This document shows positions 1 to 64,000 of a stretch of 64,000 bases of DNA, piece after piece (the stretch's first letter is position 1; each line of letters begins with the position of its first letter). Under the pieces are notes generated by a model. It did not search any database and had not been told where the DNA came from. It saw only the letters and a program-made list of their open reading frames with translations. Made by a program: the position numbers and the translations under genes. The DNA lies in assembly GCA_031763025.1 (NCBI GenBank), contig JASSKH010000010.1, positions 9,751,427-9,815,426 on the forward strand, written 5' to 3'. The stretch is from Macrocystis pyrifera. Its lineage: Eukaryota > Sar > Phaeophyceae > Laminariales > Laminariaceae.

Positions 1-780
1 AACAGACAAAAAGCTGGACACAGGTCAGGAGAAATCGATCATGTCCGAACCGCTTATGTATGGCCGATAACTCAGCGGCCTTCCGGGGCGGCAATGCTAT
101 CGGGACCCTACTTGTCAAACATGGAAGAAACACGGGTGAGCTGGAAGCTCGATATAGTCTTAGCTCGAGGACCGTCTGAAACACGAGTCGGCGGAAGTCG
201 ACGAGAGTACAAACACAAATGCAAATGAAGGTATCGCTACGAGTCAGTGGCTTGAACGTAAGGAGGTTACACGGAGCCGTAGGCGATAAGAAGAAAAACA
301 AACGGGGGGGGGGGGGGGGGACGATGATACTCCCAAACACACCCAAAAAAGAAACATACACGGCCTCGGATCGGTAGCCAACACTGGGTCGGTCAAGCGA
401 CACCGGTGGCGGTAGGTGGAAACAAACACTCCCAAGAAGATGACTGCTGATAATACTGAAGACTAACCCTGAAGAACTACTCTTAAGATATTGCAGACTA
501 ACCAGAACCAAATACCCAGAACTAACAAAAGACTAAACTAAGGCTAACCAGGGGGGGGAGTGGAAACGGTGGGGGTTCCGCGGGACACATCAGAGTTCCG
601 CAGCACCCCACGTGCTAGGCTCCCATTCCCATGGCGTTGAAGACACCACGATCCGTATAAGGCGTTCCGTGCTGTAGTGTAGCGGGCGGGTTGGAGGTCG
701 ATCTTGATCGGGCCGGGGTCGTCCAGGAACCGGACGATGTAGGAGCCTCCCGGTGAAGGCTCCGGCGGAGTTCCCGAAGA
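1..780. other. Non-coding flank left of the Ty3/Gypsy remnant
   Basis: I see no gene here. The stretch has a run of 17 G at 304-320 and a loose cluster of AGACTAACC-like words at about 460-555. It may contain the 3' terminal part of the retroelement to its right, but I could not match it to sequence on the other side of that element, so no LTR is claimed. Confidence 0.5.
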
Positions 781-819
781 GGTGTCAGGGGGTGAGCTGC
801 GAGCGACCTTGCCCAGCCA

Positions 820-1220
820 CTAAAGGCCGTCGCGCTCCTTGTACCATATGTGTGCTCCGGAGGGTAGGATGGTGGTGCTGAAGTTGTGGAGCCAAAGGCT
901 GCGGGAGACCAAGGCGTAGCCTGGGGCGAGGAAGATTTGTCCTTGAGATCGGGCCAGTTCGCGGTGAGCGGCGCCGATGCGCATCTGGCGGTAGAGGCGG
1001 TTCGTCTGGCGGTGCTGGGTTGGTGATCGTGACCAGTACAGTAGGATGTGGCGCCGGAAGTGTTGAAGGTCCAGCTCGCGTTCCCAAGAGGGGCTGAGAA
1101 GTCCAGTCCAGTGAGTTTCGTACAGAGCGGCGATGACCCCGCCGCGGCCGCGTACGAGTTGATGGCCAGTGATCTGCTCGACCTCGAGGCGTTCCGGTGG
1201 AGGAGTGACGTCGTCGACGG
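820..1220 (-). mobile_element. Chromodomain-like C-terminal tail of the Ty3/Gypsy integrase
   Basis: The minus-strand frame reads a segment with RGRGGVIAALYETHWTG followed by SWERELDL and HILLYW. This matches the chromodomain pattern of an aromatic-rich beta sheet, a YxxxW core, a WExExxL helix start and a terminal YW. Such tails are known from chromoviral Ty3/Gypsy integrases, where they steer insertion towards modified chromatin. Position after the integrase core fits. Confidence 0.65.
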
Positions 1221-1599
1221 TGACGTGGTAGGGTGGGGACTTGGCGGCAGAAGCTGTGAGCACGTATGTAGTATGGTCCGCGGGAAGATGCTTGGGGATG
1301 TCGCTGGTGTCGTCGGGGTTCCGGCAAGGTTTGCATCGTTGGACGGAGACGCGTGGCTTGGAGTCCCGTCCCGGAAGGTCGGATGGAAGGTCGAGGAAAA
1401 TTAGCTTGTCGTGAAGGGGGAGATTGTCGGGGGTGTTTGAGGCGGGCGTCGGCCCTACGGCGAGGACCTTGAAGGGGCCATTCCAGTTCAGAGAAAGCTT
1501 CGTCTTGAGAACGGTTGCGTCGGTGCCCTTTTTGATGCCTTGGCGGATGGTTGAGGCGTAGTTGTAGACCCAAATCCAACCGCCTACGGTGAGGGGGGG

Positions 1600-2460
1600 G
1601 GTGCTAGGAGGGCGGCCATGATGGGCGCGTTGCGGCGCTGAAAACGCGAGACGGTGAGTCGGTGTAGTTCGCGGACGAGGGAATAGGCGCGTCGTTGTCG
1701 GTCGGTGGCGAGGTTGATGTAAACCAGGTGATCGCGGTCCAAGCTTTGGTGACCGCCGATGTTGTCGGGTTCGAAGACCGAGAGCGGGAGGCGAGGAAGG
1801 CGGCCCATGTGGATTTCGTTAGGTGCAAGCCCTGTGGCGGCGTTCACGGAATTGTTGTAGGCCGACGACACGTGTGGGAGCAGCACGTCCCAGTCGGTCT
1901 GTTGTTCGTTGCCAACCATAGGAGCATTTAGGCCAGCACATGGTTGACGAGCTCGACGCCGCCGTTGGTGCAGGGGTGGTAGGAGCTGGTGTTGACCTTG
2001 TGGATGCCAAGGCATTCGTAGACGATGTTCGCGAGCTTGGAGGTAAAGTGTAGTCCGTTGTCGGAGAGAAGTGTAACCGGGCACCCCCAGAGAGGGATGT
2101 ACTCGTTCAGGAAGATGTCGGCAGTGCCGGCGGCCGTGAACTGCGCCGCTGAAACGGCATACATATCGGCGCGGCGGCTGAAGCGGTCTGTGAAGAGGAG
2201 GATGTGGACGTTCCCGCGCGGCGTGAGCGGCAGGGGCCCGAAGTAGTCGACGCTGACGGTGATGCCAGGCCCGTTGGGCAAAGGAAGAGAAAGGATGGGC
2301 CAACGAATGGTGTGCCGGGAGGTCTTCCGCGCCTGGCATTGAAGGCAACGGCGGATCCACAAACGGACGGAAGCGTCCATGCCAATCCACCAAAAGAAAC
2401 GTGCCAACATGCGGACCGTTCGGGTGACTCCCAGGTGTAGAGAGGTGGTGGCGTGGCATG
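1600..2460 (-). mobile_element. Integrase region of the Ty3/Gypsy remnant
   Basis: The minus strand carries an N-terminal zinc-finger-like stretch (CLQCQARK at about 2.33 kb, with histidines upstream), then the catalytic core with VDYFGPLPL, LLSDNGLHF (about 2.05 kb) and GGVELVNH (about 1.95 kb), giving the DD-E triad order of retroviral-type integrases. It belongs to the fossil element and is not intact as a unit. Confidence 0.85.
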
Positions 2461-3379
2461 TGTTCAGCACCCAGGGGCGCATTAACATTGGCACGTAGAC
2501 GCGTGGGGTAGAGGGGGCGGGTGGTGGTAGGCTGTTCCCGGATGAGGTGATGGGTGGTCGTTGGACCAGGAGGGTGGTTTCGTCGTCGGTACGGTGTAGC
2601 TTGCTTTTGGAGGCAAGAGTGAGGACGTCCGAAATTTGTGGGCGCCGGGCCGGGGGGATGAAGTCCAGGAGGTCGTGCGGCGTGGGGGGGGGGAGTCCAA
2701 CGACAGGAAGCGGATGGTGGCGCAGCACATGGGCTCCGCGCGTTGTTCTCGCGCCCAGTCTTTGTAGGTGTAGTGCTCGACGCAGGCGAGGAGGTAGGGG
2801 TCGTCATCGGGTTCGACGACGGGCTCCGGAAGGGGCACTGACGGTGGTGTTGGTGCCGGCGGAGAGGGCGTTGTTGAAGGGGTCGGTCTTTGCGTAGTGG
2901 GCGCCAATGGCTTGGGTGGCGGTCGGCGTCCAAACCTGTAGTCGGCTGTAGGCCGAGGGGTTCCCGCGGCAGCGGCGACGCGATGGCGGGTCCGAGAAGA
3001 TATCAGACCTGAAAGGGCTGGTGTCGTGGCGCCAATGGTGGGCGGCGGAGAGACGACGGACGGCATGGAAGCCGAGCCTGGAGGAGCTCCGGTGTTCACG
3101 GCGGCATTCTCGGTGCCGGCAAGCTGTCCGGTGGTGGAGTCGCTGGTCGCAATAGGCCCGATGAAGGTGTTGGTTGCGGGGGAAAGGGTGGGGTGCTCCA
3201 TACGTGGTCCGAGTAGGCGAAAGTCGCGGAAGTCGTCGTCGGTGAAGGGAAGCGGCTGGACGGTTGGGATGGGTCTGGAAGGGGGGGACACGAGCCCACC
3301 CAAGCCGATACCCGGGGTGGAAGGGTCGTTCGGCGCGAAGCCGCAGGGGCGGATGAGGTAGATGCCGACGGTGTCGGCG

Positions 3380-3960
3380 CCAGTAAGGCGGTTGCGTCCG
3401 GTGCGGTCGGCGTCGGTGGCTGGTTGGGGAAGCCGGGAGAGGAAGTCGGCGTTGCCGTTGGCCGTGCCCTTCAGGTACTGCAGCGTGTAGGTGTACGCTG
3501 AAAGGAACTCGAGCCAGCGCCGGACACGGGCGTTATGTTCTCCGACCTTGGCAATGTTCTCGAGCGCCTTGTGGTCCGAGTAGATCTGGAAGCGGGTGGA
3601 CCATAAGTGTCCGCGGAGGCGTTTGATCGCCCACACGATGCTCCCGGCCTCGAGGTCGAGGGGTGTCCATGAACGTTCGGAGTCCAGGGTGGCACGGCTG
3701 ATGAAGAGGATGGGGCGGACTGAGCCGTGGGCTTGCTCTTGCTCAAGGGTCGCTCCGAAGCCGTCGATGCTAGCGTCGCAGTAGAGGCGGAAGGGGCGGG
3801 AGTTGTCGGCGACGGCGTCCCAGTCGGGGTAGACGAGGATAGGCGGTTCGGCAAGAATGGCGCGTACGGTGGTTTCCATGGCGGGGGTGAAGTCGAACGT
3901 CGCGCCTTGCTTGAGTAGAGCGTTGATGGGGCGCAGACGTCGAGAAAGGTTTGGCAGGAA
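3380..3960 (-). mobile_element. RNase H domain of the Ty3/Gypsy remnant
   Basis: Read on the minus strand, the frame gives LYCDASIDGFGATLEQ (about 3.77 kb), then RSWTPLDLEAGSIVWAIKRL, YSDHKALE and GTANGNADFLSRL. These are the standard Ty3-type RNase H landmarks: the CDAS aspartate, the E of the EA-helix, the SDH-K motif and the N-x-ADxLSR end. It follows the reverse transcriptase directly, as usual. Confidence 0.9.
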
Positions 3961-4069
3961 CTTGCCGTAGTAGTTGATGCCTCCAAGGAGTGAGCGCACT
4001 TGCTTCTTGTCGGTCGGCATGGGCATTCTGGTGAGGGCGGCGACCTTGTCGGAATTTGGGCTGTAGCCG

Positions 4070-4720
4070 CCAGCGGAAAATGGTGTGTCCCAGGAAATCG
4101 GCGGTGGTGGCGCCAATTTTGGCCTTGGCGGGGGAGAGTTTGAGGTGGTGCTTCCGGAGGCGTGCGAAGAGGGCTCTCATGTTGGCGACGTGGTCGGTGG
4201 GGTCGGGGTCGAAGACGATGATGTCGTCGAGGTACGCGGCGACGCGTTCCAGGCCCTTGATGACCTCGTTGATGACCTTCACGAACCAGCCCGGGGAGGC
4301 GCTGCTTCCTTGCGGCATAACAAGCCATTCGAACAGCCGGTTGGAAGTGCAAAACGCCGTCAAAGGGATGGTGTCCTCGTCTATGTTGATTTGGTGGAAC
4401 GAGGAGACCAGGTCGAAGAGAGAAAAGATGCGACCTTTGCCCAAGGAGTCGAGGACTTCGTCGACGCGGGGGATGGGGAGTTGCCCGAGGGAGCTGATGG
4501 CGTTGAGCTTCTTGTAGTTGATCGTAATCTGGACACCTCCATCCTTTTCGGGGATGGCCACCATAGGGCTGGAGTATGGCGACGTAGAATGTTGGATCAG
4601 GCCGGCGGCCAGGTACTGGTCTAATACCGCGTCTACCTTCTTGGCGAGGATGGGGTTGATCCTGTAGGGGCGGGAAGTGACCGGTGCGCTGCCCGGGGGT
4701 ACGGTGATCTTGAACGGCAT
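4070..4720 (-). mobile_element. Reverse transcriptase domain of the Ty3/Gypsy remnant
   Basis: The minus-strand frame contains the fingers motif SPYSSPMVAIPEKDGG, then IPRVDEVLDSLGKGRIFSLF, the FEWLVMPQG segment and the palm motif YLDDIIVF at about 4.22 kb, followed by DFLGHTIF. These are diagnostic of Ty3/Gypsy reverse transcriptase. It is one of the best-preserved parts of the element. Confidence 0.95.
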
Positions 4721-5649
4721 CAGCGAGCACGAGCCGAAGTCGGTTTTTGAGGTGGAGAAAACGTCCTGGAACTCGCAGAGGACGTCTCCCAGGTTGTTGA
4801 TCACCGACGGGGTCCATCCAGAACCGTGCAGGTCGAAGTTGACGTCGCGCAGGTGTAACGGCAGACGTTCCCAGAGGTCGAGGAAGCTAACCCGTTGGTC
4901 GGCGTTGAGGCGTGCAAGGAGTTGTGGGCACGGGGCTTTTGGTGCGGTAGGAGGGTCGTCTGTCGATGGGCTCTGGTCGGCCACGGGGATGTTGTCGTGG
5001 AGGGCATGTACATCCGGAATCGGAGGGGGATAGGGAGGGGCCAAGGAAGGGTGTCCAAGGGTGGAAAGTGGTACCTGTACCAGTGGGGAGCAGGAGGTCC
5101 CGAGGAGGTCTCCCGGCTCGAGATCGGTAGATCCAGATAGTGGGACCGTTTGGTATCCATCGGAGACGAAAATGGCCGTGTCGGAAAGGGGGTTCTCGCG
5201 GGGGAGCATGTTCACCATGTACTTCCCGGTAAATGCTGGAGCGCCTGATTGACGCGCCAGGTTAACCTTGACGAGCTTGGGGGTGGAGGAAAGCGAAATA
5301 GCTTTGTTGCCGGCGAATCGGAGGTGGTAGACGTCGTCAATGGAACGGTCGTCGGGAATGAATGCTGAGGCTCCGTTGGGGTCATGGTTCAAGGAGAGCT
5401 CACCGCGGGTTCGCCGGGGAAGTTGGTGGTGGGGGGGGGGGTGGGCTGTTGCTGGAGCGTGGTATACGAGCGTTGCTCGAAGCGCATCCAGCTGTCTCGT
5501 CCCAGAAGGATGGGGTGCTGCATGGTTCCTGCAGGAACTACGCAGGCCCATACTGCCAGGGCAGTGGTGGGGGACTGGAGGCGCATAAACTGGATGCTTA
5601 AGCGGATGGAGACGGAGGTGGAGAGGGGAGCTGAAGTGCCGAAACCTCC

Positions 5650-5900
5650 CCATGAACGGGGGGAACTGTGCCGTTCGCACGCATCGGTGGCTGCCTGGGA
5701 AGCCTTCAGTTGTTCCACCGCGGTTGCGGTGATACACGACTGGGGCGAGCCGGTATCGAGCAGTGCCACGAGTTCGCGCCGCGTAGTGGCGGTGGGGCTG
5801 CTGTGCACGAGTACTTTCGTCGTGAACGACGCGTCGTCGACGGTAATGATGCCGCTTGTAAGGCATGGTCCGTATTCCGGTATCGGCGGGCGGCGGGTAG
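5650..5900 (-). mobile_element. Aspartic protease region of the Ty3/Gypsy remnant
   Basis: The minus-strand frame reads ELVALLDTGSPQSCIT at about 5.76 kb, the ALLDTGS catalytic loop of a retropepsin-like protease. It lies between the NADAR domain and the reverse transcriptase, the expected slot for protease in a Ty3/Gypsy polyprotein. Confidence 0.75.
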
Positions 5901-6149
5901 GGAGGTGGCTGTGGGCTGCGGTGTTGATGGTGGATACTTGGGCAAAGTGGCTGCTAGGGTAGGCGTCGGGGGTAGACGGCGGTAAGAGTGGCCCAAGTGG
6001 AGAGGTAGGCGGTTGCCATGGAGGGGTCGGGCTTGTTTCGTGGATGCCGTCGGCTGTGGGGGAGACCCGGGTGTTGTCGGTGGGAGCGGGTGATGGCTCC
6101 GGGTCGTGAAGATGGGGAGGAAATGGAGGCTGGGCGGAGCGATTGGCGC

Positions 6150-6630
6150 CTAGGCTTTCTCGAACGTCCATCAGTATCCTGCCCAGCAGATTCCGACCAC
6201 GCCAACGCGTCGGGTCGCAGGCGTCAGGATGGTCGGCCTTGAAGCCAATGCCCCAGATGAGGTCGTGTGGGCTGGCCTCGGCGATGTGTTTGTCGCCGGT
6301 TGCTATTAGCTCCTCCCGTAGCTCCGGGTGTTGGCGGAACTTGGAGAAGTTTAATGTTGAGGACGATGGTGTAGCGGTGTCGCTCCCAGACCATTTCGTC
6401 GAAGTCGCAAACGGTTCGCCCAAGTGCTTTTTGGCGGGCCGGGTCGCGGGTCGCTTTGATGCGGCGCTCAGTTGTGATGTCCCCGAAGAGCGCGGCCTTC
6501 TGCGCCATCATCATCTGCTCAGCGCAGTTGTATGTGACGCCATCGTGTTCGATGTCGCACAGGTACCACTGCGAAAAGACCGAAGAGGAATCCCAGAAAA
6601 AGTGGAAAGATGAGGCGGCATCTGCGGTGA
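6150..6630 (-). mobile_element. NADAR (DUF1768/YbiA-like) domain inside the Ty3/Gypsy remnant
   Basis: About 155 residues match the whole NADAR fold pattern: an SVFSQWY start, a DGVTYNCAEQMMMAQKA helix, ALFGD, RRIKATRDPARQKALGR, a VWERHRYTI segment, KFRQHPELREELIATG, EASPHDLIWGIG, and WRGRNLLGRILMDVRESLG at the end. NADAR proteins are known from YbiA-like riboflavin-intermediate glycosidases and as partners of ADP-ribosylation systems, where some remove ADP-ribose from guanine bases. Here the domain sits between gag and protease, so it was probably once part of the element's polyprotein. Its role in the element is not known to me. It shares the fossil state of its host element. Confidence 0.85.
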
Positions 6631-7539
6631 CGTGTTCAGTTGATGGCGTCTTTTGTGTTGGGGGTGGAGGGCGACGATAAGTACTCCTATCGCCGCCTGG
6701 CGTCGACGGAGGTAGAGTCAGCAACGATCGAGCGGCGCTGACCGGAACCCTCGTGTTCGCGGGGGAATTGCTCGGCAAAGCCGAGGTACCGGGGCGGTCC
6801 TCGCTGGGGCTTATAAGCCGGGCGGGACGACCCTCAAGCGCCCTATCGTCCAACTTTTGGGGAACAGGGGCATACTCGCTAGGGGATGCCACACCTGGGG
6901 TCCGTGTCCACGCTTTGCGCGAAGCAGGCGAGGAGGACGGGTCAGGGGGCTCAGGGCAGACCCTGGTCGACGTTGGTCGCGAGTCTTCCCGTATTTAAAA
7001 CGGGACTGCCCCTCGAGCTCAGGGACAGCGGTGGTGTCAACACCGTGGCAGCTGGAGGAAGCCCGTCGTTCGCGGGTTCAACGCTGTCACAATAAATGCG
7101 CGCATGCTGGAACAAGCGCGTATGGAGCGGCCAATATGAGGCAGGCTCAGGGGGCGATGGCCCGGTAGACGAAACAGTAGTTTCGTGTGAACCGGAACCG
7201 CTGGTAGCCGGAATCGTCGAGACGTTTCCCAGGGTAGCAATGTCTGGGGTCTCGGCAATAGTCGGCAAGCAGCGTTGCTCACCGCCAGAAGACGTCGAGT
7301 GGAGCATCCCGGTGGGGCTCGGCGTCTTGGCCTCCTCCCGCCCACACCTCAAGGCAATCACTTGGGCAAGATGATCAGTGCTTGAACAAGTGGCTGTGAA
7401 ATGGGCTGGGGGGGGGGGGGGCATGGGAGGGCAGGGGTCGGGGAGGCGTGATGCACGTGATTTACTCGTGCGTCCTGGGACCCTCGGGTGCTCGCAGTAG
7501 ATGCTGTTGGTGGAGATGCGGTAGTTGCTCCACCATCGG

Positions 7540-8020
7540 CTTGTCAGTTGGTGCGGAAGGTGCCCGGCTGCCGTTGGTTCGGGTTGGTACCCGAGTGGTT
7601 GCTGCCCATCCGCATGTTCGCGGGGGCGGCAGGTGCGGAAGTGTTGGTCGCAGGGGTATGCACCGTCAATGCTGAAGACGAGGGGGCAGGCTCGATGCGT
7701 TGTCGATGTAACTGTTGTCCTGGCGACTGTCGGTTGCCGTTGTCGTATGGCCGACCGTTGTTGTAGCGCCAGTTGTCGGAGCGCCCGTTGTTGCCGCGGT
7801 AGTTGCGGGAGTGGTTCTGGTTGGAGCGGTTGATGTTGTAGTTTCCGCTGCGGTTGTTGTGATGGTTGCCTCGACGGCTGTTGTTGTTGTGGCGGTTGGA
7901 GTTCCGCTCAAGGTTGTGCTCGTAGTGTCCACGGCGGTAGGAGAGCATCCTTCGTTGCCATTGGCGGTAGGCGTGTCCGACTGCCGGGCTGAGGATGCCG
8001 GACGTGTTGCGAAGCGCAGG
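7540..8020 (-). mobile_element. Gag-like Asn/Arg-rich tail of the Ty3/Gypsy remnant
   Basis: A minus-strand frame opens with RQWQRRMLSYRRGHYEHN and continues into a long Asn/Arg/His-rich low-complexity stretch, then a Ser/Pro/Ala-rich stretch. Basic Asn-rich tails of this kind can bind nucleic acid in place of the CCHC knuckles that many Gag proteins use; I see no CCHC knuckle here. Assignment as the nucleocapsid-like part of Gag rests on its place at the 5' side of the element. Confidence 0.45.
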
Positions 8021-8420
8021 GGGCAGGTCTTCATACTATGTCTGTGCCATTGCAGTTGGGGCAGTGATCACCGTGAGCTCGTAGGGCTTGGGCGCGGGAC
8101 ACCACGACGATCCGCCTCCGTCATGGGTTCCGTAGTGGCTCTCGTCATCAGGCTGCGCGCTCGTAAGGAGGGGGGCGCTGTCGTCGTGGGGGGCGTTGTC
8201 GAGGTGGAAAGGGGCGGTGTCGCCGGTGATGGCGTGTCCGTCCTGGGGCTGGTGGTTGGGGGTGTCGGGGGGAGCGGGTCGCGGCTCGGTTGGGTGCCGG
8301 GGGTGCGGGTCGAGGCTCGGTTGGGTTCCACACGTAGCCGCGGCCGGCGTTCGAGTGAAAATACCGTGGCTCGAGTAAAAGGGTACGGGCGGCCCCGATG
8401 AACTCGAAAGAAACACCTTC

Positions 8421-9000
8421 GTGGCGGCGCGGGCCAGAACGAAGGTGATCGACGGATCGCAGTCGGGTGTGAAGAGCCGATATACGCGGTGTGCCTCTAG
8501 CGAGTCGACGCCAGATGTGAAACGGTGGCCGCTCTAGGGTAGTGGTAAGGGTAGTGGTAAGGGACGCAGGTGGTTCTGGCAGCTGGAAAGCAGTGCTTCG
8601 CTTCTTCTGATTTAGATCTTCTTATTGATGGCGAGAGCTGAGGAGGTGCTCTGGTGGAGAAGTGAGAGGTAGGGGGGCGGGACTCGACGCCCAGATATAC
8701 TCGTCCCACCCCACGCCACAAGCTCTCCTAAATTCCTCTTATCTGATGTACGCCTACAGAACTTTCCTATGGCTACCGGTCGTTCTTCTGCTAATATAAG
8801 AACTTCTCACTTCGTAGTCCTATCTGCGTCAAGGAACATTACTCTCGTCTAACGGGCTATCCGCCCTACGGAACATTCCTAAAAGAACCTTACTCTCGAC
8901 TAACGGAATATCCGCCGGGTTAGTCCATTCTTTGGAATATTCTCGTATTCGTGAGACTACAAGACTGCAATGTATTATCTATATCTATAGCCCATGAATA
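8421..9000. other. Possible leader or LTR region of the Ty3/Gypsy remnant
   Basis: No gene. The words ACTCTCGTCTAACGGGCTAT and ACTCTCGACTAACGGAATAT form a short direct repeat about 60 bp apart (about 8850-8930). The place, just 5' of the gag-like segment, suits a leader or LTR, but I found no second copy on the far side of the element. Confidence 0.35.
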
Positions 9001-9885
9001 CTCCACCCATATCACAACGGACAGCAACTGTGGCAAAAACAATGAAAATGAAACCGAACATTTCTGAAAGAAATAAAATCCCCGTCCCCTTTCGTGTCAT
9101 AATTTACTACCTGGTTGGAACACCGTATACCGGTCAAAAAGAAAAAAAAAGTGAAGAAGAAAAATTCAAACAGCAGAGCTTCTCTCTCAGCCTCGTACGC
9201 CGCCCGCCCCTCTCGCGACCATGTCGCCACCGATTCAGTCCGGGTAAAGCTTTCCTCCCCCTCTTCCACAGTGAGCCCCGTCGCCCGCCTCGCGTGAAGC
9301 CCGGTGCTCACCGTGGACCTCGACGCAAGCTCTACAATGTTGGTGCTCATTCGGGGTACCTCCCTCTTGTGACTTTTAGCCCGGTCGCAAAAATAAGCAC
9401 CGCTTGAATATTATCTTACAGTCCCGAACGACCCTTAAATATTCGTACGTACTCTATCAAAAATCACAAATGGAGGCCAGACAGAGCCTATTGATGCATC
9501 CCTCGTGTCTCGAGGCACACGCGACGGCTAGGCACGAAAGCGGCGACCGCGCTCCTTGCAACTCCCCCTCTACCCGCCAGCATCCGCTGACACCCGCGAC
9601 GGTGCCGGGTTCGCCCGCTCAACCAAATGTGCTCGGAGTACACGCACGCACGCACACGAAACGAGAGAAGAGCAATAATGGAGAAAACAAAGACCCGCTG
9701 GAAGGGTCCGGCAAGTAATAAAAGGAGGCGATTTCCAAGCGGGAGCTCTGAGAGGTCAGGGATGTACCAACCGAGCACGCTCAGAGATCGAGATGTAAGT
9801 AAGTAGTTCTATGTCAGTCTGCCAGCCCTGTTGTTGCAACCTTCTTGGACGAGCCTTCATCTGTTACTTCCTACGAAGCATGTCA
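9001..9885. other. Intergenic stretch, no gene seen
   Basis: Short open frames on both strands lack recognisable motifs. A small (CACG)n-like run lies near 9640-9660. Nothing else stands out. Confidence 0.5.
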
Positions 9886-10400
9886 TACCGTGATGTTTCC
9901 ATATACTAGTATCTGCAGTATATCCACCAAACCGTAACATCATACCTTACCAACATACGATATCACATACCGTGCCACACCACACGTCATGCCACACCGT
10001 ACCGTACCACATAACATACCATACCATACCCATACTGTACCAATACCATCCGAAGGGCAAAACCATACGAGGACACAAGAAGAGCATGCCCCGCCCAGAT
10101 AGCACTCGAGAACGAACGAGTAGTATAGATGTCATACTGCTGTACCAACACGTGGAGAAGAGCATTACGAACAATTTTTTTGAAATTGAACAGCACCAGC
10201 ACCCCAGCTAAACAAGGGTAATGCTGTTGAACCGAGGGGCTCAACCCTACGAGGATACCAGAAGAGCATGCCCAATATCTTTGTAGATAATAATAAGCGT
10301 GCACGTAACGAGCAGGAAGCGTTAGGAAGAGCATGCCCCGCACTGAGACACTTGAACACGCGTATAGCACGAGGGGCTCTTGAATCGGGTACCCCACTGA
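9886..10400 (+). repeat. Partial copy of the 49-50 kb foldback repeat family
   Basis: The text from ACCGTGATGTTTCCATATA through CCGTACCGTACCACATAACA to ATACTGCTGTACCAACAC follows the same order as 49.31-49.9 kb, with substitutions and small gaps. Further subrepeat words (AAGAGCATGCCCCGC, GAGGGGCTCAACCCTACGAG) continue to about 10.38 kb. Only one arm is present and the outer part found at 49.15-49.26 kb is missing, so this is a truncated, dispersed copy. Confidence 0.75.
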
Positions 10401-11220
10401 TACTCGACCACATCACATGATCTACGCGAAATGCCACTCTGGCCGGCCAGAAATTGGGCTACTGCTGAATTGTAGAAAGTGCTACGAAAAGCGGATCTTG
10501 GTCGGCCAGAGAATAAAGGCTGTTGGGGTGCTAATATTTGCAGTAGATCAAAGCGGTTCTTACATTGATGTTCAAAGTGGTAGCAGTGCTATAGTATCGC
10601 CATTAGAGAGGGATCGGTGGGCGTGATTTGTTTAGCTAAGCATATGACTAACATTTTATTGATTGCGCCAAGTTCACAGCAGCGCGACAGGGCACGGGTG
10701 CCTTGTCACATCATTGAAAAGGATCGTGACTTAAAACAAGCTGTGTAATTAGAAAAGTCCTCATGTTGCACAATGTTGTTCACATCAGTTGTTAATACAA
10801 GACGTCAGGACAAAAAATGAGAACGAAGCAAGACAGATACCGAGCAACCATTAGCGGCAACTATTAGTAGCAAGTAATATAAGCAGATGAGACAGTACAC
10901 CGATATTTCCACCAGCCTGGGAACTTTTTCTTGTTGCAGGGAGTTGGTTGGCAAAACCCGATGAAATCGAAGAGCAGTCGGGAAGACTGAACCGTCTGGG
11001 CGATATAAATAAAAGGGAGGGAAAAAGAAACCTGCGCCCACGGCTTGTCCAGAAGCTGAAAGTAAAGGTGAGACAAAAACCGAAAAAAAGCACGTGACTG
11101 GCCATCAAACCAGGTGCCCCGCTCAAGCCTCGCAACTGACACAAACTACATCGCCTGCCACCTAATTAAGAACCAAAGAATGCACAAAATTGACGAGAAT
11201 AATGAACAACTGAAGGAAGA
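10401..11220. other. Intergenic stretch, no gene seen
   Basis: AT-richer DNA with short frames only. I see no motif, no long repeat and no RNA gene. Confidence 0.5.
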
Positions 11221-11246
11221 CAAAAAAAAACGAGATGAATGGAAAC

Positions 11247-11620
11247 CGTCCCTCCCCCTCCCCTCTCCCTCCCCCCCCCCCTCCCCCACCCTCCCCCTCC
11301 CCCTCCCCCCCTCCCTCCCCCCCCCCCCCCTCCGACCCCCCTCCCTCCCTCCCTCCTTCCCCCCTCCCTCCCCTCCTCCCTCCCTCCCTCCCTCCCCCTC
11401 CCCTCCCTCCCTCCCCCCCTCGCTCCCTCGCTCCTCCCTCCCCCCTACCTCCCCCCCCCCCTCCTCCCCTACCTTCCTTCCTCCCTCCCTCCCCCCTCTT
11501 CCTCCGTTCCTCCCTCCCTCCCTCCCTCCCCTCTCCCTCCCTCCCCCCCTCCCTCCCTCCCCCTCCTCCCCCCCCCCCCCCCCCTCCCCCCTCCCCCCTC
11601 CCTCGCTCCCTCCTTCCAGG
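11247..11620 (+). repeat. C/T-only tract of about 370 bp
   Basis: Nearly every base is C or T, mostly CCCTCC-like, with only a handful of A or G. The minus strand is therefore G-rich with many G-runs, which could form G-quadruplexes or, as a mirror-like purine/pyrimidine tract, triplex DNA. Pro/Ser/Leu-rich frames that run through it are a by-product of composition. A shorter tract of the same kind returns at 11957-11988. Confidence 0.95.
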
Positions 11621-11644
11621 ATTCTACACTATTTGACCTTGTCG

Positions 11645-11858
11645 TGGGCATGCCGTGGCATTGCCATGGTACCGCCCATGGCATACCACGGCATCACCAC
11701 GGCATCCCATGGCGTGGCATAGGATTCCATGGTACGCCGTGGGGATTGCCATGACATGCCATGGGTAGTACCATGGCAACCCCCGCGGCTACCCCCACGG
11801 CACTCCATGGGAACCACGGCATGTCATGGCAACCCCTACGGTACCCCAATGTCCACGG
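11645..11858 (+). repeat. CCATGG/GGCAT-rich degenerate repeat block
   Basis: The words CCATGG, GGCAT, CACGGCAT and GCATGCC recur on both strands through about 210 bp, in partly palindromic arrangements. It sits between the C/T tract and the telomeric array, which gives the trio a subtelomere-like look. Confidence 0.8.
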
Positions 11859-11863
11859 CACCT

Positions 11864-11937
11864 AGGTTAGGGTTAGGGTTGGGGTTAGGGTTAGGGTTAG
11901 GATTAGGGTTAGAGTTAGGGTTAGGGTTAGGGTTAGG
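11864..11937 (+). repeat. Interstitial TTAGGG telomere-type array
   Basis: About twelve consecutive TTAGGG units with three or four one-base variants (TTGGGG, TTAGGA, TTAGAG). The G-rich strand is the plus strand. The array lies inside unique flanks, so it is interstitial. TTAGGG telomeres are known in several stramenopiles including brown algae. Confidence 0.95.
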
Positions 11938-11999
11938 ACAGACAATAATGTACATACCTCCCTCCCTCGCTCCCTCCCTCCCTCCTTCAAGCACTACTA

Positions 12000-13180
12000 C
12001 CATCATCACTATATAACGGTAGTTCATCTCGCACTTCCTACGAGAATGCTGCCGGGCCTGTGTTGATTGGCATGTTTTGATGACTCCACCGCTACCCTAC
12101 CCGTATTTAGTCACGTACTGTTCCCGTTAAATATAGTTTTGTTATTTCTTTGTCAAACAAGAAATTCGTGAAAAGTTAAACGAAGGGTCTCCTCGCACCT
12201 CCCCACTACGGTTCCTGCCTTTGTTTTTATCACAATAATAATTCAGCCCTTTCTTCCCTTGTCGAGTAGTATCGAACTGCTGTATGTACAATTAACTGTA
12301 TAAATTTCACGTGGTGAACAAAAATAGGATTACCTGGCACCTGACACCGCCTGGTACACGGTGTAGGTCTGTGTGTTCTTCACTCTAAAAAACTGGCATT
12401 TCCACCCGTGAACATCCAGGACATCCAGTATTCATGCCTCGTCCTAGACAGAGACAGGCTCGCGCGACAGGAACTTTGTAGTAGTGGTACAAGGTTTCTG
12501 CGCTGTGACTTTAAGTACTGAATTTAGCACTGCAAAACCGATTGTCTCAAAGAAATTGATCCCAATGCTGTAGTAATGGTGCAGGTGCTCGTGCCGCTGT
12601 AGTATTACAGCGAGTGACGCCAGGGTAGGAGGTTCATAGCGTTGCGACTGCAAACAGCAGGTGAGCCGGCCTCAGAGATCTAACGAGCGCAGGTCCTTTT
12701 TAGGGTCTGACAGCTGTGCCATGCTGTATCAGTAGTGCTCTGCGGCTGGTAGCACTACTTCTGAAACCGAATTGTTGTTCCTGTGTCCCCGAGGTCGTCC
12801 CTGGCTTGTTGTGTGTCCGGAGTCTTTGCCGGCTGGCAGCACCTGTCGCCTGTTCCGGTACAGCTAGCAGGACAGACATCTGACGTTAGTACTATATGAC
12901 GAGGCTGAGAAGGGCAACCGCACATCCATGATAATACAACAGCCACCAACGCAGTAGCATAATGCAGCTAGGAGCTTAAGCACTGCCGCCGTAGATCTGT
13001 CTCGTTCGTCATTCCCACTCTACTGTATTAGTGAGCTGTGGAAGAGTCTGGTGCATCACTACCAACAACACAAAGCAGAATTAGTGTGCAGGATGTTGAA
13101 TGCCCTTTACAAACCACGACGAACATCCCTAATCCCCGCCCAGTACGACCATAAGTAGTACCGATAGCCGTCACGCAAAC
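12000..13180. other. Intergenic stretch, no gene seen
   Basis: Short frames without motifs on both strands. I see no repeat structure beyond isolated homopolymers. Confidence 0.45.
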
Positions 13181-13182
13181 GC

Positions 13183-16100
13183 TCAGTCTGAGTCAAACCC
13201 CGCCCGCTGGGGTGCCGTCTGTACCGGTGCCGACCGGTCTCTCTCGTCACTCTCACCAACTCCAACTATGACTTCATAGAAAATACACAGGCAAACTGAG
13301 AACAGCGCTCGAATGCATTTCATCGAGGACAAAAAAGCTATCTCCCTGTTTCCCGTACTATGAACTGGAATATGGCATGCCAATCCGCACCGTGTATTTG
13401 CCGGCTAGGTCGTATTCAGGCCCCAGCCCCACGCGAAGGGTATGAGCATGCCACCCTTCCCCTCCCGCCTGTTCCTCCGGGCCTCCTGGCGACTCTGCAG
13501 TTAGATTTAAACCCAGGCACCCTCTTCGATGACTACCTGCCTGTGTGGTATCACAGACTACCTGCAAAACGCGCTCCCTGCAGATCCCCTTTCTAGCGAG
13601 GGGCTCTCCACCCCTCCACTCTACCACACGTTCCACCTGCTGGTCGATGAGTCTACTATATTCTCCTCCGAGACGTTTGAAGCTTTCACCGCGAGAGTAT
13701 AACATTTTTGGCTCCGCCGTCGCAGGACACTTGGCTCGAACGAGCTCAATGCTGTCCCTTTCGTGGCTCGGAGATAGAGGCAGTCAGTCCATCATCGTAG
13801 CAGAGGTACGTCGCCGCCACGTATTCCTTGACTCAAATCATCCCATTTTCCATGTCCACGGACTCTGAGGCAGATATGGCCTGGAACGAGTCCGCCAATC
13901 GCACCCATAGGTAGGTGCTAGCTCATTCTCCTGCGGACTCCCGCAGCAGACCTTAGTGAGGGCCCTGAGTACCCCCCCCAAAGCGGGGTCGCTGCTCGGC
14001 GGGCGTATCGCCTCTGGTAGTTGGTCCAGAAAAGCTGTTTGCGCGGTGTGACCGACCCGATTGACCTGGTTACACCTTCCGTGCTGAGTTCCGGACGTTA
14101 GTACGGCAGCGGAGGAGATTTGCTCTTCTGTAAAATCTCAACGTCCGCATCGGCACCAAGAAGTACACTATTGAGCTCGAGATGGAGGTAGTGAGAGATG
14201 TAAGCACGGACCACCTCGTGCGCTGGCCCGCTGACGGGCCGGGCAAGCAATCGGCAGCCTGCATCGTTGTAAAATCCCTCGATAAGAAGAAAAGCTTCCT
14301 TAAGCGTGTTGTGGATATGGGTCTGTCCTTCGAAAGGTGGAGAAGAGCAACCAACGGGGCGCAGTGTGGGCACGTACAAACAACCCTCGAGCTACTGGGA
14401 GCGGAAAAAGCACAATAATTCTTTTAAGGAGGGGTGTCCGGGTGATCAGCTGTGATTGTAGACCCATCAGCAAGGCCAGGAGCGCATTGTCCTGCGGGCC
14501 GGCGGGATACGGTTGCCGTGGGCGGATGCAAGAAACATTCCCGCTTTGTTTGGGACCAGGATTGGGACCTCACCGGCCCATTGGAACCCCAAGCGAGGCG
14601 TGGGCTCGTTTGAGCATCATTTTCCCACCTCGGGAAGAATCTGAGAGAGATTCGACAACCACAAGGGGCTCCAAAGCAAGAGGCGGCAGGCAACGTCTCT
14701 GAACAATGGATATATTGGGGTTTCGGCACAGAGAGGATGCCGGTCCATAGCCACCAGAGGTCAACATGCCTGCGGTGCACGAAGCGGTCACCACAGTAGT
14801 GTGCCCGTTCGGGACCAGCACCATGGCCTTGACGGGGTTAGCTATGACCCCGATGTCACCAATTCACTCGCGCCAGAATAAGGTATGAACTATGTCAGTA
14901 ATGGTTGTGGACCCCATAAGCTCGAGAGAGGTACCGTACATGTTTACGAAGGCTTCCAGTCCTCCTCCGTTGAACTTATCTCGGGAATGCTTCAGCTCCG
15001 GTTGCAATGTCAGCCAACACATCGCAGGCCTCATCAACCTCCCCTGCTTTCCCGTACCGGCTCAAGTGGTCGCCTGGGTCCCTTCGGAATCCATTCGAAG
15101 TAACACTTCCGTTGGCCTCACACCATAGCTTGGTCGCTAACATCGTAAGCGCTGGCACGCAGTTAATCACCTCCGTAAGTACCGACGTCCTTCAAATTGA
15201 GTTCGGAGCTGGAGGAGTCGGTGAGAACGAGCCCGTTGCCCGTGTTGCGTACCACAAAATACCTCAGCCCCCCGTAACCCGCCCCTCCAGGCACCGCGAC
15301 CCCAAACTTTCTCACCTCGTGATTGAATCTCTCCAGTCACAGCTATCATTGTCGCCTAGCCCCAGCGGTATTAAGCCACCTCCACATCATGCCAAGACTG
15401 GTGCTACGGTAAGGGGGGTGCGCCCACTTTCGCCACTGCGTCTACTCTGGTGAGTTGCTCTGTACCTCACTGACAATTGCAAATGAAATACGTTTTTGTA
15501 GCAGAGCAAGAACCAATCCCATGGCGGTGCGTATCGCGAAAACGGAAAAGCTTCAAAAACTTGAGACTGCAGAGAAACATGGCAGTCACTCGACCCGGTG
15601 ACTCTGATCGGCTGAAATTATCGGCCATAAAAATGACCCCTCTACCACAGCACCTATCCCGACACAAATCGACCGACACTTTCCCTAATCACGATTAGGC
15701 TGGACTGCAAAAAAATCTGCCAGAATTCCTGTGGGGACGCATCCGACTTATCGACGATTCTCCTGCAAACGTTCGTCATTTGTGCACTGACCATATTCCT
15801 CCCGTCAAATGTTCGTGTGGATGATGTGAAGTGGATATGCGCGAATCGTTGACCAGGATTCCGAGGGGGGATAGAGCGCTGCGGGGGCTGATGGTGTCGA
15901 AGAGGACCTGATAAGCGTACTCCTCGTTCGGGCGCCGTGTGAGAGAGCGCTTGCGTCCACTAACTTGATAGGGATCGCCAGCAGTGTGGAACTGACGACC
16001 GTGGAAACGGCGGGGTGGTCTTCGTGCGAGCGTTTGGCCACCAACGGGTTCCACATCTCCTCATTTCCTGCTTTGCGTCACTCTGCTCGAATGGCGTTCA

Positions 16101-18170
16101 CTGCAGTTTTCAATGCTCCTGCCCGACGACACACCGACGGCGAACAATCAAGCTTAGCTTCCTTCGATTTGTTTTTGGAGGTCTGCCGCTGCTTGGTGTC
16201 CCCTCCTTTTGTGTGCGCCATCAGCCAAGGGAGAAGGAGGATTACGACGCCGATCTCCGCCAGCGCTAGTGTTTCTGCGGCCCTCCGATGCATTTATCAG
16301 GGCCAGAAAGGGTGAACCACAGGTTAATCTTCCGCAGGAGTGAGTTTGCCGCCGCCACGTTCCGGTTCGGAAAATGCTCAAGCACGTGTGCACCTGCCAG
16401 CTGTGGCTGCCCCTTTCTTCGTGGTGCGAACCGCTGCTGTAGACAACTCGGCGAAATGACATCGAGTGGTGGGCCTATAGCCAGGCTGCTTGAGTCCCGT
16501 CTATACCACAGCCCCCGATTGTGTAGGTCTACGTCGCTTGTGACACGCCCTCCCATTCACTCTGCCCGGCTGTAAAAACCCGGGTAGCTTGATATGCTAC
16601 CTCCAATGCGTCCTGTCTCGTGTGCCAGGCTCAGCAGTGGAGTTTCTCGACAGCGGGGTGGTGGTGTCGGAGCCGCGCCTTCCAACGCGCGTGAAGCACA
16701 TGGCATCCTCGCCCACAAAGAAGATGTACCTCCCGGTACTCGCGCAGCAGCGTCGTACCCCATGCACCATGCGTCCCCGAGTGTCGCCCAGGAAGACACT
16801 GGGGCACATCCCAATTCCAGCCCCCGCGCGCTAAGGCACCATCCTTCTGGTGCCGCGCCGTTTTGTAACGTAGACCCGCTGCCGTTCCTCGCGGCTTCTC
16901 TCTCCACGTATATTGCTCCCTACTCGTCCTTATCCCCCCAATCCGCTGGTTCACATTCCTCCGGCTCCACTGGCCCGCCTCCCTCGCTGCCTTCGCCTTC
17001 CCTGCTAGGTTATCTCCCTCTACTACCCCCTCTCCTCCCCGAGCCTGCGAACGAGGGCGGTGCGCTGCCCCTGGGCCTGGGGCTTCACCTCCGGCTCAAG
17101 TCGGGTCCTCTCCTCACACTGACTCCTCGAGACCTCATCCCAGATCCTCCCGACTGACCTGGCCTATCCCTTGCGGCCCATTTCCCCCGCTTCCTCGTTG
17201 CTAGGTATAGATGTTGTCGCCCCGGGTGTTTCAGAGGTGACTATGGGCTTTATCTGGAGGGATTCCGATTGTCCGCTGACGTGGCATCCCCGTTCCCAGC
17301 TGTCTGGCGGCTCTCTATAGCGCGTGGAACAGCGCCTCCCAGCACGAGCTGTTCACACACTGACGGGTCACTCTGCAGCACAGGACACGTTCCTCTCCGG
17401 CGGAGCCTCCATCGCCGCCAGACCAAGAGGCAGCGCGTGACCTTAGTACAACGTGTGTTGAACCCGAGGGTCTGTTTAGTCTGGCGGCCCTCCCACTGGG
17501 CGTCGAGACCGGCCAAATAGTGTTGGGTTGGACCTCAAAACCTCTGATTGGTAATTGGGGCAACATGTCCTGTGGTAAGATCCCGAACAGACAGCACACG
17601 GTAGTTACCGATTGTCGCTTGCCATTCCATTGGGCCGGGTAAATCATGACATGTCCAGCGAAACAGGCACAGAGTGCAGCTGCACATTGAGCTCAGGAGA
17701 AACAAAGGAAGTGGGCTCACTCCCGAGGGCACGCACCATACATATGATGAATTCAAGCCTGCAGCAAACGCTGGGGCGCCCCGCTGAAGGAGGTCGGCGA
17801 GTTTCAGGGCACCTCTCATTGCCGTCCACTTCCACCCGGACTCGGTCATGGGCAACCTTCCAGCCAGCTCCGCCGGTTGGGGAGGTCGGCTTCCCACTGG
17901 CCACGGGGAGCAGCACGCGAGGTAAGCCTCCGGATCGACAGGCCCACTCGCGAGGCGACCGACACGCTCCGGCATTCAGCGGGCAGACTTGAACTCCCCG
18001 TAGAACACGGAATTGATACCCGTACGTGGTTGTCCCCCGATTTCCCAGCAGAGTCGTCTAAAGCGCCCTCCCCCCTTCCCCTTTGTGCATGCCGACCTCC
18101 TTCACCTGAGTTTCTGACCTCCTCCACACCCGATAGACTGATGTCCAAAGTGCTTCCAAGCGTCGCCATT
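13183..18170 (-). pseudogene. Unidentified degenerate coding region
   Basis: The minus strand holds a chain of protein-like segments broken by stops and frame changes. Examples are LIDQQVERVVEWRGGEPLAR (about 13.63 kb), AHEVVRAYISHYLHLELNSV (14.2 kb), DKFNGGGLEAFVNMYGTSLE (14.95 kb), IGVIANPVKAMVLVPNGHT (14.83 kb), LQQRFAPRRKGQPQLAGAHV (16.4 kb) and VFLGDTRGRMVHGVRRC (16.78 kb). Residue composition looks like once-translated sequence over nearly 5 kb, longer than any intact frame here. I do not recognise the family: there is no RT, integrase or transposase motif I can name. It could be a dead mobile-element protein or a host pseudogene; several of the segments may be chance frames. Confidence 0.35.
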
Positions 18171-19200
18171 CATGAGCACACCACTCGGTAGCGCGGTCAT
18201 ATCCACTACAAAAGTATTGGGATTGCTTCCTACGATGCGCATATATTTTTCTGTTTTACTCCTGCTCCTGTTGCATGCTGCTCTTCCTTCTTTAGTCGCC
18301 GCTTGTTCTTCATTGTTTTTCACCGTCGACCAAACAATATCATACCGGTACCTGTCAGTGCTATTCCTGCAACACGGTCCATGGTAACTATTTGCATGCA
18401 TTGTTCATTCGTGCAGCATGTCAACGTGGCCGCATTGGACGCAACCTCTCATCTTGATGTATGTATGATTGCTGCAGCTTATGAGACGAAATAGTATCGA
18501 ACGTACACATCGCACAGTCCACACAGCTGGACCTCACCAAGGCATTGAAATATCAGCATAGTACGTACCAGGTAGAATGTAGCTAGTTTATACCGCATGG
18601 TCACATTGCACGCGACTAAGTCTTGATATGTAGCCACTGATTGTCTACGCAATTCAATTCATGGTGCGTGTCAGTGTCGCCACAAACTATAATATTTTTT
18701 TGTGAAGGTGTGATTCTGTATTGTGCCCTTCGTATTCCCTCAATACGGCCTGATCACATTCGTTCCCCCCCCCATCACAGATCATGAATATAATTTGGTG
18801 CATTGGCGCTGTATTGAAGGTTAGCACGGCTTCACTGAGTGATTGGTTAAGCCCTTGACCAGAACGGAAGAATATCAGTATGCTTACGCGTTGCTGTCCC
18901 GGCGTAGTTTCAGCTGCATGCCTGCTTCTTCCCATCTGTTATATTTCCCCCTAGATTTCGAAGACGACTCCACTGTGGCTGTACTGAGCGAGCGACCAGT
19001 CAGCGAAGCCAATCCCAGGTCGGTCGTGGTACCCATGATCTACACTTCGGATGCATAGGCTGCACGCATGACTTTGTTGTCCCGAGCATCGCTATGACTA
19101 CACGCGTACCACGTAGTCTATATCGCCATTTATAGGGATACGTTGAAGCCGTATCGGTACCCATACAAAGTTGTTCCTTTCTTACATGTATACAATGTTG
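18171..19200. other. Intergenic stretch, no gene seen
   Basis: Mixed sequence with short frames only; no recognisable repeat or RNA gene. Confidence 0.45.
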
Positions 19201-19529
19201 GCAGTCACACTCCTTTGTTTTGTGTTTGTATAAAATATAAGAGAATGATGGACGTACAGCACTGTGACGATCTCCACAAGGACAAACCAGGCCGATCAGC
19301 ATCACCACAGCAGTGGTGATGACTACACCGCAAGCGTCCCTCGGTCATCTCCAGGCTGCATTCCATCGAGCCAACCAAGATCATTTTTTTCATATTTTTT
19401 ATGACAGAGAATCGACGGATCTGGTGGTGATCAAACACGCAGAGGGAAGACGCGGAACGCATGGCGACGAGCGAAAGGAGGTAAAGGGACTCGATCATAA
19501 ATGACGAGACGATCGGCGCTACACAGGAG

Positions 19530-20200
19530 GCACTTGTTCGTAGAGACCAAGCCTGGATGCCCTGACCACCACGTGGGCTGATGATATTCTTTATATTCGT
19601 TGTATTAGAAGACAAAGGAGGAGACAGGGCGGAGCGTTCCTCGTAGCGCGGAGCGGAGAACGGAGAACAGAGAACGGAGTGCTCGAGCTCTCCTCATGAG
19701 CACACGGCAAAATTCATAACAACGCCTGTGCAGACATACGAATCCTCTACAAGTTGTAGCCGTCGCTGCTGGAACGATCCAAACGAACACCCTCCGTGGC
19801 TCTTCACAGTGGCATGGAAATCTCTGCTTGTCTCGTCCGATCCTGCGATCACGATGTCATCTACATGAACGGCCATGATCAGTTCTACCTTGCCGTCCAC
19901 AACCATGCGAAACACATTCGGGTCAGACCTACACTGCTCCATTCCGTACTCTACCGCGGTCTCTACCAATAATCCGGCCCAATGCCGTCCGCTCTGCTAC
20001 AGTGATCGGTTTAGGCGGACGATATTTCCTGACATATCACCACACCCACCGGGTAGGTTCATGTATGTGTCGGCGTCGAGTTTCGCGCGAACAAAAGCTT
20101 ATGCGATGTCTAGTTGAAATATCTTTAAACCATGTTAGATTTCAACAGCCGCGAGAACTTTAACTGGTGCTGACGAGGAAGTTGGTGCAAACGTTTGAAA
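19530..20200 (-). mobile_element. Copia-type reverse transcriptase fragment with LTR-like end
   Basis: The minus strand reads an early RT motif (FAPTSS, then FQLDIAYAFVRAKLDADTYM) and the catalytic block DPNVFRMVVDG with MAVHVDDIVIAGSDE, the Copia pattern for the xVDD box. To its left, at 19.53-19.62 kb, the minus strand carries CTAATACAACG, ATATAAAGAATATCA and GCATCCAGGCTTGG, sequence also found in plus orientation at 20.43-20.48 kb. That shared block looks like LTR plus leader. The element is a broken fossil with only part of pol left and several breaks. Confidence 0.8.
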
Positions 20201-20427
20201 ATAATCTACATTCTACACCGCCGGGGCGGACGCCTCCTCGGTCCCGGCAGGGAGGGCCGAAAGCGACCGGGGCGCAGCATCAGCCGCCGGCACCGGCCAA
20301 GGGAACGGTGAGGGCTCCCCCGCGGTCCTGTCGGGGAGGTCAGCACACAAGCTCCGCAGCTGGGGACGGCTCCCTCCGACAGTACGGGGCCGGACCCGAA
20401 GTCAGAGCCGCCAGGATCCTCTGTCCT

Positions 20428-22375
20428 CTAATACAACGACTATAAAGAATATCACCAAACCAGGCATCCAGGCTTGGATTCTACGAACACACTAGTGACT
20501 TGAACGTTTGAGGTTTGGTACCAGAAGCCACGATGCCTTCGAAGGGGTCGGCTCAAGAAGAGCACGCTTCTCTGAGTGAAGTTCAAGCGCTGAGACGCAA
20601 GGTCAAGCTGGCGATGGAGAACAGTGAGGCGTCGATTCTGAACGCCATGAGGGACATGATGACCGACTTCACGAGGAACAACGGCCGATCGGAGTCCGGC
20701 AGCGCTGAGGACAGCGCTGCAGTTGGGCATATCCCGCGTGGGGCAGTACCCACTGCTGTGAGAGATACCCCTGCTGCTGTAGGCATGGCACGGGATATTG
20801 CAGCAGAACAAGAGACAAATTTGCGTGAGGGCGCGTCGCCATATTTGGGAGCAACTGGACGCGGAGGAACTGCGTTGCCTGTCGAGGTTGGCCCACCGAG
20901 GGGTCAGCCAGACCAGCCTGGGAAGACTGGAGAATGGGGTGCATACCCTGGCGGTTTTTTTTGGGCGGTGGATTTGATCTGCCTCTATCGCCCCACTTGG
21001 CATTTAAACACAATCCTGCGCCATCGTTTAGTGGGCTGAAACCTGAGTTCAACCCCTGGACAAGAGATGCTCCATATTGCGCCAAAGGAGTTGGTTTCTT
21101 GTCTTCCTTCGTGTCGGATCCACATCAGTAAATTCTCGTAGGGGAATTGGACACAGAAATCTCGGTGTCCGTCGCTGGGGGGTTTAGCCGCGAACGTGTG
21201 CACATGCATACACTGGAGTGGAATTTTGTGTCGACGGCCCTCAAAAGCAAGAGCGACAAGAATATTTTGCACGGGTGTACCTCGCCGAGGCAAGCAAAGG
21301 ACGCTCCCCTGCGTGGTACGGCCCTCAAACGACGAGGGCCAAACCGAACCTCTCTAGACGCCTTAATAGTTTCAAGATAGCGCCGGGGAGCAACCCGCTC
21401 GAGGAGATGGGCAGGATCGAGGATCTTGCCGCGGAAATGCGCACAGCAGGAATGTCAGTCGACGACCACATGCTGTACACCATCGTTATCAACGCTCTGC
21501 CTGTCGAATACGAGGTGGAGGTTCGGAACCTGGCATCACGTGACAGCATCGACCGTAATGACATGATCAAGGCTGTTCGAGAACGGCATCACCGACTTCC
21601 TGGAAACAGGAAGAAGGGGTCCAACGCTGGCCACGCAGGCCATGCTATATAAGCCGGCGGCGGCGGTGGTCACGGTGGTCGCGGAAAAGGTAGAGGCAAT
21701 GACAGAGAAAAAGGCGGACGACGGGGACAGCACGGACGAGGCAGTAGAGGCACCAGCGAGGACGTTGGTGACTCGGCCGCGGCTGCTGATGGCGATGGCA
21801 GCAGCGCCAAAGCCACCAGCGGAAGTACTCTAGTGGGCAAGTGTCATAGGTGTGGTAAGAAGGGCCATTGGAAGAGCGACTGCACGGCGAACCAATGCAG
21901 CCGATGCCAAGGACGGGGGCACTCTGCTGATGCCTGCCCCACGTGAATGGATCGATGCAGTCCATGCAACGGACGGGGGTACACTGCTGATGTCTGCCCC
22001 TCATCGAAAGAAGAAGCTGTCATGTCGGTGGCGAGCGAGGATGGGGCAAGGGACGACGACCAAGAAAAAGGTACGGTCCAGGCCTCAGCTTTCAAGCTTT
22101 CAAGGCCGAAGAGACAGGCAAGTGCAGTGATGGTTCGGGGGAAGGAGAATCTGCTTGGCACGAAGGAGGTGAGGCCTGGATAGGTGATAGTGGTACGTCT
22201 ACTCACATGACACCCTCAGCAGAATGCATGATCAACTATCGAGAATGCAACCTAACACTCCGAATCGCTGATGGATCCACTCGATCGATCGAAGGTTACG
22301 GTGACCTTACCGTTGTCTTTCGGTCTGAAACCGGTCCCATGCAAGTGCTACTAACGAATGTCCACAGCTGACGGC
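20428..22375 (+). mobile_element. Copia-type gag-protease fragment
   Basis: Starting with an LTR/leader-like block (CTAATACAACGACTATAAAG, then GCATCCAGGCTTGG), the plus strand encodes a Gag start near 20.53 kb, a UBN2-type Gag core at about 21.4-21.6 kb (EEMGRIEDLAAEMRTAG, ALPVEYEVEVRNLAS), clustered zinc knuckles at 21.84-22.0 kb (first one CHRCGKKGHWKSDC) and the protease box IGDSGTSTHMTPSAE at about 22.18 kb. Integrase and RT do not follow. It is a broken fossil with several breaks, lying head to head with the minus-strand Copia piece at 19.5-20.2 kb. Confidence 0.85.
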
Positions 22376-22444
22376 CGCACCCCCTAGGGAAATTACCGTC
22401 CCCGATACCGAGCGCTACTTATGAAATTCCCCTTGAGTCATGTT

Positions 22445-22947
22445 CGTTTGTAAAGGATGAACCACTGAGCTGCTCAGTCAGCACTGACTATGTAGCTCAG
22501 TGGCTGAACCTAAATATTTCGAACAAAAGAAATACCTCTGGGCTCGATACGGCCTCCCGCCGACAATATCGGATATTGCCGGCGGGAGGCGGTATCGAGC
22601 CCAAAGCTACTTCTTTTGTTCGTTTCAGTCCCGGAGGATGTTGTCGGCGGGAGACCGTATCGAGCCCAAAAGTACCTATTTTGTCAACCCCGGAGGATGT
22701 TATCGGCGGAGAGGCCTTATCGAGCCCAAAGTACTTCTTTTGTCAACCCCGGAGGGTGTTATCGGCGGGAGGCCGTATCGAGCCCAAAGGTACTTCTTTA
22801 GTTCGTTTCAACCCCGGAGAATGTTTTCGGCGGGAGATCGTATCGAGCCCAGAGGTACTTCTCTGTTCGTTTATGAAGGATAAACCACTGAGCTACTCAG
22901 ACAGCGCTGACTGAGTAGCTCAGTGGTTTGACCTCAATATTTTGAAT
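22445..22947 (+). repeat. Hairpin plus tandem array between two copies of a short palindrome
   Basis: Two similar 80-bp blocks (22445-22525 and 22866-22947) each hold an imperfect palindrome of CCACTGAGCT and AGCTCAGTGG. Between them lies a near-perfect inverted repeat, arms 22518-22570 and 22572-22624, about 85 percent paired with almost no loop. The right arm then continues as about four tandem units of 58-65 bp starting CCCGGAGGATGTTATCGGC and containing GTATCGAGCCCAAAG. Read-outs in all frames are low value; this is repeat DNA. Confidence 0.85.
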
Positions 22948-23214
22948 AGCACTCGCAACTAAAATCATTACTTCGGGACAATATCCCAACAAGGACATCC
23001 ACGAGCTCATGCGACCGCACAAACTATTGATTGAATCGGAGGGAAAAAGTAGTTCACGGGCACTAACGGGAGGGTCCCCGGGCGTCAAGCAGATCTCGAA
23101 GGAACCAAACTTCAACATTTCGAGTATTCAGTCCCTGTGACACCACCTTTACCTGGACGAGCTGTCACGGAGCGAGACGGAAGGAGGTGGCACAATCATG
23201 ACGGTAACGGCGGT

Positions 23215-23585
23215 ATCATGTTGATCCTAGCTTTTGTTTTGCCACAACTGCAGCAAGGCGGGGCATCACAAGAGCTGCTACGCCGTATGTAATCCACCAA
23301 GGCCCACGTGGAACTCAGCAAACCCGCTGGACAGAAGAATAACATACGATCAGGGGATGGCCTGGGGCTGAAGAAATGCACTGCACACAGCATGACCACG
23401 CACGCCAACGCCGAGTGCTACGGGCAAAGATCTCCGCGCTCACAGTCAGGTAGCGTGCTCACGGCGTCTGTGATGAGCGCCCAGACCCGCCCCGATGACA
23501 CCGAGATGAGTGGGCGGCTGATTATGAAGAATCAATTCGCCACGACAACGACTTCGACGGCGGATTCCTATGTTTGTTCATGAAC
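23215..23585 (+). mobile_element. Weak Copia-like Gag C-terminal fragment
   Basis: One plus frame shows FCHNCSKAGHHKSCYA, and a nearby one shows KKCTAHSMTTHANAECYGQ. Paired cysteine/histidine clusters of this second kind (C-x-x-H-x-x-T-x-H-x-x-x-x-C) occur after the knuckle in many Copia Gag proteins. The piece is short, broken and unconnected to the Copia fragment at 20.4-22.4 kb, from which it is separated by the hairpin array. Confidence 0.45.
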
Positions 23586-23599
23586 GTACGTCAGGGTCT

Positions 23600-25560
23600 G
23601 CCGGGGCATCAATGGAATCCGGGGGTACGTCAGCGTGGGGTCACCGGGTAGACCTTAGCATCATCGCTGCAAACACATTCGCTTGGGATTTTCATAATGT
23701 ATTTTCGCTACAGCACGGTTTGATGGGATAGCCAGAGCTTGCAGAATCGCCGTAACAGCAACGCGGGGTCGACGGAAATATGCGTCGGGACCGGGCCACA
23801 GTTATTAGCTTAGGGCAGTCGTGTGAGAAAGTCTTCTGGAACTGCCGATATACTATTGGTCGTTTGGGATTGCCGAAACATCGTCTGGGATCGCTATACT
23901 TAATCTTCGTTAAGAACTGTTGGGTCGTCTTTTTTGGAGCACCACCTATCACATTATGCAGTTGTCAGTTGTAGCTAGCAGAAATATACCATGCCACGTA
24001 TCAAAACACACCTATCTTGAGTCCACCTACCCTTCGCGCTCTACAAAGCAATGGTAATGTGGATGTGTATAGTGTACTTCAGATACACACAACTATCTGT
24101 TCGAAAGGTGTACTTTCGGAGGCGAACCCTCCGGCCCATATCGGCGTCGTGTTTAGCGTATGGCTCAACGTTGTACCGGGTATGGTTGTCTGGTATATGC
24201 ATGTTGAGCCCGTTCGGGTTCCGAGGCCCGTGTATGGTATGCTTTGGACAGTTTAAATACTCGGCAATGGTTTAAACCTGCCACAATATTCATATTATAT
24301 GCCCTACGTTGTCAGGCAATGCGTGGTAGTCGTTGCAATTGCGACAGAAGGGTTGGTCACCGTCGTTATCAAAGTAGGAAAAGGTCGATGCTGTTGCGAC
24401 GCTTCAACGAACAATGAAACTTTGTTGCAGCATGGAAACGGGTTTTCACAACACGTGAGAAAATATGCGCACGAGTGCAGATGAGTTCGCTGATCCAGGA
24501 ACGAGAGTTGGAACTTGAATAAATCCAAAGGAGCAGGTTAGGACACTTGCAGTAAGTATCAATCAAAATGATATTCGAACTAAGTTTGCTGGGTGACTCG
24601 ACTTGATAGTTTAGTAGCAATTTGACTATACCACCTCCATCGAGGGGTTGTGCTATGGATAGGAACTTTGACAGCAAAAATAGCCAGTAGCCTACCGAAT
24701 CGAAAACCACTATCAGCCTACTGGCAAACGATGGGCACTTGCTTCTGTGTTTGATTTATGTGCTAAGGCCTGGCCTCTTCGTCTTGCTTGTGTTTTGATC
24801 GAACTGTCGCAAGCGTTCTCCTCGCAAACTCTCTCATCCCACCAGGGATCGATACAACTGGCCTTGAAGCGCCCTTGTTGTTACAATATCTCCGAAACGG
24901 AAGCTCATGCAACCAGCTGGTTGCCCCGACTAACAGTATTTGCCTCCTGTGAGTTGTGTGACACCACTCAGCAGCCGCACTACACGCTTCATACATAGAA
25001 CCCCGCTGGTTGTTTACAGATAGATATCATTCGTTGCGACACGAAAAAATTGTTTGACAATGCCGTTGATGCTTGTAACAAGGGCGCGACGACACAAAAG
25101 TAGGGTATCGTCTACCGCCTGCGGGGAAAGCGCCCGATATCACGAGGACTACAACGGCAAGTTCTTGAAATGCGTTCGGCGCCATTCATACACACCATGC
25201 CGTACATTCTTCGTAATATTTTCGATCTGTATAACATTGAAACAATAAAACAATATAATGTCGAGTGTAGTAGTATCCCGCCGGCGAGCATATAACGCCG
25301 TTCGCGTGGTGTGATCCGAAATTGGAGCACCCACGATTGGCGTGTCACGCCACTTGAAATGATGAGGATCAACCTAGTTGATCTAACTCACACAGTTTGC
25401 GGAAGGACATTCGGGTGAAAGCAATCCACTACAGGATATTAGCCCAAAACACGAGAATCAAAAGTAATTTACCTCGAATCGGTCCCGTTCACAGACAAAC
25501 TTCGTTCAGTAACTTCGGTATCAAACGCAACGTCCACCGCTCAGCGCCTGGTATTGACCT
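23600..25560. other. Intergenic stretch, no gene seen
   Basis: No frame here shows a motif I know, and I see no strong repeats. Composition is less GC-rich than the element-laden DNA to the left. Confidence 0.45.
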
Positions 25561-25567
25561 GTACAAA

Positions 25568-26110
25568 TCAGGGTTTTTTCCGAGAATTCACCGGCTCTTG
25601 ATGCCAGTGATGGCCTTCACTTTTTTTTGGTGGTAAGCGGACTTCACAGACAGTTTTTGAGCGCTGAAGGTCCAAAGCCTTGATCTCCCGGGCGACAGTA
25701 TCATGACCCTCTAAATGTGGAGGTGGTATATTGGTGATACCAGCAATTGGGTTCTCCATCGATACCTGGTGGGTGCTAACCTGATCCCCCTGCAAGAGAA
25801 CACGGCTGTGTAGTAGAATAAACGCTGTTCCACAAACTGCTTCGCGCGAACGCTTCAAGGTCCGAATGGTGATGGCGGTGTGCTTACACGTGCTATCGAT
25901 TTCGGACGGCACGATGCCAACGTTCTCCCTGAGCTCAGTTTTGGTCGTCGCGAACAAGCAGAAAACCGCCTCCTCCAACACCAGTGCCACAGCCACCGTA
26001 CACAAGTCCGTGCCACGGTCGTAAGGTACCTGAATTTGCTCACGTTCCTCGCATGAAGAACTCCACCAGTTTGCCTTACTCGAGATCAGACATAGAGAAA
26101 CCCAACGACC
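25568..26110 (-). CDS. Unrecognised open frame of about 180 codons
   Basis: The minus frame runs open to a stop at 25568-25570. It has no ATG near its 5' limit; the first clear internal ATG gives a product starting MENPIAG. The composition is protein-like, with segments such as TELRENVGIVPSEIDSTCKH and EGHDTVAREIKALDLQRSKT, and a basic end. I recognise no domain. It could be an exon, part of a decayed element, or chance. Confidence 0.2.
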   Translation of the reverse strand, partial: GRWVSLCLISSKANWWSSSCEEREQIQVPYDRGTDLCTVAVALVLEEAVFCLFATTKTELRENVGIVPSEIDSTCKHTAITIRTLKRSREAVCGTAFILLHSRVLLQGDQVSTHQVSMENPIAGITNIPPPHLEGHDTVAREIKALDLQRSKTVCEVRLPPKKSEGHHWHQEPVNSRKKP

Positions 26111-26139
26111 AATCCCAATGGCTAGACGGAGTATCACAA

Positions 26140-28417
26140 ATATAACTTCAGAATACTACGTGAGCAAAATCATCTTCTGAAGACTCAGAGCGCGGATGTA
26201 TTGATTCCAGAGTTTATTACCACACGTCGTGCGTACGGGTTTTCATCTTTGTCTGCAACGCTTTACGCTGCAGTCGTATCCTCGCACGAAGAAGCATCTG
26301 TGCGAAGACCTTGTTGCTGCATGGCATGCGTGGGTCGAGACATTGATTAGAACCTCCGAATTGATGGACTACAAGTGTTCACACCTCAAAGGGTTGCGAT
26401 GCACGTCTTATGAAAGCGATCTACCATCGGGTGCATTCGGAGATACGATACACTGAAGCAACCAGTAGTTCGTTCCAATCGCTATGCAGGACGTCTTGAG
26501 TCTAAGGTGGTGGGCTCCACTGTGCGTTCGGCCCTAGCGGCTGGCTGAAACGAGGCTCATAACCTGTTTTTTGTTTCTCGGTCACACACACCCACAGGTG
26601 TGATAAGAAGCGGACCATGTGAGTTAGTATGCTACCGAGCTCGCTGTATGACAGCTGTGTGCTACGGTATAGAGTAGTCGACACTCTTGGTGTGTACGAA
26701 CATTTACGATCGAATCGCTAAACTATCTTCTAAGTTCGTAGTCTCAACACAGGCGTAGTAACAGGTGTCATTATTAGCAATTTTCTGCGTGTCTTGTATG
26801 CTTCTAGGCGCATAGATGGTGTCGCAGGTGCTCGCGCGATAGGCTGGAACGCCCAGGGGGTGCTTTTGCATTCGCCGCTGACTACGCGCTCGGTGTTTTC
26901 ATTCTTCTCGTTTCGTCTGCCACTCGACCATATGTAGCGTGAGTGTCCAAAACCAAAAACATAATGAAATAACGGAACGAGTTTTCTTATGTATATCTCT
27001 TGCGTTGATCAAAATCCTCAGACGTATCTTCGCCAATAACTTGTGATCACATGCAGCAGACGATGCGTATAATTAGAAGTGGAGGAAGTACTAGGCCGAG
27101 AATAGTCCACTCTACTATTTTTCAAGAAGACACGGTCCGATCCACAGGCTATCGGCTGGCCAAACGGGGAACGCACCCTGCGCGGAACGTTTCGCGACCA
27201 CCAAAGCACATTTCGACGCATGCAAAGTCGACGAGCGTTGGAGGTTTTTGACTCGAGGCACGACAGAAACAACACAACGCAAGGCGGGAGCCTTGAGGGA
27301 AGAGGCGATGCCTCTTGTTTGACCTGATGTCGGCGTGAAAAAAAGCGGTTGATTACCCAGGCCAGTTAGCGTACACTATGCGCGAAGAGATGACGGGTAG
27401 ATTGAGTCGTCAATGCAGTGTCAGCATGTGCTTGCGAGCGTTGCCTACGGGGTCGGCTAGTACAACAATGGCGATTTGGTGCCTCCCAGGTAAAATACGG
27501 CCGTTATCTGAGCCGTGCGGTAGATTCCTCTCCAATCAGACTGTTCGGCGCACGTACTGCATAGTACTGCTCGGTTAAGTGATGATGAAACGAATGTGAA
27601 TCTTCGTCCAATGATAGTTTTCTATTTTAGAGCCTGGCGTCGTTGGGAAGAAGCTCGTGGGGAGAGAGCGGAGGGAGGTGGAAGAAAGCTCGTTGTTGCG
27701 ATTCCTCCCTTGTGGACAGTAGTTTGAGAAACAAGTCAAAGCGTGGTAGGATGGTTGCATTCTTGTATGAATAGGGAGATTGGGTATTTCGCCGTCGAGA
27801 AGTTGGCTACTTGACGAAATAATAAGCAAAGCAACGCCTCCTAGAATGATGCTGGTCGGTCGTGCCGCCATGCGTATCTCCGGATGGCAAGCCTGCCTGA
27901 ACGCGACCACGTTCCTCGGCGTTTCGGAGAAAGGAAACAATGAACACGATCGAGTAGGGGAACTTTTCAGAAGGAGCGTATATATCTTGTCGCTAAGCTT
28001 ATCTTGCTTCGTCATTGCCCTGCCACAACCTCCCAAAAACCGATCGCCGTCTCGAAAAATAGTGTACCCGCGCGTTGGGCGCAGAGAGGGCATCAACTCC
28101 GCGTCACCCCGCCCACCCCCCCCGCCATTTCAACCCAACACTGGATGCCCATATGCTTACCGACGAAAGAGTCGGTCGTCGCCGTCACCCTACAGTGTAA
28201 TCGGTCTACTGCAGTAGAAATCTATAAGGCGGGTGACGAGTTTCTTCGCCACGAGCTGACGCCGTGGCAAGATATACAAGAGGAACCACAGGTTATACGG
28301 TTACCTGGCTCCATTATTTTCAACGCTTGCCTTTCAAACCCCGCGGCTTTGGATCGCAATTCATACTAGAAACGTCCCCCTTCGGCCTCCCCGAACCAAC
28401 CCCTACTGCTATTGAAG
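26140..28417. other. Region 3' of the SDR gene, no gene seen
   Basis: Sequence downstream of the SDR stop codon (which lies at 28418-28420, minus strand). Open frames on both strands at 27.58-28.2 kb overlap each other and show no motif. The 3' UTR of the SDR gene must begin at 28417 and run towards lower coordinates; its end was not identified. Confidence 0.45.
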
Positions 28418-28577
28418 TTAGGTCATCCATCCGTTGGCCGTGAAGCCACCGTCTACCGAGATGACCTGCGACGTGATATAGCCGGCGCCTTTCATGCACA
28501 GGAACGCCACCAAGCCGCTCACTTCGTCCGCATCCGCCCATCGGCCCATTGGTGTCCGCTGATTGATCTCCTCAACC
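28418..28577 (-). CDS. SDR exon 7 (C-terminus and stop)
   Basis: The exon is 160 nt, acceptor accccag, ending with TAA at 28418-28420. It encodes RTPMGRW, the helix [11 protein letters not shown], and the conserved C-terminal [15 protein letters not shown] of tropinone-reductase-like SDRs. The spacing from exon 6 matches family members residue for residue. Confidence 0.92.
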
Positions 28578-31500
28578 CTGGGGTAGATGAAAATTGGCCA
28601 CGGCAATCATGCGTACAACTCATTGGACAAGCGCTCGTTTCATTTGAAAAACGAAACGCCCGACTTGCAGTGGAGCAACCCCCGATTGTTTTCGCCCTTT
28701 CGTCAGCGGGTCAAACAACTTTCATTTTTACAGCGACCTTTTATCAGTCTGTATGTCCATGTCAAAAACCAACAAGCAGTGGGAATGCCGAACCCTATGA
28801 GCGATAAACATCAAGGCAAGCACCAGGGGGGAGAAGGGGAGGTGCCTGTGACCACGGCTTACCCAGAACTCCACTGAGTGTACAACGTCTCACGAGTTGA
28901 GCTAGAAAGTAAAAGTATTCACAAAAGTAAAATCCTTTGGTGCCACCACCACCCCACGCCTTTTCGGAGGTGTCGCCCGCCGAGTAAGGAAAACTCTCCT
29001 GCGCGGAAACCTGGTCGTTCATCCCTCTGTTTTCATGCGGTTTTGCTCTGTGGACAAAACGATTTGCTTGCCGCATCTCACCCATTACAAAGTAGGCTAA
29101 TCCATGGGTTCCGGGGCACTAAACCAAGTAACACGAACGAAAGTCAGACCCCTTAATCCACACCAGAGGACGTAATCACAGCCATAGCCATCACAGTTTC
29201 GTGCGGCCCAGGAAGGCTCATATTCAGAAGCGTACGGACAAGGACGGGTTCAAGCGTCAAGAACTTCGCCGTAACCCCTCTACCGGCAAAAGGAAACCCC
29301 TGCTCGGCTTATATATCCCCTCGTCGCCCCCAAGGGTAGCACAGAGTAGCTCTCGCGAGGAACTCGTTCGGATGGGTAATAGTAAACGTCGTCAACTGTG
29401 TGCGCTATTGAAAAGGCTCAAAAAGAAACGGAGACCCTCGGTCGGACAGCACGGATCTCCGGTCCAATTTTTCTATAGGATATCTGACTTCACCCACCCA
29501 GACATGCCCTATATTTTAGACGGCTGTGTTTACTATTAATAGCAATCCCAACAACAACAGCACTGTTTCTACAGGACAAAAGAGCAAAAAGAGAAAACCT
29601 TTCCTGACAAGGTAGCAGCGACGGCCCTCCCTCGTATCTCCCCTCACCTTGACAAGTCGGCCTGCACCGTCGCTGTCAAGGGTGTTTTGGTGTACCAGGG
29701 GACCACGGCATTCACCCTGATCCCATCGGGCGCCCACTCACATCCCCAGTTGCGGGTCAGCTGGTTCATGGCCGCTTTGCTGGCGGCATACGGAGCACCT
29801 GTTCGAGTTTGCACGAGCGGTTGGGAAGTGCGGGGAGTACGAGCTCGAACTGAGCGATTGCCTGAATTCTAAGGCGGTTGGCTAAAGGCCTTGTGTTGCT
29901 GTGATAGGTCGGGGATGTCGGGAGGATTGGGTAAATGGAGGGAGGGAGAGAGGGGGTAAACGATCCTGTATATTGCCTGTGGGTGCTGTACTTTTCGCAC
30001 GAGCGCTTCGTTTCGTCCCCACGAGGTTGGCCGCATAGGCAGAATTAAGCTTCAAGAAGTTCAGCCAGTCTTGCCCCCTCTCTGTCATCGTTTCGGGGTG
30101 CTCGCGGACTCTTAACGGCCACCCAGAAAGCTCGAAGTAGCACATCACGTACCTATATCTAACGCATACAGCATGCTTCGCGGACGTTAGCATAAATACT
30201 ACAAACAAGGTCAAGGTCAATCATTTTGACCCCTGTTGTAGGTACATGCGACTATGGTGCGACGACGAAAAACCGGACGTTTACCTACCTGTCACACGTT
30301 GGTAACATCTTCGGCATAACCACGAAAGCATCAAGCGTGCAAATGCGTTTCGGGTCATAGCATCGCCACCTTAACCCTCACCCAAAACTTGAGGTGATTA
30401 TGATTCGTACTTTCAAACCGTTCCGGTTGTATCTCGGTATGCCTGATACAACGCCGTTAAGCTCTCGCCTGATTTGATCGCTGTGATGCCGGCCACGCTC
30501 GAGATATTAACGATAGACGAGCCTCCATCCTGCCTATTAATAGCCCCTTTCTTGGCCGCGGCCGCCTTCAAAAGAGGGTGCACCAACTGGAAAGGCCGTT
30601 GGGGTGACGGGGTTGGGAACGAGGGAATCACAGCAAAAAGAGCCGAAGTTCGTGTGTTGGGCGCGCTTCTTCGGGATAGATCCGCTGGGTAGAGAGGTAC
30701 GGGGCATCACTGGTCCTTTGCCCCTCCGGCAGCGATGTCGAATGGCGGCTGCTCAGGGGTGCGACGGACTGCAATAATTTTCGAAATTATTGGCCAGAAG
30801 GGCGCTTGCTGGGCTTGCTAGTACCGCAACTACTACGAGGGCTTATTACGGAGGACCATAGTAAATGGGACCAAATTTTGTCAGTAAAAATAGGGCAAAA
30901 TATAGATTTTTGTGTGCACCGCAGGTGTTATTGACTATGGTCCTCCGTGATAGTGTGAAACGCGTCGGCCACGTCGGCCGTACGCACGTGACCGCTACTC
31001 GTTTTTATTCGCGACGGGCCGTCATTCGACATAGTTGTTCTCTGGTGCGTCTACCAATCGCGCGGGTCGCATCGCACCAGCGTGAGCAAAAAAAGAGAGA
31101 GCTGAAGTTGGTGTCCATGATCGAGGCGTACTCCTCGCGCGTGTAGTCTAAGCTGGCCTTGCGGATGTTGGTGCCGACGTTGTTGACGAGGATGTCCAGC
31201 AGACCGGCGAAATATCCGTCCGCCTGGCAACAACACGTGCACAAAATGAATATCAGACGACGATCAGCAACTTCAATTCCACTGACGTCACTGTGGTTGG
31301 TATGCATCCTGGGCGGCTGTCGGGGTTTGCGCGGTGGTCGATGAAGTCCTTGTTGCTCTGGCAAAAGGCACAGGCGCCTTCGCGTCTGAGACTCCGCTAA
31401 CACAAAGCAAGCCAGGCTATTGGCAGATGAACTACCGGACGAGACGATGTTCGTTCTTGTTTCGTTTCGGCCCTGGTATGGTGGTTGACAACCAATCGAT

Positions 31501-34500
31501 GTAAAAAAAAAAATGAAGACATAACCACCTGACAATGATCACCTCGGAACAGCCGCGACAAAGAAAATGGGCGTTCAATGCGAAATCAAGCGAAGTTTAT
31601 ACCTCTCTGCCGCCACAACTTTGAATCACAACATCTGAGTCCGCCCCATTGCCACCAGAGAAACGGTTGCGCAAAGCTGCGTATCGACTCACCTTACTCT
31701 AGGCCTCATATGAAGTACTCGTGATTGCAAACGCTCGAAATCTAAGGCCGTTTTTTAAGCAAGAATTCTAGAGGTTGAAAAATGGCGCTGAATGACTCCG
31801 CTTCTTGCTATCTCTTTTTTCAACCTCCTTATCGGAGTGCAGTTGCTCATGCTACAACATGTATACGAGGTTTATCATACAGGAAGATGACAAAACCGCA
31901 TACCTGGTACTACACAACCTACAGAATGTACTGCTACAGCAGATCTAGTACGCGAAAAAAAACAGCGGACGCGGTTGTGCAATCGAGCCATGACTAATAG
32001 GAGGCGCGCGTTGGCACGCGCAGCAGCTCGCGGACGCAATTTTTGTCCGTCGCTGACCGCTGACGAGCGCCGACGGCCTCCACACAGTAAATGCGATAGT
32101 AAGCCAAGTGCGCTCGGCGAGTCGAGCCAAGCGCGTCATCTCAGCTTCCTCGTCCTCGGGCACGACCCAAGTCACAGCAAAAGCAGTGTGGATAGCAGGA
32201 GATACCGGCAAGATATCATCGACACATCCTGATGGCTCATCCACCGCATCCCTCCCCGACGCCATTGTGAGAGTTTCTGGTTGAAGTTCGGGCGTGTGTG
32301 GGCTTGCACGCGACCGCTGCTGCCTGTGCACTGCTGACAACCCGGTTCCCGTACTGCTGCTTTGGCTGTGGTGGTTATGGGTTGTATGAAAAACATAGAT
32401 CACAGCTTAATTTCCAACCTCACTCTGTTAACCACACGTAGTCTTGGGAAAATAGAGGCCCAAATTGCTCAAGGTTTCTTTGTTGGAACAGGGGTTACAC
32501 AAAAACTGTGGCAAAAATCGAGCCGTTTTGGTTGTTACAAGAAATTAGTTTATCGTCTTTTGTCAAAAATGCCCATTTTCCAACCCCTAAAAAACTTTCA
32601 GAACAAAACGGCCTAAATGCAGAGGAAAATTAACATCATCTTTAGCCGTCGAGAATAGGAACTGTCATCATTCGCGAATTCACCACTGTCTCAAGACAGC
32701 CTCGGGGGACAAAATCTGGCGCTAGCAGCTTAGTTGTCCCCACGCGCAAATTATCAACAAAAGCTGAAACAAACAGCGAAAAATTTACCCTCGAGGAGCA
32801 GCCGCTGTACGTCTGACAATGGAAACAACTCGGGGCGGTTTGACATCCAGGATTCAGACAGAATATTCGGACGCACACCGATTTCGTGAGCGACTCTAGC
32901 GTAACGAAAGTGCTCCCATCGGTGCCTCACATTTGCCACCTTTTTCCTCCATCATTCCACTCCCCAGCAACGTCTAAACTCACCTCCTTTACCAGGGCTT
33001 CTCTCCCCTCGGCTGTAGTGACGTCCGCCGTTGTGGCATGTACCTTCAGTCCCTTGGCATTCCATTCCTGGGTGGCGTTCGTCATACACGGGTGAGGTGA
33101 CCTTCACGATGTTGTTTTAGTTATATGTCTAAGGCCTTACCGAAACTATTGCGTGCGATGCACGAAGCGAGCGCTGAAAGCCAGAGGTCAGACATGTTTC
33201 CAGCCCTGTCTTGGTGCACGAAAAGAGTAGAGTAGACGCTACAATTTTTCCTGAGAAACGCACCTGTTTTCGTGTTGGAAGACGATTCCTGCTAATTCCC
33301 CCAGCTCGGCTCAGAACTCTGTGAATGCGTTGGCACGTAAATATTTGCCGTGCCTCGGGAAACTCGCTGTCGGGATTTCACCTTGGAGAGTGACGGGACG
33401 TCGCACACCGTATCGGTATGTTTCCAGCGCGTTACATCTCACGCACAGCACCGACACCCTTGATGATGTTCACACCCATGACCGTAGTAACTATGGAAGG
33501 TTGCGTTGTTTGAGCTAGGGTGTACTGTGAACGTTATCGAGAAGGATGTTCCGATGTAGTCCACTCCTCTAGGGGCCCAAGCTTGCCGTGTTACGCACAC
33601 AATGGGTCGGTCCAGTTTCCGTGCTACGCAGACAATGAGCCTGTCCAGTACGCGAAGCGTTTGATGAACACACACACCTCAAGGCAGGCAGTGACGTCAG
33701 CAGATGTCCTGGAGCATGTGAGCACGGAAGCCCCAAGGCATGCTAGCTCCTCCACGATAGCCTTGCCGATACCCTGCAAGGAGGCGACAGTTTCAAAGCG
33801 ACTGGTGGATCAGCCATTGAGTCCTCCAACAAACATCCGCGGCTCGTCATGTCAACCCTGACCCTGTACGCGCGATTACCATTCCGATGCCCTGGGTGCG
33901 GTCAAAGGCCGTCGGCCGCTCATCCCGACTTATAGCCAACAAGTCGCATAATCCCTTCAGACATGAAAAGCTCAAATGGGCCAGCACCGAGTCAACATAT
34001 GTGTTCACACCAAACAATGATGAGGCAATCAGATTGTCGGCCTGCGCACAATTATCGTGCGATAGATGACTCTGGGTGACCAGAACAGCCAGTGAGCACG
34101 CGGTGGCTTCATTTGCATTTCTCTGGACTTCGATCGCTCAAACTGAGCAATTTATGGCTACATACGGTCGAAGGGGTCTCGTCATGTCGACATCGACGAG
34201 ACGCACTGGAGGAAAATATTGAAGGCATTAAAGAAGCCGAGGCTGCACGACATGACCGAGATATCAAAGTGGAGCCAAAACAAGAGCACCTTTCAGGGGG
34301 TCAAAATGCGCAAAACGCCCGTCTACGACCACTATAGCCAATAGTAGACACGGGGGAACAGATACCGCGGCACTAGCGGTGGTGGAACCGACGCGACAGG
34401 CAGTTATGGGTCTACTGGTGGCCCTAACTTGCAAGAGAACAGCGTAAAATCGGGTGGGGTCATCACCTGCGGGCTTGGATGGGGCCATCACCGGTGGGCA

Positions 34501-37500
34501 TGCTTCAACTCTTGAAAAAGTCAAAATTGCGAATTTGAAACGATGTGATGTCGGTGCTATCATACTCGCAACAATTCACCCGACAGCACGATGGTAGTAG
34601 TGTAAATGACAGCACCGTTCTAGACGAACTGCTGGAATAGTATCTGCAGACAGGGCAATCTTTTGACCGATGTTCGTACATACTTCCAGCCAACGTGCCC
34701 GCGATATTGTACGATCATGCCAATTCATGCTCTGTGTTTTTTTTTATACTCGCATCTGATGACTACAGTACGAATAAAGCCTGGCGACTAGGAACTAAGA
34801 CTTCACAGTCAGGTTCTCAACGCTTCTAGTAACTCCACTAACGGAAACTTACCAAAAGAACGTACCGGGGTATATCGTAAGTTGCCGACCCTCTGATAGG
34901 CGCACTCTCAAACATGCATATTTTGGGGGGAAGGGGTAAAAAAACATAGAATGCAGCAGTGGCCATTTCGTACACGTGCAGCGGTTGGCTATAGATACCT
35001 CACACGGCATTACATACCACTTCTACACCACTTGGTGACACAACACAGCAACAGAAAGACGAGTATGCTTCGCACCAACTTCACCGCATTCGTGCCCGGA
35101 GAGGAGAGTGTTGTGGCCCCCGAGCCGCTTCAGAGAAGCAGCGAATATATTTTCGAAGTAAAAGCAGCAAATGAGGGAATTCCTCTCTGGACCGTTGCCG
35201 CCTCCATGCACGCAACGGACACATTTACTCCCACGAGAACATTCACGGTGAGGCGAATCAGGCGGATAGCGGACGTGTTAGTAGTTCGTTTCAGGGCTCC
35301 GAACTAGACTACGGATCAAAACAAGGCTTCTAGACACCACCGCCGCCGCCCATGATCGGTCAACTGCTCGGGAACTTTCACGATGACTAACCCCGATTCT
35401 CTTCATTAACCCGTGAACATGTGTAGCTACGTTTTCGGGGAAATTACTTGGTCATAGAGTTGGAAAAAAACATGTGGCCTTAATCTGTATGCGACTGTCT
35501 CGGGAGATGATAACAGGACTAGCGGGTGTGTTTGCAGCGCCGAAGAATGTGGTGGAGACTGTCCTTGCTGCCACAAATACTGCGCCGCCCTTGTGGATTC
35601 TCGGGTACGGTGGAAACCCTAAACTTAACCCAAAATCAAACCTTACTTCCACTGTGCCAGGAATGCCACCCCATCTGTGGGATCCAAACAGCACGTATTT
35701 CTTGATGGCCTTGGTGGAGTCACATATGGTCAATAGTGTGCGGGGAGAGCCGCATTGGCGTTTATATAGGCTCCACAATCTCAGTGCAATATACAAGGGG
35801 TTCTAGTCTGTACCAGCACATCTTGCCTACTTGAATACTGCAAAGTCCCCCCTCTGACGCGTGCAATATTTCACGGCTCGGACAGATCATCGATTTCCAC
35901 TTGATGATCTAGGTTTTTCAGGCTACACAGAACCCTGGTATGTATGATCTACGCAGCTCACGTTGCCCGGTTGAAGCCATGAAATCTGCATGATCTAGGA
36001 CTTTTTTTTCCTGGGTTGGATCTGTGCCGTACAGCTCCTGCACAGCATTTCACAACGACAGGTTAGGATCTAGATGATAAATCTGTAGATGATCTGTCAG
36101 GAGTGTGTAATAATTGAAAGCTAACCTGACCTGACCGCCTGTTCAAGTTTGGTCGTCCGTGGGTGACGACTGGTCGTGCCTTTGCGCCCAGAAAAGGGTA
36201 TGGGTGTCACCAGAAGGAGGTACAGATGAAGCCAGAACAACTTGAAGGCCAAACCTGAGTAGCTAAATCATGAACCGTTTTCCTTGCCCCACGCTTGCCC
36301 TTTGCGGGCGCTTGAGGAGGGCCTTCCGGCGGTGTAACGCTGGACTCATCCTCAAGGAAGGACATATTCTTGTCACCGATCCTGTTTATCCTATAGGCTG
36401 GGTTCGTGATAGATCTCGTTCGATGGCGGTGCGTCAGATACACCGCATTAATTCCTGATTCGCGGAGTTCCGATTTTGGAGTAACTGCGGTCTCGTCTGG
36501 CTGTGGTGTGTGCGGGGGCAGATCGACACCGTCGTAGCGGAAAGCGGATAGCTGCCGCCTGGAAAGAGGCAACGCATATCCAGGGAGGAAGCTGATTTCC
36601 CCAGCGAGGGGGGAGAAGAGTCCGATCGTCGACGACCGGGGATGGGCTTTGGGCTAAATCCATCTCGGGCGGGAAATATTGTTCGTGCAAGACCAGAACG
36701 GGGGAGGCGTTTCAATTGGGATTGGTTTGCTCTGGACGAAAGAAGAAAGGGGAAAACGCTGGGAAGGGGCGGCAACACAGCGTACGAGGGGCGATCCACA
36801 TCGAGTCCGACTGGAGACTGGAAGACACCCGGAGCAACACCAGCGCCCAGATGAGGTCGGCCTCGCGCACGAGACCATGAGCTCTCCACATCCCCCGCCG
36901 ACGATTTTTTAGGAAGCTGCTGCGGGCTGTGGACACGTAAATATAGTTGGTTAAAAATTGCGGCAGTTTTTTCATCCAAATAGTTGGCCAACATTGGGGT
37001 ACCGTGATCGCCTGGTCGCCGACAGGAGATGTCAGGGTCGATTGGTGTAGAAGAAGGTAGGTGTGCTCTATTCAGGAAGTCCAGGAGAGAGAGCGGGATT
37101 GTGTCAGCGCGTACTCCTCGTGGTTTCAATTTCTTTCTTGTTTTGTACTGCTTGTGTCGGAAGCCGTTCCAGCAGCGATTCAGACGGCTGAATACCAAGG
37201 TTTCTCGCGTTCGCTCTTCAGTAGATATAGGCAGAAATTCAGGCAGTGTAGGTGCACGAGTACGAGTCAATGTCCCGCAACGGGGGCGTCGGATGCTGGC
37301 AGCGCGGCCAGACAACAACGCCGTAGTCAGTATCACGCAGCAGGAGTGCAGACGCGGGGCTTCTCGTCGGCTGTAACCTGTACTAGCTATATATACCGCG
37401 TGCTCGTACGAGTACAGGCAGTGGCATGCTCATGTACAGGTAACTTTTGCTTTACCGCACGTGGCATGCATCCCTTGTATCGTCTTCGGGCAACAGGTCG

Positions 37501-40500
37501 TGGAACTTGCTGTCATGCTGTCACCCTGGTACCCCGACAGAGTTTTTGTTTCGGGTGCTCCCTACCGGTACGTTTATATTTTCGTCGTCACGGGCTAGAT
37601 TCCGGCAATGGGCAAATATTATTAGATTAACAACAACAACAACTTACATCTTGAACAATTACGATAAAAGCCAAAACTAGGTGTAGTGGGGCGGGGGGCG
37701 ATTTGGGGCCCAGTCTGGAATAATTTCCCCAGCACAAGCCAACTATTTAAATAGGGCTGCGGCCAAAATCAGGTATACCTGATCCATTTGGGTCAAAATT
37801 AGGTACATACTAAAACAAAGTAAACAACGCGCACCACGAGCGGTGTTTTGTCAATGGAAATCCATTTTATTTTTAGATACGCCTAAACATTAAGCGTGTG
37901 GCCTCCAAAATCTGATTTCTTCTCTTCACGGGCTCCACTTGGACCTGCAGAGAGTCACCAGGCTTCGTTTGTTTTGCCACGGCGGGAGCGCCAAGAGTAT
38001 TTATTCTGGCCCCCCCCCCCCCCCCCCCCGTTCACAGCTTTGAAGCTTCTCGACCATTCTCGCGGAACCGCTTGCTCGGCATGAAACTACCTCGCCGTGC
38101 CACACCTGAGCGGGGTGGTGCAGGCGTGTGTCCATGATGCTGTAATCTGACTCCTATTGCCACAGAAAAATCAACAATTAACTATTAATAACTGAAGCCC
38201 ATCATACACCTCAGAGAAGAAAAAGGGAGATCAACGTATGTATGTATGAAATATTGCGTACGTATATACGTACGAGTACAGAGTTTATACACAAGAATTT
38301 CAACTGAGGGACCGCACACGCATACGCATAGAAAAAAACAGGGCTTTTCGAGGGTCAGGTCAAACCTCACGGGTCGGGTCGGGTCAGCTCTGACCCGACC
38401 CGACCCGCGAAAAATTTGAAGTGTGTTGACCTGACCCGCCCGGACCCGCGAGATTTTGGAAGCCTCTTGACCCGACCGACCTGACCCGTGAGATTTGAAA
38501 ATCTCCTGACCCGACCCGACCCGACCCGCGAGATTTCAAAACCTTCTGAGTCGACCTGACCCGACCCGCCACCTTATGATTTACCCGTGAGATACGGGTT
38601 TCATGCGGGTCGGGTCACCTTGACCCGCGAGACCATTTATCTTGACCCGCAGCTTCGACCCGCGGATCCGGCCTATGGGCATTTTATAAACAGTTCATTA
38701 CTCATTTTTGTGCCCAGCGGCCATATATGGCCTGGCTGTAGTGGGTGTAGATGAATGCGGGCATACATATATGAATTTGGCGGTGTTTGAATGTTTGAAT
38801 ATGATACCAAAGGAGAATTATTGAGTATTGGTACGAGACAAGCTTTTGGGCAAAAGAGAGCGGGATGTGTTTAAGTGTCGGATCCGCGAGCCGGATGCAC
38901 GGGTCCAATCCGCGGATCAGCAGAAAACAACTCGTGGGTCATGCTGGCCCGACCCGCGAGTGATCCGTTTGTCGCGGGTCATGACTCGACCCGACCCGTG
39001 AGCTCTTCATCACCTCTTGACCCGACCTGACCCGACTCGTGAGATTTTTAAACTTCTTGACCCGACCCGACCCGACCTGTGACATTTGAAAAACTCTTGA
39101 ACCGACCTGACCCGACCCGCGAGATTTCAAAAGCTTTGATCCGACCCGACCCGACCCGTGAGATTTTGAACACTCCCTGACCCGACTCGACCCAATCCGT
39201 AATAGTTTGAACACCCTCGACCCGTGACCCACGAAAAGCTCTGGAAAAAACAGTGTACGTATGGCCTCTCTGGTTGGTTCAAAGTTGGGCAAAATCAGTT
39301 GAAAGCCAGACAGAGTAGACAAAATCAGGTATACCTTGACCTTTTCGAGTCAAAATCAGGTACGATGTCAGCCTGGCCAATAACAGGGCGCCTGGCGTGT
39401 GTTTTGTACTCGTTTTAGTATGTAACTGATTTCGGCCGAAAAGTGGCCATCTATACCTGAGTTTGGCTAAACCCATTCTAATATATATCAGAACTGTCTC
39501 TACAAGCTTCTCTACATACGTAAATCTAAGCTGCATCACCAGTACCAATGCTTTATCGGGTACTGCACTGTAGGTATCTGGGTGTACATTTTGCGGCATT
39601 TGCGAATTAGTGATACTGTAATGTAATCGCCGGTACGCCAGCGCAATCGGTTTTTTCTTCATTTTTTGAGTGAGAGTTTTCGCGCCGTTCGCCTTAAGAC
39701 CGACACCCCCACTGTAGCTACAAAGAGAGCTAATCCCTGGTACATGTATATACAGTACGTAAATGAGCACCCGATAGAATGACATGTGTTCGTCCAACTG
39801 CACCCACGCGTTTGGGGCTGCTTGGGAACAAACTTCGAGAAAAAGTAGTGCGAGAGCGTAGAAAACGTATCGTAACAAGCGGGAGATTTTCAGCTACTGT
39901 AGGCTAAGAAATAGGTACGTAGCAAGGTCGTGATGAATGTCCAGTAGCGACTGCAAGTACAGCAGACGATCTAATCAATGCTGAGTAGCATGGAGTGCTA
40001 CTGAAGAAGCGTGTCAGTCAGCCAGTCAGCATAATGTATATGCCGCCGATCTACCCACAACTTGGCAGTGGTACGTACGAGTTCTGCGGTACAGTCATGC
40101 TCGAGTTATGCGGTTCAATAAGCATCACGTGCGTACAAGCCAGATTACGGTAAGAGGATATTTAGTTGATCATTGGGACGTTGGCGCAGCTATGTAAGGT
40201 ATGTTTCCACGAGAAAACATCAGAGATCGCTGCCATACGTGGAATTCTACAAAAGCCCGTAGAATGCAATCGACGTATATACTCGAAAAACCGACTTGAT
40301 CGAGGATATGGTTGTGCCTGCACACATCGCTTATTTTTTCTCCTGTCCTTCTGCCTTTCTTACCTGCAAACGGCTGACTTCAACATCAAGAGTCTGCTAC
40401 ACTCTCCAAGCACCAGCAAGGTGCTTCAACCACGACCAGCGCAAGTCTGTGGTACCAACTGCCAAGGCTGTACCAATACGATACCCGAACAAGGTATCAT

Positions 40501-43500
40501 ACGCGTATTCCAGGTCCCAGGGCTACACGCCACTCGAATTACACTGCCATTACACTTCTATTGATGTACGAGTAGCCCCGTTGAAAGAGTTGCGCTCAAC
40601 TGCTGTTGTGTTCCACCTGATACCTGGTGTGCTGCTGCCTGCTGTACACCGTGTGTACAGCAGTACTACTGATGTAGCTACCACTTCGGTGTAGGTCCAT
40701 GATACATTTAGAAGTTAGCTCGTACGAGGTACTCGTAGAGATACGGCGTAACACGGGAACAGTATTTGTGCGATACTACTGCTGTATATTGTACCTGGTA
40801 CCTCGTGCTGCTGTATACCTGGTAGTCAATTGCCACGTATATACTGCTGTACGTGTACGGAGGAAGCGAATGCCTGTCCGGGACCAAGTACGTTGCATGA
40901 TCGTCTTCTCATATCACAGTCTTGAGGAGTGTTGGTGCTATTAATAGTACTGCTGTACCTGGGGTATGATGTACTTGGTTTTGAGCTGAAGAACTGCAAA
41001 ATGTGGCTTTCGTTCTCAAGGGCAACAATAATTTCATCAACTTCACTTTCAAGACCAGAATTCATCAATTCGTCACTTCCGAGACAAGTGCAGTGTTGCC
41101 GATTGCCGACACTGCTGTTGATGCTAGCGGTGCGTTAGTACGTAACATGATATTGGTACCTACCTGTACAGCCGTATTACTAATAGTATATACATACTCG
41201 TTCACACAGAGGGTAATATGGCCGAGGGCGGCTAACAAGAGTGGGAAGTCAGTAGGAAGTGGTATCGGGAGGTCGTCCAAAGTGGCGGACTGTTTCATGG
41301 CGAGGTGGCACGGGGGCGAGGAGGAGAGGAGCTACGGTAGCTACGCCAGCTCAATACGCCAAGAGCGGCCCGAGGGGAGAGCGGGAGACAGTCGTACTGA
41401 TACAGCTGTCGACGAGCGCAGAAACGAAGTGATAGATCGGCGGCAAGGTATCGATCCGACTAGTCCTTGGATTCTAGTACCAGGTAGTTTTTAGTTTGTG
41501 TCTTGTTGAGTTATTGAATGAGGAGGTCGCGACAGCGGTAGTGCGGAAAATTGACACCGCTATTGACGAGAGTTTGAAGGAGACGGCAGAGGGTGTGGTA
41601 AGATCTGCGAATCGGTGTTGTAGCCGAGACAACAGGCATCCTTGTTGCTACGATCACCGTCTTGAGTACGATTTTCTCCTTCTCTGCTTCTCTCTTCTCT
41701 CTTGATGTTTGCCTTATTTGTCTCCTTGTTTCCTTTCCCTCCCCGCCTTCCTATGTATGCAGGTATCTTCCTCTCCTTCGTGTTGCTTCGTCCGTGCAGC
41801 AGATATCTGTTCATTTTGGGCATATACCTGGTAACAGTATGGTTTTCTGCTATTCACAATAGCAGCCTTTCTGGTCTCTTTGAGTCACTTGTATTATTTT
41901 TCATTTCATAATTAACTTTGTTCTTCATAAATGTTTATCACAATACTTGTAAAATTAGGTAAAAACGGAATATAGACGAGGCGTATTACGCAGCTTGCAA
42001 AGTTGAGGGTGTGTCTTAACCCCCCCTAGACAGCATGGGAACGAGCGGAACGGAACGAGGCTGTTCGTGGTCATTCGTTCCGTGCCTGTGTAAAAAAACG
42101 TGTTTGGGTCCATGCAGAATCCTGGGCCTCGCCAGCCGAATCAGTACGAACGGTATCTTTTGCACACGCTAGAGCACATTGGTGTCCACATCCATCTTCG
42201 GTGGTGTCCATCTACATCAAATAAGAGCCTATATGTTCCCGTTCGGTCGGGCCGTTCGGTCCTCCCAAACAAGAAAAAGGGGTGCAACACTTCTTCTTCC
42301 TCTTCCTAGATATACAGTTTTTCTCGGGCTACACTGAATCTATTCGTTTCCCACAACCAATCAGCATCAATTCATGCAGCAAATAATATTCCATCCGGTT
42401 CGTTCCCATGCTCTCTGGGGGGGGTTAAGACACACCCTGAGTATCAACTATTTAGTCAGCTGATCAGTCGAACTCACAGCTGACGTATTTCAAAATTTAT
42501 TAAAAAAAATGTTCTTTATTCTTTATTTTCATTTTCTCGTCTGGCTCGTGTTGCGTTGTCTCACCCGGTACGTTGGCGTTCACTTGCTTTGCGATTATTT
42601 CCTGGGAGAGGGGGGCGGGTTATCTTTCTCACAGTCGGTGACCACAGCATTACTTTAGTACCATATCTCTCCAGGATAAGGAATCAGGACGGGCACTGGG
42701 TGTACTGATGTTGTTGGGTAGAAAGAACGAAGACAACATACAGCAGTATAGTATATACTTCGAAGTATACCGGTTTAGCCTGGTATATACAACATTGATG
42801 TTTCACACAGACCTTGCAAATACCTAAGTTTCGACGAAATCCTCGATAAACCATAAAACATACCAGGTATATAAATACAGCGGAGTGTGAGGGTGTTACA
42901 TACTGAGCTATAGGGGTAAAAGACCGAACGATTACCCAGCGCAGGGTAATCCTTACAACACTCTCTCCCCCTCTGAACGGTGGGATCTGCGGGGCGTCGG
43001 TACCGTACACCAGTGCTATAATTATTACGGGGGACCATAGTTAATACCTGGTAGGACCTATGGTATACATAAAACCTTTGTATTTACCTATTTTTACTGA
43101 CGAATATTGGTCCTATTTACTATGGTCCCCCGTAATAGCTGTTGCGCAAGGCAGAAAAAATGTTGCGGCGTTTTTCGTTTGCCGTACGTACTCGTTTTTT
43201 TTCAAACACTCTGTTTTCCAAATTCGCCTTTGGCGACAAAAAAAATTGAGCCCCTTTTTGGATTCGCCGCAGGCGAAAAAAAAAATAGGTCCTTTTTCTA
43301 GTCGCCCTTCCTTGCCGAAACACATTTAAAAAGGCGTTTTTCTGTATTCGCCGCTACTTCATGTAAAAGGCGTTGTTCTGTATTCGCCGCTACTTCATTT
43401 GAAAGGCGATTTCATACTGCTGGCCTATCCTCAGGTGTGATGCGGCTGATGATGTGTTACCCGAGCCGCAACGTGGGAACGACGTAAGAGACTGGGAGTT

Positions 43501-44774
43501 GGACACGTCGCCAACTATGGCAAACGGTGAATATAATATTATTATATCCCTGGTACGAGTATATGTTTCTGTCTGTTTTATCGATTGACCTGGGTGTTGC
43601 GATGCTATTCATAGACGTAAGCGCGATCAGCCCATTTCTTCTCCAAGACATCCCAGGTCCCCAAGACATCACGATACACGCCTTTTCGAGGTTTGCTACT
43701 CGGTTTTCGGGCATAAATTCGCGCATATATCGCAATTTTTGTGCCTCTCTGGCAGTCCTCCAGGGGGCCCTCCGGGGGCTCTCCTGCTAGGCTCCTGCGG
43801 GGGCCTTGGCGCGCCTGCGGAGCGCCACACGCGCCGCAGGCGTGTTGCGCTGCGCGCAACAGACGCCGGACCACTAATTATATCGCTGCCGTATACGGCC
43901 GCACGCTGACCTACCCGCTTCGTTTCGATACGTGGGGAACGAGGGAGATATATGTGTTCAGGGTCGCACGCCGTACAAAAAGCGCTTCTACAAAAAGAAA
44001 CGTTCGAAGTGAGATTAGAACCCGTGTCCTCGACGACGTCACGTGTGAGGGTACTATTAATACCTACTCAGCTATAGAGGTGAAAGACCTACCAGGTATC
44101 GATTGTCCAGCCCAGGACAATCCTTGTAACAGGAGGTTGTGAGACGTGGGACAACGAAGTACGTACCAGGGTACCTGGCATCGTACATAGATTGCTGCAG
44201 ATCTCAATGCTGGTAGATTGCATTCTCCTGCTGGTTAGTTAGCACCTTGCCCGCTGTGATACTCCTTTCAACTGGTGATGATGAACAAGAACCGACGACA
44301 GCTCTGCTGAAAGCGGTCGGTACGAATGCGCCGCCTGGAGTAAACTCCTACAAAACAAAGCACGAGGTACTTACTACAGCAGTAGTATCAATAGGTATTG
44401 ATATGAAAGTGGATACAAGAAAGTGCATAAAGAGCACCACCAGCATCATCAACAGACCGTATCGCCATCAAACACAGCGAGCAGGAGCAGCCTCAGGAAC
44501 AGAGCAAAGAGAGGTCACTCATACGATACGTTGTGCGTATGATAATACGGCAGCAGAATAAACGATGTACCCGTACTTTTAACGGCCACATCACCTTGGT
44601 TCCACCTGTGACGAGGGCCGTCTTCCCTTCCAGTGACCACCGAGCTCGTCTCTCGGCGCCGAAGGTGGTGACTCGGTGTTGGTCCTGGGAAAACGGGGCA
44701 GCTCCACAGCAGCAGAACAACGCTGCCAGCCCCACCAGCTTGTGAGCCAACAGGTACCTTCTCCACAAAAACAT
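28418..44774 (-). CDS. Tropinone-reductase-like short-chain dehydrogenase/reductase, seven exons
   Basis: Splicing seven exons (listed separately) gives a classical SDR of about 310 residues, an NAD(P)-dependent oxidoreductase. The order of motifs is complete: nucleotide-binding TGGTKGIG at the exon 1/2 junction, a TCSR end of beta-2, [10 protein letters not shown], catalytic serine in IVNISSVAG, catalytic YAASK, then [13 protein letters not shown] and the C-terminal TPMGRW and [12 protein letters not shown]. The NNVGTN wording and overall length fit the tropinone-reductase-like subfamily of plants and algae; the true substrate cannot be told. The first 48 residues precede the SDR fold and include a hydrophobic stretch ([11 protein letters not shown]), which could be a signal peptide or signal anchor; no clear Phe-type plastid cleavage motif is seen. 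The start is the ATG at 44774. Most intron borders are canonical and keep frame. Odd points: a 10.8-kb first intron, one GC-AG intron, and an unclear exon 4 end. Confidence 0.92.
29648..29798 (-). CDS. SDR exon 6 with catalytic YAASK
   Basis: The exon is 151 nt. The acceptor is gaacag and the donor gtgagg (phase 2). It encodes [16 protein letters not shown] (catalytic Tyr and Lys), then [20 protein letters not shown], the strand-6 and substrate-loop region of SDRs. Confidence 0.92.
30469..30586 (-). CDS. SDR exon 5 with catalytic serine (IVNISSVAG)
   Basis: The exon is 118 nt, from LVHPLLK to AIKSG. The acceptor is tttccag. It contains the catalytic-serine motif IVNISSVAG. It ends in phase 1 with CAG before gcgaga, a GC donor; the next exon supplies the remaining bases of the Gly codon, and the protein alignment supports this junction exactly. 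Confidence 0.88.
30846..30950. mobile_element. MITE copy A (TA target, TTACGG...CCGTGA ends)
   Basis: A 105-bp element with inverted ends (TTACGGAGGACCATAGTAAA and its near complement TGACTATGGTCCTCCGTGA) flanked by TA on both sides. It lies in SDR intron 4. Two relatives are at 43025 and 45694. Too short to code for anything. Confidence 0.85.
31080..31223 (-). CDS. SDR exon 4 ([19 protein letters not shown] onwards)
   Basis: The acceptor is gccag, phase 0. The exon holds [10 protein letters not shown] (strand 4) and [13 protein letters not shown] (helix 4/5). The 3' end is unclear. Alignment with the family wants about eight residues after DTNF before LVHPLLK, and SSLFFCSR fits that length, ending at 31080. 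No canonical donor in the right phase lies there: the nearest GT (gtgcga, next base down from 31078) is in phase 2, while exon 5 starts in phase 0. A run of seven T lies just upstream. Confidence 0.75.
31743..32613. mobile_element. Possible non-autonomous DNA element with GGCCGTTTT ends
   Basis: The left end AAGGCCGTTTTTTAAG...GAGGTTGAAAAATGG and the right end CCATTTTCCAACCCCTAAAA...AAAACGGCCT are inverted copies of about 42 bp with several mismatches and small gaps. It lies within SDR intron 3, about 870 bp overall. No transposase motif is seen inside and the target duplication is unclear. Confidence 0.5.
32984..33067 (-). CDS. SDR exon 3 (EWNAKGLKV to EALVKE)
   Basis: Twenty-eight codons between acceptor cccag and donor gtgagt, phase 0 on both sides. 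It carries the strand-3 segment [10 protein letters not shown], whose Asp normally contacts the adenine ring region of the cofactor in this family. Confidence 0.9.
33678..33773 (-). CDS. SDR exon 2 ([10 protein letters not shown] to TACLE)
   Basis: Thirty-two codons. The acceptor is ttgcag. The exon completes the TGGTKGIG loop and adds helix 1 and strand 2 (ASVLTCSR). It ends GAG before gtgtgt, phase 0. Confidence 0.9.
37763..37810 (+). repeat. Diverged 45-bp repeat, copy 1
   Basis: The word AAAATCAGGTATACCT followed some 13 bases later by GTCAAAATTAGGTAC recurs at 39319-39365. The two copies flank the GACCCG arrays and may be the ends of an old element, but they are in the same orientation. 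Confidence 0.5.
38352..38669 (-). repeat. GACCCG-rich tandem array 1 with a perfect palindrome
   Basis: Units of about 37-42 bp read GACCCGACCCGACCCG then CGAGATTTTGAAA-like spacers. The left edge holds a perfect inverted repeat: GGGTCGGGTCGGGTCA (38371-38386), a 4-nt loop, and its complement to 38406. Confidence 0.85.
38936..39235 (-). repeat. GACCCG-rich tandem array 2
   Basis: At least six units of about 40 bp, each TTGACCCGACC(C/T)GACCC followed by a GTGAGATTTTGAA-like spacer. Same family as the array at 38.35 kb, separated from it by about 270 bp of different sequence. Confidence 0.85.
39319..39365 (+). repeat. Diverged 45-bp repeat, copy 2
   Basis: AAAATCAGGTATACCTTGAC followed by GTCAAAATCAGGTAC, matching the copy at 37763-37810 in the same orientation with a few changes. 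Confidence 0.5.
42007..42437. mobile_element. Harbinger-like non-autonomous DNA transposon, 431 bp
   Basis: Ends are inverted repeats of about 38 bp: GGGTGTGTCTTAACCCCCCC then AGACAGCATGGGAACGA on the left, complemented on the right with about three differences. TGA stands on both sides, a likely 3-bp target duplication. GGG-starting ends and a 3-bp duplication suit PIF/Harbinger; the superfamily is inference. No coding capacity. It lies in SDR intron 1. Confidence 0.75.
42885..42975 (-). mobile_element. SINE-like unit, copy 1
   Basis: On the minus strand GGATTACCCTGCGCTGGGTA is followed by GGTCTTTTACCCCTATAGCT and the A-box-like TAGCTCAGTATG (42899-42910). The same order recurs at 44.0-44.14 kb, where a B-box-like word is also present. 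Confidence 0.45.
43025..43135. mobile_element. MITE copy B (TA target)
   Basis: A 111-bp element with TTACGGGGGACCATAGTTAA and TTTACTATGGTCCCCCGTAA ends and TA on each side. Same family as the copies at 30846 and 45694. It lies in SDR intron 1. Confidence 0.88.
43331..43420 (+). repeat. Short tandem repeat of about 41 bp
   Basis: AAGGCGTTTTTCTGTATTCG with CCGCTACTTCATGT is repeated as AAGGCGTTGTTCTGTATTCG with CCGCTACTTCATTT, followed by a third partial start. Upstream, 43.22-43.32 kb has related TTCGCC/GGCGAA words around poly-A and poly-T runs. Confidence 0.75.
43980..44145 (-). mobile_element. SINE-like unit, copy 2, with A-box and B-box
   Basis: The minus strand has a perfect match to the Pol III A-box consensus (TAGCTGAGTAGG, 44063-44074) and a B-box-like GGGTTCTAATC (44013-44023) at tRNA-like spacing, but no convincing cloverleaf. 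The 60-70 bp before the A-box are shared with the copy at 42.9 kb. Together this suggests a tRNA-derived SINE. Confidence 0.5.
44595..44774 (-). CDS. SDR exon 1 (start codon to TGGTK)
   Basis: Sixty codons from ATG at 44774. The N-terminal part has the hydrophobic run [11 protein letters not shown]; the fold begins at [14 protein letters not shown]. The exon ends AAG and the intron starts gtgatg, phase 0. A 10.8-kb intron follows. Confidence 0.88.
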
Positions 44775-45242
44775 GCTGCAAAATCCGGAGAACTTGACTT
44801 GACTTGCAAAGGACTTTCAGTTGGTGAAAAGAACCCCACGCGCTTGCACGCGCCCGTGCCGAATACGCTGCTGTTGGAGGACAACTTCGCTTGATGCTTT
44901 CACAGCTCGCAGCAATCATGCGTGCACAGGGTAGCAACGGTGCAGCAGTGATGCTGCCAAAAATCGTAGATCATTTGCAAGATCTCCGATGGTCCTGAAC
45001 TCCGCTCTCCGTTCGAAAATGCAAGAGCAAAGGGAAAGGTCTCATAATGAATCGTTTGTTTGCGAAACAAAACGAAATAAGGCTGAAGAAGTAGCTGCAG
45101 GGCCCAGGGCTTATCCAAGCGGCGCAGGGTGGTGAGTGTCTGCTGGACCGTCGTGTGGTGTGGCTGAGCAGCCGAGCTGTGAGCAGAGGGACGGATCATG
45201 TTTTTCCGAAAAAAAAAACGAAACAAAGATCGTAACTACTAT

Positions 45243-45251
45243 GAAAAAAAA
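45243..45251 (-). terminator. RNA polymerase III terminator of tRNA-Trp
   Basis: Eight T in a row on the minus strand, beginning two bases after the discriminator base of the tRNA. This is the normal Pol III stop signal. Confidence 0.8.
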
Positions 45252-45253
45252 GT

Positions 45254-45325
45254 TGAACCCAGGGAGATTCGAACTCCCAATCTTCAGGACTGGAATCTGA
45301 CGCGTTGCCATTGCGCCATGGGTCC
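45254..45325 (-). tRNA. tRNA-Trp (CCA)
   Basis: A 72-nt intron-less gene including the discriminator A. The acceptor stem GGACCCA/TGGGTTC pairs throughout (one G-T). The D arm starts TGGCGCAATGGC, the anticodon loop is TTCCAGT with CCA at + 45291-45293, and the T arm GGGAG-TTCGAAT-CTCCC pairs fully. Two stem positions are mismatched (one in the D stem, one A-C closing the anticodon loop), so slight decay is possible. Internal A and B boxes and a T8 terminator are in place. It lies about 480 bp upstream of the SDR start codon, on the same strand. Confidence 0.9.
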
Positions 45326-45693
45326 GTTGAGAAAATTGATAAAATTTGCGCTCATATACTATTAATATCCCTGCACCGCATAAAAAAGAAATGCTCCCTC
45401 GTCACGCATCACAGGCGCCCAATTGCGATACAGCAGTCGACAGAGATGCAGCAACATTTATTTGACGGCCCGATGCCACGAGGTACACTACGACCATTAC
45501 TTGTAGCCCACTGCTCTGCTGCAGTACCTCTGTCTGGTGGTGAGATGCGGATTTGATACCAAGCATGAGTGTTTTGATGCGATGTGTGGAAAATCCAAAT
45601 ATCCATGTATATATGTGCACCGCCAACGACGACCTGCCAAAGATCGTCACGGCAGCAGTTCTCGTGCTACAGCAGTAGTATTACGTGGTAGTA

Positions 45694-45798
45694 TTACGTG
45701 GGACCATAGTAAATAGGACCTACGGTGCACACAAAAACATATATATTTACATGATTTTACCAACAATATTTGGTCCTACTTACTATGATCCCCCGTAA
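45694..45798. mobile_element. MITE copy C (TA target)
   Basis: A 105-bp element with TTACGTGGGACCATAGTAAA and TTACTATGATCCCCCGTAA ends and TA on each side. Just left of it GTATTACGTGG occurs twice, a small local duplication of the element edge. It lies about 370 bp upstream of the tRNA gene. Confidence 0.85.
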
Positions 45799-46123
45799 TA
45801 ATCGTAGGTGTCAGGGTATATACCTGTCAGGTACAATGTTGGGATGCAACAGGCACATACCCAGTAGAGCAGTACAGCAGTTAACTGTTCGTATAGCGTC
45901 TTACGAACTCCGGGAGCGTGCTGAGTAATTTTGACAACGCGTACGCTGAGATCCCGAGGGGTGTTCGTATTCACACATACTAGGATGCAGAACCGGGAAG
46001 TATGTAGGGCAGGTTGTACGGGAGAAAAGCCCCCCTGACACGTCACTTGGGACCCTCTCTTGAGCGAGGGCTTCATATACAGCAGTTCGTATAATAAATA
46101 CACCTACAACAGCATGTTGACCC

Positions 46124-46490
46124 TTAGCCTGGTCTGATCCGTTTTTGGTCGGCGGATCTCTCCCGTCTCTGACCGTCTTTCCGCGCGGTTTCTTCGCCGG
46201 GGCGCGCCCCCTCCGTCCCTGAAACGCCCAGCGTCGGTGGATCCACCCGCTCAGCGCCGTAGCGCCTGCGTGAAGCCTTGGCGTTGAGATCTACGAAGGA
46301 ATCTCCGAAAATCCCTGCTATGTCAGTGTTTCGGCCCATGGTCTCTCGACTGAGTGTACACATTCGCGTGGCTCTTTCCGGCACGTCCTCTCCGACCTCC
46401 GACTCATAGGGAGGATCAGCTACCCGGCCGGTGTCGCCATTGTGAGGGCCTGCGCGGGTGGCTGTATCTGGGACATCGATGGAACGCGCC
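46124..46490 (-). CDS. Unrecognised GC-rich open frame
   Basis: The minus frame is open for over 120 codons and reads charged, protein-like segments such as GPHNGDTGRVADPPYESEVG and GRNTDIAGIFGDSFVDLNAK, ending in a basic Arg/Glu-rich tail. I know no domain that matches. It could be an exon or a mobile-element piece, or chance in GC-rich DNA. Confidence 0.2.
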
Positions 46491-46599
46491 GATACCACAT
46501 GCCACCTTAGTTGAGAACTGACATTCATGAAAAAATATATACCCGCGGGGGATATGTGAGAGATATATCGCATGTCACCTACAGCCAGCAGCACTTATG

Positions 46600-46760
46600 A
46601 CGGCCAGCAGCACGTACTATGGTGGGTACGCTATCGTACAGCGGCAGCTGCAGTGGAGCTGTACGACGTGGATGCGGAGATGTACAGACGTGGATGCGGA
46701 GATGTACAGCTGCAGCAGTACTGCTACAGCAGCTGCTGTGAGGACACCCTTCTACGGAGC
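46600..46760 (+). repeat. CAG/CTG-rich stretch
   Basis: Repeated GCAG, CTGCAG and AGCTGCTG words, with a 21-bp direct repeat (GACGTGGATGCGGAGATGTAC, first twenty bases at about 46659). Such CAG-rich DNA recurs across the window. Confidence 0.6.
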
Positions 46761-46769
46761 TGCGCTGTA

Positions 46770-47960
46770 GGTCATCGCCACGTCCTCCGTACGTTACCTT
46801 TTCTCGACCTTGCTGCAACCTGCAACTTCAGGCGGCCTTACCGATGTCTTCCCCGTTGGCATTTAATTACCAGCTATCACGCACGTTTAACCAGTTTAAG
46901 TTCATTTCCTGTTCATTTATCAACTCAGTGACATACAATAACTTAATCTCACACTTTCACAGAGCGGAGTGCGGCGCGCACGCTCTAAATCTCTTGGCAT
47001 CGAGTATCAGCCTCCTCCTCGTCTACGTAAAGCGCCCATCACGCGAGCCTGCGACCGGCGGCCGTCCAGGCCGCCGGCGTAGCCCCTCGTACTGCATTTA
47101 AAAAACGAGCAGCGCCAATGAATTGTATTGGTCTGTCTTTCCCTAGCTATTCACTTTTAAATTTGGATGGTCGTAGAGCGAATCCCCTCTATGTGTTGGT
47201 GTGTGTGGAGGGACGGACTACGGAACCAGGCACAAGGCGGAGAACTACAGTAGGACGCATGCGTGCTCGATAGCATAGAAGTGATTCGGGCCACCGAGGA
47301 GTCCATGGAAGGAGCACTCCTCGCTGGTGTTTGGTATTGAGACCACGCCATGGACCACATTGCCGCAAAATAATGTGGGCAAGTGGTGCTCGAAGTAGTC
47401 GAACGGTCCATAACGTTAAGCAGCACGAGGATACAAAGAAGAGCGGGCGATCAACGACGGCCGAGTACGCGCTACTCGCGCTTTATAATGCGTTTACAGT
47501 GCCTTGACGACCGAATAAATCGGTTGGGATATGGCCGAAATAAAAGTATTCCTGGGTAGGTAAGGGGGGGGTCGCCAAAATATTTGGCAGTTAGGCACAG
47601 TACTTGACGGCAAAGTTTAACGCCGCGCAGTATTGCTACAATGGTACGACTGAACAACTACGTATTAATAGTAGTTCGAAACGGTGTTTTCCTTTCCAGA
47701 CAAAAGAGCCTTCAGGAAGGTGCTGATAGGCAAAGGCGTAGACGTTCCATCCAATGCAGGCCGGAAAGTCAAGCTTTCCTGTCGTGCAACGTAGCGCAAC
47801 GGTATTCTGGGGCCACGACGAGTCTCGCCCCGCTCCCAGTCTACAGGGGGGGAGAAGAAGCGACCACCGATCCGGCCTCCAACACTCTACTCGCAGGAGG
47901 TTTTGATAATACGAAATGTCTACGGCACAGCAGTAGCACAGAAATAGGGGAAACATAGTA
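46770..47960. other. Intergenic stretch, no gene identified
   Basis: Between 47.16 and 47.42 kb one minus frame reads somewhat protein-like, but no motif is recognisable. Elsewhere I see nothing. Confidence 0.4.
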
Positions 47961-48104
47961 CTCGGGACCGAATATTTTAGGTGAAAATTCTCAGTTAGCA
48001 AAACTGAGTCTCTATTTTGGTAATTGAAAATATGTCTGTCGGTCTGTCCGTGAGTCGGCATCCCTTATTTTTCCGAATTTATATCATAATAGTACGTTCC
48101 AATG

Positions 48105-49147
48105 CAGTGTTGGGGATTGGGATTGAATTACCCTGAAAAAAATGCAATCTGAAAAAATTGCAATCTTTTGGAAAATCTCGAGATCAAGTTGACGGTTTTG
48201 GCTTTTTAGGCTTTTCAGTATCAATTTATTTTTTCCCGCCCAAATAAGGCCTTACCATTTCACTGGAAGCCGTTGTAAAACGCATCTCGGACGCTCTACA
48301 ACAAACCAGCTTCAAGGCACATACAGCACGCAGCCATCGAAGGCTGACCTTTGCTGCCTTCTTTACCTCGCGCCGGCACACATCTACACTCCTCGTTGTA
48401 GATGTGAGCATTCAAAGGTTTCTTGAGGCCATCTGGGCCAGCAGTTCCCAAGGTGCTCCTAGCTCCTATTGGTCTCACGGCGGTCATGTTTACTGCAGCC
48501 AGTGAGTGGCAGCCGATTTGCTGATATCTGATAGTATGGGTTGTGCCCAGTGCCCAGGTACCATCATGGAGATGTATGTTCATATACCTCCTTGCTGTAA
48601 CGATTTCGCTTGTGGTATGTGTGCGGGGTGTGCGGAGTGCGAAGCCAGCAATCACTACGAATCCGCATGGACTACCACAATAGATGAATAATTAATAATG
48701 ACGGAGTATTATGCGAGAAGCTGTACCGTGGGTGGTGTTCTTTTACGTGTGCGCCTTGCGCTCTTGCGCTCCTGCGGGGTGCGAATTGATGCGGATACCT
48801 TGTTTGACTTTGATGTCTATTTTTTTTGTGCACATCATCTGAGATGAAATGCTACACCCTGCTGTACACTTTCCGAGGCATGAGGATGTATACTGCGACT
48901 CTACATTGTTGCTGAATTGAGAACTGATGCATTTTGAGATGCAGCAGCATAAATGCCGTAAAATACAGGAACCACGAGTATAAACATCAAAACGGCTTGA
49001 AATTTGGCGAGCTGAAGATCAAGATTGAGATCAAGATTGAGATTGCCTCTTTTCGCCAAGATTGCCGAAAAGATCAAGATTACTTTTTTCGGGCAACCTT
49101 TTTCGATAATTGATCGGCACTGTTTTCGGAGGCAATGTCCAACACTG
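48105..49147. mobile_element. hAT-like non-autonomous element, 1.04 kb
   Basis: It starts CAGTGTTGGGGATTGG and ends ATGTCCAACACTG, so the outer 9 bp are perfect inverted repeats. TTCCAATG on the left and TTCCTATG on the right form an 8-bp target duplication with one change. CAGTG ends with 8-bp duplications are typical of hAT. The uninterrupted target is visible in the inverted copy at 56.7 kb (AGTACGTTCCAATGATCGAT on the complement), which confirms the insertion. Subterminal repeats of AAGATCAAGATTGAGAT lie at the right end. No transposase is seen. Confidence 0.88.
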
Positions 49148-49259
49148 ATTCCTATGATCGATGTATAAGGTTGTTACAGACGATATTCATACGACGTACT
49201 CGACTCTTACGGACCTTGTACACTGAAACATACCATACCACCAGGCAATATTCAGCCAT

Positions 49260-50561
49260 ATAATACATCCACTACACCGTACCATCAAACCATACCACCG
49301 ACATACAGCATCACATACCGTGATTTTTCCATATAGTATATCAAAAACCGTACCATCATACCATACCAACATTCGAGATATCACACACCGCGCCACACAT
49401 GCCACGCCGTACCGTACCACGTGCCATACCATACCCATGCTGCACCAACACCACCCTAGGGGTTCAACCATACGAGGACTGAACGAGACTGAGTATAGAT
49501 ACCATAATACTGCTGAATCAAGAAACACCACAAGTAAGCGCACAGAAACATGCCTTCAGGGCGACAGAGTAGGAGCGAGTATAGATACCATACTGCTGTA
49601 CCAACACCACAGATACACAAGAAAGAGTATGCGAGCAGGAGCTTTGACATATGCCATACTAATGTACCAACATTACAAGTACACAAGAGCACAGAGCAGG
49701 AGCGAGTATAGATACTATACTGCTGTACCAACAACAACACAAGAGCATGCGAGCGCGCGACGAACGATGGCAGAGCGTCGAGTGCACAAGAGCACGCCTT
49801 CAGGGCGACACAGCCGGGGCGATCATAGATACCATATACTGCTGTACGAACACCACAATAAGTACACAAGAGCCATACCTGGTGTGAGGACACAAGAAGA
49901 GCATGCCCCGCGCAGAGCACTCGAGCACGAACGAGTATATATACCATATTCTTGCACCAACACCACGCGAACAAGTATTCTAGATACCATACAGATGTTG
50001 TACCAACACCACACAAAGGAACCCCACTGAAGAAAATAGTCGGAAATTCTGTTGTTGCGCTCATGCTCTTGTGTACTTGTCGTGTTGGTACAACAGTGTA
50101 GTATCCATGGCTCCTGCTACGTCGCGCGCTCGCATGCTCTTGTGTACTCGTCGTGTTGGTACAGCAGTATGATAGCTATACTCGCTCCTGCTCTGCTCTT
50201 GTGTACCTGTGGTGTTGGTACAGCAGTATGGTATCTATACTTGCTCCTGCTCTGTTGCCCTGAAGGCTTGCTCTTGTGCACTTACTTGTGGTGTTTCGTG
50301 GTAATGCAATATGATGGTATCTATACTCGTTCAGCCCTCGTATGGTTGAGCCCCTCGGGTGGTGTTGGTACAGTATGGGTATGGTATTGTACGTGGTACG
50401 GTAGGGTGTGGCATGTGTGTGCGGTGTGGCACGGTATTTGATACCTCGAATGTTGGTATGGTATGATGGTACGGTATGATGCACTATGTGGAAAAACCAC
50501 GGTATGTGATATGGTATGTTGGTGGTAGGGTATGATGGTACGGTGTGGTGGGTGTATTATA
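49260..50561. mobile_element. Foldback element with arms of tandem subrepeats
   Basis: The left arm (49260 to about 50040) and right arm (about 50050 to 50561) are inverted copies. Landmarks such as CCGTACCATCATACCATACC, AACATTCGAGATATCA, CCATACCCATGCTG, TTCAACCATACGAGGAC and GGGCGACAGAG on the left return complemented and in reverse order on the right. The inner part of each arm is made of units of about 65-75 bp with AGTATAGATACCATACTGCT and CAACACCAC. The left arm has more units. Long subrepeat arms with a tiny centre are the hallmark of Foldback/Galileo-type elements. Open frames here are by-products of the repeat. Confidence 0.85.
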
Positions 50562-50851
50562 CTATAGAGCAAGGCAACCGTTGCCCTGCTATTGCCTACG
50601 TGTTACCATTTACCTGGTAGTGTTTTCCTAGCTTTGTGTTGTATTGATTAAACCTACATGATACATACAGCAGCACGGAGAATAGAATCGTCGAAGAAGG
50701 ACACGACGGCCACCACTACTTCTGTATAAATACTCGAAATCTATTACCTAAAGCAGCCCAACACAGGGAAAGAAAATCACGAGCAGATCGAAAGGTAGGT
50801 ACTGTGGCACGGTATAGGAAGAGTCAAAACACATGACACCGTCACTGGCGT

Positions 50852-51110
50852 AGAAAAGCGCTGCATCTAATCTAGGCGGGGTCGTTTACTCTAACTCCCC
50901 CGGGCACCACGGCCCCTAACGCAACGCAAGCCAAGCCAAGCCAAGCCAACCAAAGATGCTGTGGCACGTTTGCTATACCAAACTCAAAGCCGATGCGGAG
51001 AGGCAAATTGGGCAAAACGAATCCGATTAGAAACGCGCTGCATCTAAACCACGCGGGGCCGTTTTCCCTCACTCCCCCGGACGCATGGGCTCCTAGCGGT
51101 CGGGGTTGCA
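50852..51110 (+). repeat. Direct repeat of about 80 bp, 175 bp apart
   Basis: The text from GCGCTGCATCTAATC through CTCCCCCGGGCACCACGG (from 50852) returns as GCGCTGCATCTAAACC through CTCCCCCGGACGCATGGG (from 51027) with scattered changes. Confidence 0.7.
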
Positions 51111-51619
51111 GCAGCGTTCACGAGGGACCTTGCGCCCTGGATCGAACCACCGTATTTCGCGCCAGCCGGTGAAGTTGTCAGCTTCGCGCTCGCTACCGAA
51201 ACCGAAATCGCGCTCGCGGCCGAAACCGCGCTTACGGCCGAAACCGCTCTCGCGGATGAACCTGCGCTTGCGAGCAACCCCACCGTGCTGTTTGCGCTGT
51301 TTGGCGAACCAACGCTCGAGCTAGCGGAAGACCCCACCGTTCTGTATGCCCTGTATAGCGAACCAACGCTCGCACTTGCTCTCCGATACGTGGATGACGT
51401 GCGCACGCGCGATCTGTTCTGTCGTAAGAACAGAACAGAGGAGCGGACGACTTCCGCCCTCTGCTCATCATAGAAGCAATATTCGAAGAAGCAGAACTCT
51501 GCCTCACCCTGACCCGATAGGTCAAAGACAGCTGAGCGGTCGGAATTGTAGCACTCGAACGGGGTGGTGTCCGTGATGGTAGGACATCGGCAAGCCTCCC
51601 CGTCACGGTGAAAGTACTC
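51054..51619 (-). CDS. Unrecognised coding-like stretch, open on both strands
   Basis: On the minus strand one frame is open from 51619 and begins after an AG (acceptor-like gatag). It reads a Cys/aromatic/acidic segment: EYFHRDGEACRCPTIT, TPFECYNSDRSAVFDL and AEFCFFEYCFYDEQRAEVV (to about 51440), then turns Ser/Ala-rich. On the plus strand the last part (51054-51473) is open as an Ala/Glu-rich frame with an 18-residue tandem repeat (NPTVLFALFGEPTLELAE, then DPTVLYALYSEPTLALAL), caused by a 54-bp DNA duplication. The Cys-rich minus segment looks the more protein-like. I recognise neither. Confidence 0.3.
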
Positions 51620-51829
51620 CTATCAACCACGCCCAGAGGATGGTCACACGCCAAGACAGGAGATGCCTTGACGTTGGCAGAACAGGGCACACATTTGCGA
51701 CGACTCCTGCAAGACCCGCAATACCAAAGATAAGAAACCAGGACACGGGCAGTCAAGCGGAAACCATCAAGAATCGTACGAGGGATTATACATAGAAATT
51801 CGTACGAACACCGCTAGCACAGCAGGAAG

Positions 51830-52540
51830 CATCGGAACGTGGCGTAGCAGCGGTCGTACCACTACAGTAGTACAGCAAGAACCATCAGAACGTCGGTGGA
51901 TTAGTGGGCGGATTGGGGTTGTGGGTGATTTGGGTGGATAGGTGAGTTGGGATTTCGTCACATAGCGTTGTAGCATGGGCTTGTGGTCAGCACACACAAC
52001 CCAAAGCATGAGTAAGCATCAGAACGTCGGTGGTGTGATTATAAACGTATGCCGGCCCCGCTGGCGTGGCAGCTGTCGTACCACTAGCACAGCAGTAAGC
52101 ATCGGAACGTCGGTGGGTAAGTGGTTCAAGATACAATGTACTGGGGGTGTGGGTAGTTTGACTGGTTTGGTGGGGTGGTTGTTCGCTCATAGCGTTGCAG
52201 CAAGGGCCGGGGGTCAACAAACATAACCCAGAGCATGAGAAAGCATCGGAACGTCGGTGGTGTGGATATATATACGTATACAGGCCCCGCCGGCGAGGCA
52301 GCTGTCGGCTGTCGTACCACTAGTACAGCAGTAAGCATCGGAACGTCGGTGGGTTAGGGGGCGAATTAGTTCAAAAGAAAATGGCTACAGTATTACACCC
52401 TCGTCTGCTTCTATCATTGCAAGATACCAAAAACGCGAAAATATGAAAATTTGGGTAGTTAGGGGTGGAGAGATAGGTTGGATATTCGCCACATAGCGTT
52501 GCAGCATGAGCGGGTGGTCAGCAAACACAACACAAAGTAC
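51830..52540 (+). repeat. Satellite with a period of about 220-235 bp
   Basis: Three diverged units, each with two copies of AAGCATCGGAACGTCGGTGG, a GTACCACTA(G)TACAGCAG segment, and a CACATAGCGTTGCAGCATG segment. Copies of the key word lie near 51880, 52015, 52098, 52240 and 52333. Confidence 0.8.
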
Positions 52541-52615
52541 GGGTAACGGTTATGCGGGGCGTTTGGCACACCTTCTCGCAGCAGCAGCACCGCTCAACGC
52601 ACACGGCACCAATGC

Positions 52616-52886
52616 CAGTCCCGGCGGGCTCTGTGCACGCACACACATACGAAACCTTCTCGTGCTTGTGCGTCGTAAGTCGCAATGTATCAAAAAACTG
52701 TTTGGTGTTTTTTTAGTTATACCTAACGAAACCCAACTCTACGAGTACTCGTAGGCGGACTGCGCCTGTGTCCACAGCAACATTCGGGCCGTGTCCCTAG
52801 GCCCACCCCCGTACTGATCAGGGGACGCAGAAGCAGGAGAAGATCTGCTGTAGATGTCGTACAGCAGTAGTAACCTACGGTGTGGT
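52616..52886 (+). repeat. Left direct repeat flanking the ACTTCC foldback
   Basis: This block (GTCCCGGCGGGCTCTGTGCA, then TACCTAACGAAACCCAACTC, ACGAGTACTCGTAGG, GGGGACG, GATGTCGTACAGCAGTAGTA) matches 55183-55472 in order and orientation, with gaps and many substitutions. It may be an old duplication or the ends of a larger element. Confidence 0.7.
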
Positions 52887-52889
52887 GGT

Positions 52890-55172
52890 CTTCATTATTT
52901 GGTGAATGAGTGGAAGCTTCCAAAACTTCTGTTTGGAAGTCAAAAACTTCCAAAACTTCTATTTTGACTTCCAAATGGAAGATTACAACTCCCAAATGGA
53001 AGTTTTTAACTTCTGGAAGTTATGGAAGTCAAAATGGAAGTTTTTGACTTCCAAATGGGAGTTGTGGAAGTTCTTATTTCCTGGAAATTTTGGAAGTCGA
53101 GTGGGAACTTCCATTTAGTCCAAGGAAGTTTCTAAAGTGGAAGCAAGTGGAAGGTAAGTGGAAGCTTCCACGGCCTTGCCCGGTGGAAGTTAGTCCATTC
53201 TTCACTAAGCTTCATACACCTTGATATATAGATACTTTCACCAACTTTCACCCACTTCCATTTCACGTCTAGAAGTTTCATTGGACTTCTGCCTTCAAGG
53301 AAACTTTTATCGGCGTCCGCAGAATCTTCCGTCCACTTCCATACTCAACAGTAACTTCCACTTACTACCACCTACTCGCATCCGCTCCCATTCAACTTCC
53401 GCACCTCACGTTTGGCTTCCAAAACGTCCATTTTTTTATTTCGACGAAACTCGCATCTGAGTACGCAGAATCTTCTGACCACTCCCTTATTCAAGCGCGA
53501 CTTCCACCTATTTGTACGTACTTCCCTCGCGCTTACTTTCAACTTCCAATGGCTACAGCAGTGTACTTATTTGTCTTCCATTTAACTTCGATTTCAATGG
53601 AAACTTCCACCTAACGTCCGCAGACGCTCCCATCTACTCCCATATTCAAGCTTACTTTCTACCTAATCCCACTCACCTAAATCTGCGTCCAATTATTCAT
53701 CTTCCGAACTTACATGTAACCCCTACTTGCACGGAAATCCACATCAGCTTTCGCCGAAGCTTCCATACACTCTCATGTGCAAGTATACTTCCAAGTACTT
53801 GCACCCACTCCCATTAAACTCCCAATAAATACGTTTGCCTTCTATTACCATTGAAAACTCCCATCTACGTCTGCAGACGCTTCTATCCACTCCCATAAGT
53901 GGGACTTTGGCCTAATTTCAGGTATTTGCATCCACTTCCGTTATACTCTAAAGCTTATATTTGGTTTTTATGACTATGTGAAACTTCCATGCACGACCGC
54001 AGACCCTTCTTTCCACTCCCATATGCAAGCGAAACCTACGCCTATTTCCAAGAACTTGCATCTACTTCCATTCAACTTTCATAACCGTCATTCAAGTTCC
54101 ATAACTTCCACTTACCTTTAGTTTCCACGTAAACTTCCAGGTTCGTGCGTAGAAGTATGTATCCACTACCATATGCAAGCTTAACCCCCACCTACTTCCA
54201 CGTGCTTCCATCGACTTCCGTTTAACTTCCAAACTCATTATATTTTACTTCAGTTTACGCGTAAACTTTCATCAGCGTCCGTTTAGAGTGGATGTAATCT
54301 AATGTTATCTTTAACTTCCATTTCACTTACATGTCTTCCAGTCATATTTCGCTCACTTCCACGTACTCCCCTATTTCATGCATAAACGTGGCCATGCGAA
54401 TGTAGTTTTTCGGAACTCGTAACCCTACGTTTGGGAATACCAGGTTGTATGTAAGAGAAATGGAGCTATCGCAGAGGCCGATGGGTGGTGTGATATATTG
54501 TAACACTTTAATATTATGCTAGCACCCATTATTATGACATGACTTTGAGGAGAGATACCGTCATGTGCACAGCAGTGAGCAACAGCAGAAGCCGCAAAAG
54601 CACGGTTCTCTATGGTCCTGGTTGACCATGGTGACAATAAAAACAAACCCGCGACAATATGCCATCCATTGCGACTTTGGACGCCCAGTGCACGCGCCAG
54701 AGAGATCGGCAAATATTACCACTGGGGTGCTTCCATTTCGACTTCCAAAAATTCTATTTTGACTTTCACAACTTCCAAACTTCCATTTGAACGTCCAAAA
54801 CTTCCATTTGGAAGTGAAAATGGAAGTTTTGGAAGTCGGGTATGAGCCTACCACGCGAATTTCATTCTCCGTTCAACATCCAAAACTTCCATTTGGACTT
54901 CCAAATGGAAGTTGATGGAAGTCAAGATGGAGGTTTTGGAAGTGAAAATGGAAGTTGTAGAAGTTTCGGAAGCTTTGAAAGCCTGACTTCCATTTTTATT
55001 CCACAACTTCCATTTTGACTTCCGCAACTTCCATTTCGACTTCCATAAGTTCCATTTGGAAGTTGAAACTTCCATTTGGAAGTCAAAATGGAAGTTTTGG
55101 AAGTTTTTGACTTCCAAATGGAAGTTTTGGAAGTCGAGTGGAAGCTTCCACCCATTTACCAAATAAAGAATG
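52890..55172. mobile_element. Foldback element built of GGAAGT/ACTTCC repeats
   Basis: The left edge TTCATTATTTGGTGAATGAG followed by TGGAAGCTTCC is mirrored by the right edge GGAAGCTTCCACCCATTTAC followed by CAAATAAAGAATG. Inside each edge come 300-450 bp of AACTTCC / GGAAGTTTTGGAAGTC subrepeats that are themselves self-complementary (CTTCCAAATGGAAG). The middle, 53.2-54.4 kb, is a degenerate run of ACTTCCA and CACTTCC words; 54.4-54.72 kb is unlike the rest and may be unique sequence. No coding content is recognisable. Confidence 0.75.
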
Positions 55173-55182
55173 AGGTGGACCC

Positions 55183-55472
55183 GTCCCGGCGTGCTCTGTG
55201 CACGTTCACACACAAACGATAGATGTCGTACATCAGTAGAAGTAGTGGTGGCACATGTCATGAAGGTTTTTGTTTTTTTTAGTTCTACCCAACGAAACCC
55301 AACTCTACAAGTACTCGTAGGCAGACTTGCCTGTCCGCAGCAACCTTCGGGCGGTGTCCCTCAGATATGTTGCACGTGTGGTATTGTCAGGCCTACCCTC
55401 CTACTGATGAGGGGACGGAGAAGCGGGAGAAGCTCTGCTGAAAATGTCGCACAGCAGTAGTAAGTAGTGGTG
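55183..55472 (+). repeat. Right direct repeat flanking the ACTTCC foldback
   Basis: Partner of 52616-52886, same orientation (GTCCCGGCGTGCTCTGTGCA, CACCCAACGAAACCCAACTC-like text, AAGTACTCGTAGGCAGA, ATGTCGCACAGCAGTAGTAA). A further shared word, GGCACACCTTCTCGCAGCAG, lies at about 52566 and 55926, outside the two blocks in different relative places, which points to rearrangement. Confidence 0.7.
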
Positions 55473-55479
55473 GCACCTG

Positions 55480-56620
55480 CTACGAGAAGCTCTGTTGGAC
55501 ATCAGCGCAACACTGCCGTATTTCCCTCGCAACAGTTGTTGACCTACGATATTATTATTATGCTTGCCTTCCGACAATATAACGTAGATGCCGTTCCGAT
55601 ATAAACCGAATACCCTTGCGTAAATCAGTATCAATAGTATCCCTCATCCGCTTCTCTGCCGACCGTTTTCCAATTTCCATTCTCCACATCATTATTTCAT
55701 TTTAGCCACCGGCATAGTATATCCTATTCCTCATCACCGTTCCATCCCCAGGTCATTGGCCGCATTCCTCCGGCTTCTTCCTCCCTTCCCCTAACGACCT
55801 GGCGGTCCCTCAGGGCTAGTTTATAACTACGCACTCGGCGGGAAATCGCGACCTGGGTGGTCACCGAGATGATCTGGAAGAGGCGTTCTTTACGCTATTC
55901 GGGGAACGGAAATAGGGGGCGTTAGGCACACCTTCTCGCAGCAGCAGCCTCCTTCCGACCCTTGCAGCGCGCGGCGTGCTCAGAGAAGAAGTGTGTGCCC
56001 GTGCTTGCGTAACTCTTTGTGCGCGGGCTTCCATGCTTGCGAGTCTTTCCGATCAAGCAGCAACTGCTCTGGGACCTTGCGCGGCGTCAAGAACTTCCGA
56101 ATTGCTCCTGTTGCTGTCTGATAAGTACTTCGATTTACTGTGGGTCAGGAAGCGACCCTGCCATAAAACGCCACAGAATATATCGCAAACCCCATGAGGT
56201 CAAGATCCTGCAGCCAGAAACGACCTTGCACGGCAGTTTGCTAGCGGCGAGCAACGACCTTACTAATAACGCCAACCAATCGCGCTGGGCGAGCCATGCT
56301 ACTACCAGATGGCCTTACTTTTGTTACGATCGATGCGCTGTAGCCAATTTTGGAAATATTTCGCTGCTCGTACCGACTCTGGCACAAGCGATTGTCCTGA
56401 GGGTGGGGCTGGGTCGCGTAGCTCAAGGCACAGGGCTCCGTTGAATCCGGGCCTTGGCCCAGACTGCTCGTACGTGTGTTCGCTATCGCTTCGCGCGGTA
56501 TACACGTCAACGTCGGGGGCGGTTTGGGACCAGTTTTTGCGAGGATTGTGGTTTCCTTTTGAGGGGGCACAGACAAGTTCCAATTTCCGCTATAGAACCC
56601 CTACTGTAGGTTAACCTAGG
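55480..56620. other. Inner part of the large inverted-repeat region, no gene identified
   Basis: Overlapping open frames at 55.98-56.6 kb on both strands show no known motif. Confidence 0.4.
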
Positions 56621-56916
56621 GAATGGCTAAATATTGCCTGGTCGTATGGTATGTTTCAGTATATAAGGTCCGAAAGAGTCGAATGCATTGTATGAATATC
56701 ATTTGCAACGACCTTGTATATCGATCATTGGAACGTACTAACATAAGTTCGAAAATATAAGGAATGCGGACAGACGGACAGACTTGCAATTACCAAAATA
56801 GAGACTCACTTTTACAAACTGAGAAAATTTCTAAATATTTCCTCAGATGAGCTGGCTCTTCAGTCATAAATGTTTAGTCCCGAAAGATGCCGTAACTTAC
56901 CGTGATATGGCTTATA

Positions 56917-56977
56917 GGACTGCAGTCCCGTTTTGGCGATAAACCGTTAGTTTGTCGCCAAAACGGGACTGCAGTCC
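56917..56977. repeat. 61-bp hairpin with 28-bp arms
   Basis: The arms GGACTGCAGTCCCGTTTTGG-CGATAAAC (56917-56944) and its complement (56950-56977) pair at 27 of 28 positions around a 5-nt loop (CGTTA). It lies 70 bp to the right of the inverted copy at 56.6-56.85 kb. Candidates are a tiny foldback element, a cruciform site or a hairpin RNA; it has no T-run terminator. Confidence 0.9.
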
Positions 56978-57705
56978 TCAAAGGGTTAACTGCTTGGCGA
57001 GGTAGCCCGGGGCATTCCTCGGGGCGGGTGTCGCTTGCGTAGTCGGAGTTCCGGTGAGGCTTGCATCAAGCGAAAGAAACGCGATTAGTGTTGGGTTCAT
57101 GTTTGAGGCAGATATCGCAAGGACAGTTTGCGCTACGTAAAAGAGAAGCGCGTTACATTCTACCAGGTAGACTGCAAGACGTGTGAGGCGGGTTTCAGGG
57201 GTGTCCGACGGCGTGCGTTGGACCGACGGAGAAGGAAAAGTGTCTCGTGCGGTGCGGGGGGAAACATACCTTCAGCACAACTGCGCCTGTGCCGTCCCTA
57301 AGGCAGCATGGAGGTATTTAATCTTAATAGTGACGTCGGGGACTAGCGCCTGCTGGGTGCTCGCTTCGAAAGGGGTAGATTATCGGAGGGTGTCGACTAT
57401 GGGTGAATTGCCGCGCCCCATACGAGCGGTGGTTATGATGTGATATTCGCAGACGATGCAGCCCAAGCGTAGTTGGCGGCTCAGACGGCGGGTCAAACCG
57501 CCGATCAGAAATCGTACCAGGCATACTTCGTAGCGTTCCGCGAAATTATGTGTACACCTACGGGCGGCATCCCCCCTTTAAAAGGAAAAAAACATAGAAA
57601 CAAAAAAGGGCAACGCGCTGGAAAGCAACGAGCAACCGCAGCAGCAGAATCGGTAGCAGTGGCAAGAGCAACAGTAGCAGTGGCAAAGACGACTCCTCTG
57701 TTACC

Positions 57706-57827
57706 CTACTGCGTCTTCTCCTCGTCCGCCTGGGGCTCTAAATCTAATGCGTCGAACTTCGCCTCCTTGTAGAACGAAGCCGCGATTTGTCGGCCCCCGA
57801 AAAATCGGCCGTTCATCTCCAGGTAAG
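57706..57827 (-). CDS. RBM17: SPF45-like terminal exon with GRFFGG loop and stop
   Basis: The exon is 122 nt, acceptor cactcag in phase 1, ending TAG at 57706-57708. It encodes YLEMNGRFFGGRQIAASFYK then EAKFDALDLE. This covers the RNP1-like strand, the R-x-F peptide-binding loop and the UHM end. Confidence 0.92.
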
Positions 57828-60324
57828 CTGAGTGGCGGAACCGAGAAGCAGCGCGCACGTGGAAAAACGGCGCACGGATCAAAACAAGATTTAGGATTAT
57901 CAAGAACGGCAACACATATCCATCTGCCTATAGGCCAGGCGCATGGTCAATTGGTCATGGCAGTCCGTGGCGCCGAAAACCGGCTCGCGGAAGGAGGGAG
58001 GCGGGGGAGGGGGTGTACTCGATATCATGCATAGCCGTATTCGTATGACCATAGACTCTCGCATCCCCACAATGCCGGGAAGGAGCACGTCCGGTTTTCA
58101 CCGACCATGTTAACATCGCTAGCCCGAAGCACGAAGCGCCGTGAGATAATCGGCGAGTCGGGCTTCAACAGACAATTTGCGCCGACTGACAAACTCTTAA
58201 GTTCAAGAAAACGACCACTGATACCTTGAGTGCAAATCGAACACGTCAAGGTACAAAAACAGCACGATATATGTGAGATTCGAAAAAGGCAAGGGACGTA
58301 AAACAGCACAAAATAATGTGTGCAGACCGAAACGGTGAAGCGACAGAACACAGAGCGTGCGCAGTACCAGGTACCCGTGAGTCGTGCGAGAGGCGGGCGC
58401 ATGTCGTGCGGGCGCGTTGACGGTAAAAGTACCGCCCACTCGTTGCAAAACCAGAACACCCGCACACCTTCCCGCCGACACCGACATCGACAGCTGTAAA
58501 CAGAACGCGGCCGGAGGAATGCACCGCGCGCTGTCAGGCCCCACGGGCGTTCGGATATCAAAAGCAATACAGGAAATACGATATGAGGAACAGGAAACTG
58601 GTCCAAGCCGAATATCAAAGTTGAGAATACGTGTGCGATACTCTAATTCAGTTTTGACAACTTCGGGATTTCTGATGTTCTTGAGAATTTAAGGATGGCT
58701 TGCCTGGTGCCCGTTGCGTTAGTGTATGGGTACAGCATACGTGTCCTCCACCGTAAACTGCTGCGATAGAAGTACGCTTGCAACAAAACCCGTGGGCACA
58801 CAGCAGCGGGACTGTCGTGGTACACTGTTACACATAATCGGCAGGCCAAGGCCTAGTTAGGCCTTAACGTACTGTGTTCAGTGTGGGGGAGCAGTCATTC
58901 AAGGAGACAAACCGCAATCTCCTAATAATAGCAATTTCGTCGGAAAGCGGCTCGCGAACGCATATTCCATCGTTTACCACCCTCCGCCCCCCAACTCCGA
59001 CCCCGCAACGGACCTTTGACAGCGCTCTCCTGCTTCTCGTAGGCCACGAAGATTCGGACCCTTTCCGTCTCCGGCGTATCCCCTCCCTGCTCATTGGGAG
59101 AACCGCGAGTAGAGTCGGCAAAAAGGTGGAGGCGGTGGGGGCTACCGTAAGTCCCTTGAGGCAACTCAAAACGGACCTTCCAACACCCTTAACCCCCGTA
59201 GAGCATAACAATTGCACCTAAGCTTCGGGGGGGGGAGGGATGTACTCGATATCATGGGGGCGATAATCACTCTAAAGTAGCTTCGGTCAACTCTACGGTA
59301 GCGTATCGTACCTGGTACCAAGTAAAAGGGTCAATGAAACCGTGTGCACCCGGCCGACCACCATGACATTATATATAACAAGCCTGGAAACAAAAGCCTC
59401 GTACTCGTACGTACCTACAGCACATCTGACAACCTGGTCTACGACTTCATGGTCGTGCTCGAAAGTGCTGCAGCATTGGAGCCGACTTCACGGTATGACC
59501 CGTACCACGTACCGGTGCCACATGGAGATGTAAGGTATATTGACCGGTTTGGCGCTTCAGAAGGAGAGAATCGAAACTATATACAGTAGGTTCCTCAATA
59601 ATGCCGATATGTGCCAGCCAACAGTACCCGCACTACATAGCAGCAACCGGCACTACTCCATACACGGCCACACCGGTGAATCCCATCTGTGCCGAGTGAT
59701 TTTACATGCACGATAGCGGGCAAGCGACACTACTCAACCGGCACCATAGAGGGACCACTACTGTACCTAGTATATGAGTATTAACGCATCGACCAGAGGA
59801 AGCAGCCCGATCTGCCGGGGTACACAGGGGGTGCGTCCGGACCTCAATGCAAGGAAGGGGCTGCATGTACAACAATACGCGCGCACCAGGGTGATACTTG
59901 TACTGCTGCACGCGTTTCGTAGTCGCTTGATAACTTCGCACTCGTCGTATTTCTGGTCGCTATACATGGGCCCCAACACCTGTAGTAGGCCCCAAGACCT
60001 TTACGTAATGGGGTTCATACGTGCCAGGTAGCACGTAAAGGTTGGTTGAAGTCCTACACACGTAACTCGTCTCATGAGGCTCCCCTCGAGGGCGTAGCGC
60101 TCAAATTATGATACTTCCAGCGTGTACCGGTATGAAAACAAAAATGAATCGTTTCTGGGTCACAAAAAAAAAAAACGCCACAGACTGCAAGAGGGAAAAT
60201 AATCGCACAAAGCACTAACCTTGATCTCGTAGATGAGGCACCGGCGCACGGGGCCGAAACGCTCGCACTCCCCCTGCGTTTCTCCTTCCAGATCATCATC
60301 CACCTCCCCCGGTCCAACCATATT
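57706..60324 (-). CDS. RBM17: SPF45/RBM17-type splicing factor, C-terminal UHM exons (5' part not found)
   Basis: Three exons on the minus strand join in frame to give the U2AF-homology motif (UHM) of SPF45: NMVGPGEVDDDLEGETQ and ECERFGPVRRCLIYEIK, then ERVRIFVAYEKQESAVK, then AYLEMNGRFFGGRQIAASFY and a short acidic end, LDLEPQADEEKTQ. SPF45 is a nuclear spliceosome-associated protein whose UHM binds ULM peptides of SF3B1, U2AF65 and SF1; the R-x-F loop (GRFFGG) needed for that is present. Introns of 1186 and 1133 bp have canonical borders. Exons for the G-patch domain and N-terminus should lie to the right; I could not find them in the window. The gene symbol reflects family, not proven orthology. 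Confidence 0.9.
59014..59086 (-). CDS. RBM17: SPF45-like middle exon (RVRIFVAYEKQESAVK)
   Basis: The exon is 73 nt, acceptor gagcag (phase 0), donor gtccgt (phase 1). It encodes GGDTPETERVRIFVAYEKQE and SAVK, the strand beta-3 region. Joining to the terminal exon makes the Ala codon exactly where SPF45 proteins have the KA(V)-DLNGR turn. Confidence 0.9.
60220..60324 (-). CDS. RBM17: SPF45-like exon (NMVGPGEVDDDLEGE...IYEIK)
   Basis: The exon is 105 nt (35 codons), acceptor gagcag, donor gttagt, phase 0 on both sides. NMVGPGEVDDDLEGE is the SPF45 signature at the UHM start, followed by the acidic helix ETQGECERFG and strand RRCLIYEIK. Confidence 0.93.
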
Positions 60325-60429
60325 CTGCTCGATAAAAGAGTACACGCGACAAAACGGGTAAATCACAGGAGGGGGGTGAAGGGGGGCGGGAGGGGAAGTA
60401 AGCAGGGAAGGCGTCCGCCAGGCGGGGGG

Positions 60430-60650
60430 GCATCGACGTGAGCAGACAGGCGGAAAGACAGACACACAGGGACACACGCAGGAAGGAAGACAAGCAGAAC
60501 GACAGACACACATACAGGAAGGAAGACAACCAGAAAGACAGACAGGTAGGCAGACAGACGACAGACAGGACGGACAGAAAAACAGACAGACAGTCAGACA
60601 GACAGACACAGGCAGACAGACACACAGACACACAGACAACACCCTCTACA
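60430..60650 (+). repeat. (GACA)n-like microsatellite in the SPF45-like gene intron
   Basis: About 200 bp dominated by GACAGACA and CACACAGA words. On the transcribed (minus) strand this is TGTC/TGTG-rich, and it ends about 100 bp upstream of the 60220-60324 exon. Confidence 0.85.
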
Positions 60651-60659
60651 CCCCGCCCC

Positions 60660-62530
60660 CCTCCGCCCAGAACCCAACCACAAGGGGGGGCGCGCGCGTT
60701 CGCAACCTCACGAAATACCACCCGAAGGACACAACAGCATGCAACTCTGGAGCCTGTCAGCCGCCGGAACCAAGGAACTATCACGCACACAAAATGTGCG
60801 AAGTACTTCCTACAACAGCAATAGCCCTTCATGAACCCAACAACAGTCACCACAAAAACCGACGTGTCATGTTATCAAGCGTCTACCAAGGGAAAGAGTG
60901 CAGCAGTGCGAGTACGTATTATATATATACGTATGTTTGTCAAATTTTCGTACTTATGCCAACTTTTCTCTTCGTACAAAGCACTTTTCGGCACAACACC
61001 AAATGCACGGACCCAGGAAGCCCGGCCGGACACATTGGTCGAGGTCTCGGCGCGATCCGTGCACTCTGGAGCGCGTGGCGGGCGCTCAAAGTTATTTTCC
61101 GGCGGGAGTGGATAAGACGATTTCCCTGGTTTCAGCACGAGAGGTCTTATTTTGTACGTACGTATCGGGACATGCTGTCTGTTTTCTCCCCTAGGCTCTC
61201 ATGAGCTGTGAGCACACAGCTCAGACATATACCAGGAATATAACAGACAACATGCACAGATCCCATCGTTCCAACGCTGCCGCCCACACGCCGTGCGTGT
61301 TCGACACACCCATATGCGCAGTGTTGTTGCGGTTGGTTGTGTTTGTCGGAGCCTGCCGGCAGCATTCGACCGTCTGCCATATACTTTTATATCCGTATGT
61401 ACCCAGGCCTAGGATGACATATGTCCCTGGACATTTTTTGTGTGTTGTTGCACAGAGTACGGACCACCGCCCAGAGAACAATAGCCACAGTAGTGCACAG
61501 AGCGTTCTTACCTCCACCTTCCTACAGCACCACAACCCTGGTGCCCAGTAGCAGCAGCTGTGGGCACACCTTGCGTGTATGGATGATCGTACTGCGGCTA
61601 TCAAAGTTGGTTTATCGGAGATTTCGATCGATCACTCGACCACGCCACGACCACACCAGCATCATAACCTCTCTCCCTGCTTCTTCTTCTGCTTATTGTT
61701 GTGTGTGACCCAACATTGCCACTGCTCCAACTGTGTTAAAGAACAGTGCGCCAACAGCAGCAGCAGGCAGGGTACTATGCGCATGTGGAAGATCCGCACT
61801 GTACGCTCAGTGCTAGTGTTCGTTGTTGTTGTCATCGGCATTGGCCTATGCACGTACTTTCCGCAATGTGTGACCGGCATGTTTTGCTCGGTACCGATTA
61901 TCCCCGGATCGATATATTCGTCGACTCGAATACAACAAAAACAAATCGTTTGTACTGTACAACAAATCGTTCGTACAGCAGCGTTCGTACACAACATACT
62001 TACAGCAGTAGTTCTGATTGTTGTGTGTCCTACACTGCTGACCGAGAGAACCTAGAGCCAGCTGAAAGAAGATCAGTACACGTACGTTCCTCACGTGGCA
62101 TTTTACAGTAGTACTGCTATATATGCAGTCGTACCTGTACAAGCTACTCTACTGCTGTAGGAGATCGTGCAATGTGTTTTAGATTGCGCAAAAAACACGA
62201 CGTGCCAGTTGTACGAGCACTGCTCTAGCGTAGGTGTTATACTGCGCTCGATAAATTTTTCGTTTCCGAGGTTCGACTCGCACCATCCACGCTTTTTTTT
62301 TGTAGTTTCTCTTGACTTTTTTGTACCAGTACTACAACAGTACATTCATCTACCTTGCTTTTCTGAACGTATAATGTGATATAATACAAGTTATTTTTGT
62401 GTTTTCACCCAAGGTAAAGAGTTTGCGCGCGCTTACGTGTGGCGTGCGTTCATATCTCAGCATTTCACAGCTACTACCATTACTTGGGAGTAGAGCAAAG
62501 TATGTTCGACAAAATACTGCTATTATAGGT
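60660..62530. other. Probable 5' intron or flank of the SPF45-like gene, no exon found
   Basis: I searched the minus strand for a G-patch exon and for the exon that should end just before NMVGPGEV, and found none. CTG- and GTAC-rich words recur. No RNA gene is seen. Confidence 0.4.
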
Positions 62531-62534
62531 ACAG

Positions 62535-63260
62535 TACACTCGCAGTATTTCGGGGGTTTTGCACTCAAAATACTGCGAGTACTCGCAGTATTTTGAGGTT
62601 CTGTACTACTTCAGCTCCTACTGTGTATACTTTCGGGCTCGCACTAATGCGGGGTTCGCTACTGCTGCTGTCGTGGATACCCCCTGCTGTGCTTGAAGTA
62701 TCTCGGGATTCTGTACCGCGGGTACTACGAGTATACTCGTCTAGCAATATTTCGTCCGTTGGTAGTGTTCGTACTGCTTCTGCGAGACTCAATACTCGCA
62801 GTACCGAAATACCCTCAATATGCCCAGTATACTTCGAGCATGAAGTATACTTCAACCGTCTGTGCACCGTGTCGACAATTCTCAGGCCCAACGTTCGGCA
62901 CAAAACACTCCCAGATAGTCCCCAGATAGTCCCACACGAGTGGGAGTTGGAGCAAACTACTTTCGCTGGAGACAACTCGAGTACTTAAAGCAGTCTGGCA
63001 GTATTTCGAGGTATGCATTTGCGAGGAATATACATGTGTGTACTGCGAATACTGTCAGTATCTCGAGGTTCTGTACTGCGCATATTGCCTTTACTCCAAG
63101 TATTTCGTGTTTCGATACTACTGCGGGTCCATACTTACCTGTATTCTCGGGGTTCGGTACTGCTCGTACTCTCATTACTCTCAGTATTAGGGCCTTCTCA
63201 GTACTCGCAATATTTCGGCCGCCAGTACTCCAATACTCTCAGTACTCGGACTACGATTTG
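62535..63260 (+). repeat. Degenerate AGTACTCGCAGTATTT repeat field
   Basis: The words ACTCGCAGTATTTCG, GAGGTTCTGTACTGC and TACTCGCAGTA recur irregularly for about 700 bp, with spacing of roughly 30-60 bp. The pattern is an old, drifted tandem repeat. Confidence 0.65.
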
Positions 63261-64000
63261 TTCTCGAGCATTTATCCGTGAAACCTTGATGTTACCCTGA
63301 GCACCAAGAAACATTTATTTCGGGGGGATATATATATTACCAGTATGTATGTGCTGTACCTTACTCAGCCGGTCACAAAGTATTATGGCGCACCCTCGAT
63401 CTCACGCAACTTTTTTGTACTTACGTTTACGGCGCATACATTGAATTGATCGCCCCGAGTCATACGGATCAATATGTCCACATACCGACACCCTATTTCA
63501 TTTGAAGTATTCCACATTAATTCCGCAAACAGCATAATAGTCTGTCCTCAAAAAAAATGTGTGTGTGTTCTTCCACGCTAAAATGACGGGTGGATGCAGG
63601 TACTACTTCGAAACAGGTGTGCAGGATTACGATTTCATACGAGTAATATTTCGCTCCTCTTGCGCCACTCCCCTGGGCACCTCCCGGAGGGGAACCTTGT
63701 ATATATATATATATATATATCACCGTGCTGCACGAGTGTCGTATGTGCATACAGTAGTATTGCACTGCCCGTTCGGACACATCCGCTCCATACATCCCTG
63801 CCTACACCGCAAGCCCGGGCGGCTGCTTGGTGTGTCAGATGCTGAAACCGTCATTTCCTTCCGACGTGTTTCCCTCTCAAATCCCAAAGGTAAAAAAAAT
63901 GGAGCAGTCGGTCCCGGAAACATAAGACCGATTCATACACACCAAAACCGGGTACCTGGTATTCAATATATATGGGCACCGGCCATCATATGAACAACTG
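63261..64000. other. Right edge of window, no gene identified
   Basis: An (AT)n microsatellite lies at 63700-63720. An open plus frame before a gtaaaa at 63.88 kb (SDAETVISFRRVSLSNPK) could look like an exon end but has no known match. Confidence 0.4.

Follow-up and report, generated by a model that had tools for sequence, protein, structure and literature searches.

NADAR domains between gag and protease in Ty3/Gypsy retrotransposons of the giant kelp Macrocystis pyrifera, with a putative role in ADP-ribose removal

The window analyzed here, a 64,000-nucleotide stretch of the Macrocystis pyrifera genome, contains on its minus strand the greater part of a retroelement, whose features were delineated using open reading frames (ORFs), Pfam profile matches, piecewise blastn, alignment to another copy of the element, L012, and motifs recognized by eye. 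The 5' LTR, with TG...CA ends, lies at 8516..9016 (-); it emerged from piecewise blastn as a 502 nt match at 98.8% identity (6 differences, no gaps) to a partner 3' LTR at C190:9750037-9750538, which precedes the first base of the window by about 0.9-1.4 kb and hence lies outside it; the ends of the 5' LTR were trimmed by one base by eye. Beside the 5' LTR is a 4-bp target-site duplication, CCGT, at 9017..9020 (-), and the same four bases were seen by eye beside the 3' LTR. Comparable TG...CA LTR pairs flanked by short target duplications, CAGG and TAGA, were likewise recognized by eye in L012 and in L009, a copy of a second family (family A below), their LTRs differing at 4 of 501 and 16 of 280 sites, respectively. 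The heptamer TGGCGTC, 2-3 nt past the 5' LTR (window ~8502-8515), is a likely primer binding site by eye, and the same likely site is seen in the family-A copy L032, from position 5472.

Downstream of the LTR is a gag remnant, broken across different frames, at 7544..8416 (-), evident from ORFs and from blastn against L012, followed by the low-complexity linker that forms the N-terminus of Pol at 6602..7424 (-), which was delimited from ORFs and shows 28-35% identity between families. After the NADAR domain described below comes an aspartic protease at 5455..5868 (-), identified by alignment to the L012 protease and by its LLDTGS motif, read by eye. It is followed by a reverse transcriptase (RT) at 4079..4555 (-) (PF00078, E 1e-25), an RNase H at 3493..3870 (-) in a frame different from that of the RT (PF17917, E 5.7e-28; PF17919, E 1.6e-18) and an integrase region at 1973..2494 (-), which holds an H2C2 zinc domain (PF17921, E 3.5e-16) and an integrase core that falls below its cut-off (PF00665, E 4.8e-6, 27.2 bits versus 32.6). 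The Pol order protease-RT-RNase H-integrase is common to the window and L012, with the protease assigned by motif and the integrase core below cut-off, and the element is a Ty3/Gypsy-type LTR retrotransposon. The C-terminal tail of Pol at 820..1263 (-) resembles a chromodomain or Tudor domain by eye only, as does L012:7352-9634, neither with library confirmation; the window tail gave no Pfam match at E 0.01 and no PDB match at E 1, and a Chromo match of 16.2 bits, below the cut-off of 25.1, was obtained in L010, a copy of another family. Thus, the same-strand protease, RT, RNase H and integrase of the preliminary description are borne out, whereas the chromodomain-like tail it added to them is confirmed by neither Pfam nor PDB.

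NADAR domains were recognized by the Pfam profile PF08719 with its curated cut-off of 35.1 bits. In the window the domain lies on two minus-strand ORFs. The first, 6224..6892, carries the N-terminal part at 6353..6601 (-) (profile positions 1-96; 69.5 bits, E 5.1e-19), and the second, 5389..6423, carries the C-terminal part in another frame at 6151..6354 (-) (profile positions 96-162; 84.0 bits, E 1.8e-23). Together the two pieces span the whole profile, which agrees with the initial reading of a full-length NADAR; however, the reading frame shifts at about 6354, so that the domain of this copy does not form a single open frame and is broken. Its C-terminal piece is in frame with the protease (row C190:9756881-9757792). 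With these PF08719 matches, the LTR pair and the CCGT duplication, the proposed placement of a NADAR domain between the gag and protease of a Ty3/Gypsy element stands, and the domain is located within the element's own LTRs.

Although recent, the copy in the window is defective: the start of gag is missing, NADAR is split, and RT and RNase H are in different frames. It measures about 10.4 kb versus about 14.6 kb for the same-family copy L012, and blastn indicates that it lacks a leader of about 4.1 kb together with the start of gag, both of which are present in L012. The absence of the leader is seen when window 8476-8516 is set against L029:7592-10000 and L012:1-1673, and other copies of the family show as much as about 1.7 kb of this leader; the two stretches of the L012 leader contain no ORF longer than 139 aa apart from one that runs into gag. 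Elsewhere in the window, a degenerate tandem repeat at 11217-11676, with 29 overlapping copies, can be read as Ser/Pro-rich frames.

A PF08719 search of the genome (223 contigs totaling 537,376,219 bases, the longest observed measuring 26.5 Mb) gave 1264 first-look candidates, and all 150 that were scored exceed the Pfam cut-off; by eye, 126 of the 150 have a stop-free match, a figure biased by the fact that the scored candidates are the best ones. The NADAR-bearing elements form three families, A, B (that of the window) and C, with the domain in the same slot in each. Slot queries that joined NADAR to the protease through the linker in a single frame were run with stops read through, so that some of the places recovered hold one or more stops. 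With the family-B query, 98 of 108 scored matches extend from residue 13 or earlier to residue 269 or later, the protease beginning at 245; with the family-A query, 78 of 111 extend from residue 16 or earlier to 255 or later, the protease beginning at about 231 (both by eye). The first 23 of 116 matches to the family-C query cover at least residues 6-363, the remainder being C fragments and family-B places. In one family-C copy, a gag with a CCHC knuckle precedes the Pol frame, which starts with the linker followed by NADAR. Many copies were located by their NADAR score, which favors those with an intact domain. The profile search that the preliminary description had proposed recovers, in this genome, multiple copies with NADAR in the same gag-protease slot in three families, and its suggestion that an element group captured the domain holds for many copies in at least three families. 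The alternative of a NADAR gene inserted by chance beside a single element is refuted, and its probability is negligible: there are 1264 candidates, the slot is the same in three families, and the domain lies inside the LTRs. As a separate observation on distribution, contig C200 (22.0 Mb, the second longest seen, about 4% of the genome) holds 32 of the 108 family-B matches versus 8 of the 111 family-A matches, by eye. It might correspond to scaffold 2 of the giant kelp, whose second half is described as gene-poor and possibly sex-linked (PMC10498591).

Family B also includes a derivative that has lost its polymerase. Seven of the 11 family-B copies read at 10 kb (L013, L014, L016, L017, L021, L023 and L027) lack a 1.17 kb segment that holds the RT and most of the RNase H, and they retain the gag, NADAR, protease and integrase regions. 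The deletion junction lies at L021:5484-5485, and the other six copies align with L021 straight across it. When a 200-base query spanning the junction was used, all 40 scored places, among 560 candidates, matched it end to end, and in 33 of these 40 a NADAR match, in some cases partial, is present 1.6-1.8 kb upstream (by eye, among the matches listed). This derivative was probably mobilized in trans, using RT from elsewhere, while still carrying NADAR.

The best PDB match of the element NADAR is a NADAR protein, 8bau (E 5e-18), with Escherichia coli YbiA (2b3w) detected at E 1.6e-7. The Phytophthora nicotianae enzyme is reported to hold ADP-ribose via E43, K50, R79, W89, R93, E125, D130 and W133, in some cases through water (PMC11543638), and we take 8bau to be this enzyme, as the numbering in its alignment agrees with the residues listed there; the pairing of residues rests on the 8bau alignment. 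Across 45 distinct copies (17 A, 11 B and 17 C) the eight positions are nearly invariant: W89, E125 and D130 are kept in all 45, and E43 (with one gap), K50, R79, R93 and W133 in 44 each, four of the five departures falling in one decayed family-B copy, L053. The window copy stands outside the 45 because its NADAR is split, and all eight residues can be read by eye across its two pieces. Glutamate, rather than aspartate or histidine, at the position of E125 is described as the mark of the YbiA subfamily (PMC11125620), and on this residue the element NADARs are of the YbiA type in 45 of 45 copies. Members of both NADAR subfamilies are reported to hydrolyze guanine-linked ADP-ribose in vitro (PMC11125620, PMC11543638). 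The kept residues suggest an active hydrolase, and they leave its substrate unfixed because E. coli YbiA acts on riboflavin intermediates (PMC11543638).

Comparison between the families points to selective constraint on the domain. NADAR identity between families A, B and C is 46-55% in a set of 44 copies, a decayed family-B copy being the one of the 45 left out, and alignments of the domain span 148-149 residues and contain no more than one gap. With one copy per family, identity is 51-52% for NADAR, 58-67% for the protease, 74-85% for RT and 26-44% for the linkers flanking NADAR. The between-family pN/pS, for which synonymous sites are near saturation, is 0.39-0.46 for NADAR, 0.32-0.42 for the protease and 0.58-0.82 for the linkers. 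It is 0.16-0.26 for RT, and 0.15-0.26 for RT and RNase H together, so that NADAR is less constrained than RT. NADAR thus stands out as a constrained block amid freely varying linkers, its constraint being nearly protease-like. Within families the picture differs: pN/pS of NADAR is 0.99 in A and 0.55 in B, with the downstream linker lower at 0.42 and 0.21, and selection on NADAR is not clearly indicated by these noisy counts. We do not use them as support because the reference sequences have themselves accumulated changes, the copies were selected by NADAR score, and the downstream linker comes out below every domain. If taken at face value, the lack of a clear within-family signal would fit a NADAR that no longer needs catalysis, having become either a structural or binding part of Pol or a passenger; we regard this as distinctly unlikely, as the contact and catalytic residues are retained in families between which about half of the positions differ.

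The reading that we prefer, and to which we give about even odds, is that the window holds a defective copy of a brown-algal NADAR-bearing Gypsy lineage in which the domain, once freed by the protease, would be packaged in the particle as an ADP-ribosyl or N-glycosyl hydrolase. The position in Pol, the low-complexity linkers and the neighboring protease suggest release inside the particle. Accordingly worded as a scheme, NADAR would be translated as part of the Pol polyprotein, the element protease would cut it out through the flanking linkers, and the freed domain could then be packaged in the particle. There it might clear ADP-ribose, most likely from guanine in the element RNA or cDNA, or else from a host-modified protein, and such removal would keep the element intermediate usable.

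Two other functions deserve consideration. The authors who described related elements in Ectocarpus propose a role in RNA processing (PMC12477816), under which NADAR would act on the element's own RNA intermediates, such as NAD-derived or primer-linked groups, rather than oppose a host defense. NADAR is described alongside RNA-repair systems elsewhere (PMC9503650), which is in keeping with this proposal, but the activities measured for NADAR reportedly consist of releasing ADP-ribose from guanine and cleaving N-glycosides, and we consider the proposal unlikely. A narrower form of the preferred explanation is that NADAR serves in counter-defense, undoing ADP-ribosylation that a host transferase has placed on the nucleic acid or capsid of the element. 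The retention of the ADP-ribose-contact residues fits this idea, as do accounts of NADAR elsewhere as an antitoxin and a proposed viral counter-defense factor (PMC11125620, PMC9503650, PMC11543638). So does the divergence between families B and C, in which NADAR identity (51%) is below that of the protease (67%) and RT (85%). This greater divergence may reflect faster evolution or a swap of the domain, and rapid change is also expected of a weakly constrained domain. Further, six-frame genome searches, which are blind to introns, found no DarT match at E 0.001 and a single exon-sized PARP match; neither result decides the matter, both searches being intron-blind. On balance, counter-defense appears quite unlikely. 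Returning to removal of ADP-ribose within the particle, its boldest consequence, that the element packages an active NADAR which strips ADP-ribose from guanines of its own RNA or cDNA and thereby points to an anti-retroelement ADP-ribosylation defense, so far unseen, in brown algae, is a speculative claim to which we likewise assign a low probability. If it were true, the faster interfamily divergence of NADAR would be a sign of such conflict.

With regard to provenance, 194 of 222 pattern matches in bacterial and archaeal genomes encode relatives, of which 80, with 43-54% identity, were kept; 46 of 72 pattern matches in viral contigs do so too, and the C domain matched 671 phage records and the B domain 690. 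The collections covered were bacteria, archaea, phages and viral contigs, and since eukaryotic proteins were searched only within the PDB, the source of the element NADAR may also be eukaryotic. An 87-row tree was built from 52 of the 80 bacterial and 25 of the 46 viral loci, both sets chosen by eye, together with nine element rows and one oomycete fragment, a sample that leans to look-alikes because the relatives were fetched by patterns made from the element NADARs. The element domains are placed in this tree with YbiA-like proteins of bacteria and viruses around them; families B and C form a sister pair (96/85), to which A lies close, though not with firm support. When the oomycete row was omitted, a tree with the elements as one clade was not rejected (p-AU 0.296), and this clade was seen in 40% of 200 bootstrap trees. 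A comparison with bacterial NADARs had been suggested at the outset; in this tree, single capture is neither rejected nor shown. By eye, the Pol linkers that flank NADAR are alike, upstream and downstream, in the three families, which favors one capture. A search for a cellular NADAR gene of the host used TIGR02464, with 150 of 1213 candidates scored and 19 of those 150 fetched as NADAR-sized stretches; the one stretch viewed with its surroundings lies in an element, and a host gene may be hidden elsewhere in the genome. That the window domain is itself a host gene beside one element is rejected, given the slot in many copies and its location between the LTRs.

Taken together, a group of Gypsy elements has kept an ADP-ribose enzyme in Pol through deep divergence and in many copies, some of them recent. 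This renders a biochemical question testable: does a retrotransposon need ADP-ribose removal, and from what? If the target is the element's own nucleic acid, then brown algae would offer a case of ADP-ribosylation-based conflict with retroelements. We know of no such conflict.

Among known NADAR proteins, 8bau shares all eight ADP-ribose contacts with the element domain, but is a stand-alone oomycete protein, and its fragment in the tree forms a very long branch apart from the remaining rows. E. coli YbiA also belongs to the NADAR family, but it too stands alone and is linked to riboflavin intermediates (PMC11543638). NADARs of RNA viruses, likened here by their description, are likewise part of one polyprotein with a polymerase, but these are positive-strand RNA viruses (PMC9503650). 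A retrotransposon-borne NADAR is also reported in ORF1 of a Tx1 LINE of Crassostrea gigas, but this is an animal LINE and its domain is termed divergent (PMC12477816). The closest system is a Gypsy lineage of Ectocarpus, Gypsy-12_Ec32 and its kin, published in 2025, in which every family is reported to have a YbiA-type NADAR at the Pol N-terminus (PMC12477816). In literature searches this was the sole relevant precedent among the matches listed for NADAR and Gypsy; those listed for NADAR in kelp included no relevant report, and none was found for DUF1768 and transposons. The earlier statement that no standard retroelement with this domain is known therefore does not hold. The architecture is already in print, and with the Ectocarpus lineage reported, the kelp, as a second brown alga with it, extends a known oddity. 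In common are the Ty3/Gypsy type, a YbiA-type NADAR at the Pol N-terminus upstream of the protease and blastp relatives that are mostly bacterial (PMC12477816). The kelp element comes from another species, and the C-terminal chromodomain reported for Ectocarpus is unconfirmed in the kelp copies. The kelp element very probably belongs to the same brown-algal lineage, and we infer common descent with Gypsy-12_Ec32. Relative to what that report describes, the kelp genome adds the division into three families, the ADP-ribose-contact residues, the constraint between families and the RT-deleted derivative.
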